Below the pieces are notes generated by a model. The model worked only from the letters and a program-made list of their open reading frames with translations, was not told where the DNA came from and did not search any database. Both the position numbers and the translations under genes were made by a program. Below, piece after piece: positions 1 through 64,000 of a DNA stretch of 64,000 bases; positions within the stretch are counted from its first letter, which is position 1; every line of letters begins with the position of its first letter. Source of the stretch: Owenia fusiformis (Eukaryota > Annelida > Polychaeta > Sabellida > Oweniidae); the NCBI GenBank assembly GCA_903813345.2, contig CAIIXF020000001.1, positions 47,943,885 through 48,007,884 of the forward strand, given 5' to 3'.

Positions 1-196
1 CAAATGAATAGGCGCAGTGCATGGCAAAATATGTAAGGTCTTCTAGTATTTTTTGAACTGATACGCTTCTAAGATATGAGATCTATTATAAAAGGCGCAT
101 CATCATCATCATCATCAACGTGCAAAAGTCAATGTTTTTGCTATAAATCAGGCAACAATGGTCTACACGACCTGTAATAAATAGGTATGAGGGGCG

Positions 197-1000
197 TTAT
201 TAGAGAATTTTCGTTATAAGTTTTTTAAAAACTTATACGTATACTTATACTTATAAACCCAATAAACAAGGTGTTTCATAATTTTCTAATTCGTCGGGAA
301 ATATCTCCTAGGACTGTAATAAAAAGGGCCAATGGCATACCATCCGTACCCCCTTGATGTAAAGCATGTTTAGTTGTGTCATATGTGTTTTCTAGAATCA
401 AATAGGCTGATATAGCACACGGGTTTTACAGATTTATCTACTCTCAAATATATTTTTTGTAGATGATCGTTTTGAATCACCTTGTAGAAATAACGAAGGG
501 AGAATTAGTTCAGCTAATGAATGAGTCGAGCTATTTGATTGGATACTATGCCTATTCAGCCGATTAATTTTAATAAGCCATTCTGGTCAGTAGGTCCACA
601 CATATACTATGCGGAGATCCAACTCTGTAAGTTTATAATCTGCGTATAAAGGCCCTTTTATACGTAAAAACTTAAAAATTGACCTTATAATTTCATGAGA
701 ACTTTGAAATGATCGACTCGTTCGTGTAGTGATTCACTTTAAAGGGTCTTGTTTATCGTACACTACAAGGACCCGTCAACTAGAATTTAGTTTATCGTAT
801 TCATAATTGACACTAGCAAAGGACATTGTATTCGCAGTCCCTAGTTGATGATGAAGCTTGACTATATCGGGAATAGTAATGCCCCACTTGGTACAGATTA
901 TGAAAATCAATTTGAATTGATTTTAGTTCGACAAGACCCTTTAAACTATAAGTATACGTATAAGTTTTTGAAACAACTTATAACGAAAATTCTCTATTAT
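197..1000. mobile_element. Inverted-repeat DNA element, about 0.8 kb
   Basis: The two ends are about 50-bp terminal inverted repeats: the left arm (197-246, TTATTAGAGAATTTTCGTTA then an ACTTATACGTATACTTA stretch) is the near-perfect reverse complement of 950-1000. There is no recognisable transposase, and the 87-codon reading frame at 845-1108 overlaps the right arm, so I do not call it a gene. Much of the interior and the right arm recurs at 49256-49810, showing an interspersed family. A 220-bp MITE lies inside it at 266-485. Confidence 0.75.
266..485. mobile_element. Short MITE nested in the inverted-repeat element
   Basis: The ends ACAAGGTGTTTCATA and TTTGAATCACCTTGT form imperfect terminal inverted repeats. 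A second copy of nearly the same length sits at 49039-49255, with ends ACAAGGTGTTTCATA and TATGAAACACCCTGT. The shared interior includes a TCTAGAAT..AAATAGGCT stretch. Non-coding and non-autonomous. Confidence 0.7.
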
Positions 1001-1439
1001 CACAACACTGACATTGCTCCCTTTTTAAAGTTGTTTCAAAGCGTTATATGTAAATGGGCGTGTGGAAGGCCCGTGGGTGGCAATAAAATAACTCGAACTT
1101 CAAATTAAAATATATATAAAATAGTATATTTCAAACTTCAATGTTTAAAATACAATGCTCTGTAATGTACAACATGAACTCTTACAGCAACTACTGACAA
1201 GCCAACACCCAATGCAAACTCAGCTACATGTGAGTGAGAAAGACCATATAGGGGAACAATAGATATATAAAACTGACACAGTTTGCATAGTTGAATAACT
1301 CAAGGTGAAAAGTGAACATGGTATTAAAAGAGTAAAACTGCAAACAACCTACTTAGGGACCTGTTATATTGAGATGAATAGGTATTGATTAATATGAACA
1401 GTAATAATATAAAATGTGAAAATGACCATGTTACATATA

Positions 1440-1690
1440 CAAAAAATAACCCCATTGTTACAAAATCACAAAAAGTGAAATATCTATTCTTGTATTGCAT
1501 TTTCTTTCACTAGACATTTTTTGATTTGCATTGCTATTAGATACATTTTAAGGGTGATATGAAAATTGAACCACGAAAACAGATGTACTTTAAGTTAAAG
1601 GGAACTTTCTACCATACCCGCCATGCTATCTGACCCGAACGAGCCACCTTGTGGTGAGATTGGTAACTACCTGCTCGCATCTGCGTTATT
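1440..1690 (-). repeat. Interspersed repeat, minus-orientation copy
   Basis: Segments such as ACAAAATCACAAAAAGTGAAAT (1461 on) and the block with GAACGAGCCACCTTGTGGTG (1635 on) recur in reverse orientation around 50455-51250. Non-coding and without clear ends; a dispersed repeat fragment. Confidence 0.55.
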
Positions 1691-1731
1691 ACGCAGAGAC
1701 ATAAACGTATACACAAGGAAACGATAGGAGA

Positions 1732-1889
1732 TAATTATAGGATATCCTATGATTTTGAGGAATATCATTTTTATCTACGAGGTGATATTGATATCTGCAC
1801 GAGAGAGCGAAGCGAAGGAGTGCATATATCAATATCACCGAGTAGATTAAAATGATATTCTGAAAAAAATCATAGGATGTTCTTATTAT
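1732..1889. repeat. Large imperfect hairpin
   Basis: The left arm (1732-1795, containing TATCCTATGATTTTGAGGAA) pairs with the right arm (1824-1889, containing GAAAAAAATCATAGGATG). The loop is a purine-rich GAGAGAGCGAAGCGAAGGAG stretch. This is a foldback or MITE structure without coding capacity. Confidence 0.65.
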
Positions 1890-1980
1890 CCTACACTTAC
1901 AAGGTGTGTACTGAATGTATGATATCATTGTAAAATTAATTTCATGCCTAATAGAGTCAATTTGGCGGAAATCAACAAGC

Positions 1981-2075
1981 GGAGTATATCGTCACAATAT
2001 CCTCCGCATATTGGGTTTTCTGGAGTATATCGTCACGATATCCTCCGCCCGGAGTATATCGTAACGATATCCTCC
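1981..2075. repeat. Three near-identical 25-bp palindromes
   Basis: Copies at 1981-2005, 2022-2046 and 2051-2075 each read GGAGTATATCGT, one base, then ACGATATCCTCC or a one-base variant (the first copy has ACAATAT). Each is close to self-complementary. Spacers are 16 and 4 bases. It may be the remains of tandem short hairpin elements or a protein-binding array; no gene lies next to it. Confidence 0.7.
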
Positions 2076-2704
2076 GGATGTTCATTTTGCCAATAAATAT
2101 CAAATTTATTTTTTCATGTTATTATACATTTAGTACACTAAGTGTAGGATAACCTATTTTATCTCTGTATACATTTTAACTTTAATACATCGTTGAATCG
2201 AATTTGTCCAAAGGTCTTGAAACGTAAAATACCTAAATATTTATCTTAGACCTTGGGATGACCTTGTACAAGAAACATTAATGTTGACCTCGGTTCATCT
2301 AATCATAATTCGCCAAGGGCCATAGTATCATCAAACGCCAAATACCTAGACATTGATCGTTTACTTGGATTTAAATAAGGAGTATGATTTTAAAATTGGC
2401 TAGGTCGTGGTTAAGCAACAATAGTATGTTCGAAATACCGCTATGTAATGCCTGGATCACATTTGCTGCGAGTATTTTGTTCAAAATTGAATACATTTCT
2501 GAACACAATACTCAATCGGCTCAAATACTCAATAATCAATTTAAACCTTGACTGTTCTCCAGAAAGCAATAAGCTGACATATATCATATTTTACATTTTA
2601 ATACAACTGAAAAGATAATAAATGTTTTAATATAAAGTTGACGTAGTTATAAATGTTTTCAGCGTAAAATCAAAGCACAACCATATAATTAAAAACATTA
2701 CGCT

Positions 2705-3690
2705 GTGATTCCAACTGGATACAACTGACGAGTTGTATTTAGGTGGCCTAAAGTGCTGCTTATTTTTTCGTGAAGCCACTCAGTAAAATTACGATTTCTC
2801 TCAACCCTGATGTTCAATCAACATCATTCGAGTATCTATATGTTCCTGACACGTTCGGGCATCCGGTTATGACAACGTCTACCCAATGTTTGCACGAGAA
2901 ATTTACGTAATTCATGACTGAAATCGGGAAGACAAAAATATGTGATATTCTTTCAGAATTGTTTATAATAACTATTTACAAAAACGTTCCCGAGACACAA
3001 TCCATTTAGGTAGGGTTTGTTTTAAAGTCGAAAAGCCCCAATAAGACAATACAAACCCAGATTAAACCCAGAAGAATGCAGATTTCATGTAATGATTTAC
3101 GTTCATGTAAACAAGGAAAGTACATATAATCCCCATATAAAACACTGGCCTACGTGACATGTAAACACAGGTTCAAATTGAAATATAGAAAATTTTCAAC
3201 ATAGCATTTGCTTCTGTGTTCTGTATGCCCCTCTACCTGCTAATAAGGCAATGTATCTTCAAATAAAACCTTAGCCAAGTAGATAAGGGTCTCTGGAACA
3301 CTTTTGTAAATAGTTTTCACAAGCAATTTTATTCCCGGACGCCCAAACGTGTCAGGAACACATATATATTTGAATGATCTTGATTGGACATCAGGTTGCA
3401 GAGAAATCGTATTTTTACTGAGTGGATTATTGAATTTCATAGATCTAGAGGCCCTTCAGGAGTGGAAAACCTTAAATTATCAGAGATTAATGTTTCCAAA
3501 CTGTTTTGAAACAAACTAACGTCTTGTTTTCAACCTACACCTTGCTCCTTTCTGTCGTATTTAATAAAACAAAAATAGTATATCACGGAGGGATACGAAC
3601 CACTCACATGAGACTTGGTTATTCACTAGCGCCATAGGCGTTCTACTATTCTGGATACAACTGACGAGTCGTATTTAAGTGGAGACAAAA
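2705..3690. repeat. Foldback repeat with inverted duplicated arms
   Basis: Sequence at about 2770-2990 is repeated in reverse orientation at about 3205-3440; both contain a (C/T)CCTGACACGTTCGGGC-like core. In addition CTGGATACAACTGACGAG occurs at both 2715 and 3651 as a direct repeat. An apparent 66-codon minus frame at 3240-3440 lies entirely in one arm and is not a gene. Non-autonomous repeat. Confidence 0.55.
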
Positions 3691-3749
3691 GTGAGGATCA
3701 TTTTGAATTGACGCTCGGTATAAATATATAATACTTTTGTTCTTTCATA

Positions 3750-3828
3750 TCGGTAGCTCGTTGGCCTAATGGTTAGCGTGCCTGGCTTCCATAGTCTAGG
3801 TTAGTTGATCGAGACCCGTTCATGTCGA
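3750..3828 (+). repeat. tRNA-like sequence, probable SINE head
   Basis: It has an A-box-like block (TTGGCCTAATGGTTAGCG), a B-box-like block (TTGATCGAGACCC) and acceptor-like ends (TCGGTA / TGTCGA) that pair with wobble. CCTGG and CTAGG can form an anticodon stem, but the loop is 10 bases instead of 7. This makes a functional tRNA unlikely and a tRNA-derived SINE or pseudogene likely. It is followed by a non-tRNA body with an internal duplication (3877 on and 4027 on). Confidence 0.6.
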
Positions 3829-3876
3829 ACTTTTTGATTTGCTTGTTGTCAAGATATAATAAGTAGGGCAAAATCC

Positions 3877-4092
3877 AGAAAAAGTAGATCAAAAATACTC
3901 CAATGGAGTATAAAATTGTCACCAGGATTCCGGAATGAGACGAATGTTAACTCGTGAAATCTCGGTAGATAAGGTAGGTCAGAAAATCCGGATTAATCCG
4001 AACAAGGTTCGGGAATTTCCGTCATAAGAAGTAGGTCAAAAATACTCCAATGGAGTATAAAATTGTCACCAGGATTCCGAAATACGACGAAT
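3877..4092 (+). repeat. Direct repeat of about 64 bp (SINE body/tail)
   Basis: Copies at 3877-3945 and 4027-4092 share GTAG(A/G)TCAAAAATACTCCA, then a TGGAGTATAAAATTGTCACC stretch and AGGATTCCG. They directly follow the tRNA-like block and are probably part of the same retroposon. Confidence 0.6.
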
Positions 4093-4275
4093 CGAATCGG
4101 CAAACTTCGGTACAATAATGAAGTGCATAAAAATCGTGAAACAGGTGTCAGGGGCTTCCCCTCATCTTTCCATAAATGGTTCTAAAAGCCTTATATGGAT
4201 CTATCACGTGACATTCAAAATGACGTTCCTATATGGTTCTATGGGCCTTATATGGATGTTTCGAACACGTGACCA

Positions 4276-4770
4276 AATCAAAATCAAAATCAAAATCAAA
4301 ATTTTACCTTGACCATTGGATGGGATTTCATAGAAAATATCAAAGAAAACATATTCTCGTGATCCTTAAATCACTTAAATTCGATCATTTTATCTTCACC
4401 CCTTGATGGAATTTTATGAAAGAAGTTATGAAAACACATCATCATGTAAGGGTTTTCACCTAAATTAGCTCGTTTTATCTTGACCCTTCAATTGAATTTC
4501 ATTGAAAAATGTTTCATGAAAAATATCATGTTATGATTTGTATTTAAATAAGACCGTTTCATTTAAATACTTGCTGGATAATATTTCATAAAAAATGCAC
4601 TTTAAAAATATTTCAGGATTTGCCTTAATTTATCAATGTAATGTAAGTATTAGATTGACTCTCAAATAGGGTTCTATTTTAACTTTTTTATTGAAATTAA
4701 TACTAGGCAGGACTCACTCTCTAAATAGCTAATAAAAATTCAACCCTTGGATGTGATTTCGTTGAAAAAA
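4276..4770 (+). repeat. Degenerate tandem repeat, period about 75-95 bp
   Basis: After a short (AAAATC)n run at 4276-4303, a motif TTTTA(C/T)CTTGACC followed by GATGGGATTTCATAGAAAA recurs in diverged form near 4302, 4388, 4481, 4560 and 4735. This is an old minisatellite downstream (3' side) of the last visible protease exon. No coding signal was seen. Confidence 0.5.
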
Positions 4771-4957
4771 AAATATGTCAAGTCCAGAATCAAATGATTT
4801 GTCCAGAACCTCTTAAGATCCTGTTGTAAGCATTTGTTGTCCTTATTCCCAGGTGCAGGGTAGCAGCAATTATACAAACTGTGACAATGATTCCCTTGGA
4901 CAATATTTTATTTTACATCGGTGTCTATGGTTTCAATATATCAAATTCAAGTCGTAC

Positions 4958-5949
4958 CTGGCATGCATCTATACCACCATCTTCATAGCCTGCACATATC
5001 ATCTTTTGCTGGTGAATCAGTTCGACTTCTTTCTTGTGTGGAGGAGCATGTAGTTTCTGACATGTTTCATGATCAACGAGGACCTGTTTTCCCTGTCTCA
5101 GATTCTCCACAAGGACGTTCCCTCCTTAATTAATAGTGAGATTGAGATAAGGTCACCACAAATGCATCATTTGTTAAATCAATAATTATTATGCTATTTA
5201 ACATTTAGATTAAAGTTAACATCCTAAAATGGTACGCGTTTCAATATGAGTAACACGTTTTTGGCTTTAAATCATTGGTGTATGAATATGTATTATGTCC
5301 CATCACGTGCATATACTGTACAGTGTACTTACCACTTTGAGAGAGCGGTTTTGAATATCCCCACCCCGTTACGTAACATTCTCGTGGATTTGTTGTATTT
5401 TGTTCCACCTTTGGAAGACATATAGGTCTCACGTAATCACCGAGTACCAAGGGTGTCTTTAACTTCAGCAAGCACACATCATCAGTCCCGAGTTCTTTGT
5501 CCCAACCTGGGTGTACTATCATCTTCTCAACGCCTACTAACTGAGCGTTGGGATCGGGTTGTTGTCTATGGGTAGTCCCCGCTCTTATGGAAAGGATGTT
5601 GGGGTCAGTTATTGGAGTCAACCCACCGGTCCTGAAAACCAAGCACTAGTAGTATCACCAATATTCTCATATTTTACACTTTTGAACAATTTGTAATCAT
5701 ATCTCTAGACCTTAATGTTGTTTTCAACATTTGTGCTTTTTGACAATAAATCATGCTGTTGAGCTTACTTATCAATACAATGAGCTGCGGTGACTACCCA
5801 GTTCTCGTTGAGGACACTGCCTCCGCAGTCATGCATGCTCCACCCTCTCAGTGAGATCTGCCAGGGCCAAGCCCCAGTGGCGGCTATATCGCCACCAACG
5901 ACAAACGGCAGGAAGTAGCTCAACTTTGGAGATCTAGTACCGCAGATTC
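4958..5949 (-). CDS. Protease exons 38-40: trypsin-like (S1) catalytic domain, without the Ser exon
   Basis: Exon 5769-5949 has the propeptide [19 protein letters not shown] and VVTAAHC (catalytic His). Exon 5333-5631 has [14 protein letters not shown] (catalytic Asp), VRPICLP and CYVTGWG. Exon 4958-5124 has [15 protein letters not shown], in which the Asp sits at the base of the S1 pocket, so Lys/Arg specificity is expected if the enzyme is active. The next residues (GDSGG) should start a further exon below 4957, and I found none down to base 1. The residue before VVGG is Phe, not Lys/Arg. Confidence 0.85.
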
Positions 5950-8900
5950 CTATAATGCAATTTGCAACCACGGTATATCAAAGCTCAAAGCCCGAAGAAT
6001 TATTAACTTGAGTCGATTCCTTCACTAGTTCAGTGTTACCGATCACTCAACATATGTTGTCTTGTCTTAGGGCTGCCCACTAGATTGTGAGTGTATCAGC
6101 AAATCACACCATACAACAACTATGTGGTGCCTATATCTATTATATAGAAAAATTTGGTTCTCAGTTTTGATCATTAAAAAATACACATCGGTGCAATAAT
6201 TATGGTTGAATAATTTGTATAAATATTAACCTTTATCTTCGCATTCGATTACAAGTGCCTGTGTGCAACCGGGTCTGCAATAAAAACATGACACAAAATA
6301 AATCCATTTGAATTACTTTTTGTTTCTTTGTTCGAGTTCGAAGGTTTTGTGAATTTGTGGAGTGATACATTATTCGTATTTGTTGTTTCAGTGATGATAC
6401 AATGTCCAATGGGCACAATTGTAACATCTGATAATAAGCATGGAAATATAGAGTCGATATAGCTAAGTAATAATCAAATAGTTGAAGGCTGTATTTCAAA
6501 TGTTCCCCTTTGTAGCATCTTAACATGGTGGGTATTTCATAAGTATATCTAAATGTTCTCTGTCAACGGAGTTTAACGTTTGGTCACATTACTATAAAAG
6601 TATTACATGAAACAATTCTGATTTGACACTACTTATACCTCGACGAAGGGATGAGATAGTGATGCTTTGGTGTTGAGGTCAGTATGACCAGATCAGTAGT
6701 CCTTGGAACACTAATAGAAGATACCATAGGTCTGAAAATAAACAAATAACATTGTTTGATCTGAAGAATGTTCCACAGTATTTTGATAAGAACTCATGAT
6801 CATTTTATATGCTGTTCAGCTTGGTATATCAGCCATTCTTGAAATGTACTATAGCGAAGAAATAAACATTGAAAGTAGGTAACAGGCCTCTAGTCTTATT
6901 GATTGATTGTTGCTACATATGAAAAAGTAGTTTTCTACAAAAGCGGTGTAGTTGATTTATAGCAAAATATTAAAATGGATGTATTAACTAACCCTTTATC
7001 TAAAAGATGGCAGATCATATTCCCAATAGTATCACTGTATGCCGAGTCTTTACATATTGGTGTCCACTGACCTTGGTAGTAGACTTCCACCGTCTCCTTG
7101 CTATTCTGAACTGAAATAAGTGTTGCATGACTTTTAATAATATTGATAAAATTTCACCAAAAACAATTCGAGGAGAGTGAAGCATTGCAAAATAACCAGC
7201 ACGCAGTGTGGCACTTTTAGAATAAAGCCAAAATGTTCCTGATGGATACTTCGGGCCTCTTGTTACTAGATAGTGGCCATCCCTGTTTTCGTATTTTTTT
7301 TAATTAAATCCCTTTGGTATTGGATCCGTAATAATCACAGATTAAACTGAAATCAATTATGTTCAGTTTGTTATTCCAAGTCATCCACTCTCATAATTAA
7401 TGTATGAAGCTTAATGCATGGTGATATCCCATTTGAAAGCACTTTGGACGTGAGTAGAATCGGGAAGAGATACTCACAGCAAAGGTGTTCATCCGATTCA
7501 TCCCTGCAATGAATAATTCCATCACATCTGATACTGTTAGCATCTGGGATGCACTGGTCTCCACTATCACAGGGGAACTCATCAGTCATGCAAACTGAAT
7601 CGAAAATCAACGAGTTAATGTAGTTCTATATTTCTTAATATAATGAGCTGAAATTGAATACCTCAAAATGTTGCATTTTAAAGCAATGAAAATTAAATGA
7701 CATATAATGCGATCCTCGGAGAATGTTATTCAGTCACATACATTCATTTGTTCATCAAATATATCTGCATTTCTACACACAATTTTCATTGCAAAGGCCA
7801 TTCATGTTTTGAACAATATATAGCCCCGAGGCTGTGGTTTGAGTCTTGTGAGCTCCTCGTGTCAACTCATACACGACGAAATACCATATTTTCTTATATC
7901 GTTAGGGATGGTTGAAACTATTCTTTACCTGAGCATCCGTCCTCATCGTCGTTTGAGGGACAGTCCTTGTTACTGTCACACAGCCACTCTCTCTTAATAC
8001 AACGTGTAGAGTTCTTGCATTGGTACTCGTCATCGGTACATGCTATAAACACACAAATACTGATATAAATGCTTCTTAGAATGGAGGAATCACATTCTTA
8101 GAATGGAAGAAGCCAGTACATCATCGTGTACTTGTTTTGATGTCATCATTATAATTTCGGGCAGACGTTTTTTCTCATTTTCAAAAACTGATATTTCTTG
8201 ATTTTAATTGCTATCTGCAAAGTTTGATATCGTGTCGTATTTCCAGCCAATATAGTACATTAGTTTCATTGGTACACCATATTGAGTTCGTATTTTGTTT
8301 TGTGTTAAAAACAAACGCCAAAACATGAACAATTTGAGTAAGTAACACATCCAAATGCAAACTTTCCAGTGTTACTCCACTCATCTCACAATTTCAATTG
8401 ACTAAAATAATTCAACTAGCTTCATCAAAGTTCCAATTGTTTTACTCACTGCAGTTGCTCTCATCTGACTCGTCAAAGCAGTTGTCTTCCTTGTTGCAAA
8501 CCAAATAGTTGGAGATACATCTGCCATTGCCACACAAGAACTTTCCCTCGCAAACATTATCTATATCACAGAATTGCATTTATGTAGCTTGAGTAGTTTA
8601 AAATAATTCAGCAGTGCAACTACCGCAAATCTAAGAAATATACATTATTATGAATAATGTACCTCCACATCCTTCCTCGTCGCTGTAATCTGCCTGCTTA
8701 CAGTCATGTCTACCGTCACATCTCAACTCTTCCCGTATGCACTGACCATGTGAACACTTGAACTCGTTATCGCGACATGCTATGGAAATGGATTTGAGAC
8801 AATTAAATGCAATAATTTCTGGAATGAATACTAAATCTTAATTCGTTTTTGAGTATGCGAATGAATTAATGCAAAGGCAGGAAAAAATAACCAGAAAATA

Positions 8901-11900
8901 AATCGAATTCGTACTTTAAACCTCTGATTTTTCCCCGAATTTCAAACGCCATTTATCATTTGATTTGAAATAATACTATTTATTAATCTAGCTTTAGGAC
9001 AAGTCATAGTCGGACCCAGACTCGTGTATGTCATGATATTTGTTAAGGTTTGTGAACGGTAGTGGTTGGCGTTAAAATGACTCACTGCAATTCTGGAGTT
9101 CATCCTCCCCATCGTGACAGTCGCTTACACCATTGCAAACCAAAGCCTTGTCGATAAACTTGCCAAATGAACACTTGAAGTGCCATTCTGGATAGTAGCC
9201 TGAAGTAGATGCATTTTTTGACAATATATAGTCCTGAATATCGTTACCATCAGTGTCAGAGCTTAGTAGAGTCTAGCATTTTGATCGGAGCCACTCTTTA
9301 TCTCAAGAGACTGTGGATCCCGCAATGCCAATGCGGGACTCTGATTAGGATAAATGAATTCGACATCTTTATGCTGATAAGATTAAAATGAGCCAAGGTA
9401 GCTGTCATGAGTTTTTCATTTGAAATAAATGCCAGGTCCTTATGAAACATATGTAACGAATACCTCAATAACGTAACATTTGATCTATGGCGACCGTACG
9501 GCGGTCGTAACTTCCAAAAATCTAGAGAAATATATAGCATACAATATGGAATATAGGGATAAGCAGTACGATTTGTAGATTTCCTATTGTGAAGCGTACG
9601 TCCATCGTAGAGCAAATGTGACCGGGACTTTAAGTGACTGTTATTAAATGGGTGTAGCTGAATTTAATTTTATCGACCGTATTTTCGATAATCTGATTGG
9701 TTAAGGCTAGACAGCTGTACATCTTTAACTAAGAGTTTTGATGAAGCAAAACCAAACTATTGAAAGGGGTAAAATATGATAAAATACAATAATGGACTAA
9801 TTGTATTATGAGATAACTGCACTAATTCAGAGCAATGCTACAACTGTACAGTGCCCTCGTGAACCCCATGTTACAGTAATTTCAATCACTCTTTTTGAAC
9901 GGTTTTACATCTCACATTTGCGGCTATAAAACTAGACGACTGATTGAGACTCACCACAACCTGGCGATTCATCTGAGTAGTCTCCACAATCGTTCCTAAC
10001 ACTGTAAGAACCTAAATTACAGTAAGCGTCAGCACCCACGCATACGTTGTTGTCGCACATAAATTCATTTTCGCCACATTCTATAATTATAATTATGATT
10101 ATATTAATTATGTAAAAAAAATTGTTTTAAGATTTCTTATAATGCACATATTTGTGTGTCCTGTTGTTACTCGTTTTCTATAATTGATTAATAAACTTGG
10201 CGATAAGTGGAAAATCATGGAAGCAAAATTAAACAAATGATACGATGATTTTTTCCTTTAAATAAAAAAAATTGCCAATGGTATAAAATTTCTTAAACAC
10301 TAACGTTTAACCAATACTGTATTGCAAAATGTACGTTTACCATGTAACTGTATTGTAATTTTTTTGCAATTGCTTTGACATGTTTTTTCTTCCCTGAAAT
10401 AAAAAATTAAATAAAAAAATTAAATAAAATTAATAAATAAAAAATAAATAAAAAACTTACGACAAACTTGCTCATCAATACTATCACCTAAGAAGCAGTC
10501 CACTTTCCCGTTACATACCAAGTCGTTGGCTATACAGTGACCACTATCACATCTGAACTGATCTTCAGTGCAAGCTAAATATATGGAAGTTAAAAGTATA
10601 TCATAGTACTAGATTATAGTATGTCGAGCGGGGTCGTTTGGTAAATGCTTTGTATAGTATATAATAAAACAACCCTTTTTATGTTGTCATGCTTTTTCAT
10701 TTATATTTTCATTTGTACTATCAATGTGGAATTGTGGATTCTTTCTGAGCTTACAACTCTGGTAATTTTAAGTCAAGCTTGTGAAATGATTGGCAAGAAT
10801 GGCAAATAATGAATTACTTTGGTTAGTTTAATTCATATTATTCTTGATATGGGCATGGGCTTTCAATCTATTGAATGCCCATGATATGGGTCAAAATCAT
10901 GCGTTTTGTTTCTTAAATATGTTACCACTTTTGGTGACCAAATGTAAGACTGAATTCTGACTATCACCGGGTGAATGTCTTCGTATTTCAATACGATTAC
11001 AACAATACGAAACAGATGTGCAAACTGTTGGCAAATCTGAATATTTTAAACGTATTTATCAATTACTCACTGCACCCATATTCATCAGTCAAGTCGACAC
11101 AGTCGAAAGAACCATCACATACTTTGGCTGCATCTAAACATAGACCGTCGCCACATTGGTGTTGACTGTCACTACTGCAAGGTACAGCTGCAACAAGAAA
11201 CTAGTTTAAATGGAACTCTTGTGGACATTGTCTTAATTTTACAATGGAAAGGGTCTACAAAGGTAAAATGTATAAATGTGTAACTTTGAAGGAAAAAGTA
11301 AGTTTTGTCACATTTTGTAAAATGACGCTTTTCAGATGTTTATATGCAAAATGGGACTGATTTTATTGATAAAATCATTATACGTCAAAAACCATCATCA
11401 GCCTTATCATATTCCAGAAAAGTGAAGGGTATTAGAAAATATTATTGACATTTCAAATATGTGTGTACTACTGTTGGATCTGGAAGAGGGTGGGGGTAGA
11501 CTGCTCATTCTCGTTTATGCTTTATGTTTACATTTAGGAAATACACATTTTATCATACTCACCACAGTTCAATTCATCTGATCCATCCATACAATCATTG
11601 TGTCTGTCACATTTCAGATTTTTATGTATACATTGGTTATTAGCACAAGTAAACCCATGGGTGCAGTCTGGAACATATCAACATATTTCTTGAATCTGAT
11701 ATGTACAAAGGATGGGTATCGATATGGTGAACTTTTTGGACACACGTTTCTCTTCCAGTAATCAAAAAATTCTGAAAATTTTCTCTCAATATTGTAATTG
11801 AACAAAGGAAAGTTTGGTTGATCTAAAAAAGTATCTTGTTAATGAAATAAAAGGGTTGTCTTAATTTTTTATCTATTTTGGGTTTGGGGGTTTTTGTTTT

Positions 11901-14900
11901 AATTTTTGAATACTTTTTGTTTTGTTAAATCAACCAAAATTTACTTTGTATAACTATAATATTGAGAGGTCTAAGATATATGTTGCATATGCTATTTTTT
12001 CCAACAAGCTTCGCAAAGATATTTTATTTCATTCTCAAGAATTGGTAAAAAGGAACAAAAACAATTGCACGAAAAATAAAAATGTTAACAAAAACAGTAT
12101 AAAATACATATATAAATTATTTTCATGGATATCCAAAAGAGGACATTTAAATCTACAATATGTAAAAATATCAAAATTGTCCAAAGCAGGCGTAACGTGC
12201 ATTAGATCACTGAGTGATGAACTTCTCCAAACCTAGTCTTTTCATCCGATTTTCAATCGTATTTTGATATCCAAGAACTCGATGTACAATAGTGCATCCT
12301 ATTCAATGTACGAATTAACCAAACCATTCCAATTTCTCATTTTGAAAAATACTTAAGTTAATTTTCGGAAAATTTTGATAAATTCAACTGTTTGGTACTT
12401 TTATCAAAATTTGAAATGTTCTGAAAAATGCAAGACCGGGTAGATTCCCTACTATATCTGAAAGGAGCCGTCTTTGACTTTTTTATTGGAAAAAGAGGAA
12501 TTAACTACTAAAAGTAATAAAAGCTACAATACTTTACAGTTTTACAATGCAATTTATTTACGTAATTAAATTTTTCATTTTCGAATGAAATATGTAAGTT
12601 ACTCAATGCACCCTATCACAAGGTATTTGATACTGTGACTGTCATAGGTAAAACTCTCAATGTCAATACAATCCTAAATCTTCGTCAATTCTGTATTTTG
12701 CCCACTTTGATACGAACGTTTTGAAAAATTGCAGTTCGTGAGTTCCCCGATTACCTGTTTTGTACAGACCGAGACTACAGATAGAAATACTCCTTGAGAA
12801 GCATTCAACACGATGAATACATACATAAAAGCCTCGTGTACAAATGGTCCAATGAATCCAAAGATCCAAGTAAATCCCATGATAACAAACAACTTAAAAT
12901 ACACATCAAAATGATATCCATCATCATTTCTGGCTAGATTTGATTGTTTCCAAGATTTTATTAACGCGATTATTGTCATGGTAAACATGACAATGTTGAA
13001 CAGAATAACACATGCTAGAGGCCCTGCAAAGAACAATAAGTTGGCTTTATGATTTGTGATTTGACATACATATGCACCGTACTTTGGTTTAAATGAACCA
13101 TCATCGCCCACACTATCCATAATTAAAGCTACAGCTACTATGGTTGCAGGGAGAGTCAAAGCAAACACACAATATCGAACAAGTTGCTTCTGACCTCTAG
13201 TTGATATCTGAACAGAAACACTAAACGTACGATACATGTCATACGCAATGACCCCCATCCACATGAATGTGACCAGGTATGCGTAGTGGATGAGTATGGC
13301 AATGACTTTACACAATTCCGGGACTGTCTCTACAAAAGGTCCAAGCAGATAAAGCACACTAGAGGTGCACAACGACACCACGAGGCAGAATTGGAGTTTG
13401 CCTGGGAACGAGTGAAACACCGTAACAGACACCTGGAGAACAATACGCACCAATAAACATATAATTGACAGCGTGAGACATATGATAGAAAGAATACCCA
13501 TTACTTTGATTGAATCAAGTGTAGCTTTTTCAATGCCATAAGAACTGCGTTGAAATGTTACAGTGTTTGTTTGCCATTTAAGATATGTGGAATAGTTTAG
13601 GAGTTTAGCAGAAAGGGAAATGACTTCACAGGTTCTTGGAGCTGACCATTTCAATAATTCTTCGAAATCTTTTTTCAGCCTATTGAATGTCTCATTATGA
13701 AATCTAGCACGACTACTAGTGTAATCAGCTGGCATCTTTGCAGTGTACTCCACTGAAAATGTACCATTGAGGGTATTGCTAGTGTGATCGTACACATTCG
13801 AAAACATATACGACACGTCCGTTTGCAGTTCTCCAATAAGTGAAGGTTCAGCCAATACATCTTCATTTACCATTTTTTGAATAAAGTCAATATTTGCTCG
13901 ACTAGAAAATTGAAAATCATCAGCTATTATGTATTCCAGTGTTGCAGTGACATTAAAAGGTGTGTACACATGCTCACAAGCATTGTCTCTTAGTACAAAG
14001 CCACTCTTACACACGGCTGTACAGTTTTCAACATTGGCGCATCTAGCATCTATTTGATTTCCATCAACTGTAAATCCAAAACTTAAAACATCATTTGCCT
14101 TTGGGTTAATGTTCATAATTAAGGAAAATGAAAACGATCCTATTTCAACAACTTCTCTATTATCCGTTCGATATATTTCAACTGAACAAAATCTGTTCTG
14201 CATCATTCGCCATCCGTTGTTGAGGTTACACATGGCACAATATTCATTCTTGTATGCCTTATTTTCCATACCATACATTTGCATTGGTTCTTCACGACAC
14301 AGCTGTTTTAGTCTGTCAGACATGCACACTGACTGATTACATTCAGCTACATGAGGCCAACACTCTCGCCCGAAATCAACAGGAAATGTTATATTTAACG
14401 AGCAACGACCTTCTAAAATGAAACGTTTTAGTTTCTCAATCGATGTGAGTTTGTGTTTGGCCGACCTTTCGCATCTCACTGAAGTAGGCCATATATTGAT
14501 GTGTGACATGTTAACATTGTTACACTTAGCGCAGTTCAAGTTGACAAAGTTAAGACCTGTATTTTGATCGTACACCGGATTGTTGTTATCCAGATTCATA
14601 CTAGTAGTATCGCCTTTTGTATTTGGAAAGCAAGGTGTCTTGTTGTGATCATCACAAGCCACCACCATTGATGCGTACCTATCCATGCCATCTAGTTTTA
14701 CACAGTTTAACTCCCGTGCTACATTTCCTTGCTGTATATTTGCCTCTGTAGGACATGCCCATGCAAAGTCCTCACAGCAGTCTCCATTTATGATACAGTG
14801 TTCGTCGCAGGCACAGTGTCTTGTAGTTGGGAATTCTGTCTTTTTGCCACAATGTCCGGCACACCTATATTGGTTAGGTTGTAATTCGGTGCAATTTGCG

Positions 14901-17900
14901 ACGTCATTCATTGCCCTCTCGAGTTCCAAGCTATTGCTACACGGACTAGGAGGCCATATCGTAAATTCCATGGATTGAGTATACACCTGAATAACAGGAG
15001 GTGGGATGAATAGAGCTGTTGGTGCCACACTCGTTTCATCATCGAGCGCTGACCACATTGTCGCATAGTATGGTTGCCCTGTCATATTGTGTGGTCGTCC
15101 TGTATAACTAGCGCTTCCAGTTTCAGCCACTTGAGTTTTATCTTCAAGAGCTACGTTTGGGGCTGTTACTTCATTAGCATCCGTAATAGCGTCATCCTGT
15201 TGGTCATTAAGAACAGTCCCTGCAACTACTGTCCAAACTTCCAACAGATGACTTTTGATTATGATGCTGCCGAAGACTGCAAACAGCGTCACGAGATTCT
15301 TTGGGAGTACCATATCGCCAGAGGAAACAATATGGATTATGTTGCTTAAAGTTAATACCTTGCTTAATGCGCGAATATGATCGTTCTTGTTTGATATGAT
15401 CTCCTCACTTCCTTTGATTTATATAGTTACCCTAGTGTGCTTTATGTATTCATTAAAATGAACTAGTGGTCCTCTGATGATGAGACTGTGATGATAGATT
15501 TGAAAGCAATCTATAACAAATAATGCATTTCCATTAACTTCACTTACTAATGTTTTTCCTGATAATAGCAAACGTTCGAAAGTATCCGTTAATGTTAATT
15601 TAACAGAGATGAGGCGGTAAATAATTTATATCTTTTAACTGAATTTTGTTCAACTGTTCTTAAATGTTCATCTAATGCGAGTGACTCTAAATGCCGTTAA
15701 CAGTATCTATAGTCTTGGCATTATTGTCTGTTTATTCCCTCGTGAGAATTAATTGAATTATTCGGAATTGAGAAAAAATATTTATTATTTCCTACTGAAA
15801 ATTGTTTTTCACTAATATCACCTACACAAATACGCAATACGTAATGATATAATTTGCATTTAATCGAATTACTAAAAAGTCACCTACCTACCTACCTACA
15901 TATCGGAACAATGTTCTATTGTATCTCATTTTACTAGGAGTTCGATGGACATCGGCTTTGATAATTAATGATTCTGAGAAACAAATGCGTGAAATATTAA
16001 TCGGATAATGTCCAACTCCACCCTATTTTGTTTTAGTCGTGGTAAAACAATAGTTCATCCGTGATCTCTAGTTAAACCCGGACCCTAGTCAACTCGGACG
16101 GACCCTTATGTGTCATATATAAAATCACGACAATGGAACATATTTATGACAGTAAAAATAGGATACAAGAAAATTAATTAGTAGTTAACGACACCGATCC
16201 TTCATTTTGATTGTCATTACAATATAATTCCTATCGTTATGTTTGCCTCTAAGTTAATAATAGTTTAATAGTAATGGCATCATCTAATCTTATCAAAATA
16301 AACGTATTCAGTTGGCGCGCATTGTTGACACAAAGTATATTATTCAGCATTCTGATACTCAGACCATCTCTGCTATGCACAGGTTCTAGAAGGAAACTGA
16401 GAGAAGGCTGTGATATCTCACGATGATTATGCAGTGTTACATCACAATAATACATCAAAATGTTCTTTGATGTTCAGCTATGTATAGTCAAGTATTAGAT
16501 TAAATGTGTCTTACCGCAACCTATTTCATCAGAGGCGTCAATACAATCGGCAATTCTGTTACATTTTTTTGTGTCTGGGATGCATCCCCCTTTACCACAC
16601 TGGAATTCGTCGCCGGTACACACTTAAACATACAAGATCCCATTGCATTCAGTGTCAAGAGAAACAGTACTGCCTTCATGTGCAAATTCATACTTCATAC
16701 AAAATCTATTACTTAGTTAAAAGGTACCCTTACCACAACCAATCTCATCTGACCCATCACTACATCCAGCTATACCATCGCAGCGGTAAAATTTATGGAT
16801 ACAAGTACCATCCGAGCACTTGAATTCTTCACTTGAACAATCTAAAAATAACGTTTGTTTGTTAATGTATTATTTTTCATTTTCCATCATTTCAACATTT
16901 TTAAAGAATGCAGTAAAATTAGATGAAAATAATAACCGTAAAAATTTGTGGTTCCCACATCTGTATACTATGAACTCTAGGGTTGTGTTATAATTGTAAC
17001 ATGAGGTTTGTGCAACATAAATATAAGCTCTCATTTGGTTTGTCCAAAAAGGGCATTTGCATCCAAACTGGTTTTTAAATTTGAAAAGTTAGAATTCATA
17101 GGCAAGAAAGATGTTCAGCATGATCTAAATTCTTTCTTACTGCAATGGTGTTCGTCAGTACCATCTCCACAGTCATCTTTGTTATTACACACATAATGTT
17201 GGGGTACACACCGCTGATTGGCACACTCAAATGCATTACACACTATAACAAAACATAATCAACAAAATCATTAATAAACAATAGAACTAATGTGGCATTT
17301 GCAGAAGTTATAATGGAAGAATGGCATTCCGATACAAATTTAATTTTAAAGAAGCTCTGATGTCTGCAAAATTTCATCGATGAAACCTGTCAATTTTAGG
17401 AGATATTGCCTGCTTCAATGGTCTCCTTTTTCTGATCACTCTATATTTTGTTTGATATCAAGTGACTTTTAACTAGAGAAATAGCTAATTTGATAAATCG
17501 GTATCTTACTTGGAGGATCAGGGTGATCAGCATCCATTATGGATATATCATCCAATGCAATATCTCCTCGGTAATCTATACCTCTCACTACTTCGATGAC
17601 AATTTCAGTCTCTTCCTGGACAAGCATTAAGGACCCAAACTGCCAATCCTGACTTACTTCTCCCTTTTTTATCCACATAGACTTTATGTTTCCTTGGTGA
17701 TTAAACACAAATAAAGATCAAAAATAAATATGCATTCGAAGATACGCATGTTTTCCATACTATGGATTTTGCTTTCGAATCAATCACCACTGGAGAAAAT
17801 TCGTAGAACTATCTATAAGCATATGGTTTTGGCCAGTTGGTTTGAACATCACATAGCAGACATATTTAGAAATTTTATTTTACCGAAGGACGAAGATCAA

Positions 17901-20900
17901 ATCACCTTGTCTGTCCATCTGGGCTACCATCAAGGAACCGATACCTCCTCCGTACATGTGGTAAAAGAAGGTTAGTTTTTTGGGCTTTGTGAATGTCCTG
18001 AACGCCGATCTGAGGCGAGCCTTATCCCCCGCTTTTGCAAGGGAACTGGCCTCGGCATAAATGTAATGTCCTGAAACATCATATTTATAAAAGTTGAGTT
18101 CAGCATGAAATAATGTGTCAAACCTAAACGCCAATTATAGTAAGGAGCAGGCATGATTTGTATTTTGAATTGTGTTCTGTACCTTTCCCTGTAGTATGGT
18201 CGTACAAGGGTCCGGTTTCAAACGAATGTGTGAGCCCAAGGTGGATTGCCCAATGGTACATTGTTGGTTCGTCCTTTCTATAGCCACAGAGACCATGTTC
18301 AAATGTGCAATGCTCGATCGTTTCTATCACATCTGGAAAGTAAAGATTTTAGGGACTCGTTCATATTCCTCAGTCTTTTTATGGTCTATGATTATTTTTT
18401 ATTTCACTATATCCGGTACTGTATGTAGAGTTCACACATATATTGTACATATTGCATATATTCACTAAAAGTATGTACATTATATGTACGCAAAAGTCAC
18501 TGCAATTTACGAATCTTTGGTTACAATATTTAGATACAATTATGTTAGGGACACAGGGAATGCAGGCTTAGACAAATTACGAAATGAATGTGTAAGTTTT
18601 AATTGGAATATCATACCAACGTTAGTTTTTGTTATCCCACATTTTATACCAATAGAACTTCTCTCATTTCTGCATTCTTCGGGCCTTTGGGGTTCACAAT
18701 CAGGAGCTATACACATGTAACATTCGTTAATAGAGGACTCTGTACCGTCACATTGTACTTCACTGACGCTGGTTGCCACGTAGTCACCAGCACCATAGAG
18801 GGACTGGGGTTGGTAAGTTGCCCCTTCAGTTCTGTATAACGATTAAACTTGGTATTTGATGAATAGAAACACAAAAAGGTGGCGTATGCCTGTAGTGTAG
18901 TTTAGTTTGGACATTGCACATTTTGAATTACATATATTGTTTGTTCCATTTTTTAAACGTCCTATGTGCTTTGTTGATGAACTATTCGTAATTTGCTTTA
19001 CATTTAGCTCTGTCCAACAGATAGAAAAATTAGCAAATAAATGAAATTGTATTTTTTAAAACAATGGCTCGGACTACACTCACTCAAGTCCCAATTGTTT
19101 ACATGTTACTGCAGCTGCATGGTCATTGAACATTGTATGACATACAGGAGCCCATGTGTTATTGTGATACAACTCTAATCTTCCCTCTTCTGGTCTTCCA
19201 CCCTCAACAAGCCTCATACCCACTGGCTCTGTATTGGATGAAATGATTACAAGATATATCGTGCTTAGAGTCTCAAAGAGTGGCGTTATACTTATCGCCT
19301 ATTAAGATATTTGTTGTTATATCTGGTCAAGGTTGAGGATAATATTAATTTTTAAAACAAATCATTTAATCAATGAGGCCGCAAAGTACCTTCAGCACAC
19401 GTTAGTTTCATATAGCCATATGGGCAGGTTGATGATTCTTGAATGAGCGAGGTCTCGCATGTTGCCAACGTATGGACGTTACCATTGCACCAAAATACTG
19501 AGTAGAAGAAATCATCGGTGGAAGGCTTCCATTTAGCATCTTCGATCAGTTTGCCACTCCCACTGGAATATATAATGTTAAATTCCAAATTAATTGAACG
19601 TTGATGTGACAGTGAAGTCGAGGCATTAGGATCCATTGGTTTGGGATCGAAAGATTTGTCCGCTTATGTGGGGCATGCTATGTTTCAGAAAACTTCACAA
19701 TTTTTTTAAATCATATGTTTTGTTTTTTTTATATCCACAAAGGATATACCCATTGCATGGTGATTTTCTTTGGTCTACCATAGCGGACAGTGCAAATCTG
19801 TCGATCTCAGCTTCACTGGTCAGTATCAAGTGAAGGTTACCTTTGTGGATGATCAGCAGACTACATGACGTTTTACTTCAAAGGATAAAACACCGTTTAC
19901 TTAATTTATTAGTAAAACATGATACCTTTGTTGATATCCGAGTGTTTTACAGGCAACTCTAGCAAGGCTTAATATTTCTGGATCCCCTATACAAACAGGA
20001 CCCCAGTGGCCTTGTCCGTTACCGACTTCAACTACACCTTCGTTCTTCTTTGAACCTCCATAAAGCCGAAACTTAAGACCTAAAAATGAAAACCCCGTAG
20101 ATTTAAGTGAAAAGGTTAAGTAATTTTTAGAAAGAACTATTCTCTAAGAGGTTCAATATGCACAAAAATGGTATGATAAGGATATTACATTTTTACTAAA
20201 CCATCCGAACGCGCACAATGAAAGAAGATCTCGTAGAATACAATACATTTCAACCTTTACCTTCACATTTGCCTTTTGATAAAGTGATTTCATCGATATG
20301 AGTAGGCATATCATAATTTGAGAAACGTAGTTTCAGCTGTGACACACCAGATTTGATATCAAATGCAATTTTAGACCATTTTAACCTTTGAACATATGCG
20401 TATGATCCTTTCGCAACCTGCTCGCCTAAAATTAGAATTAACACATTACTGTAAAATTCAGGTCTGATTAAGGTCTCTGGGACCTGGGTAGAAGAAATTC
20501 ACACCAAACAGGAAATGAAAAAAACATGAGGATTTTTTAATTTTTTGAACTTGGATAACAAAGTTCTGGTTTGACCTTCAGTCAGTTTTACGACTCTCAT
20601 ATATTATTTACAAGACCAGGATCACAATGGTCATGGTCGAAATGATAGTCTAGCTTTTTCAGCCCTCTGAAAAGTGCCTGAAAAATAGTCAAAAGTTGTC
20701 CTTTCGGAAAGCTCATCAAAACAGATTTTTTAATTTTTCAGAAAATGTGCCCAATATATTGTTTGAAATGATAGGAGCTTTGAAAATTTGAATTCATTCC
20801 TCAAAATAGAGAGAAATGAAAAAATGGTTTGAAAAGCAATCCCCTTTCCTTTTTATGAACACAATTTTTGTTTCAGACAATTTTTCAAATTTCAAAGCTG

Positions 20901-23900
20901 CTTTCATATTAAAGAAATATATTAGGCAAATTTTCTGAAAAAATCAAAATATTCTGTTCGATGACCTTTCCGAAAGGATAATTTTTAACTATATTCAAAT
21001 TCATCATTGACCATAATAATTGTGTTCCTGGTCGTGTAAATGATATGTGAAACTAGGAAAATTGAGTGAAGGTCAATACAGGACGCTGTTATCTTAGTTC
21101 AAAACATTTCAAAAATCCAGTATGTTTTTCACTACCTGTTCGGTTTTCTGATAACTATCCCGAAACGTTGAATGACTTACAAAGTAAGTGAGTAATTATC
21201 AAGCCTGTGTCTGAATAAAAAACATTTCTGATAGAGACATCCAAAATTGTCAAATATCATTAGCATGAAAGTACATTTATGAGCCAAATGGTGCAACTGA
21301 TTCAGCAACATTATACAGAAAATAATCTTATAGACTGCTAAAACTGTGAAAATTATGTCACATGATATTATTGTTGGCTTGAGCCTTGCTAGTTTTTTGT
21401 CTGACCTATTCAAATTGCGTACATACCAGTTCCCAAATCAAACACATTGATTCTCCCACTCCTGGATGCAATTGTTTTGCTGATATGAAAGGAAAGACAA
21501 GTTTCCCCATCTAAGTTGCTAAATTGAGGAAGAGTTATGTAAATGTAGTCAGATCCACTTTTAGTTAGTTCACCATACAAGTAGTATCCTAAAGTCAGAG
21601 ACACGTATTGAATTACAAACAGCATTATCATTTTATAGCTTGAGACAACAATGAATCGTTTATTAGTATATTTCAATAAAATAAGATAAAATAACACACG
21701 TAAAATGTCTACCATTTTTCTAAATGGCCACTTACAAGCCAAATTGTCAAAAGATAGTGTACCATGCTTATGAGAATTCACATATCAAACATGAACAAAA
21801 TCACTCCACTACTTTTCCAGTTACAGGAAAAATCGGCTTCCATTTTTCAAGATAGCCGTTATGTTTTTGGAAAATAAATAGATTTTAAACTTAATTCATA
21901 TTTTATTCTATGTACGTAAAATCTGTAAAACTGACACTAAAATGGCTGAAATTTTGAAACTGAAGACCGTTTTAAAAATCGGCTAAAAAGCAGAACTTTT
22001 ACTTACACAGGGCATATACCTATAAACTTTTTTTCTTTTTTTTTATTTATTGGATCTTACACATACATCATATACATGATATACACATATGTTCATATAA
22101 TTCTTTTACATTTTACAAATAGGTACTATTTTAACAGCTCATCTCCATGTATGAGGATTTTCTAACAATATGGTTTACAAATGTTTACAGCATAACGTAC
22201 AATGGTCTTCAAAAACATATAGATTACCACAGTTTTATAATATATAACTCCATACCTTAAATATAATACATAGTTATTGGCTTAATAGTTCACTAACCTA
22301 TAAACTATAAACAATCGTTGGCCAACGGACAGACGCACGAACGAAAAGACGGACGGAGGGAACCTTTATCCCCCAATCCTTTTACCGATTGTAAGCTTTT
22401 TAAAATGTTGCTATATATTTTTCGACTTACATTGAACGCATTGCACAAAACGCTGGTATTGTGTTGAGGAATCCTGTTATCTTACCTCCAGATTTTGTAA
22501 CATCCCGCATAGGTCCTGGAGTTGCCCCCTCGCCCCCAGGCGGTTTTAATCCTTGTATATCAGCAATTACGTAAGTTTGGTCAGCTGGTTCAATAAATAG
22601 GCCACAGTCTGGTTGTGTGGGCGATTCAAAGTCACAATGAAATATTTCATTAGATGGTCCTGAAATATAAAGATTCGGTATTTTAGCAAATATAGATAAT
22701 CGTAATTAAGTACAAGTGAAGAAGAAGGATGGACAGTTTTTCTATAAATAATATTTTTTATAAATCAACAATGTCACGATTAGTCTAGTTTAGAAAAATC
22801 AAAAATACTAACTTCATCAAGTGCATTTATGGGGCCCCTTCACATACATTTACTGACTAGAACAATGAAATAATAACTTGAACCAAACGGATATCATGTG
22901 GTACATGCATCAAGCAAACGTACCAGCTTAAATACTAGAAGGAATAAAAATACGCATAAATCGAAAAGACAAATACAATTCTGATTTGTCAGTTTCTCTT
23001 TATCTAAAGCTCGTGAGAGACTGTTCCAAGGGAAAATGTATACTGTGGATCAAACAATGCAAACTCTGGACAATAATCGAATACCACTTGGAACTAACAT
23101 ATAGATATTGCAAAACATATACTTAAACTTCTTACTAGGACAATTAACCTCATCTGAATGAGAGCTGCAGTCATAGATGTGATCACATTTCAATTTATTT
23201 GGTAAGCATTTGTTGCTTCCTTCACATCTGAACATGCCATCTTTACAATCTGAAAATACACTCTATTATGAGTAAAACATGTCAACAGCGTATGCTATGC
23301 AGCAGACTAGTTTTGTTCTTACTTGATGATGACGATCTAGTTGTATTAATAACGGATTTACACAATATATCTCATGAATTGGTGACAACCCTCGTCCCAA
23401 TCCATAACCCTTTGCAACTGTATGCCTGTTATGGTCATGAAATGCATGCGATGGACAAGACGTTTGATTGTACATCAAATACGCTATGATGCCTAACTAA
23501 CTACTGCATACTAGACTGAAGCAAAGAGTATATGTACGACCCCTGATTCCTACAACTTATATAATTTTATACACCTCAGAGTTGGAGAACAGAATGGTGA
23601 GGGAACGTGCATAGAAAGCTTGGTGCAAAATCAAGAATGCGATGCAATTATATTATCAATTATATAAACAATAGTTGTTCTCATAAGTCAGGACTGGTGA
23701 TAACGGAAATGCATATTGCAGAGGAGTGGTCTATCCAATAGATCAGGAGTGGTATGCTCTATCGTTTACAAAACATGAACATATACTTGTTAATAAATCG
23801 AACTTCATTAATGCATATGTGACCTAACCAATAAGAATTACATTTTAGATATACCTTGAAATGCACAAGTGCCATCTATTATTCGTATGTCATCCAAACC

Positions 23901-26900
23901 AAAACCAGCTCCACCGATATCCATCTCTACATAGAACTCCCCTGGTAATATTTCAACTTCTGCCTATTACATAATGACATTTTTAGAGGGGTCAACAATG
24001 ACATCTCGATAACAGAATAACGATTTTTTTTTAAAATAGTGCAAATTATAAAAGAAATATTTTAATATTATTTCACACTTGCTTTCATATTCCAGTTGGA
24101 ATTTACAATGGTATGCATATTTTTCAGTTCATAATCTTCAGCTACAGTAAATTGCCGAAGCATGTGGTTAAAAGTTCTGATTAATACCAATCAAAATTCT
24201 CTTTGTAGCATTCGAATATTCTTTTGATGAATAAAATCGAATTACCTTATACCAAGCACCAGGTAAAAGATTATGCGCATTCCAAAACTCCCTCTTGTTC
24301 AAAACTAAATTTCCATCTCCATCTACGCCCTTGAATATTTGATATATTCTGGTCACGGACCCAGACACCATTCTTATTGTGAAGCTCATGCAAGAACGAC
24401 TGAGCTTGTTCATAAAGGGTCCCTGATTACTCGGTGGTGAGTTAATCAGAACTGGACCCGCTGTTTCTACTAGATGACCTTAAATGGTATGATATAAAAT
24501 TCCTTCAAACAGTTTTAAATAATTATATTTCATACCTTTTTACTATAGTTTAACTAAAGAATGGTAGAAATACAGGATATTCAGTATGTAAGGATACATG
24601 CTCTACCCATGAAAGTATTCATAATTCGAATTCTACGTTACCATATCCATTTCTTAATGTTGTGTCTATCCCCTGTTTTCTCTCGATGACACCATATGGT
24701 ATGTGCCAACCACATAGCCCACCACCTTCGAAGTCACAAGTGAAATTATCTGCAAATTTAAAATGTATCATATACTTTGTAATAAGCTATGTTCAATGTC
24801 AGTCTATGCACTGTTATTGATTCTCCCGGTCCCTCACCAGAGTTTTAAGAAAATAAAGATAATAGATTTATTTAAATGATATACATATTAAATTCTAAAT
24901 GGGAAAATGAGAGTACAACAGCTTTACGAAAACACATATGAATATGTGAGATATACGTAAATATAAACTAAACTGTTCTCTTCAAAGCTGTCAATGTTGT
25001 CTTAATACCTGAAGAACATGCATCAATGTGAGCAGTGATGTCATCTAAGGCAATATCTGACCTATAGGAGTGTCCACGCATACCCATGAATTCTACATCA
25101 TATCCCCCGGCAGGAAGGGTTACACTAGCAAGATGCCAACCTTTACCCTGATCTCCTTCCATCTTCCACAGCTCCTGGGTGAGGTTATCAGACTTTCTTC
25201 TACAACGCCGATTGATCCATCATTCAATATTGTATCACAAGAGTTGGAGGCCATACTTGCACTCATTATATTTTCATTATTTTGAAACCAAAAAGACGAG
25301 TTTAATTGTTTTCAAAAAGGTTTCATCTTAGTTTAGGGTACGCTTCAATGTGCTATGAAATAAGCTTTCCATTCAAATTTCCCGAATTCATAAATGCTTC
25401 TAAATGGGTAAGATTTACTTGAAGATGTATTGTCTCTTAGATTATTCACGGACAATCAGTGATGTCCCATTATGATTGCATTATACAACATTACATAGCT
25501 AAGATATATCCCGAGACCAAGTTATGCGCGCAGTAATGCCGATATATTGAGAAAATCGGCAGAAAACCAAGACGCAATAAAAGGAAATTTCAATCACGTA
25601 ACACGAGGGTTGTCACTTAACTTTAAACCAGAAAGCCAATCAGATTCAGAGCGGTTTTAATTATTTATTTTCGAAATTCCGATCGTCTAGCATATAATTC
25701 ATTTCTGCGTACAATGATAAAATTGACACCGTAAACGTATGGGTCAGTATCTAACAGTTGGAAAATTGATGGATGAACCTGCTGTTTTACATCTTATGCA
25801 ACAAAATCAAGCGGTATTCCAGTTGTGTTCCGATCAGACACTACCTCTTTAAGGATCTCATTCGGTGCTTCCATTCAATACTTACACACTATTCAAAGAT
25901 AATGATCCCATATGGTCACCAAACATAGAATAATAGAAAATTAGGCAATATGGTCTGCTCAGGTCTACACGCTTCACCATATATGCAGTATCATCATCGG
26001 GTACGGACGATGCTTCCAAGAAAATATATTGATCTCCATCCTTAGTGTTAGCTGTATGGCCTTTGTCAGGTCCAGTGTTGGCTGTACCAGTTTTTAGATT
26101 CTCGAATCCCCATTTAAATTTCTCCCCGTCCACAAGACTATACTCACACTGATCCACCCCAAAATCGCAATTTAGTCCAACAACTGAAAAGAAGAGAGAT
26201 TAAAATCCAATGTTTGCTAGTTTTAAAACTTAGTGGAATTTGTTCCCATTTTTCAAAACACAAGACGAAGGTAACGAATTATTAGGCCATACTGGTCCAC
26301 TAAAGCTTACTGTCATTGTTGATTGTAGTTGTAACTGGGGGGAATGTAGTTGTCGTTGTGCTTGGTGTAGACGTAGTGGGTACTGTTGTTATTGCTGGAG
26401 CTTGAGTTGAAGGAGCTTGCGTTGTGGGAGTTTTTGTTGGAGGAGCTTTTGTTGGAAGTTGTGTTGAAAGAGTTTCTGTTGTTGTGGAAGTTTTTGTTGT
26501 AGGAGCTTTTGTTGTTGTAGATTTTGTTGGAACAGCTTGTGAGGTAGGAGCCTTTGTTGGGGATTGTGTTGGTGGAGTTTCGGTTGTTGTTGGAGCCGCT
26601 GTAATAACAGTTTCTTTTCTGGTTGTTGTGACTTGAGTCGTCGGCGGTTTCAAAACTGGTGGTGTTGTCATTTCTTTCGATTCGATGAGTTTTCCTAAAT
26701 TAAACATATTTTAATGTTGCTTAAACTTCGCTAAAATAAGTTCTATTTGAGGTTTGGTGGTGTTCTTTATGGGTGTTTTTTCAAATATTATAATTTCTCT
26801 GAATTAAATTTTGATTAGGCCTGTTTTATGTTGGTATCTAACAATTACATGAATGTCTTGAACCATGTAACTGGAACAAATTAATCAGTAGGTCCGACAT

Positions 26901-29900
26901 GGTAGCAATAATGGTATCAATAATGTCCTAGGTTTCCCCGAGTGTTAATGAGAGATATACCAGGTCGTTCAATAAGTTCCCGGAAAATGCTCTCATTTCA
27001 AAGATTTTTGATATTTTCTGATGAAATTTTCACACAATGTACAAAAAATGTAGGCGGGGCACTTTTTACGTCACACAATTTACCATAACAGAAAATCTAT
27101 AAATATGTGCAAATGAAGGATCCCTACTTTTGTTTGTTCTTATTTGAATTACAAATGTTCTGAGGGGAAATTGATGTTCATTGTTTTCATGAACATTTCT
27201 GAAATCCTGCTAGTCAATGCTGTACCAGTGGGCCAGATAATCAACAAAAATAGTAATAATATGGTAAGTTGATTAAAACCTAACCAATCAGCCAAACTCT
27301 AGATTTTTCCATCAGGATAATGCATCCGATCACACTGCTAATATTGTGCAGGAAACCATCACAAATAACTGGCAAAATAGATGGCAAAGCTGCCTCAACT
27401 TCAAGTTACATACTCCAGTTGAGACAATCCTTGATTTTGCTGTTTTCACTAGGATGACGGATCAACTAAGAGGTGCACTTTATGGAACAATGAAACGACT
27501 TTCGACTGCAGTCCAGACTGCCTTTCAAACAAGTTTTCCAGATGGCTTCAGAGCACTGCATCGTCAATGGGTTGAATACAAGCGACAGTGCATTAAACAT
27601 GAGGGAGAATATTTCTAAAACCTTATGGGACAATAGTTGTGGCTATTGCATTAAGTAATATTACGTACAAGTAGAAAGCGGAGAAGAAATTCATGTGATA
27701 TACTCATAAATTGCCTACTATTCTGTTGTTTTTCTAATGAATAATGTGACGTAAAAAGTGCCCCGCCTACCCAAAAGTCAAGATACCATAGTAAACCTTA
27801 CTTTTGACCAATCAAATTAGAGATGCTGATATTTTAAGAATCAATCAGAAAGTATTTTTTATACATATGTTCAAATTTCATGAAAAAATATATAAAATCT
27901 TTGAAATGAAATCATTTTTCCGTGAACTTATTGAACGACCTGGTATATAATTTATCGATACACAATACATATGGACATTTATGTATTAATGTAAGTACTC
28001 ATACTATGGACAAAAAAATATATTTATTGGTCTGTGTGGATTCGAGAAATAATATCGAAATTGAAGAACTATAAAACTACATACCATTTACAGATATACT
28101 ATTTGTATCAATCTCGTAATGTGTGGTTGGCAGGTTTCCTAGGTTCAGAATACCATCGAATATTAGCTTCTTTGCATCTTCTTGATCTTCTTCATCTAGT
28201 TCAACAAACTTTAAACTCAAGTCCACAATCACACTCCCTGACCTTTAATTTAAGACAATATTATGTTAACGAATGTGGAAGTGTTTCCTACCATTTATTT
28301 CAGATGTTCTTGGAACTGGCCATGACAAATCAAAATCCCAGAATTGCGGGTTTTAATTTTAACAATCGCCCTAATGGTAACCAATCTTTTTTATTTTCAC
28401 TATAATTTAAAATTGCAGATGTCAGCAATGATAAGTGTGACAAGGACCTAGTCGAAATATACGAAGTTTTATATCTCTCATATGGTGTTGTTATAGTTTA
28501 GAAGAGGGGTTAAGTACATTGTCCCTCCACTTACCGAATATCGTCAAAAGAACATCCTTTGAACGACTTCTTTATGAAACTAGTCTCTATAGAATTTTTT
28601 ACCTGAAATATCAAGAATACATATGCCATTTTATTAACGAAGTTTGCTCTTTGGTCTTTTATACATGAAATACAATAAGATGTTGTATGTTTACTGTAAA
28701 TTTATATGTTATTTAAAAGTGAAATTAGTGATACATTATATAGATAAGTGTCAAGATATGGTCATTTGAATTACTAATTACCATAGTCATGTGGACGTAT
28801 TTGTTAAAGAATATATCTTATCCGATATAATACAATACAGTTATACATATTATAATGGAAAATCCCTATTTTATTAAACTAGCATTGTCATTCCAATGCA
28901 TTACTTACTGTTAAGCAAACATCATTTTCCAATTCATCGAATTTTTTGTTTTTATAGATGTCGTAATCTAAATTTTTTATTCTGAAGCTTGCCTTGATTT
29001 CCGACTCTCCTATTTGAGCTACAAAATATGCAAATCAATACAACAACATTCACCCTGTGGACACATAGAAATACTATTAATTCGTAGTGTTTGATATACG
29101 ATCTAATATACATGATTCTACCTTTGCTCTTACCAGTCGGTATGTATTTAGAATATTCGGCACTTTATAGAATTTGGCATACTTTTTACTGTAACAATTA
29201 CAACAGTGTTTTAGTCTAGAAGCATGCAAAAAGTGAACTGTATAAAATAAAAGTTAGATGTACAGTTAAGAAACAAGTTGTATATTCCAGGAAAAAAGGG
29301 CGTCAATTTGATAATACTATTTAGGCGTATTTATCTTAAAGGCAGAATCAGATCTATGGGGGTATGATAAAATTACAAGGAACATATACAATTGACCTAC
29401 CAATCTATTCCTTACAATCTCAAATACAATATCTCCCAAAAGATTCACGATATGTTATAGATTGGTGAAGTTATAATGGATTCAAAGTGCAAAAATGGAA
29501 TGTTTAAATTCTCCCAAATAATAAGAATGGTAACCATTCTTAAGAAAAATTATACATTATTGTAAAAAATCTCGAGATTTACTGAAATAAAGTGTGCACT
29601 TAAGGTATTTTAGAAAATAGACATGAAAGGAATGACATAAGCCAGAAATATTCTAAAATTGAAACAATTTTTTGTAAGCCTGCTCGCTAGATCTGATTCT
29701 CTCTTTAAAAATGCATGATTACCTGTTCCAACCTGACTTTGAGGTGCATTGAATGATATCTGTCCACCTAAAATTAATAAATTAACGATACAAACATTTT
29801 CTAGTATTTCCATCCAAAAAAACTTGATTAAATTGTAATTTATGTTATTTTCTAAACATGTACGAGAGAGTACCATTCCCATGTCTTGCTTTCAACATGG

Positions 29901-32188
29901 GCGATATCTAAATCTATGCACGGTAGTCTTGTATACGTCCATATTTTGATCCAACCAGATCGGTCTTACCATTCACCCCACTCAATAAATTCTATTAAAA
30001 ATCCCACATTTTTTTATATTTCAAAGTATTGTGCATATGCATTTATTTTGTAAAATGTTGGTGATCAGATAGCATAGTTAGTTCTACTAAATATGCCCAC
30101 GGAAAACTATTTATATGGTTTGGTCTGTTTAGTTCTATACTTGTATGTCTTACACTCAAGAGCAACCGATCCGTATCACCTTCATGGTAATATTTTTCTT
30201 CTTTGACATCCCCTCATCCCCCTTCGTAAACATGCACTTCCACACACCCCACTCAAATTCAGTAGTCGTACTCAGTCTACTGGTCAACTGTGTAGCAAGA
30301 TTTGCCCACGACACCGTACAAGATATAAACTCTCATTTGATGTTTTATTCAATCTAATATGGCAACTGACGAAGATGATAAAAATACATCGGGAACTATC
30401 GTTTTATTCTTCATTTTTTGCTCGATATTTATACTTTTATATATGATCGATAATTTTCCATTTTTACGAACTTGGATTTTGCTCATTGTTGCTCAAGTCG
30501 AAATGAATTAAACGCAAATTAATGGGCGATAACCGTATACCGAAATTAGAAGTAGATGGGAAATAAACTTGGACATTAAAGAGTTGCGACTTTAAGGCTC
30601 TAAGAGTGAATTACCATCGGAATCGTGAACTGAATGAAAATTGTCAGGCAGTATTTTACATGCATATTATCTACATTCGTTATGTATTGACAGGTAGCTT
30701 GTACTTCAGTCACGCAAATCAATATAAATATATTAGAATATACAACAGGTCAGTTTAACGTTATTTGTTCTTGTATGCATCATCATCAGAAAAAACGGCA
30801 TTCATGTTTCATGTCGTGCTTATAAATACAATGTAATGGGCTAATCAGATGTTGATTGAAAGCATATCGTTCCTAGGGATAATGCAGTACATAAATATGT
30901 GAACCACTGTTGTTATCTATATCTATATTAAGCCACGACGGAAAAGGAAGATAAACCTACAATGTGGTTATCGATTTTATATAAATCATTTGTATACAAC
31001 TTGGACTAAACCAATGTTCATCAAGCGTGAAATATAATTAATATCAATTCCCTGGTAGAGCACTTTATGACTGAAATGGTTTTATAATTCAAAGTTTATG
31101 AATTGCGATTTCAAACATTGTCGAATGTGGGGTAGCATGTACAATATACAATAAAGAAATCCATTGTATTGTGACTGATGGGGACCAGTAATGTGTGTGA
31201 TGTGCCATGTCTAGTATTGAAAAATGATGTACAGGCACGAGTGACACATCCGATACACACTGACAGACAAAGGAAAAATAAACGTGTTTAACACTACGGT
31301 GGCAAAAGGTCACGCGGTTTAGTCAAGCCATGCGATCCGGAAAGAGATATATTTACTCAAAAAGTTTAAGGATTTTGAGATATTACAAGTATACTACTTG
31401 TATGAGGAATGTACATTACAAATGACAAGACAATGACACCGGGTGTGTGTAATTCACATTCAAAACTGAGATACTACTTGTACAAAGTTTGTTAGAAGGT
31501 TCGCTGTCTGAACATTGATTCATGTTCGCAGAACTCCATTTACCAAATCAAATTGCCACCTACACCAATGTTTCATACTTTGAAATCGAGTATTGTTCAT
31601 TGCCTTGCAAGATTTGCAACATTTTGATTTGGTATATTGCCTTCTATAGACATTGTGCAACATAAGTTATACAATGATAAGAATCAAAAACACGAGGCGT
31701 AAGTTGATCTTCAATTTATATTATCTTAATCGATGAGGAACTTGTCAAAACAGGGTGAAGAGGAAAAGTATTAGAATTTTAGCGATTATTTTAATCAATC
31801 TTTTTCAACCTTTTGCTAGTAAATGTGAATGTAGCATGCACGTCATAACATTATTATCCACCTGTGAACCAATCATATTACAAGTTTTGATTAAATAATA
31901 CTGAAAATTGTACTTACTAGCTTGTAAAGCTAAAATGATAACTGCAATGATAAGGCCTATTAAAACAAACGCTAAGAGACATCCAATTATAAACATGCAT
32001 CCTCTTGTAGTACTACAGGAATCCTTTTTGGCGTCCCTATAGTATAAAGCAGCACTCGACCGGGATTGTCTTTCCATGTCAGTTTCAGATTCTCCCGATC
32101 TTCTTGATGTGTGTGGAGAGGATCTCGTTGTACTTTGTAATTTCCCGTCCGGATCTGAGTAACCGAAATTTGTTGAACTTGACGCCAT
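4958..32188 (-). CDS. Giant mosaic type II transmembrane serine protease (enteropeptidase-like), 40 exons visible, 3' end missing
   Basis: Modular cell-surface protease. Exons with consistent phases (high to low): 31918-32188, 29723-29767, 28909-29018, 28535-28602, 28085-28242, 26311-26694, 25886-26183, 25009-25199, 24642-24749, 24246-24478, 23855-23963, 23136-23249, 22486-22659, 21427-21588, 20261-20425, 19926-20079, 19390-19562, 19084-19228, 18617-18831, 18183-18332, 17906-18070, 17510-17692, 17141-17242, 16734-16841, 16515-16622, 11563-11667, 11071-11187, 10461-10574, 9955-10080, 9086-9199, 8663-8779, 8450-8560, 7929-8042, 7478-7594, 6993-7110, 6639-6731, 6231-6274, 5769-5949, 5333-5631, 4958-5124. 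They sum to 6,030 bases, an exact multiple of three. Order: TM, SEA, Thr/Pro stalk, MAM, MAM, LDLa, MAM, SRCR, SRCR, MAM, 12 LDLa, SRCR, trypsin. Vertebrate enteropeptidase has the same module types but far fewer. The exon with the GDSGG motif is not in the window. Boundaries were read by eye and need cDNA. Confidence 0.85.
6231..7110 (-). CDS. Protease exons 35-37: SRCR domain 3
   Basis: Exons 6993-7110, 6639-6731 and 6231-6274 join in phase: [26 protein letters not shown], then [14 protein letters not shown], and finally [15 protein letters not shown]. It directly precedes the protease domain, as the single (partly degenerate) SRCR does in enteropeptidase and hepsin. It has fewer cysteines than SRCR 1 and 2 and is the short form. 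Confidence 0.7.
7478..11667 (-). CDS. Protease exons 26-34: LDLa modules 5-13
   Basis: Nine phase 1-1 exons, one LDLa each: 11563-11667, 11071-11187, 10461-10574, 9955-10080, 9086-9199, 8663-8779, 8450-8560, 7929-8042, 7478-7594. Eight keep six cysteines and the SDE-type acidic end. The one at 9086-9199 lacks the first and third Cys ([19 protein letters not shown]). Each module can be removed without breaking the frame, so alternative splicing could vary the number. Confidence 0.85.
10390..10457. repeat. A-rich AAATAAA simple repeat
   Basis: Run of AAATAAA and AATTAAATAAA units just upstream, in genomic order, of the LDLa exon at 10461. On the coding strand it becomes a T-rich tract just after the donor site. 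Simple sequence, no gene. Confidence 0.7.
12674..15313 (-). CDS. Somatomedin-B domain 7TM receptor (Mth-like / secretin-family GPCR), intronless
   Basis: A single uninterrupted 879-residue frame. A hydrophobic start (residues about 5-22) can serve as signal peptide. A somatomedin-B-like domain lies at about 148-187 (YRCAGHCG ... [18 protein letters not shown]). A Cys-rich ectodomain follows, then a seven-helix region from about residue 600 to 850 (first helix [19 protein letters not shown], later [12 protein letters not shown] near the sixth helix, as in Methuselah-type receptors). The tail is short and ends NTELTKI. I see no clear GPS cleavage motif. The ligand is unknown. The whole gene lies within an intron of the protease gene, on the same strand, which suggests insertion by retroposition or a nested local gene. 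Confidence 0.85.
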   Translation of the reverse strand: MVLPKNLVTLFAVFGSIIIKSHLLEVWTVVAGTVLNDQQDDAITDANEVTAPNVALEDKTQVAETGSASYTGRPHNMTGQPYYATMWSALDDETSVAPTALFIPPPVIQVYTQSMEFTIWPPSPCSNSLELERAMNDVANCTELQPNQYRCAGHCGKKTEFPTTRHCACDEHCIINGDCCEDFAWACPTEANIQQGNVARELNCVKLDGMDRYASMVVACDDHNKTPCFPNTKGDTTSMNLDNNNPVYDQNTGLNFVNLNCAKCNNVNMSHINIWPTSVRCERSAKHKLTSIEKLKRFILEGRCSLNITFPVDFGRECWPHVAECNQSVCMSDRLKQLCREEPMQMYGMENKAYKNEYCAMCNLNNGWRMMQNRFCSVEIYRTDNREVVEIGSFSFSLIMNINPKANDVLSFGFTVDGNQIDARCANVENCTAVCKSGFVLRDNACEHVYTPFNVTATLEYIIADDFQFSSRANIDFIQKMVNEDVLAEPSLIGELQTDVSYMFSNVYDHTSNTLNGTFSVEYTAKMPADYTSSRARFHNETFNRLKKDFEELLKWSAPRTCEVISLSAKLLNYSTYLKWQTNTVTFQRSSYGIEKATLDSIKVMGILSIICLTLSIICLLVRIVLQVSVTVFHSFPGKLQFCLVVSLCTSSVLYLLGPFVETVPELCKVIAILIHYAYLVTFMWMGVIAYDMYRTFSVSVQISTRGQKQLVRYCVFALTLPATIVAVALIMDSVGDDGSFKPKYGAYVCQITNHKANLLFFAGPLACVILFNIVMFTMTIIALIKSWKQSNLARNDDGYHFDVYFKLFVIMGFTWIFGFIGPFVHEAFMYVFIVLNASQGVFLSVVSVCTKQVIGELTNCNFSKRSYQSGQNTELTKI
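15350..16514. other. Remaining intron sequence upstream of the nested GPCR
   Basis: AT-rich DNA between the GPCR start and protease exon 25 (16515-16622). It must include whatever promoter the nested GPCR uses, but I recognise no specific element. A short (CTAC)n-like run occurs near 15886. No coding segment was supported. Confidence 0.4.
16515..17242 (-). CDS. Protease exons 23-25: LDLa modules 2-4
   Basis: Three phase 1-1 exons (17141-17242, 16734-16841, 16515-16622), each one complete six-Cys LDLa. Examples are [11 protein letters not shown] ... [25 protein letters not shown] ... GSDEIGC and [13 protein letters not shown] ... ASDEIGC. Calcium-box residues are present. The 4.85-kb intron that follows contains a whole GPCR gene. 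Confidence 0.85.
17510..18332 (-). CDS. Protease exons 20-22: MAM domain 4
   Basis: Exon 18183-18332 begins [16 protein letters not shown] with W and H residues of the MAM core. Exon 17906-18070 has [20 protein letters not shown] and [18 protein letters not shown]. Exon 17510-17692 has [21 protein letters not shown] and [10 protein letters not shown]. This is a canonical MAM domain. The donor of the middle exon must be CAAG|GTGATT, because the downstream GTAAAA would break the frame. Confidence 0.8.
18617..20079 (-). CDS. Protease exons 16-19: SRCR domains 1 and 2
   Basis: Exons 19926-20079 and 19390-19562 form SRCR 1 ([32 protein letters not shown]; then [14 protein letters not shown] ... 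LTC). Exons 19084-19228 and 18617-18831 form SRCR 2 ([31 protein letters not shown]; then [14 protein letters not shown] ... IKCG). Scavenger receptor Cys-rich domains bind ligands in secreted and membrane proteins. Each is split once at the LG(Y/L) position with the same phase, suggesting tandem duplication of a two-exon unit. Confidence 0.8.
20261..22659 (-). CDS. Protease exons 13-15: MAM domain 3
   Basis: Exon 22486-22659 begins [19 protein letters not shown]. Exon 21427-21588 carries [20 protein letters not shown] and FHISKT. Exon 20261-20425 carries [32 protein letters not shown]. Order and cysteines fit a MAM domain, although the final IALDDI is replaced by IDEI. The 1.8-kb span includes a foldback element at 20470-21165 inside the intron between exons 14 and 15. 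Confidence 0.65.
20470..21165. mobile_element. Foldback element in a protease intron
   Basis: The left arm (AAGGTCTCTGGGACC..., CACCAAACAGGAAATG; 20470-20790) is the imperfect reverse complement of the right arm (20870-21165). Both contain CAGGA(T/A)CACAA-type and CTTTCGGAAAG-type blocks. A related element lies at 61273-62190. Non-coding. Confidence 0.65.
22015..22320. repeat. Low-complexity T-rich/AT-rich stretch in intron
   Basis: A poly-T run at 22027-22050 followed by CATATACATGATATACACAT dinucleotide-rich sequence. No coding signal; intron filler between MAM-3 exons. Confidence 0.5.
23136..23249 (-). CDS. Protease exon 12: LDLa module 1
   Basis: One phase 1-1 exon with six cysteines, in the order [16 protein letters not shown] and [11 protein letters not shown]. 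It is a calcium-binding LDL-receptor class A module; the Asp/Ser-Asp-Glu acidic box is intact. It separates MAM 2 from MAM 3. Confidence 0.8.
23855..24749 (-). CDS. Protease exons 9-11: MAM domain 2 (divergent)
   Basis: Exon 24642-24749 opens with [15 protein letters not shown]. Exon 24246-24478 holds the hydrophobic middle strands and an acidic turn ([15 protein letters not shown]). Exon 23855-23963 closes with [26 protein letters not shown]. The last part has LDDI where MAM usually has IALDDI. The middle insert resembles an EF-hand loop by chance or by function. Confidence 0.7.
25009..26183 (-). CDS. Protease exons 7-8: MAM domain 1
   Basis: Exon 25886-26183 starts the fold with [11 protein letters not shown] and carries the [10 protein letters not shown] strand. 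Exon 25009-25199 ends it with [28 protein letters not shown] and a closing Cys. The pattern CDF...W...Y.F.E...G..W....V...IALDDI is the MAM signature, an extracellular adhesion and interaction domain. The phase-2 junction GT|A is consistent. Confidence 0.8.
26311..26694 (-). CDS. Protease exon 6: Thr/Pro-rich mucin-like stalk
   Basis: A 128-residue exon made almost entirely of Thr, Pro, Ser and Ala with repeated (A/S)PTT(K/Q) and TTTxAPTT patterns. It is expected to be heavily O-glycosylated and extended, and lifts the ectodomain off the membrane after the SEA domain. The DNA is a matching GTTGGAGGAGCTTTTGTTG-type minisatellite, so length polymorphism between individuals is likely. Acceptor TTTAATTTAG, donor GTAAGC. 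Confidence 0.75.
26960..27943 (+). mobile_element. Decayed mariner element with complete terminal repeats
   Basis: Ends CCAGGTCGTTCAATAAGTTC and the reverse complement GAACTTATTGAACGACCTGG are flanked by TA on both sides (26958-26959 and 27944-27945), the mariner target site. A second inverted pair, GTAGGCGGGGCACTTTTTACGTCA, occurs at 27050 and 27747. It lies in the protease intron between the Thr/Pro and SEA exons, opposite to the gene's strand. Length about 984 bp, shorter than an intact mariner, so the front half of the transposase is deleted. Confidence 0.85.
27172..27618 (+). pseudogene. Mariner transposase fragment
   Basis: Readable pieces are [20 protein letters not shown] (near the first catalytic Asp, here read as Asn), then [15 protein letters not shown] (the conserved HxDNAxxHTA motif with the second Asp), and a C-terminal [23 protein letters not shown]-like end before a stop at 27616-27618. 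The N-terminal DNA-binding half is missing and a frame problem lies between the two parts. A dead copy. Confidence 0.75.
28085..29018 (-). CDS. Protease exons 3-5: SEA domain
   Basis: Three exons (28909-29018, 28535-28602, 28085-28242) join in phase to about 110 residues. The first part ends in ELENDVCLT, followed by [12 protein letters not shown] and then the strand [11 protein letters not shown]. This is the usual order of a SEA domain just outside the membrane in enteropeptidase and TMPRSS-type proteases. I see the GS-V strand, but not a clear G-SVVV autoproteolysis site, so cleavage is uncertain. Confidence 0.7.
29800..31900. other. Long first-intron region of the protease gene
   Basis: The 2.15-kb intron between the signal-anchor exon and the next exon. 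It is AT-rich with no supported coding segment, no inverted-repeat element that I could delimit and no RNA gene. Confidence 0.4.
31918..32188 (-). CDS. Protease exon 1: start, cytoplasmic tail and signal anchor
   Basis: Starts [16 protein letters not shown] and has a Ser/Arg-rich cytoplasmic tail of about 60 residues. One hydrophobic segment follows (around residues 64-88, [20 protein letters not shown]), preceded by Lys/Arg and without a cleavage site. This fits a type II signal anchor, with the C-terminus outside. The donor is GCTA|GTAAGT; the next exon (29723-29767) is a 45-base linker. Confidence 0.8.
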
Positions 32189-34700
32189 CGATTTCCAGGT
32201 GAAGATCTTTCTCTTCGGTTCCTATTTACAAATGAGAAAAACTACATAACTATGGTATTATATCCACTACATTCAATTATCAATATTCGATGTAATCCAC
32301 TTTTATAAAGTAAATTATATTCCAACATAATAGAATAAATGTTTTAACTTATTAACCCAATACTGCTCCAGGTTTACTATCAAATGTTTGCCAATTTAGA
32401 TAAAAAATGTTTTAATTTTCCATTGAGTAAGTGATTGAGGTGAGTTCAAAAGTGCTCAATACGGACGTTCTTCAAAGGTGCATGTTATTTGAGCGTTTTT
32501 ATGACACGTTCTTTAGTTGCGCGTAAAATTAATAGATGAGTTCTTCATGCCAATGCCATTTTGTGTTTCTGTGCTGGGAGAATGGCATGTGTTTAGTATA
32601 TAGGCTTCTCGCACAATACAATAATGATAATCCAATATATTACAACAATGCCTAGATAGTCCACTTGTTGAATGGGGTTTAATACAAGGTAAAAGAGAGT
32701 GTTATAGTTTTCTTTTTAATATAACACATTGCAGAGTGAAAGTGTATTTAATATTAATAACTTAAGAGTAAACTTTTACAAATCAAGCCAAGACCTAAAC
32801 TTTGAAACGTTAATTTTCTTACTTCCGCTTTTTAATTATTGATTGTAATAATGTGATAAACAAACCCAATATCAGATCATTTCTTGTGATATCATTTTAT
32901 CGCCTCGTAGATATCAAACATCAACACTTATTTGCTTCGTTCATTCGTGTTGATATTTGATATGAAATCGTCAATAAAAATGATGTCACTCGAAGATCTG
33001 ATATTCTGTACAAATGAACAATACAAAGTGACCTCGTTTACTTCTGAAAGTGGGAAGTTTAAGCTTGCATATAAAATCGAAACGCCAACCTATACGTATG
33101 ACCAATCGCCCATATAAATGCATCGCTTAAATATTTTCCGTTCGCGTTTAGGGTGTGAAAAACATTGCAAAATCTCCATGACGTTTTGATACGTCAAATG
33201 GCAGATCTCTCGCATCGCTAATTTTTCCGGGCTAAACGAACGATGCTTAGCGAAGTCAATGAAATGTAGCGTATCAGAAGAATTGCATCTCAATTACTCA
33301 ATTAGCATCATGACCAGTGAATATTGTAAGACTAGAAATATCGCTTTTTGAACAACAAGTGATCTATATCAAAAGTTATTTTGAGCTTACTCAATAGATA
33401 TTCTGAAGAGGTCCGATATCCGTTGCTTTACTTAATATATATACTTTGAGCTCATAGGAACCTGACTTTATAATAATAATATAATATCTAAGAAACTTTT
33501 TGATCGGCCCTTTTATAATGTGAAACAAAAATTTAGTGTTCTGAACCAAGGTAATTATACACAGTTTGGCCACTTGAAATATGATCAATATATACATCTA
33601 TAAATATAATATTATATATATAATTATATATACAAAAATATCAACTCCAGTTGAGAATCGAAGGAGTCAAACATATTACCAAAATCTTCCTGTTCGGAAG
33701 TTCATCCATTTTGTTACGGTAGTGCTCCTCGTGTAGCGAGGAAGAACACGTAGATGCGCATGCTCGATGAATAGAAATGGGCTAATATTGACTTAACGTA
33801 TATCATATTCAAAAGATTATAAGTTTGAAAGGGGATGCAATTGAATTCACGAATGATTGACACATTTAACATTTTTTCTTTGGGGGCGAGACGGGTTAGA
33901 CAGGTCTTGAAATGATACAGTTTGGGGCACTTATTTAATCATGGAATGAAAGAGGAAACATGCAATGTCAATCAGAGAGAATGACTTCAAAGTATTAATA
34001 GAGAGGATTTTGTTGTTTTTGGACACTTTTTATGGCAGAATTTCAAGTTGAATTATTTCACAAAGCAGGCCAACTGTAAGGCAAACCCTTAGGACAAGTA
34101 CCACATTAAGTCAATTCATAAGATGTAATAACTACTAATAAAGCCTTTAATCACCAAAGTAATCTAAGCGTGATATTGCAATTTGACTCTTTTTACTCCC
34201 ATTTCTTTTTAAATTCTTATTTTAATCAATTTGAGATGTATTTTAATATTAGTATGTCATTTTATTATCAAATCAAACACTCGAATTGATGGTAATCAAA
34301 AAATAACAAACACCACAATTTTGAGTGTGGAACTGAATGGCACCTTGTTCCAAATAATTCAAAATAAAAAATCATGTGAAAATCTGATATTCAATGTCAA
34401 GCCATATAATGCACTAGATCTATTGACAAAATTAGGGCGATGGTCTCCTTGAACGGCCTTTGTCGCTTCTAGGTGAATCATTCAGATTCTATATTTCAAT
34501 GACAGTAAATAATGCTCTTGGAATGGTTGTTTGACTCGACAAACAACGTCTCAACTGTTTTTAGTGTAGATGTGAAATGTTTTGTTTAATGGACAGGTAT
34601 CAATTCATCAAAATATTTCGGAGTTCATTCATTCAAACAACTAATAACACTTCTTAATTCGTATCCGACGCTGAAAAGGTCAAACAAACTGTATTTCAAT
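32189..34700. other. Upstream region of the protease gene, no genes seen
   Basis: It should contain the 5' UTR and promoter for the minus-strand protease, but no TATA or Inr element stands out from the AT-rich background. AT-only sequence at 33598-33640. Short frames here show no family resemblance and no coding-like composition. Confidence 0.4.
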
Positions 34701-34849
34701 GTCACTGGTATATTCTTGACTTTTATAATTATGATGGATAACTATCTTTCAACTCAATATAATTATTCAATATCACAACGTCAGCAAAGCATTCTTTTTC
34801 ATTCAATTGCCTACCAGCTAACAATATTTCATGACCATCAGATTGATAG

Positions 34850-35300
34850 TCACAATGGTACAGCACTTTGAACAAGATGCCCCAATGTGGCCACCATCGC
34901 GCTATTGGCAAATCTGAACAGGTTGTCAATGATCTGACTACATTTTTCAGCAGGTATGGCCTGAATGACATAGATGATCTGCTTTTTGAGGTCTGCAGTT
35001 GTCCTGGGGTTATTCTCGTACACTCTTTTTTGGTGTATCACCACAGGTTGAAGTTACGTAGGGACATTTTGGATGATAGGTGCAGGTTTGCCGAAAGTGC
35101 AATATTGGCCAATGGAGCATGTTGTTTAAAGTGCTGTAATATTGTGACTTTCAATTTGATGGTCATGAAATATGGAAGGCTGGTAGGAAATTGAATGATG
35201 TACAAATGTGCTAAATATCAGGAAGTAATTTCCTAAAATGACAAAGATATGAGGAAAATGGCGACAGGGTTTCCATTTTTTTACCACCCTGTATAAGGAT
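34850..35300 (-). pseudogene. Tc1/mariner-type transposase 3' fragment
   Basis: The minus strand encodes VYENNPRTTADLKKQI followed by a helical C-terminus, as in the last part of DDE transposases (VY.NNP.T..DLK..I). The sequence ends near TTACCACCCTGTA at 35284-35297, a mariner-like terminus. The rest of the element is missing, so this is a truncated relic. Confidence 0.65.
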
Positions 35301-36045
35301 AGATTGTTTTTACTTACCAATCATCAACATGTGCTGACATATTCAGCTCTGGACTTTATGTCCAAAGGGGGGTAAGAACCCGGGTAAGACACATCGTCAA
35401 TAAATAATTTAAGTTCTCACACTGCCTATGTTTAATTGGCTAATTCAAATCGGATGAGGTTAAAAACCAAACGCCAATTGGCGAACGTTCCGGGTATGAC
35501 GTTCGCCCTTGCTGTAACTAGAGTGTAAACTCAGTATTTTTATGTTATACTGTGTTCTGATTGGCCAAAAATACCGCGTGACACAAATAAATGACACATT
35601 CCCACATAATGGTTCATAACCTTTTTGTCTGAAGAAATTCTGACTTGTCGTTTTGCACATTAACACTACAATCCATTTTGAAACTACACAAAAATGATGA
35701 CTAGCTCACCTTGATGCACATTTATTAGCGTTACAAAATGTTTCGTCTATTCCTTTGCTGGATGGATCTTACACAAAAATGACACTCACCTTTTGGAACA
35801 TAATTTTGAAAATAAGTTATACTGATTTTATCAATGACAACTACGTATTATTTTGAATTTAATTGAATGGACTTCATTTCCGCCCTGAAAGTACAACCTA
35901 AAATCATTAGTATGTTACAAAACCTGGATGGCATGTTTGTGTAGAATTCATGTGTGTCTGCAAAGGAATGGACGAAATTTAGAGCAAATGTTGAAACGCT
36001 CATTATATTTGACCCACTTAAGCTACATATCTGAAATTTCTTGAG

Positions 36046-37152
36046 GTGCTTTCGCATTATGTCTACTTTGAAAAACTGTTGTCACAGCAGCTCCAAACAA
36101 CTTTGCTGACGAGCAGTGTGAAAGAGCAGGGAGAATGTGTACATGAACTGAGGAGGGAGCAACAGAAGTTAAGGGGAGACTTGAGCCAAAGCCTTGGCAC
36201 GTTTCAAAAGGATCTCTCCCTTGGACTCAGTTCAGTTCATGGAGCCCTACAATCCATTGCTCAAACTATAGAGCAGTCAAGATCCCCACCAGAGGAGATA
36301 AAGAGGAAACATATTCGGGGGAGCAGTGTTAACCCAATGGCACAGGAGTGGCAGGTATACCAGGATCCCATCACAGAGCACCAACTTAAGTCCCATTCAA
36401 GATACAGAGGAATAAGTCCCCGTGAGTGTGGGCAGGTGCAGTTGGAAGATAACTTTCCAAGAGAAGACACACCAATGATGTTTGAACCAGTCCCTGGGGA
36501 GTCGGGAGGTTGGCTGTCTCCATATTTGGTTCGTGAGACACGGGTAAAGCAGAAACAGGAAACTGCCTGTCAGCAAGATGACCCAGTACGCTCCACTTGG
36601 GAGAAAAGGACCACATATGGAGAGCCTCCACTGTCTCCTCCTGGAATGAGATATCAAGCTCATCCGGCGGAGGATAAGTCACATCTGGAAGGGGGGAGTA
36701 ATGGCCCTGTGAAAGGAATGCAGAGGGATTCCGATCCATTGTCTTCCTATATTGAGGATAGCGAAGAGTCCAGTGGTGTTGTGCCGAAACTTACTTCTTT
36801 GAGTAGAAGAGCAGAGAAAACAGTGGTGAAAGAAAGTCCTCAGCCCAGGTACACGCCTGAGTTGAAACAGAAGTGGCATCCAGATGAGGGGGTTGATCAC
36901 CACTTAATGATGGGGAACCCACACCTGGAGCAACCATCCCACAGTATTGATAACAAGACAAATATAGCTGACCAAGACAAAATCAAGACCGTGACTCAGA
37001 TGCATCTGACAGCGAAGAGAGCAGGGATAAAGAAGCTTCCATCTCTTCTGATACTTCGGCCAGGGATTCAGTTCTGCAAATGGCTCAGAAAGCTATCGAA
37101 ATTTGCGGAAAAGCAGTCGAATCGTCAAACACAGGGAAAAATACAAGGATAA
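36046..37152 (+). CDS. Retroelement frame 1 (Gag N-terminal, coiled-coil)
   Basis: 368 residues. The first 90 or so are heptad-like (LRREQQKLRGDLSQSLGTF), followed by a hydrophilic, Pro/Ser-rich section without a recognised domain. It overlaps the next frame by 73 bases, and that frame is -1 relative to it, so a -1 frameshift or simple decay could connect them. The true start may lie upstream of the first Met. Confidence 0.5.
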   Translation: MLSHYVYFEKLLSQQLQTTLLTSSVKEQGECVHELRREQQKLRGDLSQSLGTFQKDLSLGLSSVHGALQSIAQTIEQSRSPPEEIKRKHIRGSSVNPMAQEWQVYQDPITEHQLKSHSRYRGISPRECGQVQLEDNFPREDTPMMFEPVPGESGGWLSPYLVRETRVKQKQETACQQDDPVRSTWEKRTTYGEPPLSPPGMRYQAHPAEDKSHLEGGSNGPVKGMQRDSDPLSSYIEDSEESSGVVPKLTSLSRRAEKTVVKESPQPRYTPELKQKWHPDEGVDHHLMMGNPHLEQPSHSIDNKTNIADQDKIKTVTQMHLTAKRAGIKKLPSLLILRPGIQFCKWLRKLSKFAEKQSNRQTQGKIQG

Positions 37153-38735
37153 AACCCACACAAACGTTTGATGGATCACATCCCTGGCCAGAGTATAAGG
37201 CATATTTTCAAACATGTGTTGAAAACAATAACTGGAATGACAAAGAGAAGGCTCAGTACTTAGCCACTAACTTAAGAGGAGATGCCCAGCAGATTGTCCT
37301 GGAATTAGAGAGGGGCTACTCTTATGAAGACCTACTGGAAGCCTTGGAGAAGAGGTTCGGCCCAGGCGGCAAGGCAGATGTGTATGAGGCTAAGCTGTGC
37401 AGTCGAAAAAGAAAGCCTCGAGAATCTTTGCAAAGTCTTGGGCAACACATACGAAGACTGACCTCCATGGCATACCCGGAAATGAGCCGGGATGCTCAAG
37501 ATAGGCTCGCTCGAAGGAGCTTTGAACAGGCAATCCCAGATGAGGAGCTAAGGCGAGCCATACACCGAAAGGAGCCATCCACACTAGACAAGAGCATTGA
37601 GATTGCTCTTAGAGAGGAGAGCTATCAAGAGTCTGAGAGGATTAGACAAGGGCTCAAAGGGAGGACTAAGGAGCAAAGAATCTCGACGGTGGAAGAAGAC
37701 TCGTCTGAATTCACCAAGCTCTTACATGGATTAAAGAGGGAATTGCTGACGGAAATGAAGAATCTCTTAAAGAAAGAAGAGAGTCCGAAACCTCCAGTGA
37801 GAGATGGTAGGAGGTATCCCTGTAAGAGCTACGGGGAACGAGGCCATTCAATGACCTCTTGCTCTCAAACCAAGTGTTACAACTGTGATGGGCTAGGTCA
37901 TATTGCTTCCTCTTGTCCTGAGCCTCAGGGACACCGTAATGATTCAAGATTCAGCAATACCAGCCCTATTAGGTTTTTGTTCAATAACAATGTTGACCTG
38001 CAGCCTGGTAGTAAGCAAGTGGTGCGGAAGATTCTTGCAGATGCAAAGTTTTGTGGAACTTCCATGCAGTTCCTCATTGATTCTGGGTCCGTGCAGAACA
38101 TGATCAGCATAGAAAGCTACCAGAAGATACCTCTTTGTCGACGACCCAGTTTGAAGCCTCCATCTCAAGTATTCGTACAAGCTGATGGATCTCCCCTTTC
38201 CACGTATGGTGAGATTACTGGAGAGATAAAGATAGAAGGGAGAACAACATTGACTACAGCAGTGGTAGCTGATATTGCTCAAGCTGGTATTATTGGAGTA
38301 GAATACATGTCCACCAGTGGAGCTGTAATAAACTTCAACAAGTTGGAGATGATTTTTGATGACGGGGAGATGACAAAGCGACACCATGTGCAAGATAAGC
38401 AGACTCAAAGAACTAAGACAACATCATCGAATGCGCTTAAGAAGCAGACGCAGTCATCCTCGGACAGAGCCTCGCCACCACTACCCATGCAAAGATCTAA
38501 GAAAAACGAGAGGAGAGTAACATTTACCGAGGTTCTAAAGCAGAATAAGAAGGCAGCCTTTGATAAGAATGTTGATGCTGAGGATAGTGACCTGGAAGAA
38601 GAGGAAGCCGAAAAACCAAGAGTTATGGCCAGGGAACAACACAAGGAAGAGAATTCTACTGGGTCTGATCCACCATACCCCTTTGCCCCTCGGTCAACTG
38701 ATGGCAGACGAGGACATTCCACCCTATTCAAGTAA
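37080..38735 (+). CDS. Retroelement frame 2: Gag with zinc knuckle plus aspartic protease
   Basis: 551 residues. The Gag core has FDGSHPWPEYKAYFQTCVEN, YLATNLRGDAQQIV and ALEKRFGPGG, typical of Ty3/gypsy Gag. Two zinc knuckles follow: CYNCDGLGHIASSC is intact, while the first (CKSYGERGHSMTSC) has Tyr where the second Cys should be. A retropepsin-like part has FLIDSGSVQNMI (active-site DSG) and AGIIGVEYM near the second half. The C-terminus is Lys/Glu-rich. The protein would form particles and process itself, but the element lacks polymerase genes. Confidence 0.75.
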   Translation: MAQKAIEICGKAVESSNTGKNTRIKPTQTFDGSHPWPEYKAYFQTCVENNNWNDKEKAQYLATNLRGDAQQIVLELERGYSYEDLLEALEKRFGPGGKADVYEAKLCSRKRKPRESLQSLGQHIRRLTSMAYPEMSRDAQDRLARRSFEQAIPDEELRRAIHRKEPSTLDKSIEIALREESYQESERIRQGLKGRTKEQRISTVEEDSSEFTKLLHGLKRELLTEMKNLLKKEESPKPPVRDGRRYPCKSYGERGHSMTSCSQTKCYNCDGLGHIASSCPEPQGHRNDSRFSNTSPIRFLFNNNVDLQPGSKQVVRKILADAKFCGTSMQFLIDSGSVQNMISIESYQKIPLCRRPSLKPPSQVFVQADGSPLSTYGEITGEIKIEGRTTLTTAVVADIAQAGIIGVEYMSTSGAVINFNKLEMIFDDGEMTKRHHVQDKQTQRTKTTSSNALKKQTQSSSDRASPPLPMQRSKKNERRVTFTEVLKQNKKAAFDKNVDAEDSDLEEEEAEKPRVMAREQHKEENSTGSDPPYPFAPRSTDGRRGHSTLFK

Positions 38736-39438
38736 GCTGTTAAAGGTCCACATTGCTCCTACAGAGGAGGCAAGTCAGATGGGGATCATCGAATCGGTGT
38801 TACCAGATGCTCTAGAATCTGATGAAGTGGAGGTGGTTACTTCCCTGACAGAGGCACGAGATGGGATTGCTCCAATCAAGCTGAGGAATTGTTCTGCGCA
38901 TCCAGTTAGATTGGAGATGGGCACAATACTTGGTGTGTTTAGCTCAGTGGAGAATCTAGTGTCTCATTTAGAAGAGCCCCCAGAAGCAGTAAATCGAATC
39001 TCAGAGAAGAGAGAGCCAGTGGACAAAGAGCCGATGGCAGGACAGTTGAAAGATCGTCCACTGATAGAAGAACAAGGGGAAAGAAATCCAGCCGTGTCAA
39101 CTAAGCCAAGAAAAAGGAGGGGGAAGCATTCGAGGTCACAATTCAGGCCAAGGACCTGTGAGAGAAACAAACCTGCAAACGAGTATGCCAGAAAGAGGAC
39201 TCTGCACAGGGAGGGTTATCTCAGGAGCTCCTCACACCAGTGGTACTATCCAGCTAAGAGCTCCCCTTGTGAGAGGAACTATCCTTCTAAGAATTCATCG
39301 TACAAGGAGCATCCTCCAAAGAGCTCAATGCATCAGAAAACAAGTCCAATTGGTGCCCCTCCATGGAGCATACCTAAGTCAGCGAGCAAACGTCAGAAAG
39401 ACCAAGAGTCTTGGAGAGCTGTTAAGCTTTTCCTTTAA
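38560..39438 (+). CDS. Retroelement frame 3: Pol linker remnant with a basic tail
   Basis: 292 residues in +1 relation to the previous frame. IPPYSSKLLKVHIAP, IAPIKLRNCSAHPVRLEMGT and ILGVFSSVE resemble the segment between protease and reverse transcriptase in gypsy elements. It then changes to an Arg/Lys/Ser-rich tail (KPRKRRGKHSRSQF) where RT should begin. The deletion joint is probably near 39000-39100. No catalytic domain remains. Confidence 0.55.
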   Translation: MIRMLMLRIVTWKKRKPKNQELWPGNNTRKRILLGLIHHTPLPLGQLMADEDIPPYSSKLLKVHIAPTEEASQMGIIESVLPDALESDEVEVVTSLTEARDGIAPIKLRNCSAHPVRLEMGTILGVFSSVENLVSHLEEPPEAVNRISEKREPVDKEPMAGQLKDRPLIEEQGERNPAVSTKPRKRRGKHSRSQFRPRTCERNKPANEYARKRTLHREGYLRSSSHQWYYPAKSSPCERNYPSKNSSYKEHPPKSSMHQKTSPIGAPPWSIPKSASKRQKDQESWRAVKLFL

Positions 39439-39553
39439 AGAAGGCACCAGGAGTCAAGAGAGTAAAGACAGTTATCAGTTACAGTACATTTGTTTTTATA
39501 GTTTGCAGGAATTTTGTTTTATGTGAGGGCACATAAAAGCTAGAAGGGGGGTA

Positions 39554-41439
39554 TGTGGGAAAATTTCATTTTTTTTGTTTATCCTGGTCTATTTATGCAA
39601 GGGATAGGGAAACCCCTGCTCACAAGTGGGTATTCCAAGACAGGAAGGGGAATCCCCTCAATTGCTGCAATGCAGTGCCCCTGATTTCAAAATGTGTTCA
39701 CCTGTGCCTGTGACTCATGCCATCATGTGAGGAGAACGAAGGTCGCCATCTTGAAGGAAGCAGCGTGAATCAAAGGTTGGAAGAAAATCCACATTTATCA
39801 CACTTTAGAGTAGCCATCTGCCAAGGATTCGGGATTAATAACGAATGATAAAGCGGGAAGATGCACCAGGAGGTTCTTGAAGGAGAAACAACAGAGAAAA
39901 CCTGAATTTTTGGCAACTTAGAGAAAGAAGCATTTATTCGGGTGAGGTTTTTCCTTTTTGTAATTTGATTTTATGGCCAGCATGCTACTAGGTGCCTCTG
40001 ACTGACTATAATTTTTAATTTCATGTGTACCAGAATGTGTAACTTTATGGCCAGCATGCTACTGGGATGCCTCTGACTGACTGTAGTTATAATTCAACGG
40101 GTATTGAGATTTATCGTGCGTCGCCATTTTGTGTCCCAGACTTGCTAAAGTGAGATATTTGTCAGATTTAATGTAAAACAACACTGTGTCATTAATTGCC
40201 TAAAGTGTTGTCAAGAATTCTTCACAGTTCAGTGCTGTCCTAGGGGAAGCAGCAAGGAACAACCTGGAAGCAGCCTTGCATTATCGTTAGGTGAAATTGG
40301 GAAACTTCCCAACACGGCGAACTAATTTTGTCAGTTGGTTTCACCGCTGACAGAAATAGTTCCAGGAAGACTTCCATCGCATCGGGCAGTGAGGAGCCTT
40401 CCCAGAAAACTCAAGAGCCATAGAGGCAGAGCAAGGCTAAAGAGCCAGAAGAGTCAAGTCAAGAGTCACAGTGAACTATTTTGTCAGTTGGTTTCACCGC
40501 TGACGGAAATAGTTCCAGGAAGACTTCTAGAGCAACGAGCAGCTAGGAGCCTTCCCAGTAAGAAGAGGAACTAAGCTCAGGGCCAGAGGAGCCAGGCTGA
40601 AGAGCTGAACGAGGAGCCAGAGGAGCCACGTTCAGGAGCCAAAGGAGCCAAGTTCAGGAGCCAGAGGAACTAAGCTCAAGGGCCAGAGAAGCGAGGCTAA
40701 AGAGCCAAAGAGCTGAACGAGGAGCCAGAGGAGCCAAGTTCAGGAGCCAGAGGAGCCACGTTCAGGAGCCAGGCTAAAGAGCCAAAGGGCTGAACTAGGA
40801 GCAAGAGGAGCCAAGTTCAAGAGCCAGAGGAGCCAGTCTAAAGAGCTGAACGAAGAGCCAGAGGAGCCACGTTCAGGAGCCAGAGGAACCGAGCTCAAGA
40901 GCCAGAGGAGCCAGGCTAAGAGCCAAAGAGCCGAACGAGGAGCCAGAGGAGCCAAGCTCAAGAGCCAGAGGAGCCACGTTCAGGAGCCAAGCTCAAGAGG
41001 CAGAGGAGCCAGGCTAAGAGCCAAAGAGCTGAACGAGGAGCCCGAGGAGCCAAGTTCAGGAGCCAGAGGAGCCAAGCTAAAGAGCCAAAGAGCTGGACGA
41101 AGAGCCAGAGGAGCCACGTTCAGGAGCCAGAGGAACCAAGTTCAAGAGCCAGAGGAGCCAGGCTACAGAGCCCAGGGAGCCAAGCAAAGAGCTAATAACG
41201 CAGCAACAGCCGACATCCATCCTACAAAGAGAATTATAGTGACATTTTAGTTTATGAACATTAAAGTGTGTTATTTTCCTGTATTAATAGTTGTGTATAA
41301 ATATATGTATTAAATTGGAAGCCATTTGTGACTGTCGTTTTATCCAGTCCACCAAACCAGGACTGGGCCCACCAGGGAGTGTAAGGTAGAAAGATAACTC
41401 ATCACTTCCAGACTACCAGCAAAAGTCTGGAACGCGACA
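39554..41439 (+). repeat. Probable 3' LTR of the gypsy-like element
   Basis: It starts TGTGGGAAAA straight after a polypurine tract and plausibly ends AACGCGACA. Within it are direct repeats (TTTATGGCCAGCATGCTACT at 39972 and 40045; TTTTGTCAGTTGGTTTCACC at 40326 and 40480) and a GAGCCAGAGGA tandem array. The left LTR is missing, so the exact ends are inferred. Confidence 0.6.
40578..41190 (+). repeat. GAGCCAGAGGAGCC tandem repeat array
   Basis: About 600 bp of variable units built from GAGCCAGAGGAGCCAAGTTC, GCTAAAGAGCCAAAGAGCTG and related blocks. On the minus strand it reads as Leu/Ala/Pro/Ser repeats, an artefact of the repeat. It sits inside the LTR. Confidence 0.85.
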
Positions 41440-41959
41440 ATATATTAATAGACAAACAAGTTATGCAATGTAAAGTGGGTGTCATTTTTTGTGTCACCCT
41501 GAAGATGCGCTTGCCTACTTAAATGCACAACTCAATATATGGTTCAGTGCCTTTCGGGTTATGGGTTATGTAATTAGTTTTAACCCGTTTTGATCGTGAT
41601 ATCATGTACGGCCTTTTTGACATTGGCTTCCCGAGATTCGAAGAAACGAAAATCAGATTCATATTTATAAAAATATACACAAAAATTGTATCTAGATTGA
41701 CTTGTAAGTAGTGTTTTGATGAATTTAATTGTATGTTGATCCCATAATCACCGAAATGGCACTTTTAACCGGAAGATGGATCTCGGAAAACTCGCGCATA
41801 ACATATTTGTTCACGACTCGTATGAACAACAAAGGGTGGACCAAAATTGAAGCCATGAATATATAAATATCATAGTCTCAAGTCACATTCAAAGTTGAAC
41901 GATTTTGTTAATATATTTTATTCCTACTTTTTGGCACACGAGGTTACCATAATTTTGAC

Positions 41960-42947
41960 CATTCTTTCCAGTTCTACAAAAAAAGTCATAAAACGGGCTA
42001 AATCTTGCTGTGGTCGGGAAATAATTAGGTACTTCGTTCATAAACAGTCTCCAATACGTCCATCTCATTCGCAGTTCATTCAAGTCGCACCATGTCGGGG
42101 TGTACACATACTGCAGTTGATATCCGATTGCACAACGTCATGTAAAGCCCGGTATACACCAATGGGGCAAAATCCCACTTGCCCCATCGAGTCCCATCTT
42201 GCCCCATCGAATCCCAATTTGCCCCATCGAATCCCACGAAGTCCCATGGGACTTTGATGACTTTGCCCCATCGTGTCCCATGGAGTCCCATCAAGCCCCA
42301 TGGAGTCCCATCAAATCCCACCGTGCCCCATTGGTGTATGTCGGGCTTCACACAACACGTCATATGATCGAAAATCCCACGATGCCCCATGGAAAGAATG
42401 AACCTGTTCATTCTCGATGGGACTCCATGGGACTTCGTGGGATTTTGCCCCATCTTGCCCCATCGAGTCCTACCGAGTCCCACGTGGGACTTCATGGGAC
42501 CTCATGGGACCTCGTGGGACTCGATGGGGCAAGATGGGGCAAAATCCCAGGGAGTCCATGGAGTCCCACGGACTTCATGGGGCAAAATCCCAAAAGGTCC
42601 CACGAGGTCCCACGCAATGTTAAGTCTATGGAGGTCCCAACTTGCCCCATTGGTGTATACCGGGCTTAACGCGTCCCTAGCAGGATCGAACTACGGTAAT
42701 TTACGTTCCTAGTCTTGTAGGTCATCTCGTTTGAAGTACGTTGTCCCATGATCTAATAAAAAACGGTATGGTCGCCATCGAATTTGAAATGATTCAAAAT
42801 ATTAAATCACCTTCCCGTCATAGCACGTTCGCGAAGTTCATAAATAGATCATAGAAAGTTGCAGCTACGTTCATTCCGTTTGTACACAGTTAAAACCAGT
42901 TCGGCAACGTTTTTAAGAACGCAGTGTCAACTAGTTTGGTGTAATAG
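41960..42947 (-). mobile_element. Foldback-family copy C, split by another element
   Basis: 41960-42130 is the reverse complement of 53760-53930 (CCAATACGTCCATCTCATTC block), and about 42720-42947 is the reverse complement of the left part of the copy at 53373. The middle is interrupted by the GGGACTCC element at 42145-42667. This gives an insertion order: copy C first, then the GGGACTCC element. Confidence 0.5.
42145..42667. mobile_element. GGGACTCCATGG-rich inverted-repeat element
   Basis: Ends AAGCCCGGTATACACCAATG and CATTGGTGTATACCGGGCTT are perfect inverted repeats. The interior consists of many short units (CCCATCGAGTCCCA, TTGCCCCATC and their complements), giving self-complementary blocks throughout. 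A partial end CATTGGTGTATGTCGGGCTT also occurs inside (42329-42348), so two units may be fused. No protein is encoded. Confidence 0.75.
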
Positions 42948-42955
42948 CTATATTA

Positions 42956-43384
42956 CCCTACTATCACACCAAACTAGTTCTCACTACGTTCTCGAAAACG
43001 GGCCTAAACTGTGCGCGAACGGATTTGACGTACTAAGAACCCACTCAGAACCGTTTGGGATCTGTTTACAAACTCCATGAAACTACTAGAACGAGTAGGT
43101 CCTTCAGAACTTAAAGCATGATCAAAATTTTCTGGTGATCGTCAAAACGTTGCCGAATCGGTTTTAAACTGTGTGCGAACTGAATGAACGTAGCTACAAC
43201 GTTCTACGGTCTGTTTACGAACTTCATGAACTTTCCCGGACGGGGAATGTGATTTAGATGAACAAAGTAGCTAATTATTTTAGACATATTTCCCGACCAC
43301 AGCCAGATTGAGCCCGTTTTACGACGTTTTCGTAGGACTGGCAAGAACGGGTAAGACTAAGAACTAGTTTGGTGTGATAGGGGG
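42956..43384 (+). mobile_element. Foldback-family copy A
   Basis: Starts CCCTACTATCACACCAAACT and ends AGTTTGGTGTGATAGGGGG as inverted ends. Its first 300 bases match 53373-53675, and its last 115 match 53838-53952, so it lacks an internal block present in copy B. Non-coding; palindromic GAACG/CGTTC-rich interior. Confidence 0.7.
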
Positions 43385-43790
43385 TTGATATGTTATGTCA
43401 TGTAAATATTCATATATAACCAGTCTTTAATACGTTTTTAATCAGTTTAAACCCGTTTGTAATTAGTTTTTCCCCGTTTTCAATACGTCCTCAGACAAAT
43501 CAACTCGTTCTAAAAAAAGTCCCTACGAGGGGGATTATTGACATTCTCTCTTGAAAATTCATAAATGCCGAACGTTACACACCGGACAACCGTGTAGTAA
43601 CTTAGTAAGTAGCCATTTTTATTGTGAAAGGACTTCGTCGACCATTATGACATTAACGGTTTCTTTAACAACTAGTGTCTGAGAAAGCTGAGAATCTTTG
43701 TCTCAAAACTGTATCTGTGTGAAAAATGGTTATTTTGTTTTCAATTCATCTGGTATTGCGATCCATGTAGGAAGTACGATTGTCTAAATA

Positions 43791-44783
43791 CAGGGTGACC
43801 GGAAAAAAAGGAGACCATTGAAGTAATCAATTTCTCCTAAACTAGACAAGTGCCATCAATGAAATTTTGCATACACTGGAACAGTTATATGGAAATTTGT
43901 TACTGAAGGTTTCAATACAAGCATTCAACTGGTTCAGGAGCTATGATCATTTACATAACATGCTCCAAATAGGCACAATTGAGACCAACGCAGAGTTGGA
44001 TTCATATGGCAAACTACCCTTACATGTTCTGCCCTCTATGGCATTATTATGGCATAACATATAGCAGTGATTGCCTTCTTTAGGTCAACAATAGTCTGAG
44101 GATTGTTTTGGTATAGATTGTCTTTCAAATATCCATACAAAAAGAAATCAGCAGGATTCAAGTCTAGGCTGTAATGGCAATGAAGGGTTATCTGACATGT
44201 GGTTCATCATCCTGTTGCCAAAGTGCTGATTTACCAAATCTTAAGAGTCACTTTAGGTATTGGGCATAGTGCCATGTTACTAAAACCACTATATGGCACA
44301 ATTAAATCCCATATGAAAACCAAGGGCTGCCCAAAACCTCCTTAGGATGATACTGTAACTGAGTGGGACCACTGAGTCAGAAGCCATAGGTCAGATAAGC
44401 TTCGTCTCCATACACCTCAAATTTGAATCCACCTGATTTCTTTTTGTGGGGCAATTTGAAAGACAATGTGTACCAAAACAATCCTGAGACAATTGCTGAC
44501 CTAAAGGTGGCAATAAATGCTAAATGTAATGCCATAACAAGGTCGGAATATGTAAGGGTATTTGCCAAATGTATCCAGCTCTGCGTTGGTCTCAATTGCG
44601 CCTATTTGGAGCATGTTATGTAAATGATCATAGCTCCTGAACCAGTTGACTGCTTGTATTGACACTTTCAGGAACAAATTTCCATAGAACTGTCCTGATG
44701 TATGCAAAATTTCATTGATGTCACTAGTCTATTTTAGGAGATATTGCCTATTTCAATGGTCTCCTTTTTTTCCGGTCACCCTG
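43791..44783 (+). mobile_element. Mariner-derived element with long inverted arms
   Basis: Ends CAGGGTGACCGGAAAAAAAG and CTTTTTTTCCGGTCACCCTG are flanked by TA. The arms are about 260 bp: 43791-44050 is the reverse complement of about 44530-44783, so a transposase 3' end is present twice, head to head. The copy on the plus strand at 44423-44623 reads PPDFFLWGNLKDNVYQNNPE, the C-terminal motif of DDE transposases. Non-autonomous. Confidence 0.75.
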
Positions 44784-46077
44784 TAGAATGTACTTTAGCC
44801 ACATTTAGCTATATCAGGTTCCGACAGGCATTACTGCTGATTATAGTTAATAAAGCAATCTCCTTCAACGTCATATCAAATACTATCTAATCATCATATA
44901 CTATCATAATACTATCGAACTCATCAATTCTTAATTTTTATCAGCATTTTGAGATATTCCAATGAAATAATATTGTACACCCCTTCAATCGCCAAACAAT
45001 GTCCAAAATACAAATTGTTACGGTTAAAGGGGGTCATACTCATTAATTCTGCAAAAATCATAATTTTTTGTTTGGCATACAACAGATGTATTTAATGTTA
45101 AAATGTCTTCCAATGTTGATTTGTCCTATTTTCATTAAAATGTAAGAAAACCCCCAATCTAAAAACCTATTAAATATACCCCATTGTAGTAACTACAACA
45201 TGAAAGGTAAAGAAGGAAAAATAGACTTACCTAATCGAGATTAAATTCACTCCTAAATTATGAATTGCTGTAATTTTTAGTTTTTATCAACAAAACATCT
45301 TCAAGACCATCTCTTGGTTTCAATAACCTCTAAACAAACTATGAGGACATGCATGTGTATATTGTGTATATTAACCTGTGTAGTTCACTCCACTAATTCC
45401 CTTTCAAAAGTGAAATTATTCCCACACTCACGTATTTTTACTTTTTCATAGTCCTTTTAAACCTCTGTATAATGTATGTGAAAGCATAAAAATGTATTCT
45501 GAATTTTACAACAACGATTTTTCTAAGTTGATTTGAAGTGTTCTCTAGCGCAACAGGTGTCAATTGACCGAATGTCTCAATTGAAGCATCTCAAACCTGC
45601 TGATCGAATTGAACAGCTAAATATTATGCATCATCCTTGTTGCTTTATTTTTATGACTGTAATGCCCCACGGTCTTTAATTGTGCTTCATGGTTATCCGA
45701 CTATGGAGGGAAGGTAGGTAATTTAACACCGAAGATGATGGGATTAAATACAGCAAATTACAGACAATAAAAATTGAAGCAGTGAATTATTTGAAGACTG
45801 TCATCGAATTTGAGATTTGGTTAACTTTTTGTCAATATAGTGGCTTGGTTTGAAAAAAAGATTATCAACAAGTTATATTGCGATAATCACAATATGAAAA
45901 ATGGGTCAGATCGAAATCAGATCTGATCTGCGAGATTCGACAGCCAATGAAAATGTGAGATGGAAGTTGAATGGTCAGCTACGGAAACAAAGAAATCAAG
46001 TTGAAATAATAGTTTTTGCCCATTTGTTGCTATAATCGTAGTAAAATTAGACAGTAGACACGCCTAACCATCGATCG
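44784..46077. other. AT-rich intergenic stretch
   Basis: No gene, RNA or delimited repeat is supported here. Only short frames with low-complexity translation occur. Confidence 0.4.
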
Positions 46078-47575
46078 ACAACGTACAGTGGCAAGATATA
46101 CCGTCGTACACTTTAGATGTACGGTGTCACTATTTAACCGATTTGAACCAAAGACAATGATGTAGGTTTGATGTGGGTTTTAAAAAAATAATCTGAGGAA
46201 TACATTAAGGATTTCATGTTTGATTTTGTGTGGATTCGTTTGAGAAGACATTTTCCTTTCTAATAACGTTAAAATACTGCTCGATTTTTTTCGTAGTCAA
46301 TCTACCCATATAATATTTTATGAGAATATGTTTCTTTAAACTGCACTATGAAGTTCTGTTGAAGATTTAATAAGTATTAACGTTTTTGGCTATAATCTAA
46401 AAAATCATAAGTGTACATTGTCAAGTCGAATGTACGTTGTCCCATTGGACTTACTCAATTCACAGTTTACCCTAATGCAGGCAACGTATTTTTCATAACA
46501 CTAACAGACAGGGGGCCAGATGCATTTAAAATTGAAACCGAACAATTACAGAATAACTTCAATTTAATTGAACTATTGAAACTATTGAGCACTTTCCAGA
46601 TATATATCATGAACGAAATTTTGAAAAGTCATATTCAATAAGCTAGTATATAGATCTACCTATTAATGTAACTAACAAAACGTAAGGTAAAGACGCCAAA
46701 TAATCAAAGAGGCTGGAAGCAAACTCCGTGGCAGTCCTAGCCTTCAACATATTCTATTCCGAGTCATTGAATGGGAGTTTGGGCTGGAGGCTATCACCCA
46801 ATTGGCACAAATTAACCAACACCACAACAATTCCTTCATAAAAATGAATAAGCAAAAAAATCACTTTTTAATGAATTTTGAAATGAAATCATTATATTGT
46901 TTAATATTATATCTCATGAAATTCAATTACAGGGACAACGTACATTCGAGTTGACAACGCACATTTCTGATTTTTTTTTAATTACAAAATGCTTGAATAT
47001 TTACAAATCTCCACCCGTCCTAAATTGTGTAGTTTAGAGAAACACATTCTCATTAAAATATTCCCAGACAGAAAACCTGACACCACCCTTTAGTTTTTTT
47101 GTTTTTTATAATTTTACTATGTTTGTTAAATAAAAAACTGCCACCAATGTTTTTCAACTTCGGCAGTCACTACATGTGTAATTTGTATGTACTAAAATTG
47201 AATAAAGAAGAATAAAATAAAATAAAAAAAATAAAATAAAATATTCGACACTCTTAGACGACAGGTGAGGAAATGATCAAATGAAATGTAAAAACATAAA
47301 TTAAAAAGAACATTCAACCGAATAATTTAATGGGTAGATTAATCACGAAAAAATCTAGCACTGTTTGAAAATATTTTAACGTTACTAGAAAGTTAAATCT
47401 CTTCCCAAACGAATACACACGAAATCAAACTTGAAATCCTCAATGTATTGCTCAGATAATGTTTTTAAAACCTACTTCAAATCTACATCATTGTCTTTGC
47501 TTCAAATCGGTTAATAGTGACACCGTATATCTATTAAAAGTGTACGACGGCGTGTTTTGTCACTCTACGTTCTTT
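46078..47575. mobile_element. 1.5-kb foldback element with nested inverted repeats
   Basis: The outer arms (46078-46290 and about 47340-47575) are imperfect reverse complements, for example ATGATGTAGGTTTGA against TCAAATCTACATCAT. A second inverted pair lies inside: TGTACATTGTCAAGTCGAAT near 46413 against ATTCGAGTTGACAACGCACA near 46944. A 76-codon frame at 46411-46641 has no recognised family and overlaps the inner repeat. The right interior ends in an AATAAAATAAAA tract (47196-47242). Confidence 0.6.
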
Positions 47576-48396
47576 TCGTTTATTCACGGTTCTATTCCAC
47601 TCTGTATTATTCTCTTCAATTGACTTTGGGCCCTTAGTATGTGAACGTTCCGCGCGGAATGTTGTAGATACACATGCGAAAACAGATTCTGAGCAAACAT
47701 CTTGTAAATTCATATGTGAAAACCACAGATTCATATGTGAAAATGTTTGTCATATTCCTTGGATACAAGGATTATGGAAATTTTACCATAGCCCTAAATG
47801 TTTGATATCACATATATGATCATACATTGATTTAGTGAAATTACCAGGCACTTCAAACAAACCGAGTGTGCAATTAAAAATGAATTCCTTTGAATTGAAA
47901 TACTTTGTAATAACAAAACTTGTCTTCGGCAATTATGCTTGTTCACATCCATTAAGACATAAACAATTTCAAAGCATTTGTTACACATGCCCAATGTATT
48001 TGTATTTGCCAAAAATCAAAAAGGGATGGTTCACTTTAAATTAATTGGGTAAGTACTTTCAATAACATATCTATACTTGGATAACATGAATTTATTTTTT
48101 CTATAGCCGAAGGTTAACCGCCGTGCCAACCCTGACATGTATGGACATACAAAAAAGTGTGTGCTCTATAAACACGTTCAATGAGAATTCTGCTGCAATT
48201 ACGTAGGGGATGAGAAACCCTGGTTACAAGCCCAGCTATATTGAGACCCACTTCTCCAACTATGTACTAATGCCCTTAATTTAGATATAACTTCCTTATT
48301 TGTACTAGACTATATAAGTTGAAGTTTAAACCTGAAAGCGGAGGTAGGTATATGATAAACAATGTGTACTACATACTAAAGGAAAAACCACTCTGC
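47576..48396. other. Region upstream of the GST gene
   Basis: It holds the presumed GST promoter and 5' exon, but I cannot place them; CTCTGCAG just before 48397 could be the acceptor for an upstream non-coding exon. No other feature was seen. Confidence 0.35.
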
Positions 48397-48411
48397 AGTA
48401 CACTTATCAAA

Positions 48412-51400
48412 ATGCCAAAATACAGACTTGTCTACTTTAATGCGAGGGGGAAGGCCGAAACAGCTAGAATACTATTTGCACTTGCGGGTGAAGAGTACGA
48501 AGACGTCAGGCTCTTTCCAGATCTACCATGGCCAAGTCAGGAAGGGAAGGACAAATGGATTGAAACTAAATCAGGTAAAATGTTTTATTAATGGTATGCC
48601 TCCATACTGGACGCCTAGTGTATATGCATTGTTTACAGACTACCCAGCGACACCTTTTCCGCATTGTTTAATTTTCTGTTTTCGGTCTCATGGAGAAGTT
48701 TTTAGATGTCACGGCGAATACTATTATACTGAATTCTTCATTCCATCTGAAAGATTTAGAATTACGTTTCATATATTCTCATGTTTAGAGTATGTGTCAG
48801 TGTAGTCAGACATGGACAATAAAGAATACATATCAACTCAGATCAGTACCTGCATTATTATTGTCACCGACATTCGAAACATATTTTATGACAATCCTGG
48901 GCCTTCGGCATTCCATCGTTCTAGAATATTGTACTTGCATTGCAGGTACAGTATGTTTTGAGGTTATATAATGGTTGATTCTGTATATCGTGTTTATACT
49001 CAAGTGAGTATATGATATATTCACTCGTTCCCGAACGTACAAGGTGTTTCATAATGTGGGCTTTTCGTCAGGAAAGATCTTCTAGCACTGTAATAAATAC
49101 AGGTCAAAGGGATGCCATTTGTACTTTCTAGAATTGTAGCATGTTTAGTTGATCCAAATGTGTTTGTCTAGAATAAAATAGGCTCATGTACATATGTTAT
49201 AGAACCATCTCTTCTCAAATTGACTTTTGGAGATGCTCGTTATGAAACACCCTGTATGTCATATGTTGAGCTACTGAATGGGTCGTTTCCAGGAATTGCT
49301 AGAACCTACTGGTTTGATTGGTGTTTCAAATTGATGGTTAAAGTATTTGATTGGATACTGTTCCCACTCAGCCAATTAATTTCAAAAAATGCTTGCGGTC
49401 AATTGTTCCACACACATGTAGGCAAATCTTTATACGGAGATCCAACTGTATACGTTATCATCTACGTAAATATACCGTTTTGTAAGTTCGTTGAACTTAT
49501 ACTGATCATGAAAACATTGAAATAATCAACTTGTTTATGTAATGACTCACTTTAAAGGATCGTGTTTATAATACACTACAACAACAAGGACACGGAAGCA
49601 AGCATTTAATTATAATGTGCATAATCTACACGTGCAGATGACAGTGCATTCACAGTCTCTAGTTGATGGAGCTTTTCTATAACGGGAATAGTTATGTTCA
49701 ATTAAGTACAATTTAAAATTGATTTTAGTAAATATAATAGTTCGACATGACCCTTTAAACTATACGTATACGTTTAAGTTGTACTTTCACTTATGTGCGA
49801 AATCTCTCTATTATCCCACCCTAAATGCTTATAAAAAGTCGAAGAGTTGTATACGCCATCCAGGAGTTGTATATCATTCTCAAGAGTTGTATACGATGGG
49901 TGTTGGATTTATATTGCAGTTATACAATGCTATTATACAATCATATAAAGCATTTAGGGTGGGATAAGTATGAGTATATATCAAAAGATTGTGTAATCAC
50001 ACTTGAATACACCGACAACGGTAAAGTCAGATACCGTTGTTACAAATGGCGGACTTAACCGTCGCTTTAACTCTTCAATCACTTGGTCCTCGTTTAATGG
50101 GACTGTATCATCGCTAATTCTGTGCATGTATTGAGCTCTTGTGATGATTTATCATATGAAATCCCAATTTCGATCAAATTGGGTCGTGAATCGCCAGTCT
50201 GGAATCGCCACAATATAGCGTCCCTGATATCGTCATTTAAAACGGAATCCGAATCTTAAATGATTTACCATGAAATTGACGATAACGTCACATGAAACGA
50301 GAACCAAGTGATTAAATATTTGAAGCGACGGTTATGACCGCCATTTGTGACAACGGTATCTGACTTTACCGTTGTCAGCGTATTCCGGTATGGTAATGAG
50401 CAGCATGTACTGAAAGTTGAGCCCATGGTAATGTAATTGTATTTTTGTTTACCACCAATTACCCAGATGCGAGTAGGTAGTTTCCATTTTCACCACCAGG
50501 TGGCCGATTCGGGGTAAATAACATGGCAGGGTACAGGGGGATTAACCCCAGAGTTCAAAGATGACGTATGCTTATATATGTAAACCTGTATTGAGATGAC
50601 GTACATCTCTGATTGGTCCAAATCGATAAACAAAAATGGCGGATTCAAAATTTTCTAAAAACGCTTCGAATAATATTATGTCAATTACTGGCGTGTTCAC
50701 CAATATCATAGCTTTATATTTCACATCAAGATAAAGAAAGATATATGGAGTATGCTTACTTCGATTAAAACATCACGACGACACGTTATATTCAAAAACT
50801 AACCGGTGTGAATTTGCGCCAAAAACAGCTCAAACATCACATCAGAGTTGACACTAGATCATGAAAAATATTTTCGATCTATTAATTTATATATGTCAAG
50901 TTTTTAGCAATGCCATTGCAAGATGGCACTGTTTGTTAGCATTAATTATCCATTTATTTTTGAATGGATTTTCTACCATACGCCATCTTTTAATCAGAGT
51001 TATTTATTTGAGTGTGCGAGTAACATGTCTCAAATAATATTTTGTCCCCTTTCTTTCAAAAATAGGCGCATTGCCTGTTTAAACTTGAAGATTCATCAGT
51101 TTTTGTGATTTTATTTTCATATCACCCTTATGAATCTATAGTTATACGAATTAAAACATGTCCAGAAAAACAAAATATTATCTGTCCAATAAAGAACATG
51201 TATTTCACTTTTTGTGATTTTATAACATGGGGTCTATGGGGAATCTCCGCAAGAAGTCACATTCTCAAGTCACATAGCTGGTGAAATATGAGCAAATTGA
51301 TGTTTTCCTCGTTTCAGTATCTGGTCTACTTTCTATAGTTATTTTTATACGTCTTCCACCAGCTGAGCTATACGGGTGGAATATATGGTATGCGTTTCTC

Positions 51401-54393
51401 TATCAACAGCTAATATATTTTACTTTCAGAATTAGGACTGCCATTCGGCCAAGTACCTGTCCTGGATGTGGATGGGAAAAGATTATGCCAAAGTAACGTC
51501 ATTGCCAAATATTTAGCAAAGCAATTTGGTAAGTTTGGTGTACATGTAAGTGTTTTGAACAATGCATGTCTAAAATCTAAAATAAAGATTTATAATGAAC
51601 CTTGTTTGATAGAATAAACATTCAATTTAGGAATACAATGCAATACTTGTTTTGCTTTCAAGTAAAGCTCAAGTTCATCTAGTTCAATTAATCAATATAG
51701 TTAAGGATTTAAGCTCTGTATCCAACTTGACTTGCAGACTGATCATTCCTCAAAGGTGTTGTTTCAAACTTTTTACGAGATGCGTAGCACTGAGTGCTAA
51801 GTTTAGGATACAATGCTTTGAGTGGAATGAATCGGCAACAATCAATAGAGTCTTTGGCTTAAATTCGTTTCCCACATCGCACAATATTTTATACAATATA
51901 AGTGAAAAGATACGATAAAACTTAAAAAAATATTTTTTCAAGGAAACTTTTTGCAAGAGTCAAGTTGTCACCTTGATACCCTTTGCATTCGTTTGACTTC
52001 ACTTCTTAAAAGAGAGCTTCGTCTTCACTCTTTCAAACTAAAATAAACCTGTGAACTCACCGCGCCAATCAGTGTTCGTCGGCAAAATTTGACCGACGTT
52101 CTATATATGGTCATTCCTTCTGACGTCATCGTTGAGCCCGGAATTGACCAATGACGTGCGCATATTTAATTAGAACGCGTTTGGCGTATGTTTGTTCAAG
52201 CTCGCTGAATGGTGGAAGAAAGGTCAGCGCATAAGTCAGAAGTGTTTATTACCCAAACTGTCACCGGTACCCGTCGTGGGGGCGGGGCTTCTAAACTGTA
52301 ATATGGTCTCTACTAGGCAGAGTGTAGTTTAACTAGACTCTGCACGTAGGGTATCACCTTGACAACCATTCGACACTTACCATTTCTCCTGCATAAGCGC
52401 TTATATATTTTTACTCAACTATGAAGTTGAATCTAAAAATGACCTTGGTTGGGTTGTTGGTGATATAATGCAATGCAGTTATATGGAATCGTGTTCGGAT
52501 TGGCTGGAATTTGGCACACCTTGCCTAGCTATGTGTGAATCTTGTTTTGTCAATATTATTAAATGAATCGTAACTCATTTAAAGGTTTTGATAGCTAGAT
52601 ATAACATAAAAATCTGTAACTAATCTCTTTAATAGCTATAATTCAATAAGCCAATGATTACAATGTTGCAAACCAATTCAAAAGATATTTCATTTTGACA
52701 GAAAAGCAGAACAATTTCTACAATACTTTATAATTATCTAAACAGGAAAGTTCTATTTTCGGTGTCACGGTTCAGGGAATTCTATATAATGTTCTTAATT
52801 TTACTATTTTCAGATTGTAAAAAAATTAAGTGTTTGATTGTTTAGGGTTTGCCGGCAAAGGCGTTTGGGAAGAAGCCAGGGCGGAAATGATATCTGCCTG
52901 CGTGTACGACGCATTCCAAAAAGGAAGACCGTGTTCTTTGGAACAAGATCCGATTAAAAAGGTCTAATCGATTTGATTAATAATAATCTTAACGTGTTTG
53001 AAATTTTTTACCATGGATGTGACGTATGTACCTTTCTTGATCATGCTAACACATGCTGTTAAGACTTGATAATTATTTAGTTTATTACTTAGTAACACTG
53101 TTCTATTAAATGTATGTCCAATAATGAATTACAATGATTACCCATTTCAATTTTCTAGGCTGAGCTACTGGAAAAGTTTTTGAAAGATTCCAAAGAAATT
53201 ATGGACAATTTCAGACAGATCCTGGAAGAGAATGGCGGGGGATCAGGATTCTTCGTTGGGGACGGGGTAAGGTTCACTAAAGCATAACGTAGCAAGGCAA
53301 GAGCTAGGTGAAGCAATCGCCTGGCCAAAAGATTACAGAAAAGCACGCAGACGCTTAATTTCAAACTGTAAACCCTACTATCACACCAAACTAGTTCTCA
53401 CTACGTTCTCGAAAACGGGCTTAAACTGTGCACGAACGGATTTGACGTACTAAGAACCCGCTAAGAACCGTTTTGGATCTATTTACAAACTTCATAAAAC
53501 TACTAGAACGAGCAGGTCCTCCAGAACTTAGAGCATGCTCAAAATTTTCTGGTGATCGTCAAAACGTTGCCGAATCGGTTTTAAACTGTGTGCGAACTGA
53601 ATGAACGTAGCTACAACGCTCTACGTTCTGTTTACGAACTTCATGGACTTTCCCGGACGGGGAATGTGATTTAGAATTTTGAATCGATTCAAAATTCGAT
53701 GACGACCACACCGTTCTGTAATCAGGTCATGATGACCTTCTAGACTAAGGGACGGTTTATACTACGTTGCACACCGACGCGGTGCGACCTGAACGAACTG
53801 CGAATGAGATGGACGTATTGAAGACTGTTAATGAACGAAGTACCTAATTATTTAAGACATATATCCCGACCGCAGCCAGATTGAGCCCGTTTTACGACAT
53901 TTTCGTAGGACTGGCAAGAGCGGGTAAGAACTAGTTTGGTGTGATAGGGGGGTAAATGAAGTCTATTTCAATTTGCCTCGCCTATCTTGAGATCCTGACA
54001 ACGCCTTTGGGTTTACAATGCTCCGCAGCATATATGCTATTAATGTTTACCGAAACATTCTCAATAAATGAACTTAATTCCATATATTTCTGGGTATAGT
54101 GCCTCAACCATACAGAAGTTACTGTGGAGATCATAGAAACGAACGACAAGCGTTCAATTGCTTATATAAATAAATCGTTCAAAGGTAGGCCTTTTACTAC
54201 CGTTTTTTCATTGCAGATCACATGGGCAGACATTAACTTTGCTGTGAGGATTGATCAAATTTTCGACAGAATTGGAGAAAATGCAGACAAATTCTTGAAG
54301 GATTGGCCAAAACTGCTTGCACTTAAACAGCGCGTGGAAAAATATCCGAAAATTGCCGAGTGGATTGAGAAAAGACCAAAGACAACGCGGTGA
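48412..54393 (+). CDS. Sigma-class glutathione S-transferase (HPGDS-like), five exons
   Basis: Exons 48412-48574, 51430-51528, 52846-52961, 53159-53266 and 54217-54393 join in phase (663 bases, 220 residues). The N-terminal thioredoxin-like domain has PKYRLVYFNARGKAE, with catalytic Tyr at residue 8, and LPFGQVPVLDVDGKRLCQSN, the glutathione-binding cis-Pro and Gln-Ser. The helical C-domain has ITWADINFAV and ends KRPKTTR. Sigma GSTs conjugate glutathione, and some isomerise prostaglandin H2 to D2; the substrate here is not known. A Met 31 codons upstream is in frame (48319), but the family N-terminus and the AAAATG context support 48412. Introns contain MITEs. Confidence 0.9.
49039..49255. 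mobile_element. MITE, second copy
   Basis: ACAAGGTGTTTCATA...TATGAAACACCCTGT inverted ends; it matches the copy at 266-485. Located in GST intron 1. Confidence 0.75.
49256..49810 (+). mobile_element. Partial copy of the 0.8-kb inverted-repeat element
   Basis: It matches 486-1000 in pieces: TTTGATTGGATACT, CGGAGATCCAACT, CACTTTAAAGG, GCAGTC(C/T)CTAGTTGATG, GACCCTTTAAACTATA. The left arm is missing, so the copy is 5'-truncated. Its right end is abutted by another MITE. Confidence 0.6.
49811..49967. mobile_element. 157-bp MITE
   Basis: TTATCCCACCCTAAATGCTT and its complement AAGCATTTAGGGTGGGATAA bound the element (small mismatch next to the inner end). The interior has three AGAGTTGTATACG-like tandem units. 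In GST intron 1. Confidence 0.8.
50006..50384. mobile_element. Foldback MITE with arms of about 90 bp
   Basis: AATACACCGACAACGGTAAA... and ...TTTACCGTTGTCAGCGTATT; the first 90 bases are the near-exact reverse complement of the last 90 (ACCGTTGT, AATGGCGG, CCGTCGCTT and CAATCACTTGGTCCTCGTTT blocks). The interior is AT-rich. In GST intron 1. Confidence 0.85.
50455..51250 (+). repeat. Interspersed repeat, plus-orientation copy
   Basis: It shares ATGCGAGTAGGTAGTT, CACCACCAGGTGGC and ATTTCACTTTTTGTGATTTT blocks with 1440-1690 in reverse orientation. Fragmentary and non-coding. Confidence 0.5.
51735..51864 (-). mobile_element. Degenerate copy of the AGCCCAAG MITE
   Basis: AAAGGTGTTGTTTCAAAC, AGTTTAGGATACAATGC, GAGTGGAATGAATCGG and GAGTCTTTGGCTTAAA correspond in reverse to the element at 57358-57509. 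In GST intron 2. Confidence 0.6.
53373..53952 (+). mobile_element. Foldback-family copy B
   Basis: CCCTACTATCACACCAAACT to AGTTTGGTGTGATAGGGGGG inverted ends. It is the most complete of the three copies (A at 42956, C at 41960-42947). It lies in the last GST intron. Non-coding. Confidence 0.75.
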
Positions 54394-55443
54394 AATGATA
54401 GCTAGCTTACAATCTAAATCATAAAAACAAACAAAATGGATCGAACCTTGATCAGTTGGCTTCATTTCTGATTAAGACGAAGCAAATGTTTAACAGTTTG
54501 TCGTGAACTTTATTGCAATACAAATCTAATGACAACGGAACTAGTTTGGTATTATATCTTTTACTGAGATAACCAGGGTGCTAGCTGCAGTGCTCTCTTT
54601 CTTAACACTTTGTTTTCCCGTCATTTTCTAGCCCGATAAGCCATAACGGAATTTGTTGTAATAAGGTCTCTGGGAAAAAACAATTGAAATTGGAACAGTA
54701 GCCCCTTGGGGGCATTTACATAATAAAAACAAGAAAAAGAACGCCCAGTATTCGTTTTATATTGAATTGGGCCCAATATACTTCTATTAAACTTGACCTA
54801 AGGACCATTCATTTGCAGGGTGATTAATACCATGCGACAATTGATAACAATGTAAATGGTCCCATGGTGGTCATCATAAGTTATCAGAACAGAGGTCAAA
54901 GTGTTTGAATGGAGTCTGCGAAAATAAATAATGTAGATCAAGATGTACGTTTCATTGAATTTGTTTTCAGTTCTTCTTCAGATTGTCCATTCATATAATA
55001 AAGCTGTTCCCCATTAAATCAAGTATAAGGTTGTCTCATTGCAGGTAGATTCCAAGAGTGTAGCCATTCATGAGTTCAAATAAGGCGAGAGAAAAGCCAA
55101 AAGAAACTGTATCGACTTATATTCAGAGGTGTAGCAAGGATCTAATATCACATATCAGGCGAGGAAAAGATGAATATTAATACTCTTAGACTTCATTTTC
55201 ACAGTTTTAGTTGAATAATATCTCAAAAACATATATCCGTAAAATAGAGTGAAGCAGTTGCCTTTCCTGTCTCTTGTGTATAACTCAATAAGAGTCAATT
55301 AGAAATAGGGGCTTGTTGCCTCGTTTAGAATGGAACAACCGCCTAACTATCATATTGCAGGTAAACCCGTGCATCTTGACTTCTGATTTTGCTTTATCGT
55401 TTATTTACATACACGTCTTTCAAGAAGTCTTATTGAAGCCAAA
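54394..55443. other. GST-lipocalin intergenic region
   Basis: Presumed GST 3' UTR and lipocalin promoter. AATAAA-like signals are present in AT-rich context but none can be chosen. No further gene was seen. Confidence 0.35.
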
Positions 55444-58074
55444 ATGTCAAGCTCAAGATATCAAATGGTAAGTGCATACAGTTATTTATGATATTCAATA
55501 AAAAACTGAAGTTGACACAACACAAGTTGTGTTATGTGGTGGTTGTCACAATTCTTTTATTGGTGAATTTGCGTTGAATTTGCGTGGCAGACAACATTTT
55601 AAAAGATATTGAAAAGTGTACGCAGTGTGATTATCTATTGAAGTAATTGAAACCACTTTCAACTATAAAAATCACAATCGGTGTGCAGTTTGATTTGGAC
55701 AACCCCAAATCATGAAAGGTACATGTAGACTAATGATTTGAATTTGCCCAAAATCATAACTGCATACAGACTGTAGTCAAAATGCAAATCCTTTTATGTT
55801 GTATTATATTGTATTGTTATTTTATTGCATCAAGTTTGTAAGTAATTTATTATAGGTGTTGGGTCTTGTCCTTCTTGTTACTGCTGTATCATCGGTCCAC
55901 GGAGGATCGTGTCCATCTCCTTCCCCGGCCAAGGGCTACACAGATAAGGCCTACTATGGGCTGTGGTATGAAATAGGTAATTCGGAACAAGCATTTTTGT
56001 TTTTATTCAATCCACACTAGGTCCAGTATTTATGTAATTTAATTTTCGATAATGTACCTTTTGCGTTGAATCGAAGATGAAGTCCTTGGCTAAATATATA
56101 TGTTTTCATTTTGAAAGTGTTCAGACAAAATACGTATCACAACTCACACGAGTAGATCGTTCTGGCTAAAATTGCTGTTTTATTTCTGATTCTTTAAAGC
56201 ACCTTCGCTAGGATCGAGTATTCGTATATTCAAAAGTAAAGCGACTTTAAGCATATAGTTTACAATTGTCTAGGAAAAATCCAGACAGCTGGTGGTGCTT
56301 ACTTTGAAAAAGACTGTGTGTGTACTACCATCAACGTAAAACCAAAGAAAGGTGCTAACAATGGAGATGCGACTGCCGTTAACAGTTGCCGAAAGCTTAA
56401 ACCAAATGGCGACTTCCTTAACGCAACGGGTAATATGAACTACCATTTACAGTTGAAGCCACATAATCCATATAACGAAATTCACCTCTTGTCTTTTTCC
56501 TCTGCAGACGTTGCTTTTCATACTCTCTCTAACATTTTTGTCAACCCTAGTACTATACTATAGCTAGATTTTGTATATGATATAATAGCTTTCGGCAAAT
56601 AATCTTCAGGCTCGTAGCCAGCTTTTGTTTAAGGGGGTTCACTTTTCAAAAATTCTAGGGGGATTCAAATTTGGACCCCCGAACCACCCCCACCACTACA
56701 TCCCTGGCTACGGCCCTGACCTTTACGAACTAAAGTAATGATACAAGGACCTATATTTGACATAAGTATTCGCCTTGAAATACATAACAGGCAGTTTATT
56801 TTAGGAAGCTTGACCAATGAGGGACCAAAGGGGAAGTGGAAAGAGGGATTCTTTTGGTTTACTCCAAAGGTAAGTTCATGATCAGTTAACTTAACGATTG
56901 TATTTATTAATATGAGTAGGGTATTTCAGTACGAGCTAATACAAAGGCTAGACCATTTCCATGTTCATAAAAGAATCGAGATGAAATAAGAAGACGTTGT
57001 CTACATTTGAAACACTGGCCAAATATCATGAATTTATTCTTCAAAAATACAGTACAATCAATACAAGGATGTATAGATATAGAATTATATATCATTTGCA
57101 CATAGCTAGGCAAGGTTTGTCCGATTCCAGCCAATACGAACAGAGTATTCACATAATGAACAGTGTGTGAAAACTCAATAACGCATGCAAGGTCACTAGT
57201 TAAACGGTTGTCATGGTGATGAATGGACTTTTCACATTGGATTTGATGACTTGCCAACTTGAGCTTTGCAAAAAGTTTCATTGAAAATGTGTTCTTTTAG
57301 TGATTGTGTTACTTTTAGATGATTTTATTGAAAAAAAGCAATGTGTGTGAAAATAATTTAAGCCCAAGACTCAATGCATTGTAGCTGCTTCATTCCACTC
57401 AGGCGTTGTTTCCTAAACTTTGCATTTCCGCTGTGCGGTCATGCGAAGGTTTTGAAACAACACCTTCATGGTATGATTCAGCAAACAATGCATTGAGTCT
57501 TGGGCTTAAATCCTTTAATAAAAAAGTTTTAGTCCATATTTGATTCAATGTCTCCTATATCTAAATCCATTGGAGTTTTAATGGTTTTCTATTATGTCAC
57601 TCTTCTCCCTGGTCTTCTTCCAGTCTACCTTTTACTCTAGTTTTTACTCTCATATGCGAATGGTGAATTCTTATTATTTGGCCAGTACATACATATTGAA
57701 ATTGATTCGTTTGTGAACGTGAAGTAATTTAGCATTTGTATGTAAGATTTATTGGAAATCCTCGTTTAATTTTGATAAACTAATGAATATAACTTTGTCA
57801 TGACTTACATTTCAGTGATCCCAGCTTGTAACAAAAACATTGATCTGATATTTTCCAGGTGGACTACACAATCATTGAACTGGGCCCAGACTTTGCAGTT
57901 GAGTTCGACTGTGGCTCAACGTTTGGACTTGTCAACTATTGCATCCACATTCTCTCCAGGACACCTACGCAAAACAAGACTCTTACTACCACTCTACTGA
58001 AGAAAGCTATCAACATGGGACTGAATGTGGATAATCTAGACTTCAAGCAAACGCTACAAGATGGCTGCTGGTAG
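55444..58074 (+). CDS. Apolipoprotein D-like lipocalin, five exons
   Basis: Exons 55444-55467, 55856-55976, 56274-56429, 56805-56869 and 57859-58074 join in phase (582 bases, 193 residues). The signal peptide is split between a 24-base first exon and VLGLVLLVTAVSSVHG. The mature part starts GSCPSPSPAKGYTDK and has the lipocalin GxW motif in YYGLWYEIG, then GAYFEKDCVCTTINV. Near the C-terminus, DYTIIELGPDFAVEF and HILSRTPT match the ApoD-type structurally conserved regions. Secreted carrier of small hydrophobic ligands; the ligand is unknown. Ends DGCW with a Cys, as in the family. Long introns, one with a MITE. Confidence 0.88.
57358..57509. mobile_element. 152-bp MITE in lipocalin intron 4
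   Basis: TTAAGCCCAAGACTCAATGC and GCATTGAGTCTTGGGCTTAA are perfect inverted ends. The inner part is also partly palindromic (GTTGTTTC / GAAACAAC). A diverged copy lies at 51735-51864. Confidence 0.85.
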
Positions 58075-58330
58075 AATTCATTTTGGACTATCGAGCAAAT
58101 TTTTTGTCAAAAATTACTTTGAACGTGGAGAATATAGTATATGTACATGTATTTGCATTTGTATACATTCTTTTTGGTGGGTTCAATTTAGGCATGATTA
58201 CTGGGCTCAAACGTCTAGCTAGTTCACAAGACATAGTATGAGGCTTTGGCTCAAGGGTATCCTTAAGCTAAAGTCAAGACCATTTGGACGTTGTCATATA
58301 TCTCTTACATTCCAAGACACATGGGGACAT

Positions 58331-58484
58331 GTTAGAAGCGGGGCCTTGAGAGGTATAATAAAATTGAAATATAACAATTTCTATGAAACTTTAGTAAGCG
58401 AAACTTAGTATACTTTATTTCATAGTACAATCGCTATTTCAATAACTATATTTCATCTTTATCTCTGAAGACCCCGCTTCTAAC
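58331..58484. repeat. Short hairpin element
   Basis: GTTAGAAGCGGGGCCTTGAG pairs with CTCTGAAGACCCCGCTTCTA at the other end. The interior is AT-rich. Downstream of the lipocalin stop; it may overlap its 3' UTR. Confidence 0.55.
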
Positions 58485-59474
58485 TTGAGCTCATTGCTCG
58501 CGATGTCAGCGGGAACTTGCTCACGATAATCCGGGCCCTGGATAGTTACCGTAAAGTCAGTCCATACGAACATGCATGCATATCTTTTATCGGTAAATAT
58601 TAAGAAACTATATTGTTGGTGGTTTTTCAGTATGTAGGATATTTTTTCATGTTTGAGAATTATGTTGTTTTGATTTTGTCTAGTTTTATTAGGAGTGCGC
58701 TCTTTTTCACAGTCAAGTGTGGTGAAACTTTTCAAACTGTTTACGAAAACGAGTTGGTTTCGGTCACAAATTAACGTAGCCTTTGAGGCATGGTCTTTTT
58801 CCATGATTTCACGAGATTTAAGCAAAATCTCCGCGACCTTTTTGGCAAAAATCACCGATATACTTCCTCACACTTGTTACGTAAGCGGAACATTTAAAAA
58901 CGGTTTTAACTGTTCCATTAACGTAAAACAAGTCAGGAATTATTTTGATCATTCTGGCGTCTCACAAACTATATCGTTCGCAAACGCTTAGATTTTTTGA
59001 AACATATGATGCTGACACACGTATGTGCCTACATCTCGTGCATTATGGAAAAAGAAAAATTGTACCTTCGATGCTACGACATTTGTTACCGAAACAGATC
59101 CTTTTTCGTAACGAGTTTGAGTTTCGACAATTACGATCTCAGCGTGCAAATTATCGCTCAAACATTTTGAGCACAATCAACAAATAAACAATTGATAGCT
59201 AGCAATTGCAGATATCGATACTCGTGATAAACAAAAGATTTTGCTCAATAAATAGTCTCAATAATCGTAATTATCAACCTAATTCGCACTTTGAATTTCA
59301 TTATCAAATTCAATTGAACTATTAAAGACCCGAATAATGCTCTGTTGTCAAACAAGTATAGCCTTGAAGTTCAGGACAGCTTATTCATCAGAACAAAGAC
59401 CACTAACGTGGAAATAAAAATATTTTAAAGATTTACAAATTATGTAGATCCACTGTCTGCAAATACGCTTCAAC

Positions 59475-62400
59475 ATGTCTTCGTTCATCACCTTGTGCGC
59501 TGCTTTTGTTGCTCTTCATATCGCGCAGGTGAGTTACATCTAGAAACATAGTAAAACTAATACAGTAACTAAAGAACTTATTTGCAAGAATGGATTATAA
59601 ATCATGAAAATTTCACGCTTACAATAATTTTCAATATCAGTTTATATATGCCGTTTTGTTAATTGTCACTTCAGAACTCATTTACAAATACATTTATCAT
59701 ACTTTTATTTGTTCAAAACAATCGAGAATCTATCTCGCATATTTCAAAAACGGCACGAAATGTGTGACACCAGAACAATCTAGGAATAGTAAACATATCT
59801 AATCGTATACAATGTCTTGTAAACTTTTTCACCAGGTTGTGCTAGCAGATTATGATTTAAAAGTCCAACTCTTGAGAATCAACAACGCCAAATGGAAATA
59901 TTGTCGTAGAAAGTGTGGTCGCTCACAAATCGGTGCTTGCATCGACAAAGCTACGTCGTAAGTTGACATGAGGCTGTCGTAAAACATTTTTCAATAAATT
60001 GTTTGTTTTTTCGCCGTGTAGCCTTCTACTTTACTTAATGTTCTCTGTTAATCAAGGTAAACTTCCATATTTTCTCCCTAATTGAATTAAAAATATCATA
60101 TTGTTTCAACAGAAATGATAAATTCATCACGAATTGCGCCTATAAAGAGCGTCAGTTCACAGACGTAAGACCAAACAGAAATATTGACTTGACTAAATCT
60201 ACAGTGCTTGCTTCTACATTCAAAACGTGGCCGGTAAAGTATATATTACTTCATTTTATTCAAGACACATTCCTAAGATAATCACGTTAAACGTTTTTAA
60301 AAATAATGTGAAATGTTTTGCAAATAAAAAACACAGGGTCCTTTTAATGGAGGGAGTCCCCTCTTCTGTATCTGGTGTTGCTCACAAAAATGGTGGTTAA
60401 AAAACAGAATGCGATTATATAAAACGATAGAATGATGCAGGCTTTCCTTATTGTAGGGAAAAGTAAAACTGAAAGCTCGCACGAGACAGAACGCAAAACT
60501 CGTGACATACTTTGCCAGTCTTATCCAAATACGTCTCCCTGGTGGCCTGTATAGTAAAAAGACAGTCACTGTACGAGGGAAAGGTGTAAACCTATCAGTT
60601 CGGTAAGTTTCGCATGGACGCTTTCTGTATTAAAAATATTATACCATGATTAGTAAAAAAAATTCACACACGACTATTTAGCGGCAATTGGTAAATGACT
60701 TAAACTGATTCTTTACATAACGTCCACATGCGATGTAATGTCATCAAATTCTACTTCATCTTTTCAGCTTGACCTTTAGCTACATCTTAACGTGCAGTCC
60801 TAACTATTACGGCAGGAAATGTGAATTGTATTGCAAGGCGCCACCAAATGGAATCTGTAAAGTATCGGGTATTTTGATTTTTGCTTATGCTCCACTACAT
60901 CATATAGATAGTGAACGTTGTCCTTGGAGATCATTCTTTTTTGGTCGAAAAGGTTCGTGTGCTTTGGTACCATTATAATTCTTAGAATAATAATGGTATA
61001 ACACCATTTATATTTATCACTCATATATAGGAACCATATGGGGATATTTGTCATCACTCATCACCATTATGACGATCCAAAACATCGAGATACATTTCAT
61101 TCAAACTGGAATCAATACAAAACGTTCAAGAACAATTGAAAACTGCTCCGCTATTAAGCTACTAAGAAAGTTTATAACAGGTAGACACCGACCATATGAT
61201 TCTTTTAGTAAAATGTGGGAACAACAGGAGTTACTAAGATGAAGTAGATTTTTATCGTTTTTTTTTAATTTAAGGTGTCTGGGTGATTATCAGAAATTTA
61301 GACCAAACAGGAAATGCTTGAACCTTGAATCAGTTTTACTACTCCCATATATTATTTACATGACCAGGATCACAATGGTCATGATCGAAATGCTAGTCTA
61401 GTTTTTTCAGCCCTCTGAAAAGTGCCTGAAAAAAACTTAAAAGTTAGCATTTCCGAAAGGTCACTGAACAGAATATTTTGAATTTTTCAGGAAATGTGCC
61501 CCATATATTGCTTTAAATGATAGGAGCTTTGAAAATTAGAAAAATTGTCTGAAACAAAAATTGTGTCATAAAAAGGAAAAAAGATTTTTTCTCTATTTCT
61601 AGAAACACGTGGTACTAACTTCGACCGTTAATTTGAATCCAAACCGGATGTTTGAAAATCACGGATTACGAGTCTCATACTGCACCGTTTTTCTTCAAAC
61701 TTGCTCCATTCAAAGCATAACAAAAATCCCTTTCTGTTGGTACATTATTCTCTTAAGAAGAGTCCCTACTTCCAGCGGCATTTTGTTCCCCAGCTGAAAG
61801 AAGGCCTTCTAACAGCTGGGGACCAAAACGCTGCTAGAACAAGGGACTCTTTACAATAAAGTAATGCACCGACAGAAAGGCAATTTTGTTTTGCTTTTAA
61901 TGGTATAAGTTTGAAGAAAAACGGTGCAGTATGAGACTCGCAATCCTTGATTTACAAGCATCTGGTAGGTCAAAAATTCAAATTAACGGTCGAAGTTTGG
62001 ACCGCGTGAGAAATGAATTCAAATTTTCAAAGCTCTTATCATTGTGATCCTGGCCATGTAAATGATATATGGGAGTAGTGCAACTGACAGAAGATCAAAG
62101 CAGTACTCTGCCATCATACTTCAAAGAATTCTAAAATCCACATGTTTTTTTAATTTCCTGTTTATGGTGTAAATTTCTACCCCGACACCTAAAGGAGCTA
62201 AAAATCCAACCTCATTGTATGATTAATTTTGAAGATTGGAAATATCCCCTCTTAACACAAGATATAATTCTAACTTTTCAAACTTATTAAGTCTATGAAG
62301 CCGAAGCAAGTGTGAGCGAAGATTTTTTAATTTAGCCCCTTTTACAAAAGATTTTGCGTTCATTTTGTGCCTCACTTCATTATTTCTTCAAATGTAACAA

Positions 62401-64000
62401 TGCTACTTATTTTGGTAACGCCAACATTTAGACTAATTGCTCTTGATAATGCTTATTTCATATACATAAAATTAGGAAACCGTGTGAATGTTATCTGCAA
62501 GCGTGACTACTATGGTACAGGGTGTGGCACTAAATGTGTACCCTCAACCAAATTCACATGTGATCAGAAAACAGGAGCCAAAAAATGCAAGCCATACTTC
62601 TTTGGCAAAGACTGTGACACGGAATGCAAGCCTGGTGCAAACTACAAATGTGACAGTTCTACTGGTATGTATGAATTTTAGGATTACCTTTTGGCCATAT
62701 GTAAGTAAATGTTAATTAATAAATATGAAGTATGACATTCGTCCGCTAGTACCATCACTTTTTGCATGAACATCATTATTTCTCTATTGTCATTGTTCCT
62801 CTTTAGGTAAAAAGAAATGCAACAGAAGTTGGTATGGCCCAAGATGTGACGTAGAATGCAGATCAACATCACTTAGCAAATTCAAATGTAATCCATTGAC
62901 AGGCACTAAGGAATGCAACAAAGATTACTATGGCAAAAACTGTCAGACGTATTGTAAAGGTAGCTTTGGGTAAGATCGCTCTTACAGTCAATCTAGTACA
63001 CTACATTAGATCGTAAATTTTCCAAGTCAGCTATCTCTCAAATGTTTATTTCAATTTTAGACACTCCTGCCACCCGATACACGGTGGCAAGGTCTGCAAG
63101 CCAAACTATTATGGAGATGATTGTAAAGTGATTTGCACGGGAAACAGTAGATATACATGCGACCCAAAGACAGGAGCTAAAATATGCAATGAAGGATTAT
63201 TTGGGAAATATTGTATAACACAATGTCGACCTACTGGAAACAAAATATGTAACCCATCAGGTAAACTTATATGTAAACCTGATTATTATGGTATGCAGTG
63301 CAAGACCTTTTGCGACGATAGCGACTCAAACTATAAATGTGATGCACGAGGCAAAAAGATATGCAACCTAGGCTATTTTGGAACTGATTGTCAGACATTC
63401 TGTAAAGCTACAAAGACATATACCTGTGATGACAAGACAGGGGAGAGAAAATGTAGGAAGGGATACTATGGAAAGGAATGCAAAGTAGAATGCATAGATG
63501 GTCCTAGATATCAGTGCGACAAAGAAGGGAACAAAATATGCAGAACAAACTACCATGGCATGAATTGTAATGTACTTTGTATAACTACAATCGGAAATAC
63601 TTGCGACGAGCTAGGTAATAAGATATGCAGGCAATACTACTACGGGAATGAATGTTCCAAAAGGTGTGTACCGAGCCAGTCGTCGTATTGCGGCAACACT
63701 GGTAAGAAGTTTTGCTATGAAAATTACTTTGGACCGGAGTGTCAAACATATTGTAAGGAGACGCCACATTATATTTGTTCTCCATCTGGTCAGAAGATTT
63801 GCAGAGAAAATCAATTTGGAAGAAACTGTAACAAGAGATGCATCCCACAATTGGAATTCCAATGCAATACAACAAATGGTGAGCGGGTTTGTAATCGACA
63901 TTATTTTGGTGTTAGTTGTTTAACATACTGTAAAGAAAGCGTATCTGCTAAATGTGACAACAAAACAGGAGAAAAAATATGCAAAGAAAATTTCTATGGT
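59475..64000 (+). CDS. Secreted Notch-ligand-like protein with tandem DSL modules (3' end beyond window)
   Basis: Exons 59475-59528, 59836-59957, 60113-60233, 60457-60602, 60768-60868, 62476-62664, 62807-62969 and 63061-64000+ join in phase. A signal peptide (MSSFITLCAAFVALHIAQ) is followed by a region of about 140 residues that reads like the N-terminal C2/MNNL region of Delta/Jagged: YDLKVQLL, several Cys, FKTWPGKVKLKA, VTVRGKGVNLSV, and LTFSYILTCSPNYYGRKCEL directly before the first DSL. Then come at least 16 modules with C(x5)YYG(x2)C(x3)C(x7-10)C(x4-7)C. No EGF repeat or membrane segment is seen before the edge. Function inferred: extracellular, possibly a Notch-pathway ligand or antagonist, or a matrix protein. 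Confidence 0.75.
59836..60602 (+). CDS. DSL gene exons 2-4: MNNL/C2-like N-terminal domain
   Basis: The joined exons give about 130 residues between the signal peptide and the first DSL. Features shared with Notch ligands by position: an opening beta strand (DYDLKVQLLRI), a Cys cluster (YCRRKCGRSQIGAC), a TWPG turn followed by a basic strand, and a strand VTVRGKGV about 10 residues before the DSL. The similarity is by order and a few key residues, so the domain call is tentative. Confidence 0.5.
60768..60868 (+). CDS. DSL gene exon 5: first DSL module
   Basis: SYILTCSPNYYGRKCELYCK is the module that best matches the DSL opening of Delta/Jagged (Y.F.C...YYG..C..FC). It continues GICKVSG into the next exon. 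The tryptophan-containing end of a classical DSL (CNPGW.G..C) is replaced by CKRDYYGTGC, which starts the next module. Confidence 0.7.
61273..62190. mobile_element. Foldback element in intron 5 of the DSL gene
   Basis: AGGTGTCTGGGTGATTATCA at the left and CCCGACACCT at the right, with AAATTTAGACCAAACAGGAAAT pairing with ATTTCCTGTTTATGGTGTAAAT, form the inverted ends. The arms match 20470-21165. The centre is occupied by a second, unrelated hairpin (61605-62005). Confidence 0.7.
61605..62005. mobile_element. Nested hairpin element of about 400 bp
   Basis: TTCGACCGTTAATTTGAAT pairs with AAATTCAAATTAACGGTCGAA, and GAGTCTCATACTGCACCGTT with AACGGTGCAGTATGAGACTC. The centre is CCCCAGCTG...CAGCTGGGG near 61800. 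It sits in the middle of the outer foldback element. Confidence 0.75.
63061..64000 (+). CDS. DSL gene exon 8: eleven modules in one exon
   Basis: Open to the window edge without an intron. Modules open with CKPNYYG, CNEGLFG, CKPDYYG, CNLGYFG, CRKGYYG, CRTNYHG, CRQYYYG, CYENYFG, CRENQFG, CNRHYFG and CKENFYG (last one cut by the edge). Unit length is about 28-31 residues. Upstream modules are spread over exons 5-7 with introns, so this exon looks like a block grown by internal tandem duplication. Confidence 0.75.

Follow-up and report, generated by a model that had tools for sequence, protein, structure and literature searches.

A gene at the 3′ end of the window, meaning the whole 64,000-nucleotide stretch of DNA analysed here, encodes an array of overlapping DSL-type modules, 22 in the full predicted gene, every one of which lacks the Notch-contact loop. 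DSL is usually taken as the defining module of Notch ligands. Loss of the loop, in a protein that also has a membrane anchor and a receptor-like tail, makes a surface receptor or adhesion protein more likely here than a Notch ligand, and the predicted sequence leads us to place about even confidence in a type I membrane receptor of scavenger or adhesion type, derived from a Delta-like gene. This architecture suggests that DSL modules can become independent of Notch and form polymers in which neighbours share hairpins; it provides a concrete test case for ligand genes becoming receptors and a caution that not every DSL match is a Delta.

An overlapping array of DSL-type modules

The gene model, predicted from genomic sequence, starts at 59475 on the + strand, and its 3′ part extends past the window end (Table 1). 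Joined, the eight window exons give an uninterrupted reading frame of 612 residues, in which all splice sites are GT/AG and the phases agree; with 7 kb added 3′ of the window, the whole predicted gene comprises 12 exons and 1176 residues, the joins 3′ of 64949 being based on splice consensus and frame only. The predicted order is a signal peptide (assigned by eye), a basic N-terminal region, 22 DSL-type modules, a Ser/Thr-rich stalk, one transmembrane (TM) segment and a tyrosine-rich tail. Among three near-identical modules, synonymous codon changes outnumber non-synonymous ones (6/1, 8/3 and 5/2), as expected of translated sequence.

Table 1 Exons of the predicted tandem-DSL gene; positions outside the window are given as window-equivalents
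Feature	Position	Strand	Content
Exon 1	59475..59528	+	Start codon and signal peptide (by eye)
Exon 2	59836..59957	+	First part of C2/MNNL-like region; Cys cluster CRRKC..C; donor phase 2 (intron A)
Exon 3	60113..60233	+	C2/MNNL-like region; 3′ end exactly after TFKTWP; phase 0 intron B
Exon 4	60457..60602	+	Last part of C2/MNNL-like region
Exon 5	60768..60868	+	Strand before DSL (LTFSYILTC) and most of module 1
Exon 6	62476..62664	+	Module 1 end, module 2, most of module 3
Exon 7	62807..62969	+	Module 3 end, module 4, part of module 5
Exon 8, window part	63061..64000	+	Module 5 end, modules 6-15, start of module 16
Exon 8, outside window	to 64949	+	Modules 16-22 and Ser/Thr stalk
Exons 3′ of exon 8, outside window	65205-65355, 65806-66010	+	
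TM exon, outside window	66172-66275		
Tail exon, outside window	66600-66885		

The repeated DSL hallmark is confirmed, and the assignment of the modules as DSL-type is supported. The preliminary description had counted at least 16 consecutive modules with the DSL hallmark, and the window indeed holds 15 complete x-x-G-x-x-C-x-x-x-C units plus a 16th that its end truncates, out of 22 hallmarks counted in the full gene; the aromatic-aromatic-Gly start attributed to them is strict in 19 of the 22, the exceptions being LFG, QFG and YHG. In most units the cysteines follow the pattern C-x8-C-x3-C-x7-C-x7/8, with a C3-C4 loop of 7 residues in 19/22 modules and of 9, 8 and 11 in the other three. This spacing supports use of the last hairpin by both neighbours, in line with the proposal that each module shares its last half with the next. 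A search of the 612-residue window part with the Pfam DSL profile (PF01414) gave an E value of 2.4e-37 and 127.4 bits (cut-off 24.2), indicating that the pattern of the array did not arise by chance, and 14 stretches matched at a lax threshold. The DSL units repeat, again as described, without separate EGF domains between modules: no EGF family reaches its Pfam cut-off on the 612-residue window part or on residues 835-1176, and residues 736-834 match DSL together with EGF_laminin. A PLAC match on one repeat piece (30.1 bits; cut-off 26.4) has no stretch of its own and was taken as Cys-driven.

The N-terminal region and the Notch-contact loop

The region ahead of the array had been likened to the C2-MNNL domain of Delta and Jagged. 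Its 'TWPG' and the strand preceding the first DSL are both present as described, and it stands in the MNNL position with MNNL-type introns; the likeness does not extend to the domain profile, as the protein has no match to Pfam MNNL (PF07657) up to E 10, and the N-terminus taken alone does not match the genome's own MNNLs. In comparisons with the latter, 55 of 992 Cys-fixed shuffles scored as high as the N-terminus, and hhalign without the DSL start gave a probability of 2.5; a value of 94.9% with the DSL start included is carried by that start and W-P, and we do not take it to prove a C2 domain. Searched against the genome, the N-terminus has no paralog other than at the DSL start, the best match outside its own gene having an E value of 0.24. 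A lipocalin was without Pfam support. The three introns A, B and C agree in phase and place with MNNL-DSL genes of the same genome: A has its phase 2 donor after exon 2, as in MNNL genes; B, in phase 0, follows W-P, a place it also takes in the genome's MNNL exons of Delta type (FDFAWP) and Jagged type (FDFAWT); and C, in phase 2, lies 8 residues upstream of DSL Cys1. Because of this agreement, we read the N-terminus as a putative diverged C2/MNNL domain. The C2 domain of ligands is described as a second Notch contact site (PMC5538765), and such a contact could persist in the tandem-DSL protein.

The GH[YF] loop motif, kept in 37 of 39 other DSLs, occurs in 0/22 modules. A single module of the 22 has a loop of 11 residues, the Notch-contact length, and alignment of a module with DLL4 leaves a 4-residue gap in that module, within the contact loop and just before G-H-Y. 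In Jagged1, the DSL substitution F207A, near GH[YF], is reported to bring Notch binding to background (PMC3888931). Given the absence of the Notch-contact loop from every module, no Notch binding is expected via the usual DSL face, which speaks against the Notch ligand initially proposed.

A non-canonical Notch ligand, decoy or cis-inhibitor might still touch Notch weakly through its C2-like domain and module 1, with the array serving reach or avidity. The N-terminus and first DSL do stand in ligand order with ligand introns, the C2 domain could offer the second contact site, and the pre-DSL strand resembles DLL4, the best PDB match here (E 0.005), which spans that strand together with the start of the DSL. 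We nevertheless consider such a ligand unlikely, as it would have to do without GH[YF] in any module and without EGF1-2 after the DSL, where Jagged1 MNNL plus DSL alone is reported to bind weakly (PMC2725086), and to accommodate both a very basic N-terminus (pI 10.4, compared with 7.8 for an MNNL joined by hand from the Delta-type gene of the genome) and a tail in common with a CUB-sushi gene.

Membrane anchor, tail and a putative receptor

A matrix protein had also been suggested; the downstream sequence, with its TM segment and tyrosine/NPxY tail (NPMY at residues 1098-1101), speaks against it, and a secreted matrix protein was set aside on account of the TM segment and a tail under constraint. 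That constraint is indicated by the likeness of the tail to one other place in the genome, C1:27857125 (39-41% identity), where the surrounding gene region encodes CUB and sushi domains: the tail contains NPMYD, PDYDYDEV and a C-terminal block common to this CUB-sushi membrane-protein gene. No full ITAM (paired YxxL/I) was found in the tail by eye, the only YxxI being YDAI, within NPMYDAI. A SEA domain before the TM segment had neither Pfam nor PDB support and was left unnamed. In Megf10/CED-1, NPxY tails are described as recruiting PTB proteins (PMC8092387).

For the receptor we favour, the sequence shows an MNNL-type exon-intron frame followed by a DSL unit repeated 22 times, each C-x8-C hairpin closing one DSL and opening the next; the array may form a stiff disulfide-locked rod. 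This rod would present its basic C2-like tip, or its own sides, to ligands on cells, particles or matrix; binding might then lead to tyrosine phosphorylation and recruitment of PTB/SH2 adaptors and, by analogy with SCARF/MEGF10, to uptake or adhesion signalling. Classical Notch ligands are likewise single-pass and endocytosed, which counts against a receptor. More tentatively, a ligand gene may have become a receptor, its DSL having first lost the contact loop and then multiplied into an overlapping polymer and joined the CUB-sushi-shared tail, whereby a former sender would now read a ligand. With its TM segment and Ser/Thr stalk, the long and uniform Cys-rich array would also suit a homophilic or heterophilic adhesion rod that holds tissue together instead of mediating uptake or signalling; the tyrosine tail conserved with the CUB-sushi gene, which suggests signalling or uptake, makes this reading improbable.

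The laminin-EGF or MEGF-type families were named at the outset as competing assignments. The best PDB sequence match is the scavenger receptor SCARF1, at E 2e-6 but under strong composition bias, and EGF_laminin exceeds its 21-bit cut-off in three of four short pieces (23.5, 33.5 and 27.3 bits), in each case over Cys units for which DSL gives the better score; DSL reaches 41.7, 34.5, 48.3 and 41.6 bits on the four pieces and is always the higher. In a fold search with a two-module AlphaFold model (pLDDT 88.9), Notch ligands made up 26 of the 27 top PDB rows and SCARF1 stood in row 6; a single-sequence model of four modules was set aside (pLDDT 39.9). Convergence of laminin-EGF/SCARF/MEGF-type EGFs on a DSL-like pattern, to which these SCARF1 and EGF_laminin matches and a Teneurin EGF score of 36.4 bits (cut-off 65) could point, is highly improbable given the higher DSL scores in 4/4 pieces and on the whole window part (127.4 versus 13.6), the absence of C-x-C spacing throughout the array, the Notch ligands heading the fold search and the MNNL-type introns.

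Relation to other DSL genes and to scavenger receptors

The genome holds at least 63 DSL matches, three of them in the tandem-DSL gene, and separate strong MNNL and DSL matches on C8. This large DSL gene radiation, possibly an expanded recognition system, is of a kind that can be lost from surveys that drop unexpected architectures, and one survey discarded DSL matches of this sort (PMC8166818). EGF-less DSL repeats as such are not new, having been reported in tandem-DSL genes described as limited to bivalves (PMC8166818). Those genes likewise combine tandem DSLs with no EGF domain, and the passages describing them report no N-terminal domain, TM segment, tail or loop state; the present genome, in contrast, matches the annelid erythrocruorin linker family.

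The genome also contains other non-canonical DSL genes (L004, L005/L006, L007, L019, L022 and the long arrays L013, L014 and L021). Introns A, B and C recur in its non-canonical MNNL genes, A and C being common to the non-canonical DSL genes, whereas the genome's Delta-type gene reads through C and the two MNNL exons on C8 extend beyond A. Several DSLs are likewise present in L004, L006, L013, L014 and L021, and a DSL without GH[YF] in L012, L019, L022 and the first DSL of L021. Unlike the tandem-DSL gene, the non-canonical genes have EGF-type domains between or after the DSLs (by eye; none recognised in L022), and GH[YF] is retained in almost all of them, usually with an extra Cys in the loop. 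L019 and L022 are MNNL genes with a DSL that lacks the contact loop.

With the Delta/Jagged family the tandem-DSL protein has in common a signal peptide and a TM segment and, counting the genome's own members on C8, the MNNL position, intron B after W-P and a DSL directly following. Delta and Jagged carry one DSL and EGFs, whereas this gene has 22 overlapping DSLs, no GH[YF] loop, a very basic N-terminus and the CUB-sushi-shared tail. SCARF, MEGF10, Draper and CED-1 differ in other respects: the tandem-DSL protein has neither C-x-C spacing nor a full ITAM, an EMI domain (a feature of MEGF10/Draper/CED-1) had no Pfam match up to E 10, and its introns are MNNL-type. CED-1 itself has a single YxxL. 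Common to these receptors and the tandem-DSL protein are a long Cys-rich array with a YGxxCxxxC-type motif, a TM segment and an NPxY tail.

Module identity and gene model

The Notch-ligand-like protein proposed in the preliminary description is real. The window corresponds to G000:C1:47943885-48007884, and the eight exons of the gene that it contains (59475-64000) can be spliced in frame across GT/AG sites; with the 7 kb downstream the full model comprises 12 exons encoding 1176 residues. Checked for a transmembrane segment, the downstream sequence yielded a putative one, recognized by eye; the roughly 120 residues preceding it gave no Pfam match over cut-off and no PDB match.

Layout of the predicted protein (residues) and locations of other features (nucleotides)
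Feature	Location	Strand	Basis or remark
Signal peptide	N-terminal end		By eye
Basic N-terminal region	Residues about 23-156		
22 hallmarks x-x-G-x-x-C-x-x-x-C	Residues 161 to 799		
Ser/Thr-rich stalk	From residue about 834		
Transmembrane segment	Residues 1053-1078		By eye
Tail with NPMY	NPMY at residues 1098-1101		
Trypsin-family exon	Window 5241-5645	Minus	Pfam Trypsin
914-residue open frame	Window 12674-15418	Minus	Pfam Somatomedin_B and secretin-family 7tm_2
Open frames with CCHC zinc knuckle and LIDSG motif	Window 36022-39438	Plus	Retroelement gag/protease-like by eye
Exons of a possible secreted protein starting GGSCPSPSPAKGYTDKAYYGLWYEIG	Window 55856-58074	Plus	Lipocalin-like by eye
CUB-sushi gene region (L017-L018) ending in a tail of the window-gene type	G000:C1:27856800-27874700	Minus	
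Tandem genes combining DSLs with long EGF arrays (L008-L011)	G000:C1:31838000-31930000		About 36 kb read

The module unit is mostly C-x8-C-x3-C-x7-C-x7/8, with a C3-C4 loop of 7 residues in 19 of 22 modules and of 9, 8 and 11 in the remaining three. The joined 612-residue window part matched Pfam DSL at E 2.4e-37, bearing out the DSL-type modules first proposed; neither EGF_laminin (13.6 bits against a cut-off of 21) nor Teneurin EGF (36.4 against 65) qualified there, and EGF_laminin passed its cut-off in three of the four short pieces scanned (23.5, 33.5 and 27.3 bits), each time below DSL. An AlphaFold model of two modules plus a closing hairpin, for which seven stretches of the window's own sequence served as input, had a mean pLDDT of 88.9 and a pTM of 0.58. 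Against the PDB, Foldseek placed Notch-ligand chains (DLL4, DLL1, Jagged1, Jagged2 and Drosophila ligand fragments) in 26 of the first 27 rows, with SCARF1 in row 6; the modest TM-scores (0.55-0.62, by query) and rmsd of 5.5-7.1 Å argue for a likeness of units, not of a rigid whole. PDB sequence search ranked SCARF1 best (2e-6, with strong composition bias) and DLL4 next (0.038), and the likeness to SCARF-type repeats is real. Overall, DSL is the best name for these predicted modules.

The cysteines of the Jagged DSL pair C1-C2, C3-C4 and C5-C6. In the array, the closing hairpin of one DSL is the opening hairpin of the next, the sharing that had been anticipated. Because a four-module genome search favoured the gene itself, with E 1.1e-6 at best elsewhere (C12), the predicted repeats are distinct within the genome.

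The Notch-contact loop and the N-terminus

From its numbering, we take Jagged1 F207 to lie in the C3-C4 loop, just ahead of G-H-Y. This residue, on the Notch-binding face of the DSL, is required for binding, which F207A reduces to background (PMC3888931). Aligned with DLL4, the window-gene module has a four-residue gap at the loop just ahead of G-H-Y. The motif GH[YF] occurs in none of the 22 modules; it occurs in 37 of 39 DSLs that a script pattern picked out at 13 other loci, the exceptions being at L012 and L019. By eye it is also missing from two cases outside that count, L022 and the DSL that comes first in L021. The Notch loop is lost from the predicted modules, and since L019 and L022 are MNNL genes with loop-less DSLs, the loss may predate array growth.

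The C2-MNNL identity proposed for the N-terminus found no proof from sequence alone: Pfam MNNL gave no match up to E 10, hhalign against the genome's own MNNLs returned a probability of 2.5, and 55 of 992 Cys-fixed shuffles scored as high against a profile of those MNNLs. The region is basic (28 K+R, 7 D+E, pI 10.4; a hand-joined Delta-type MNNL has 13 K+R, 12 D+E, pI 7.8). Gene structure, however, speaks for the claim, with intron positions taken by eye from printed codons and L005/L006, L015/L002 and L016/L001 each counted as one gene from position. Intron A is phase 2 in all six non-canonical genes examined (window, L004, L005, L007, L019, L022), 5 to 8 codons past a Cys aligned by hand (the 6th codon in the window, L004 and L022; for L005 no acceptor was identified). 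Intron B, phase 0 and directly past W-P/T/N or Y-P, is present in seven of eight genes (window, L004, L005, L007, L019, and L015 and L016, which are the two strong MNNL matches of C8); searching L022 by pattern did not turn it up. Intron C, phase 2 and eight residues ahead of the first DSL Cys, is present in six of eight (window, L004, L006, L007, L019, L022); L002 reads through, and L001 yielded no reading. From this structure we infer a diverged MNNL.

Genomic surroundings and the tail

DSL matches in the genome number at least 63, of which three belong to the window gene. A DSL cluster lies at C1:31.84-31.93 Mb; its DSLs carry an extra Cys in the loop and keep GH[YF], and its EGF copies are many and near-identical. 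Long arrays in the genome alternate DSL with EGF-type domains: L013, L014 and L021 represent an unusual large protein type, each an uninterrupted reading frame (as long as 2193 residues) in which DSL, EGF-type domains and a segment with a Cys triplet (CCC) recur in blocks. Three PF16915 (annelid erythrocruorin linker family) matches exceed the cut-off, one with an internal stop, and point to an annelid source. Within the window, the 914-residue frame predicts a GPCR of the adhesion type that bears a somatomedin B domain, and two open frames of the lipocalin-like candidate gave no Pfam match.

A genome search with the tail gave a single other match, C1:27857125-27857367 (41%, E 3.7e-10; 39% with a longer query), downstream of two CUB domains and sushi repeats, where Pfam confirms CUB in two pieces and sushi in one; CUB, sushi and tail were joined as one gene by eye. 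Both tails share EPPIDYD, NPxYD, PDYD and P[IV][FY]YA[RK]YxGxxKLGSVRS, and shuffling may have carried this tail from one receptor to another. A full ITAM was not found in the window-gene tail; for Megf10/CED-1, PMC8092387 describes binding of PTB adaptors to NPxY tails.

Comparison with known DSL proteins

The protein is real and unusual, and is probably a receptor or an adhesion molecule with a Delta-like ancestor; its mechanism is inferred. In the passages of main text covered from one open-licence library, no DSL-repeat or EGF-less protein is described as having an N-terminus of MNNL type, overlapping units, Notch-loop loss or an NPxY tail. Repeated and EGF-less DSL are themselves already known, since published work describes tandem DSL repeats without EGF in bivalves (PMC8166818), a kinase receptor of Capsaspora that carries two DSL domains (PMC4810162) and a sponge Delta without EGF (PMC10970066).
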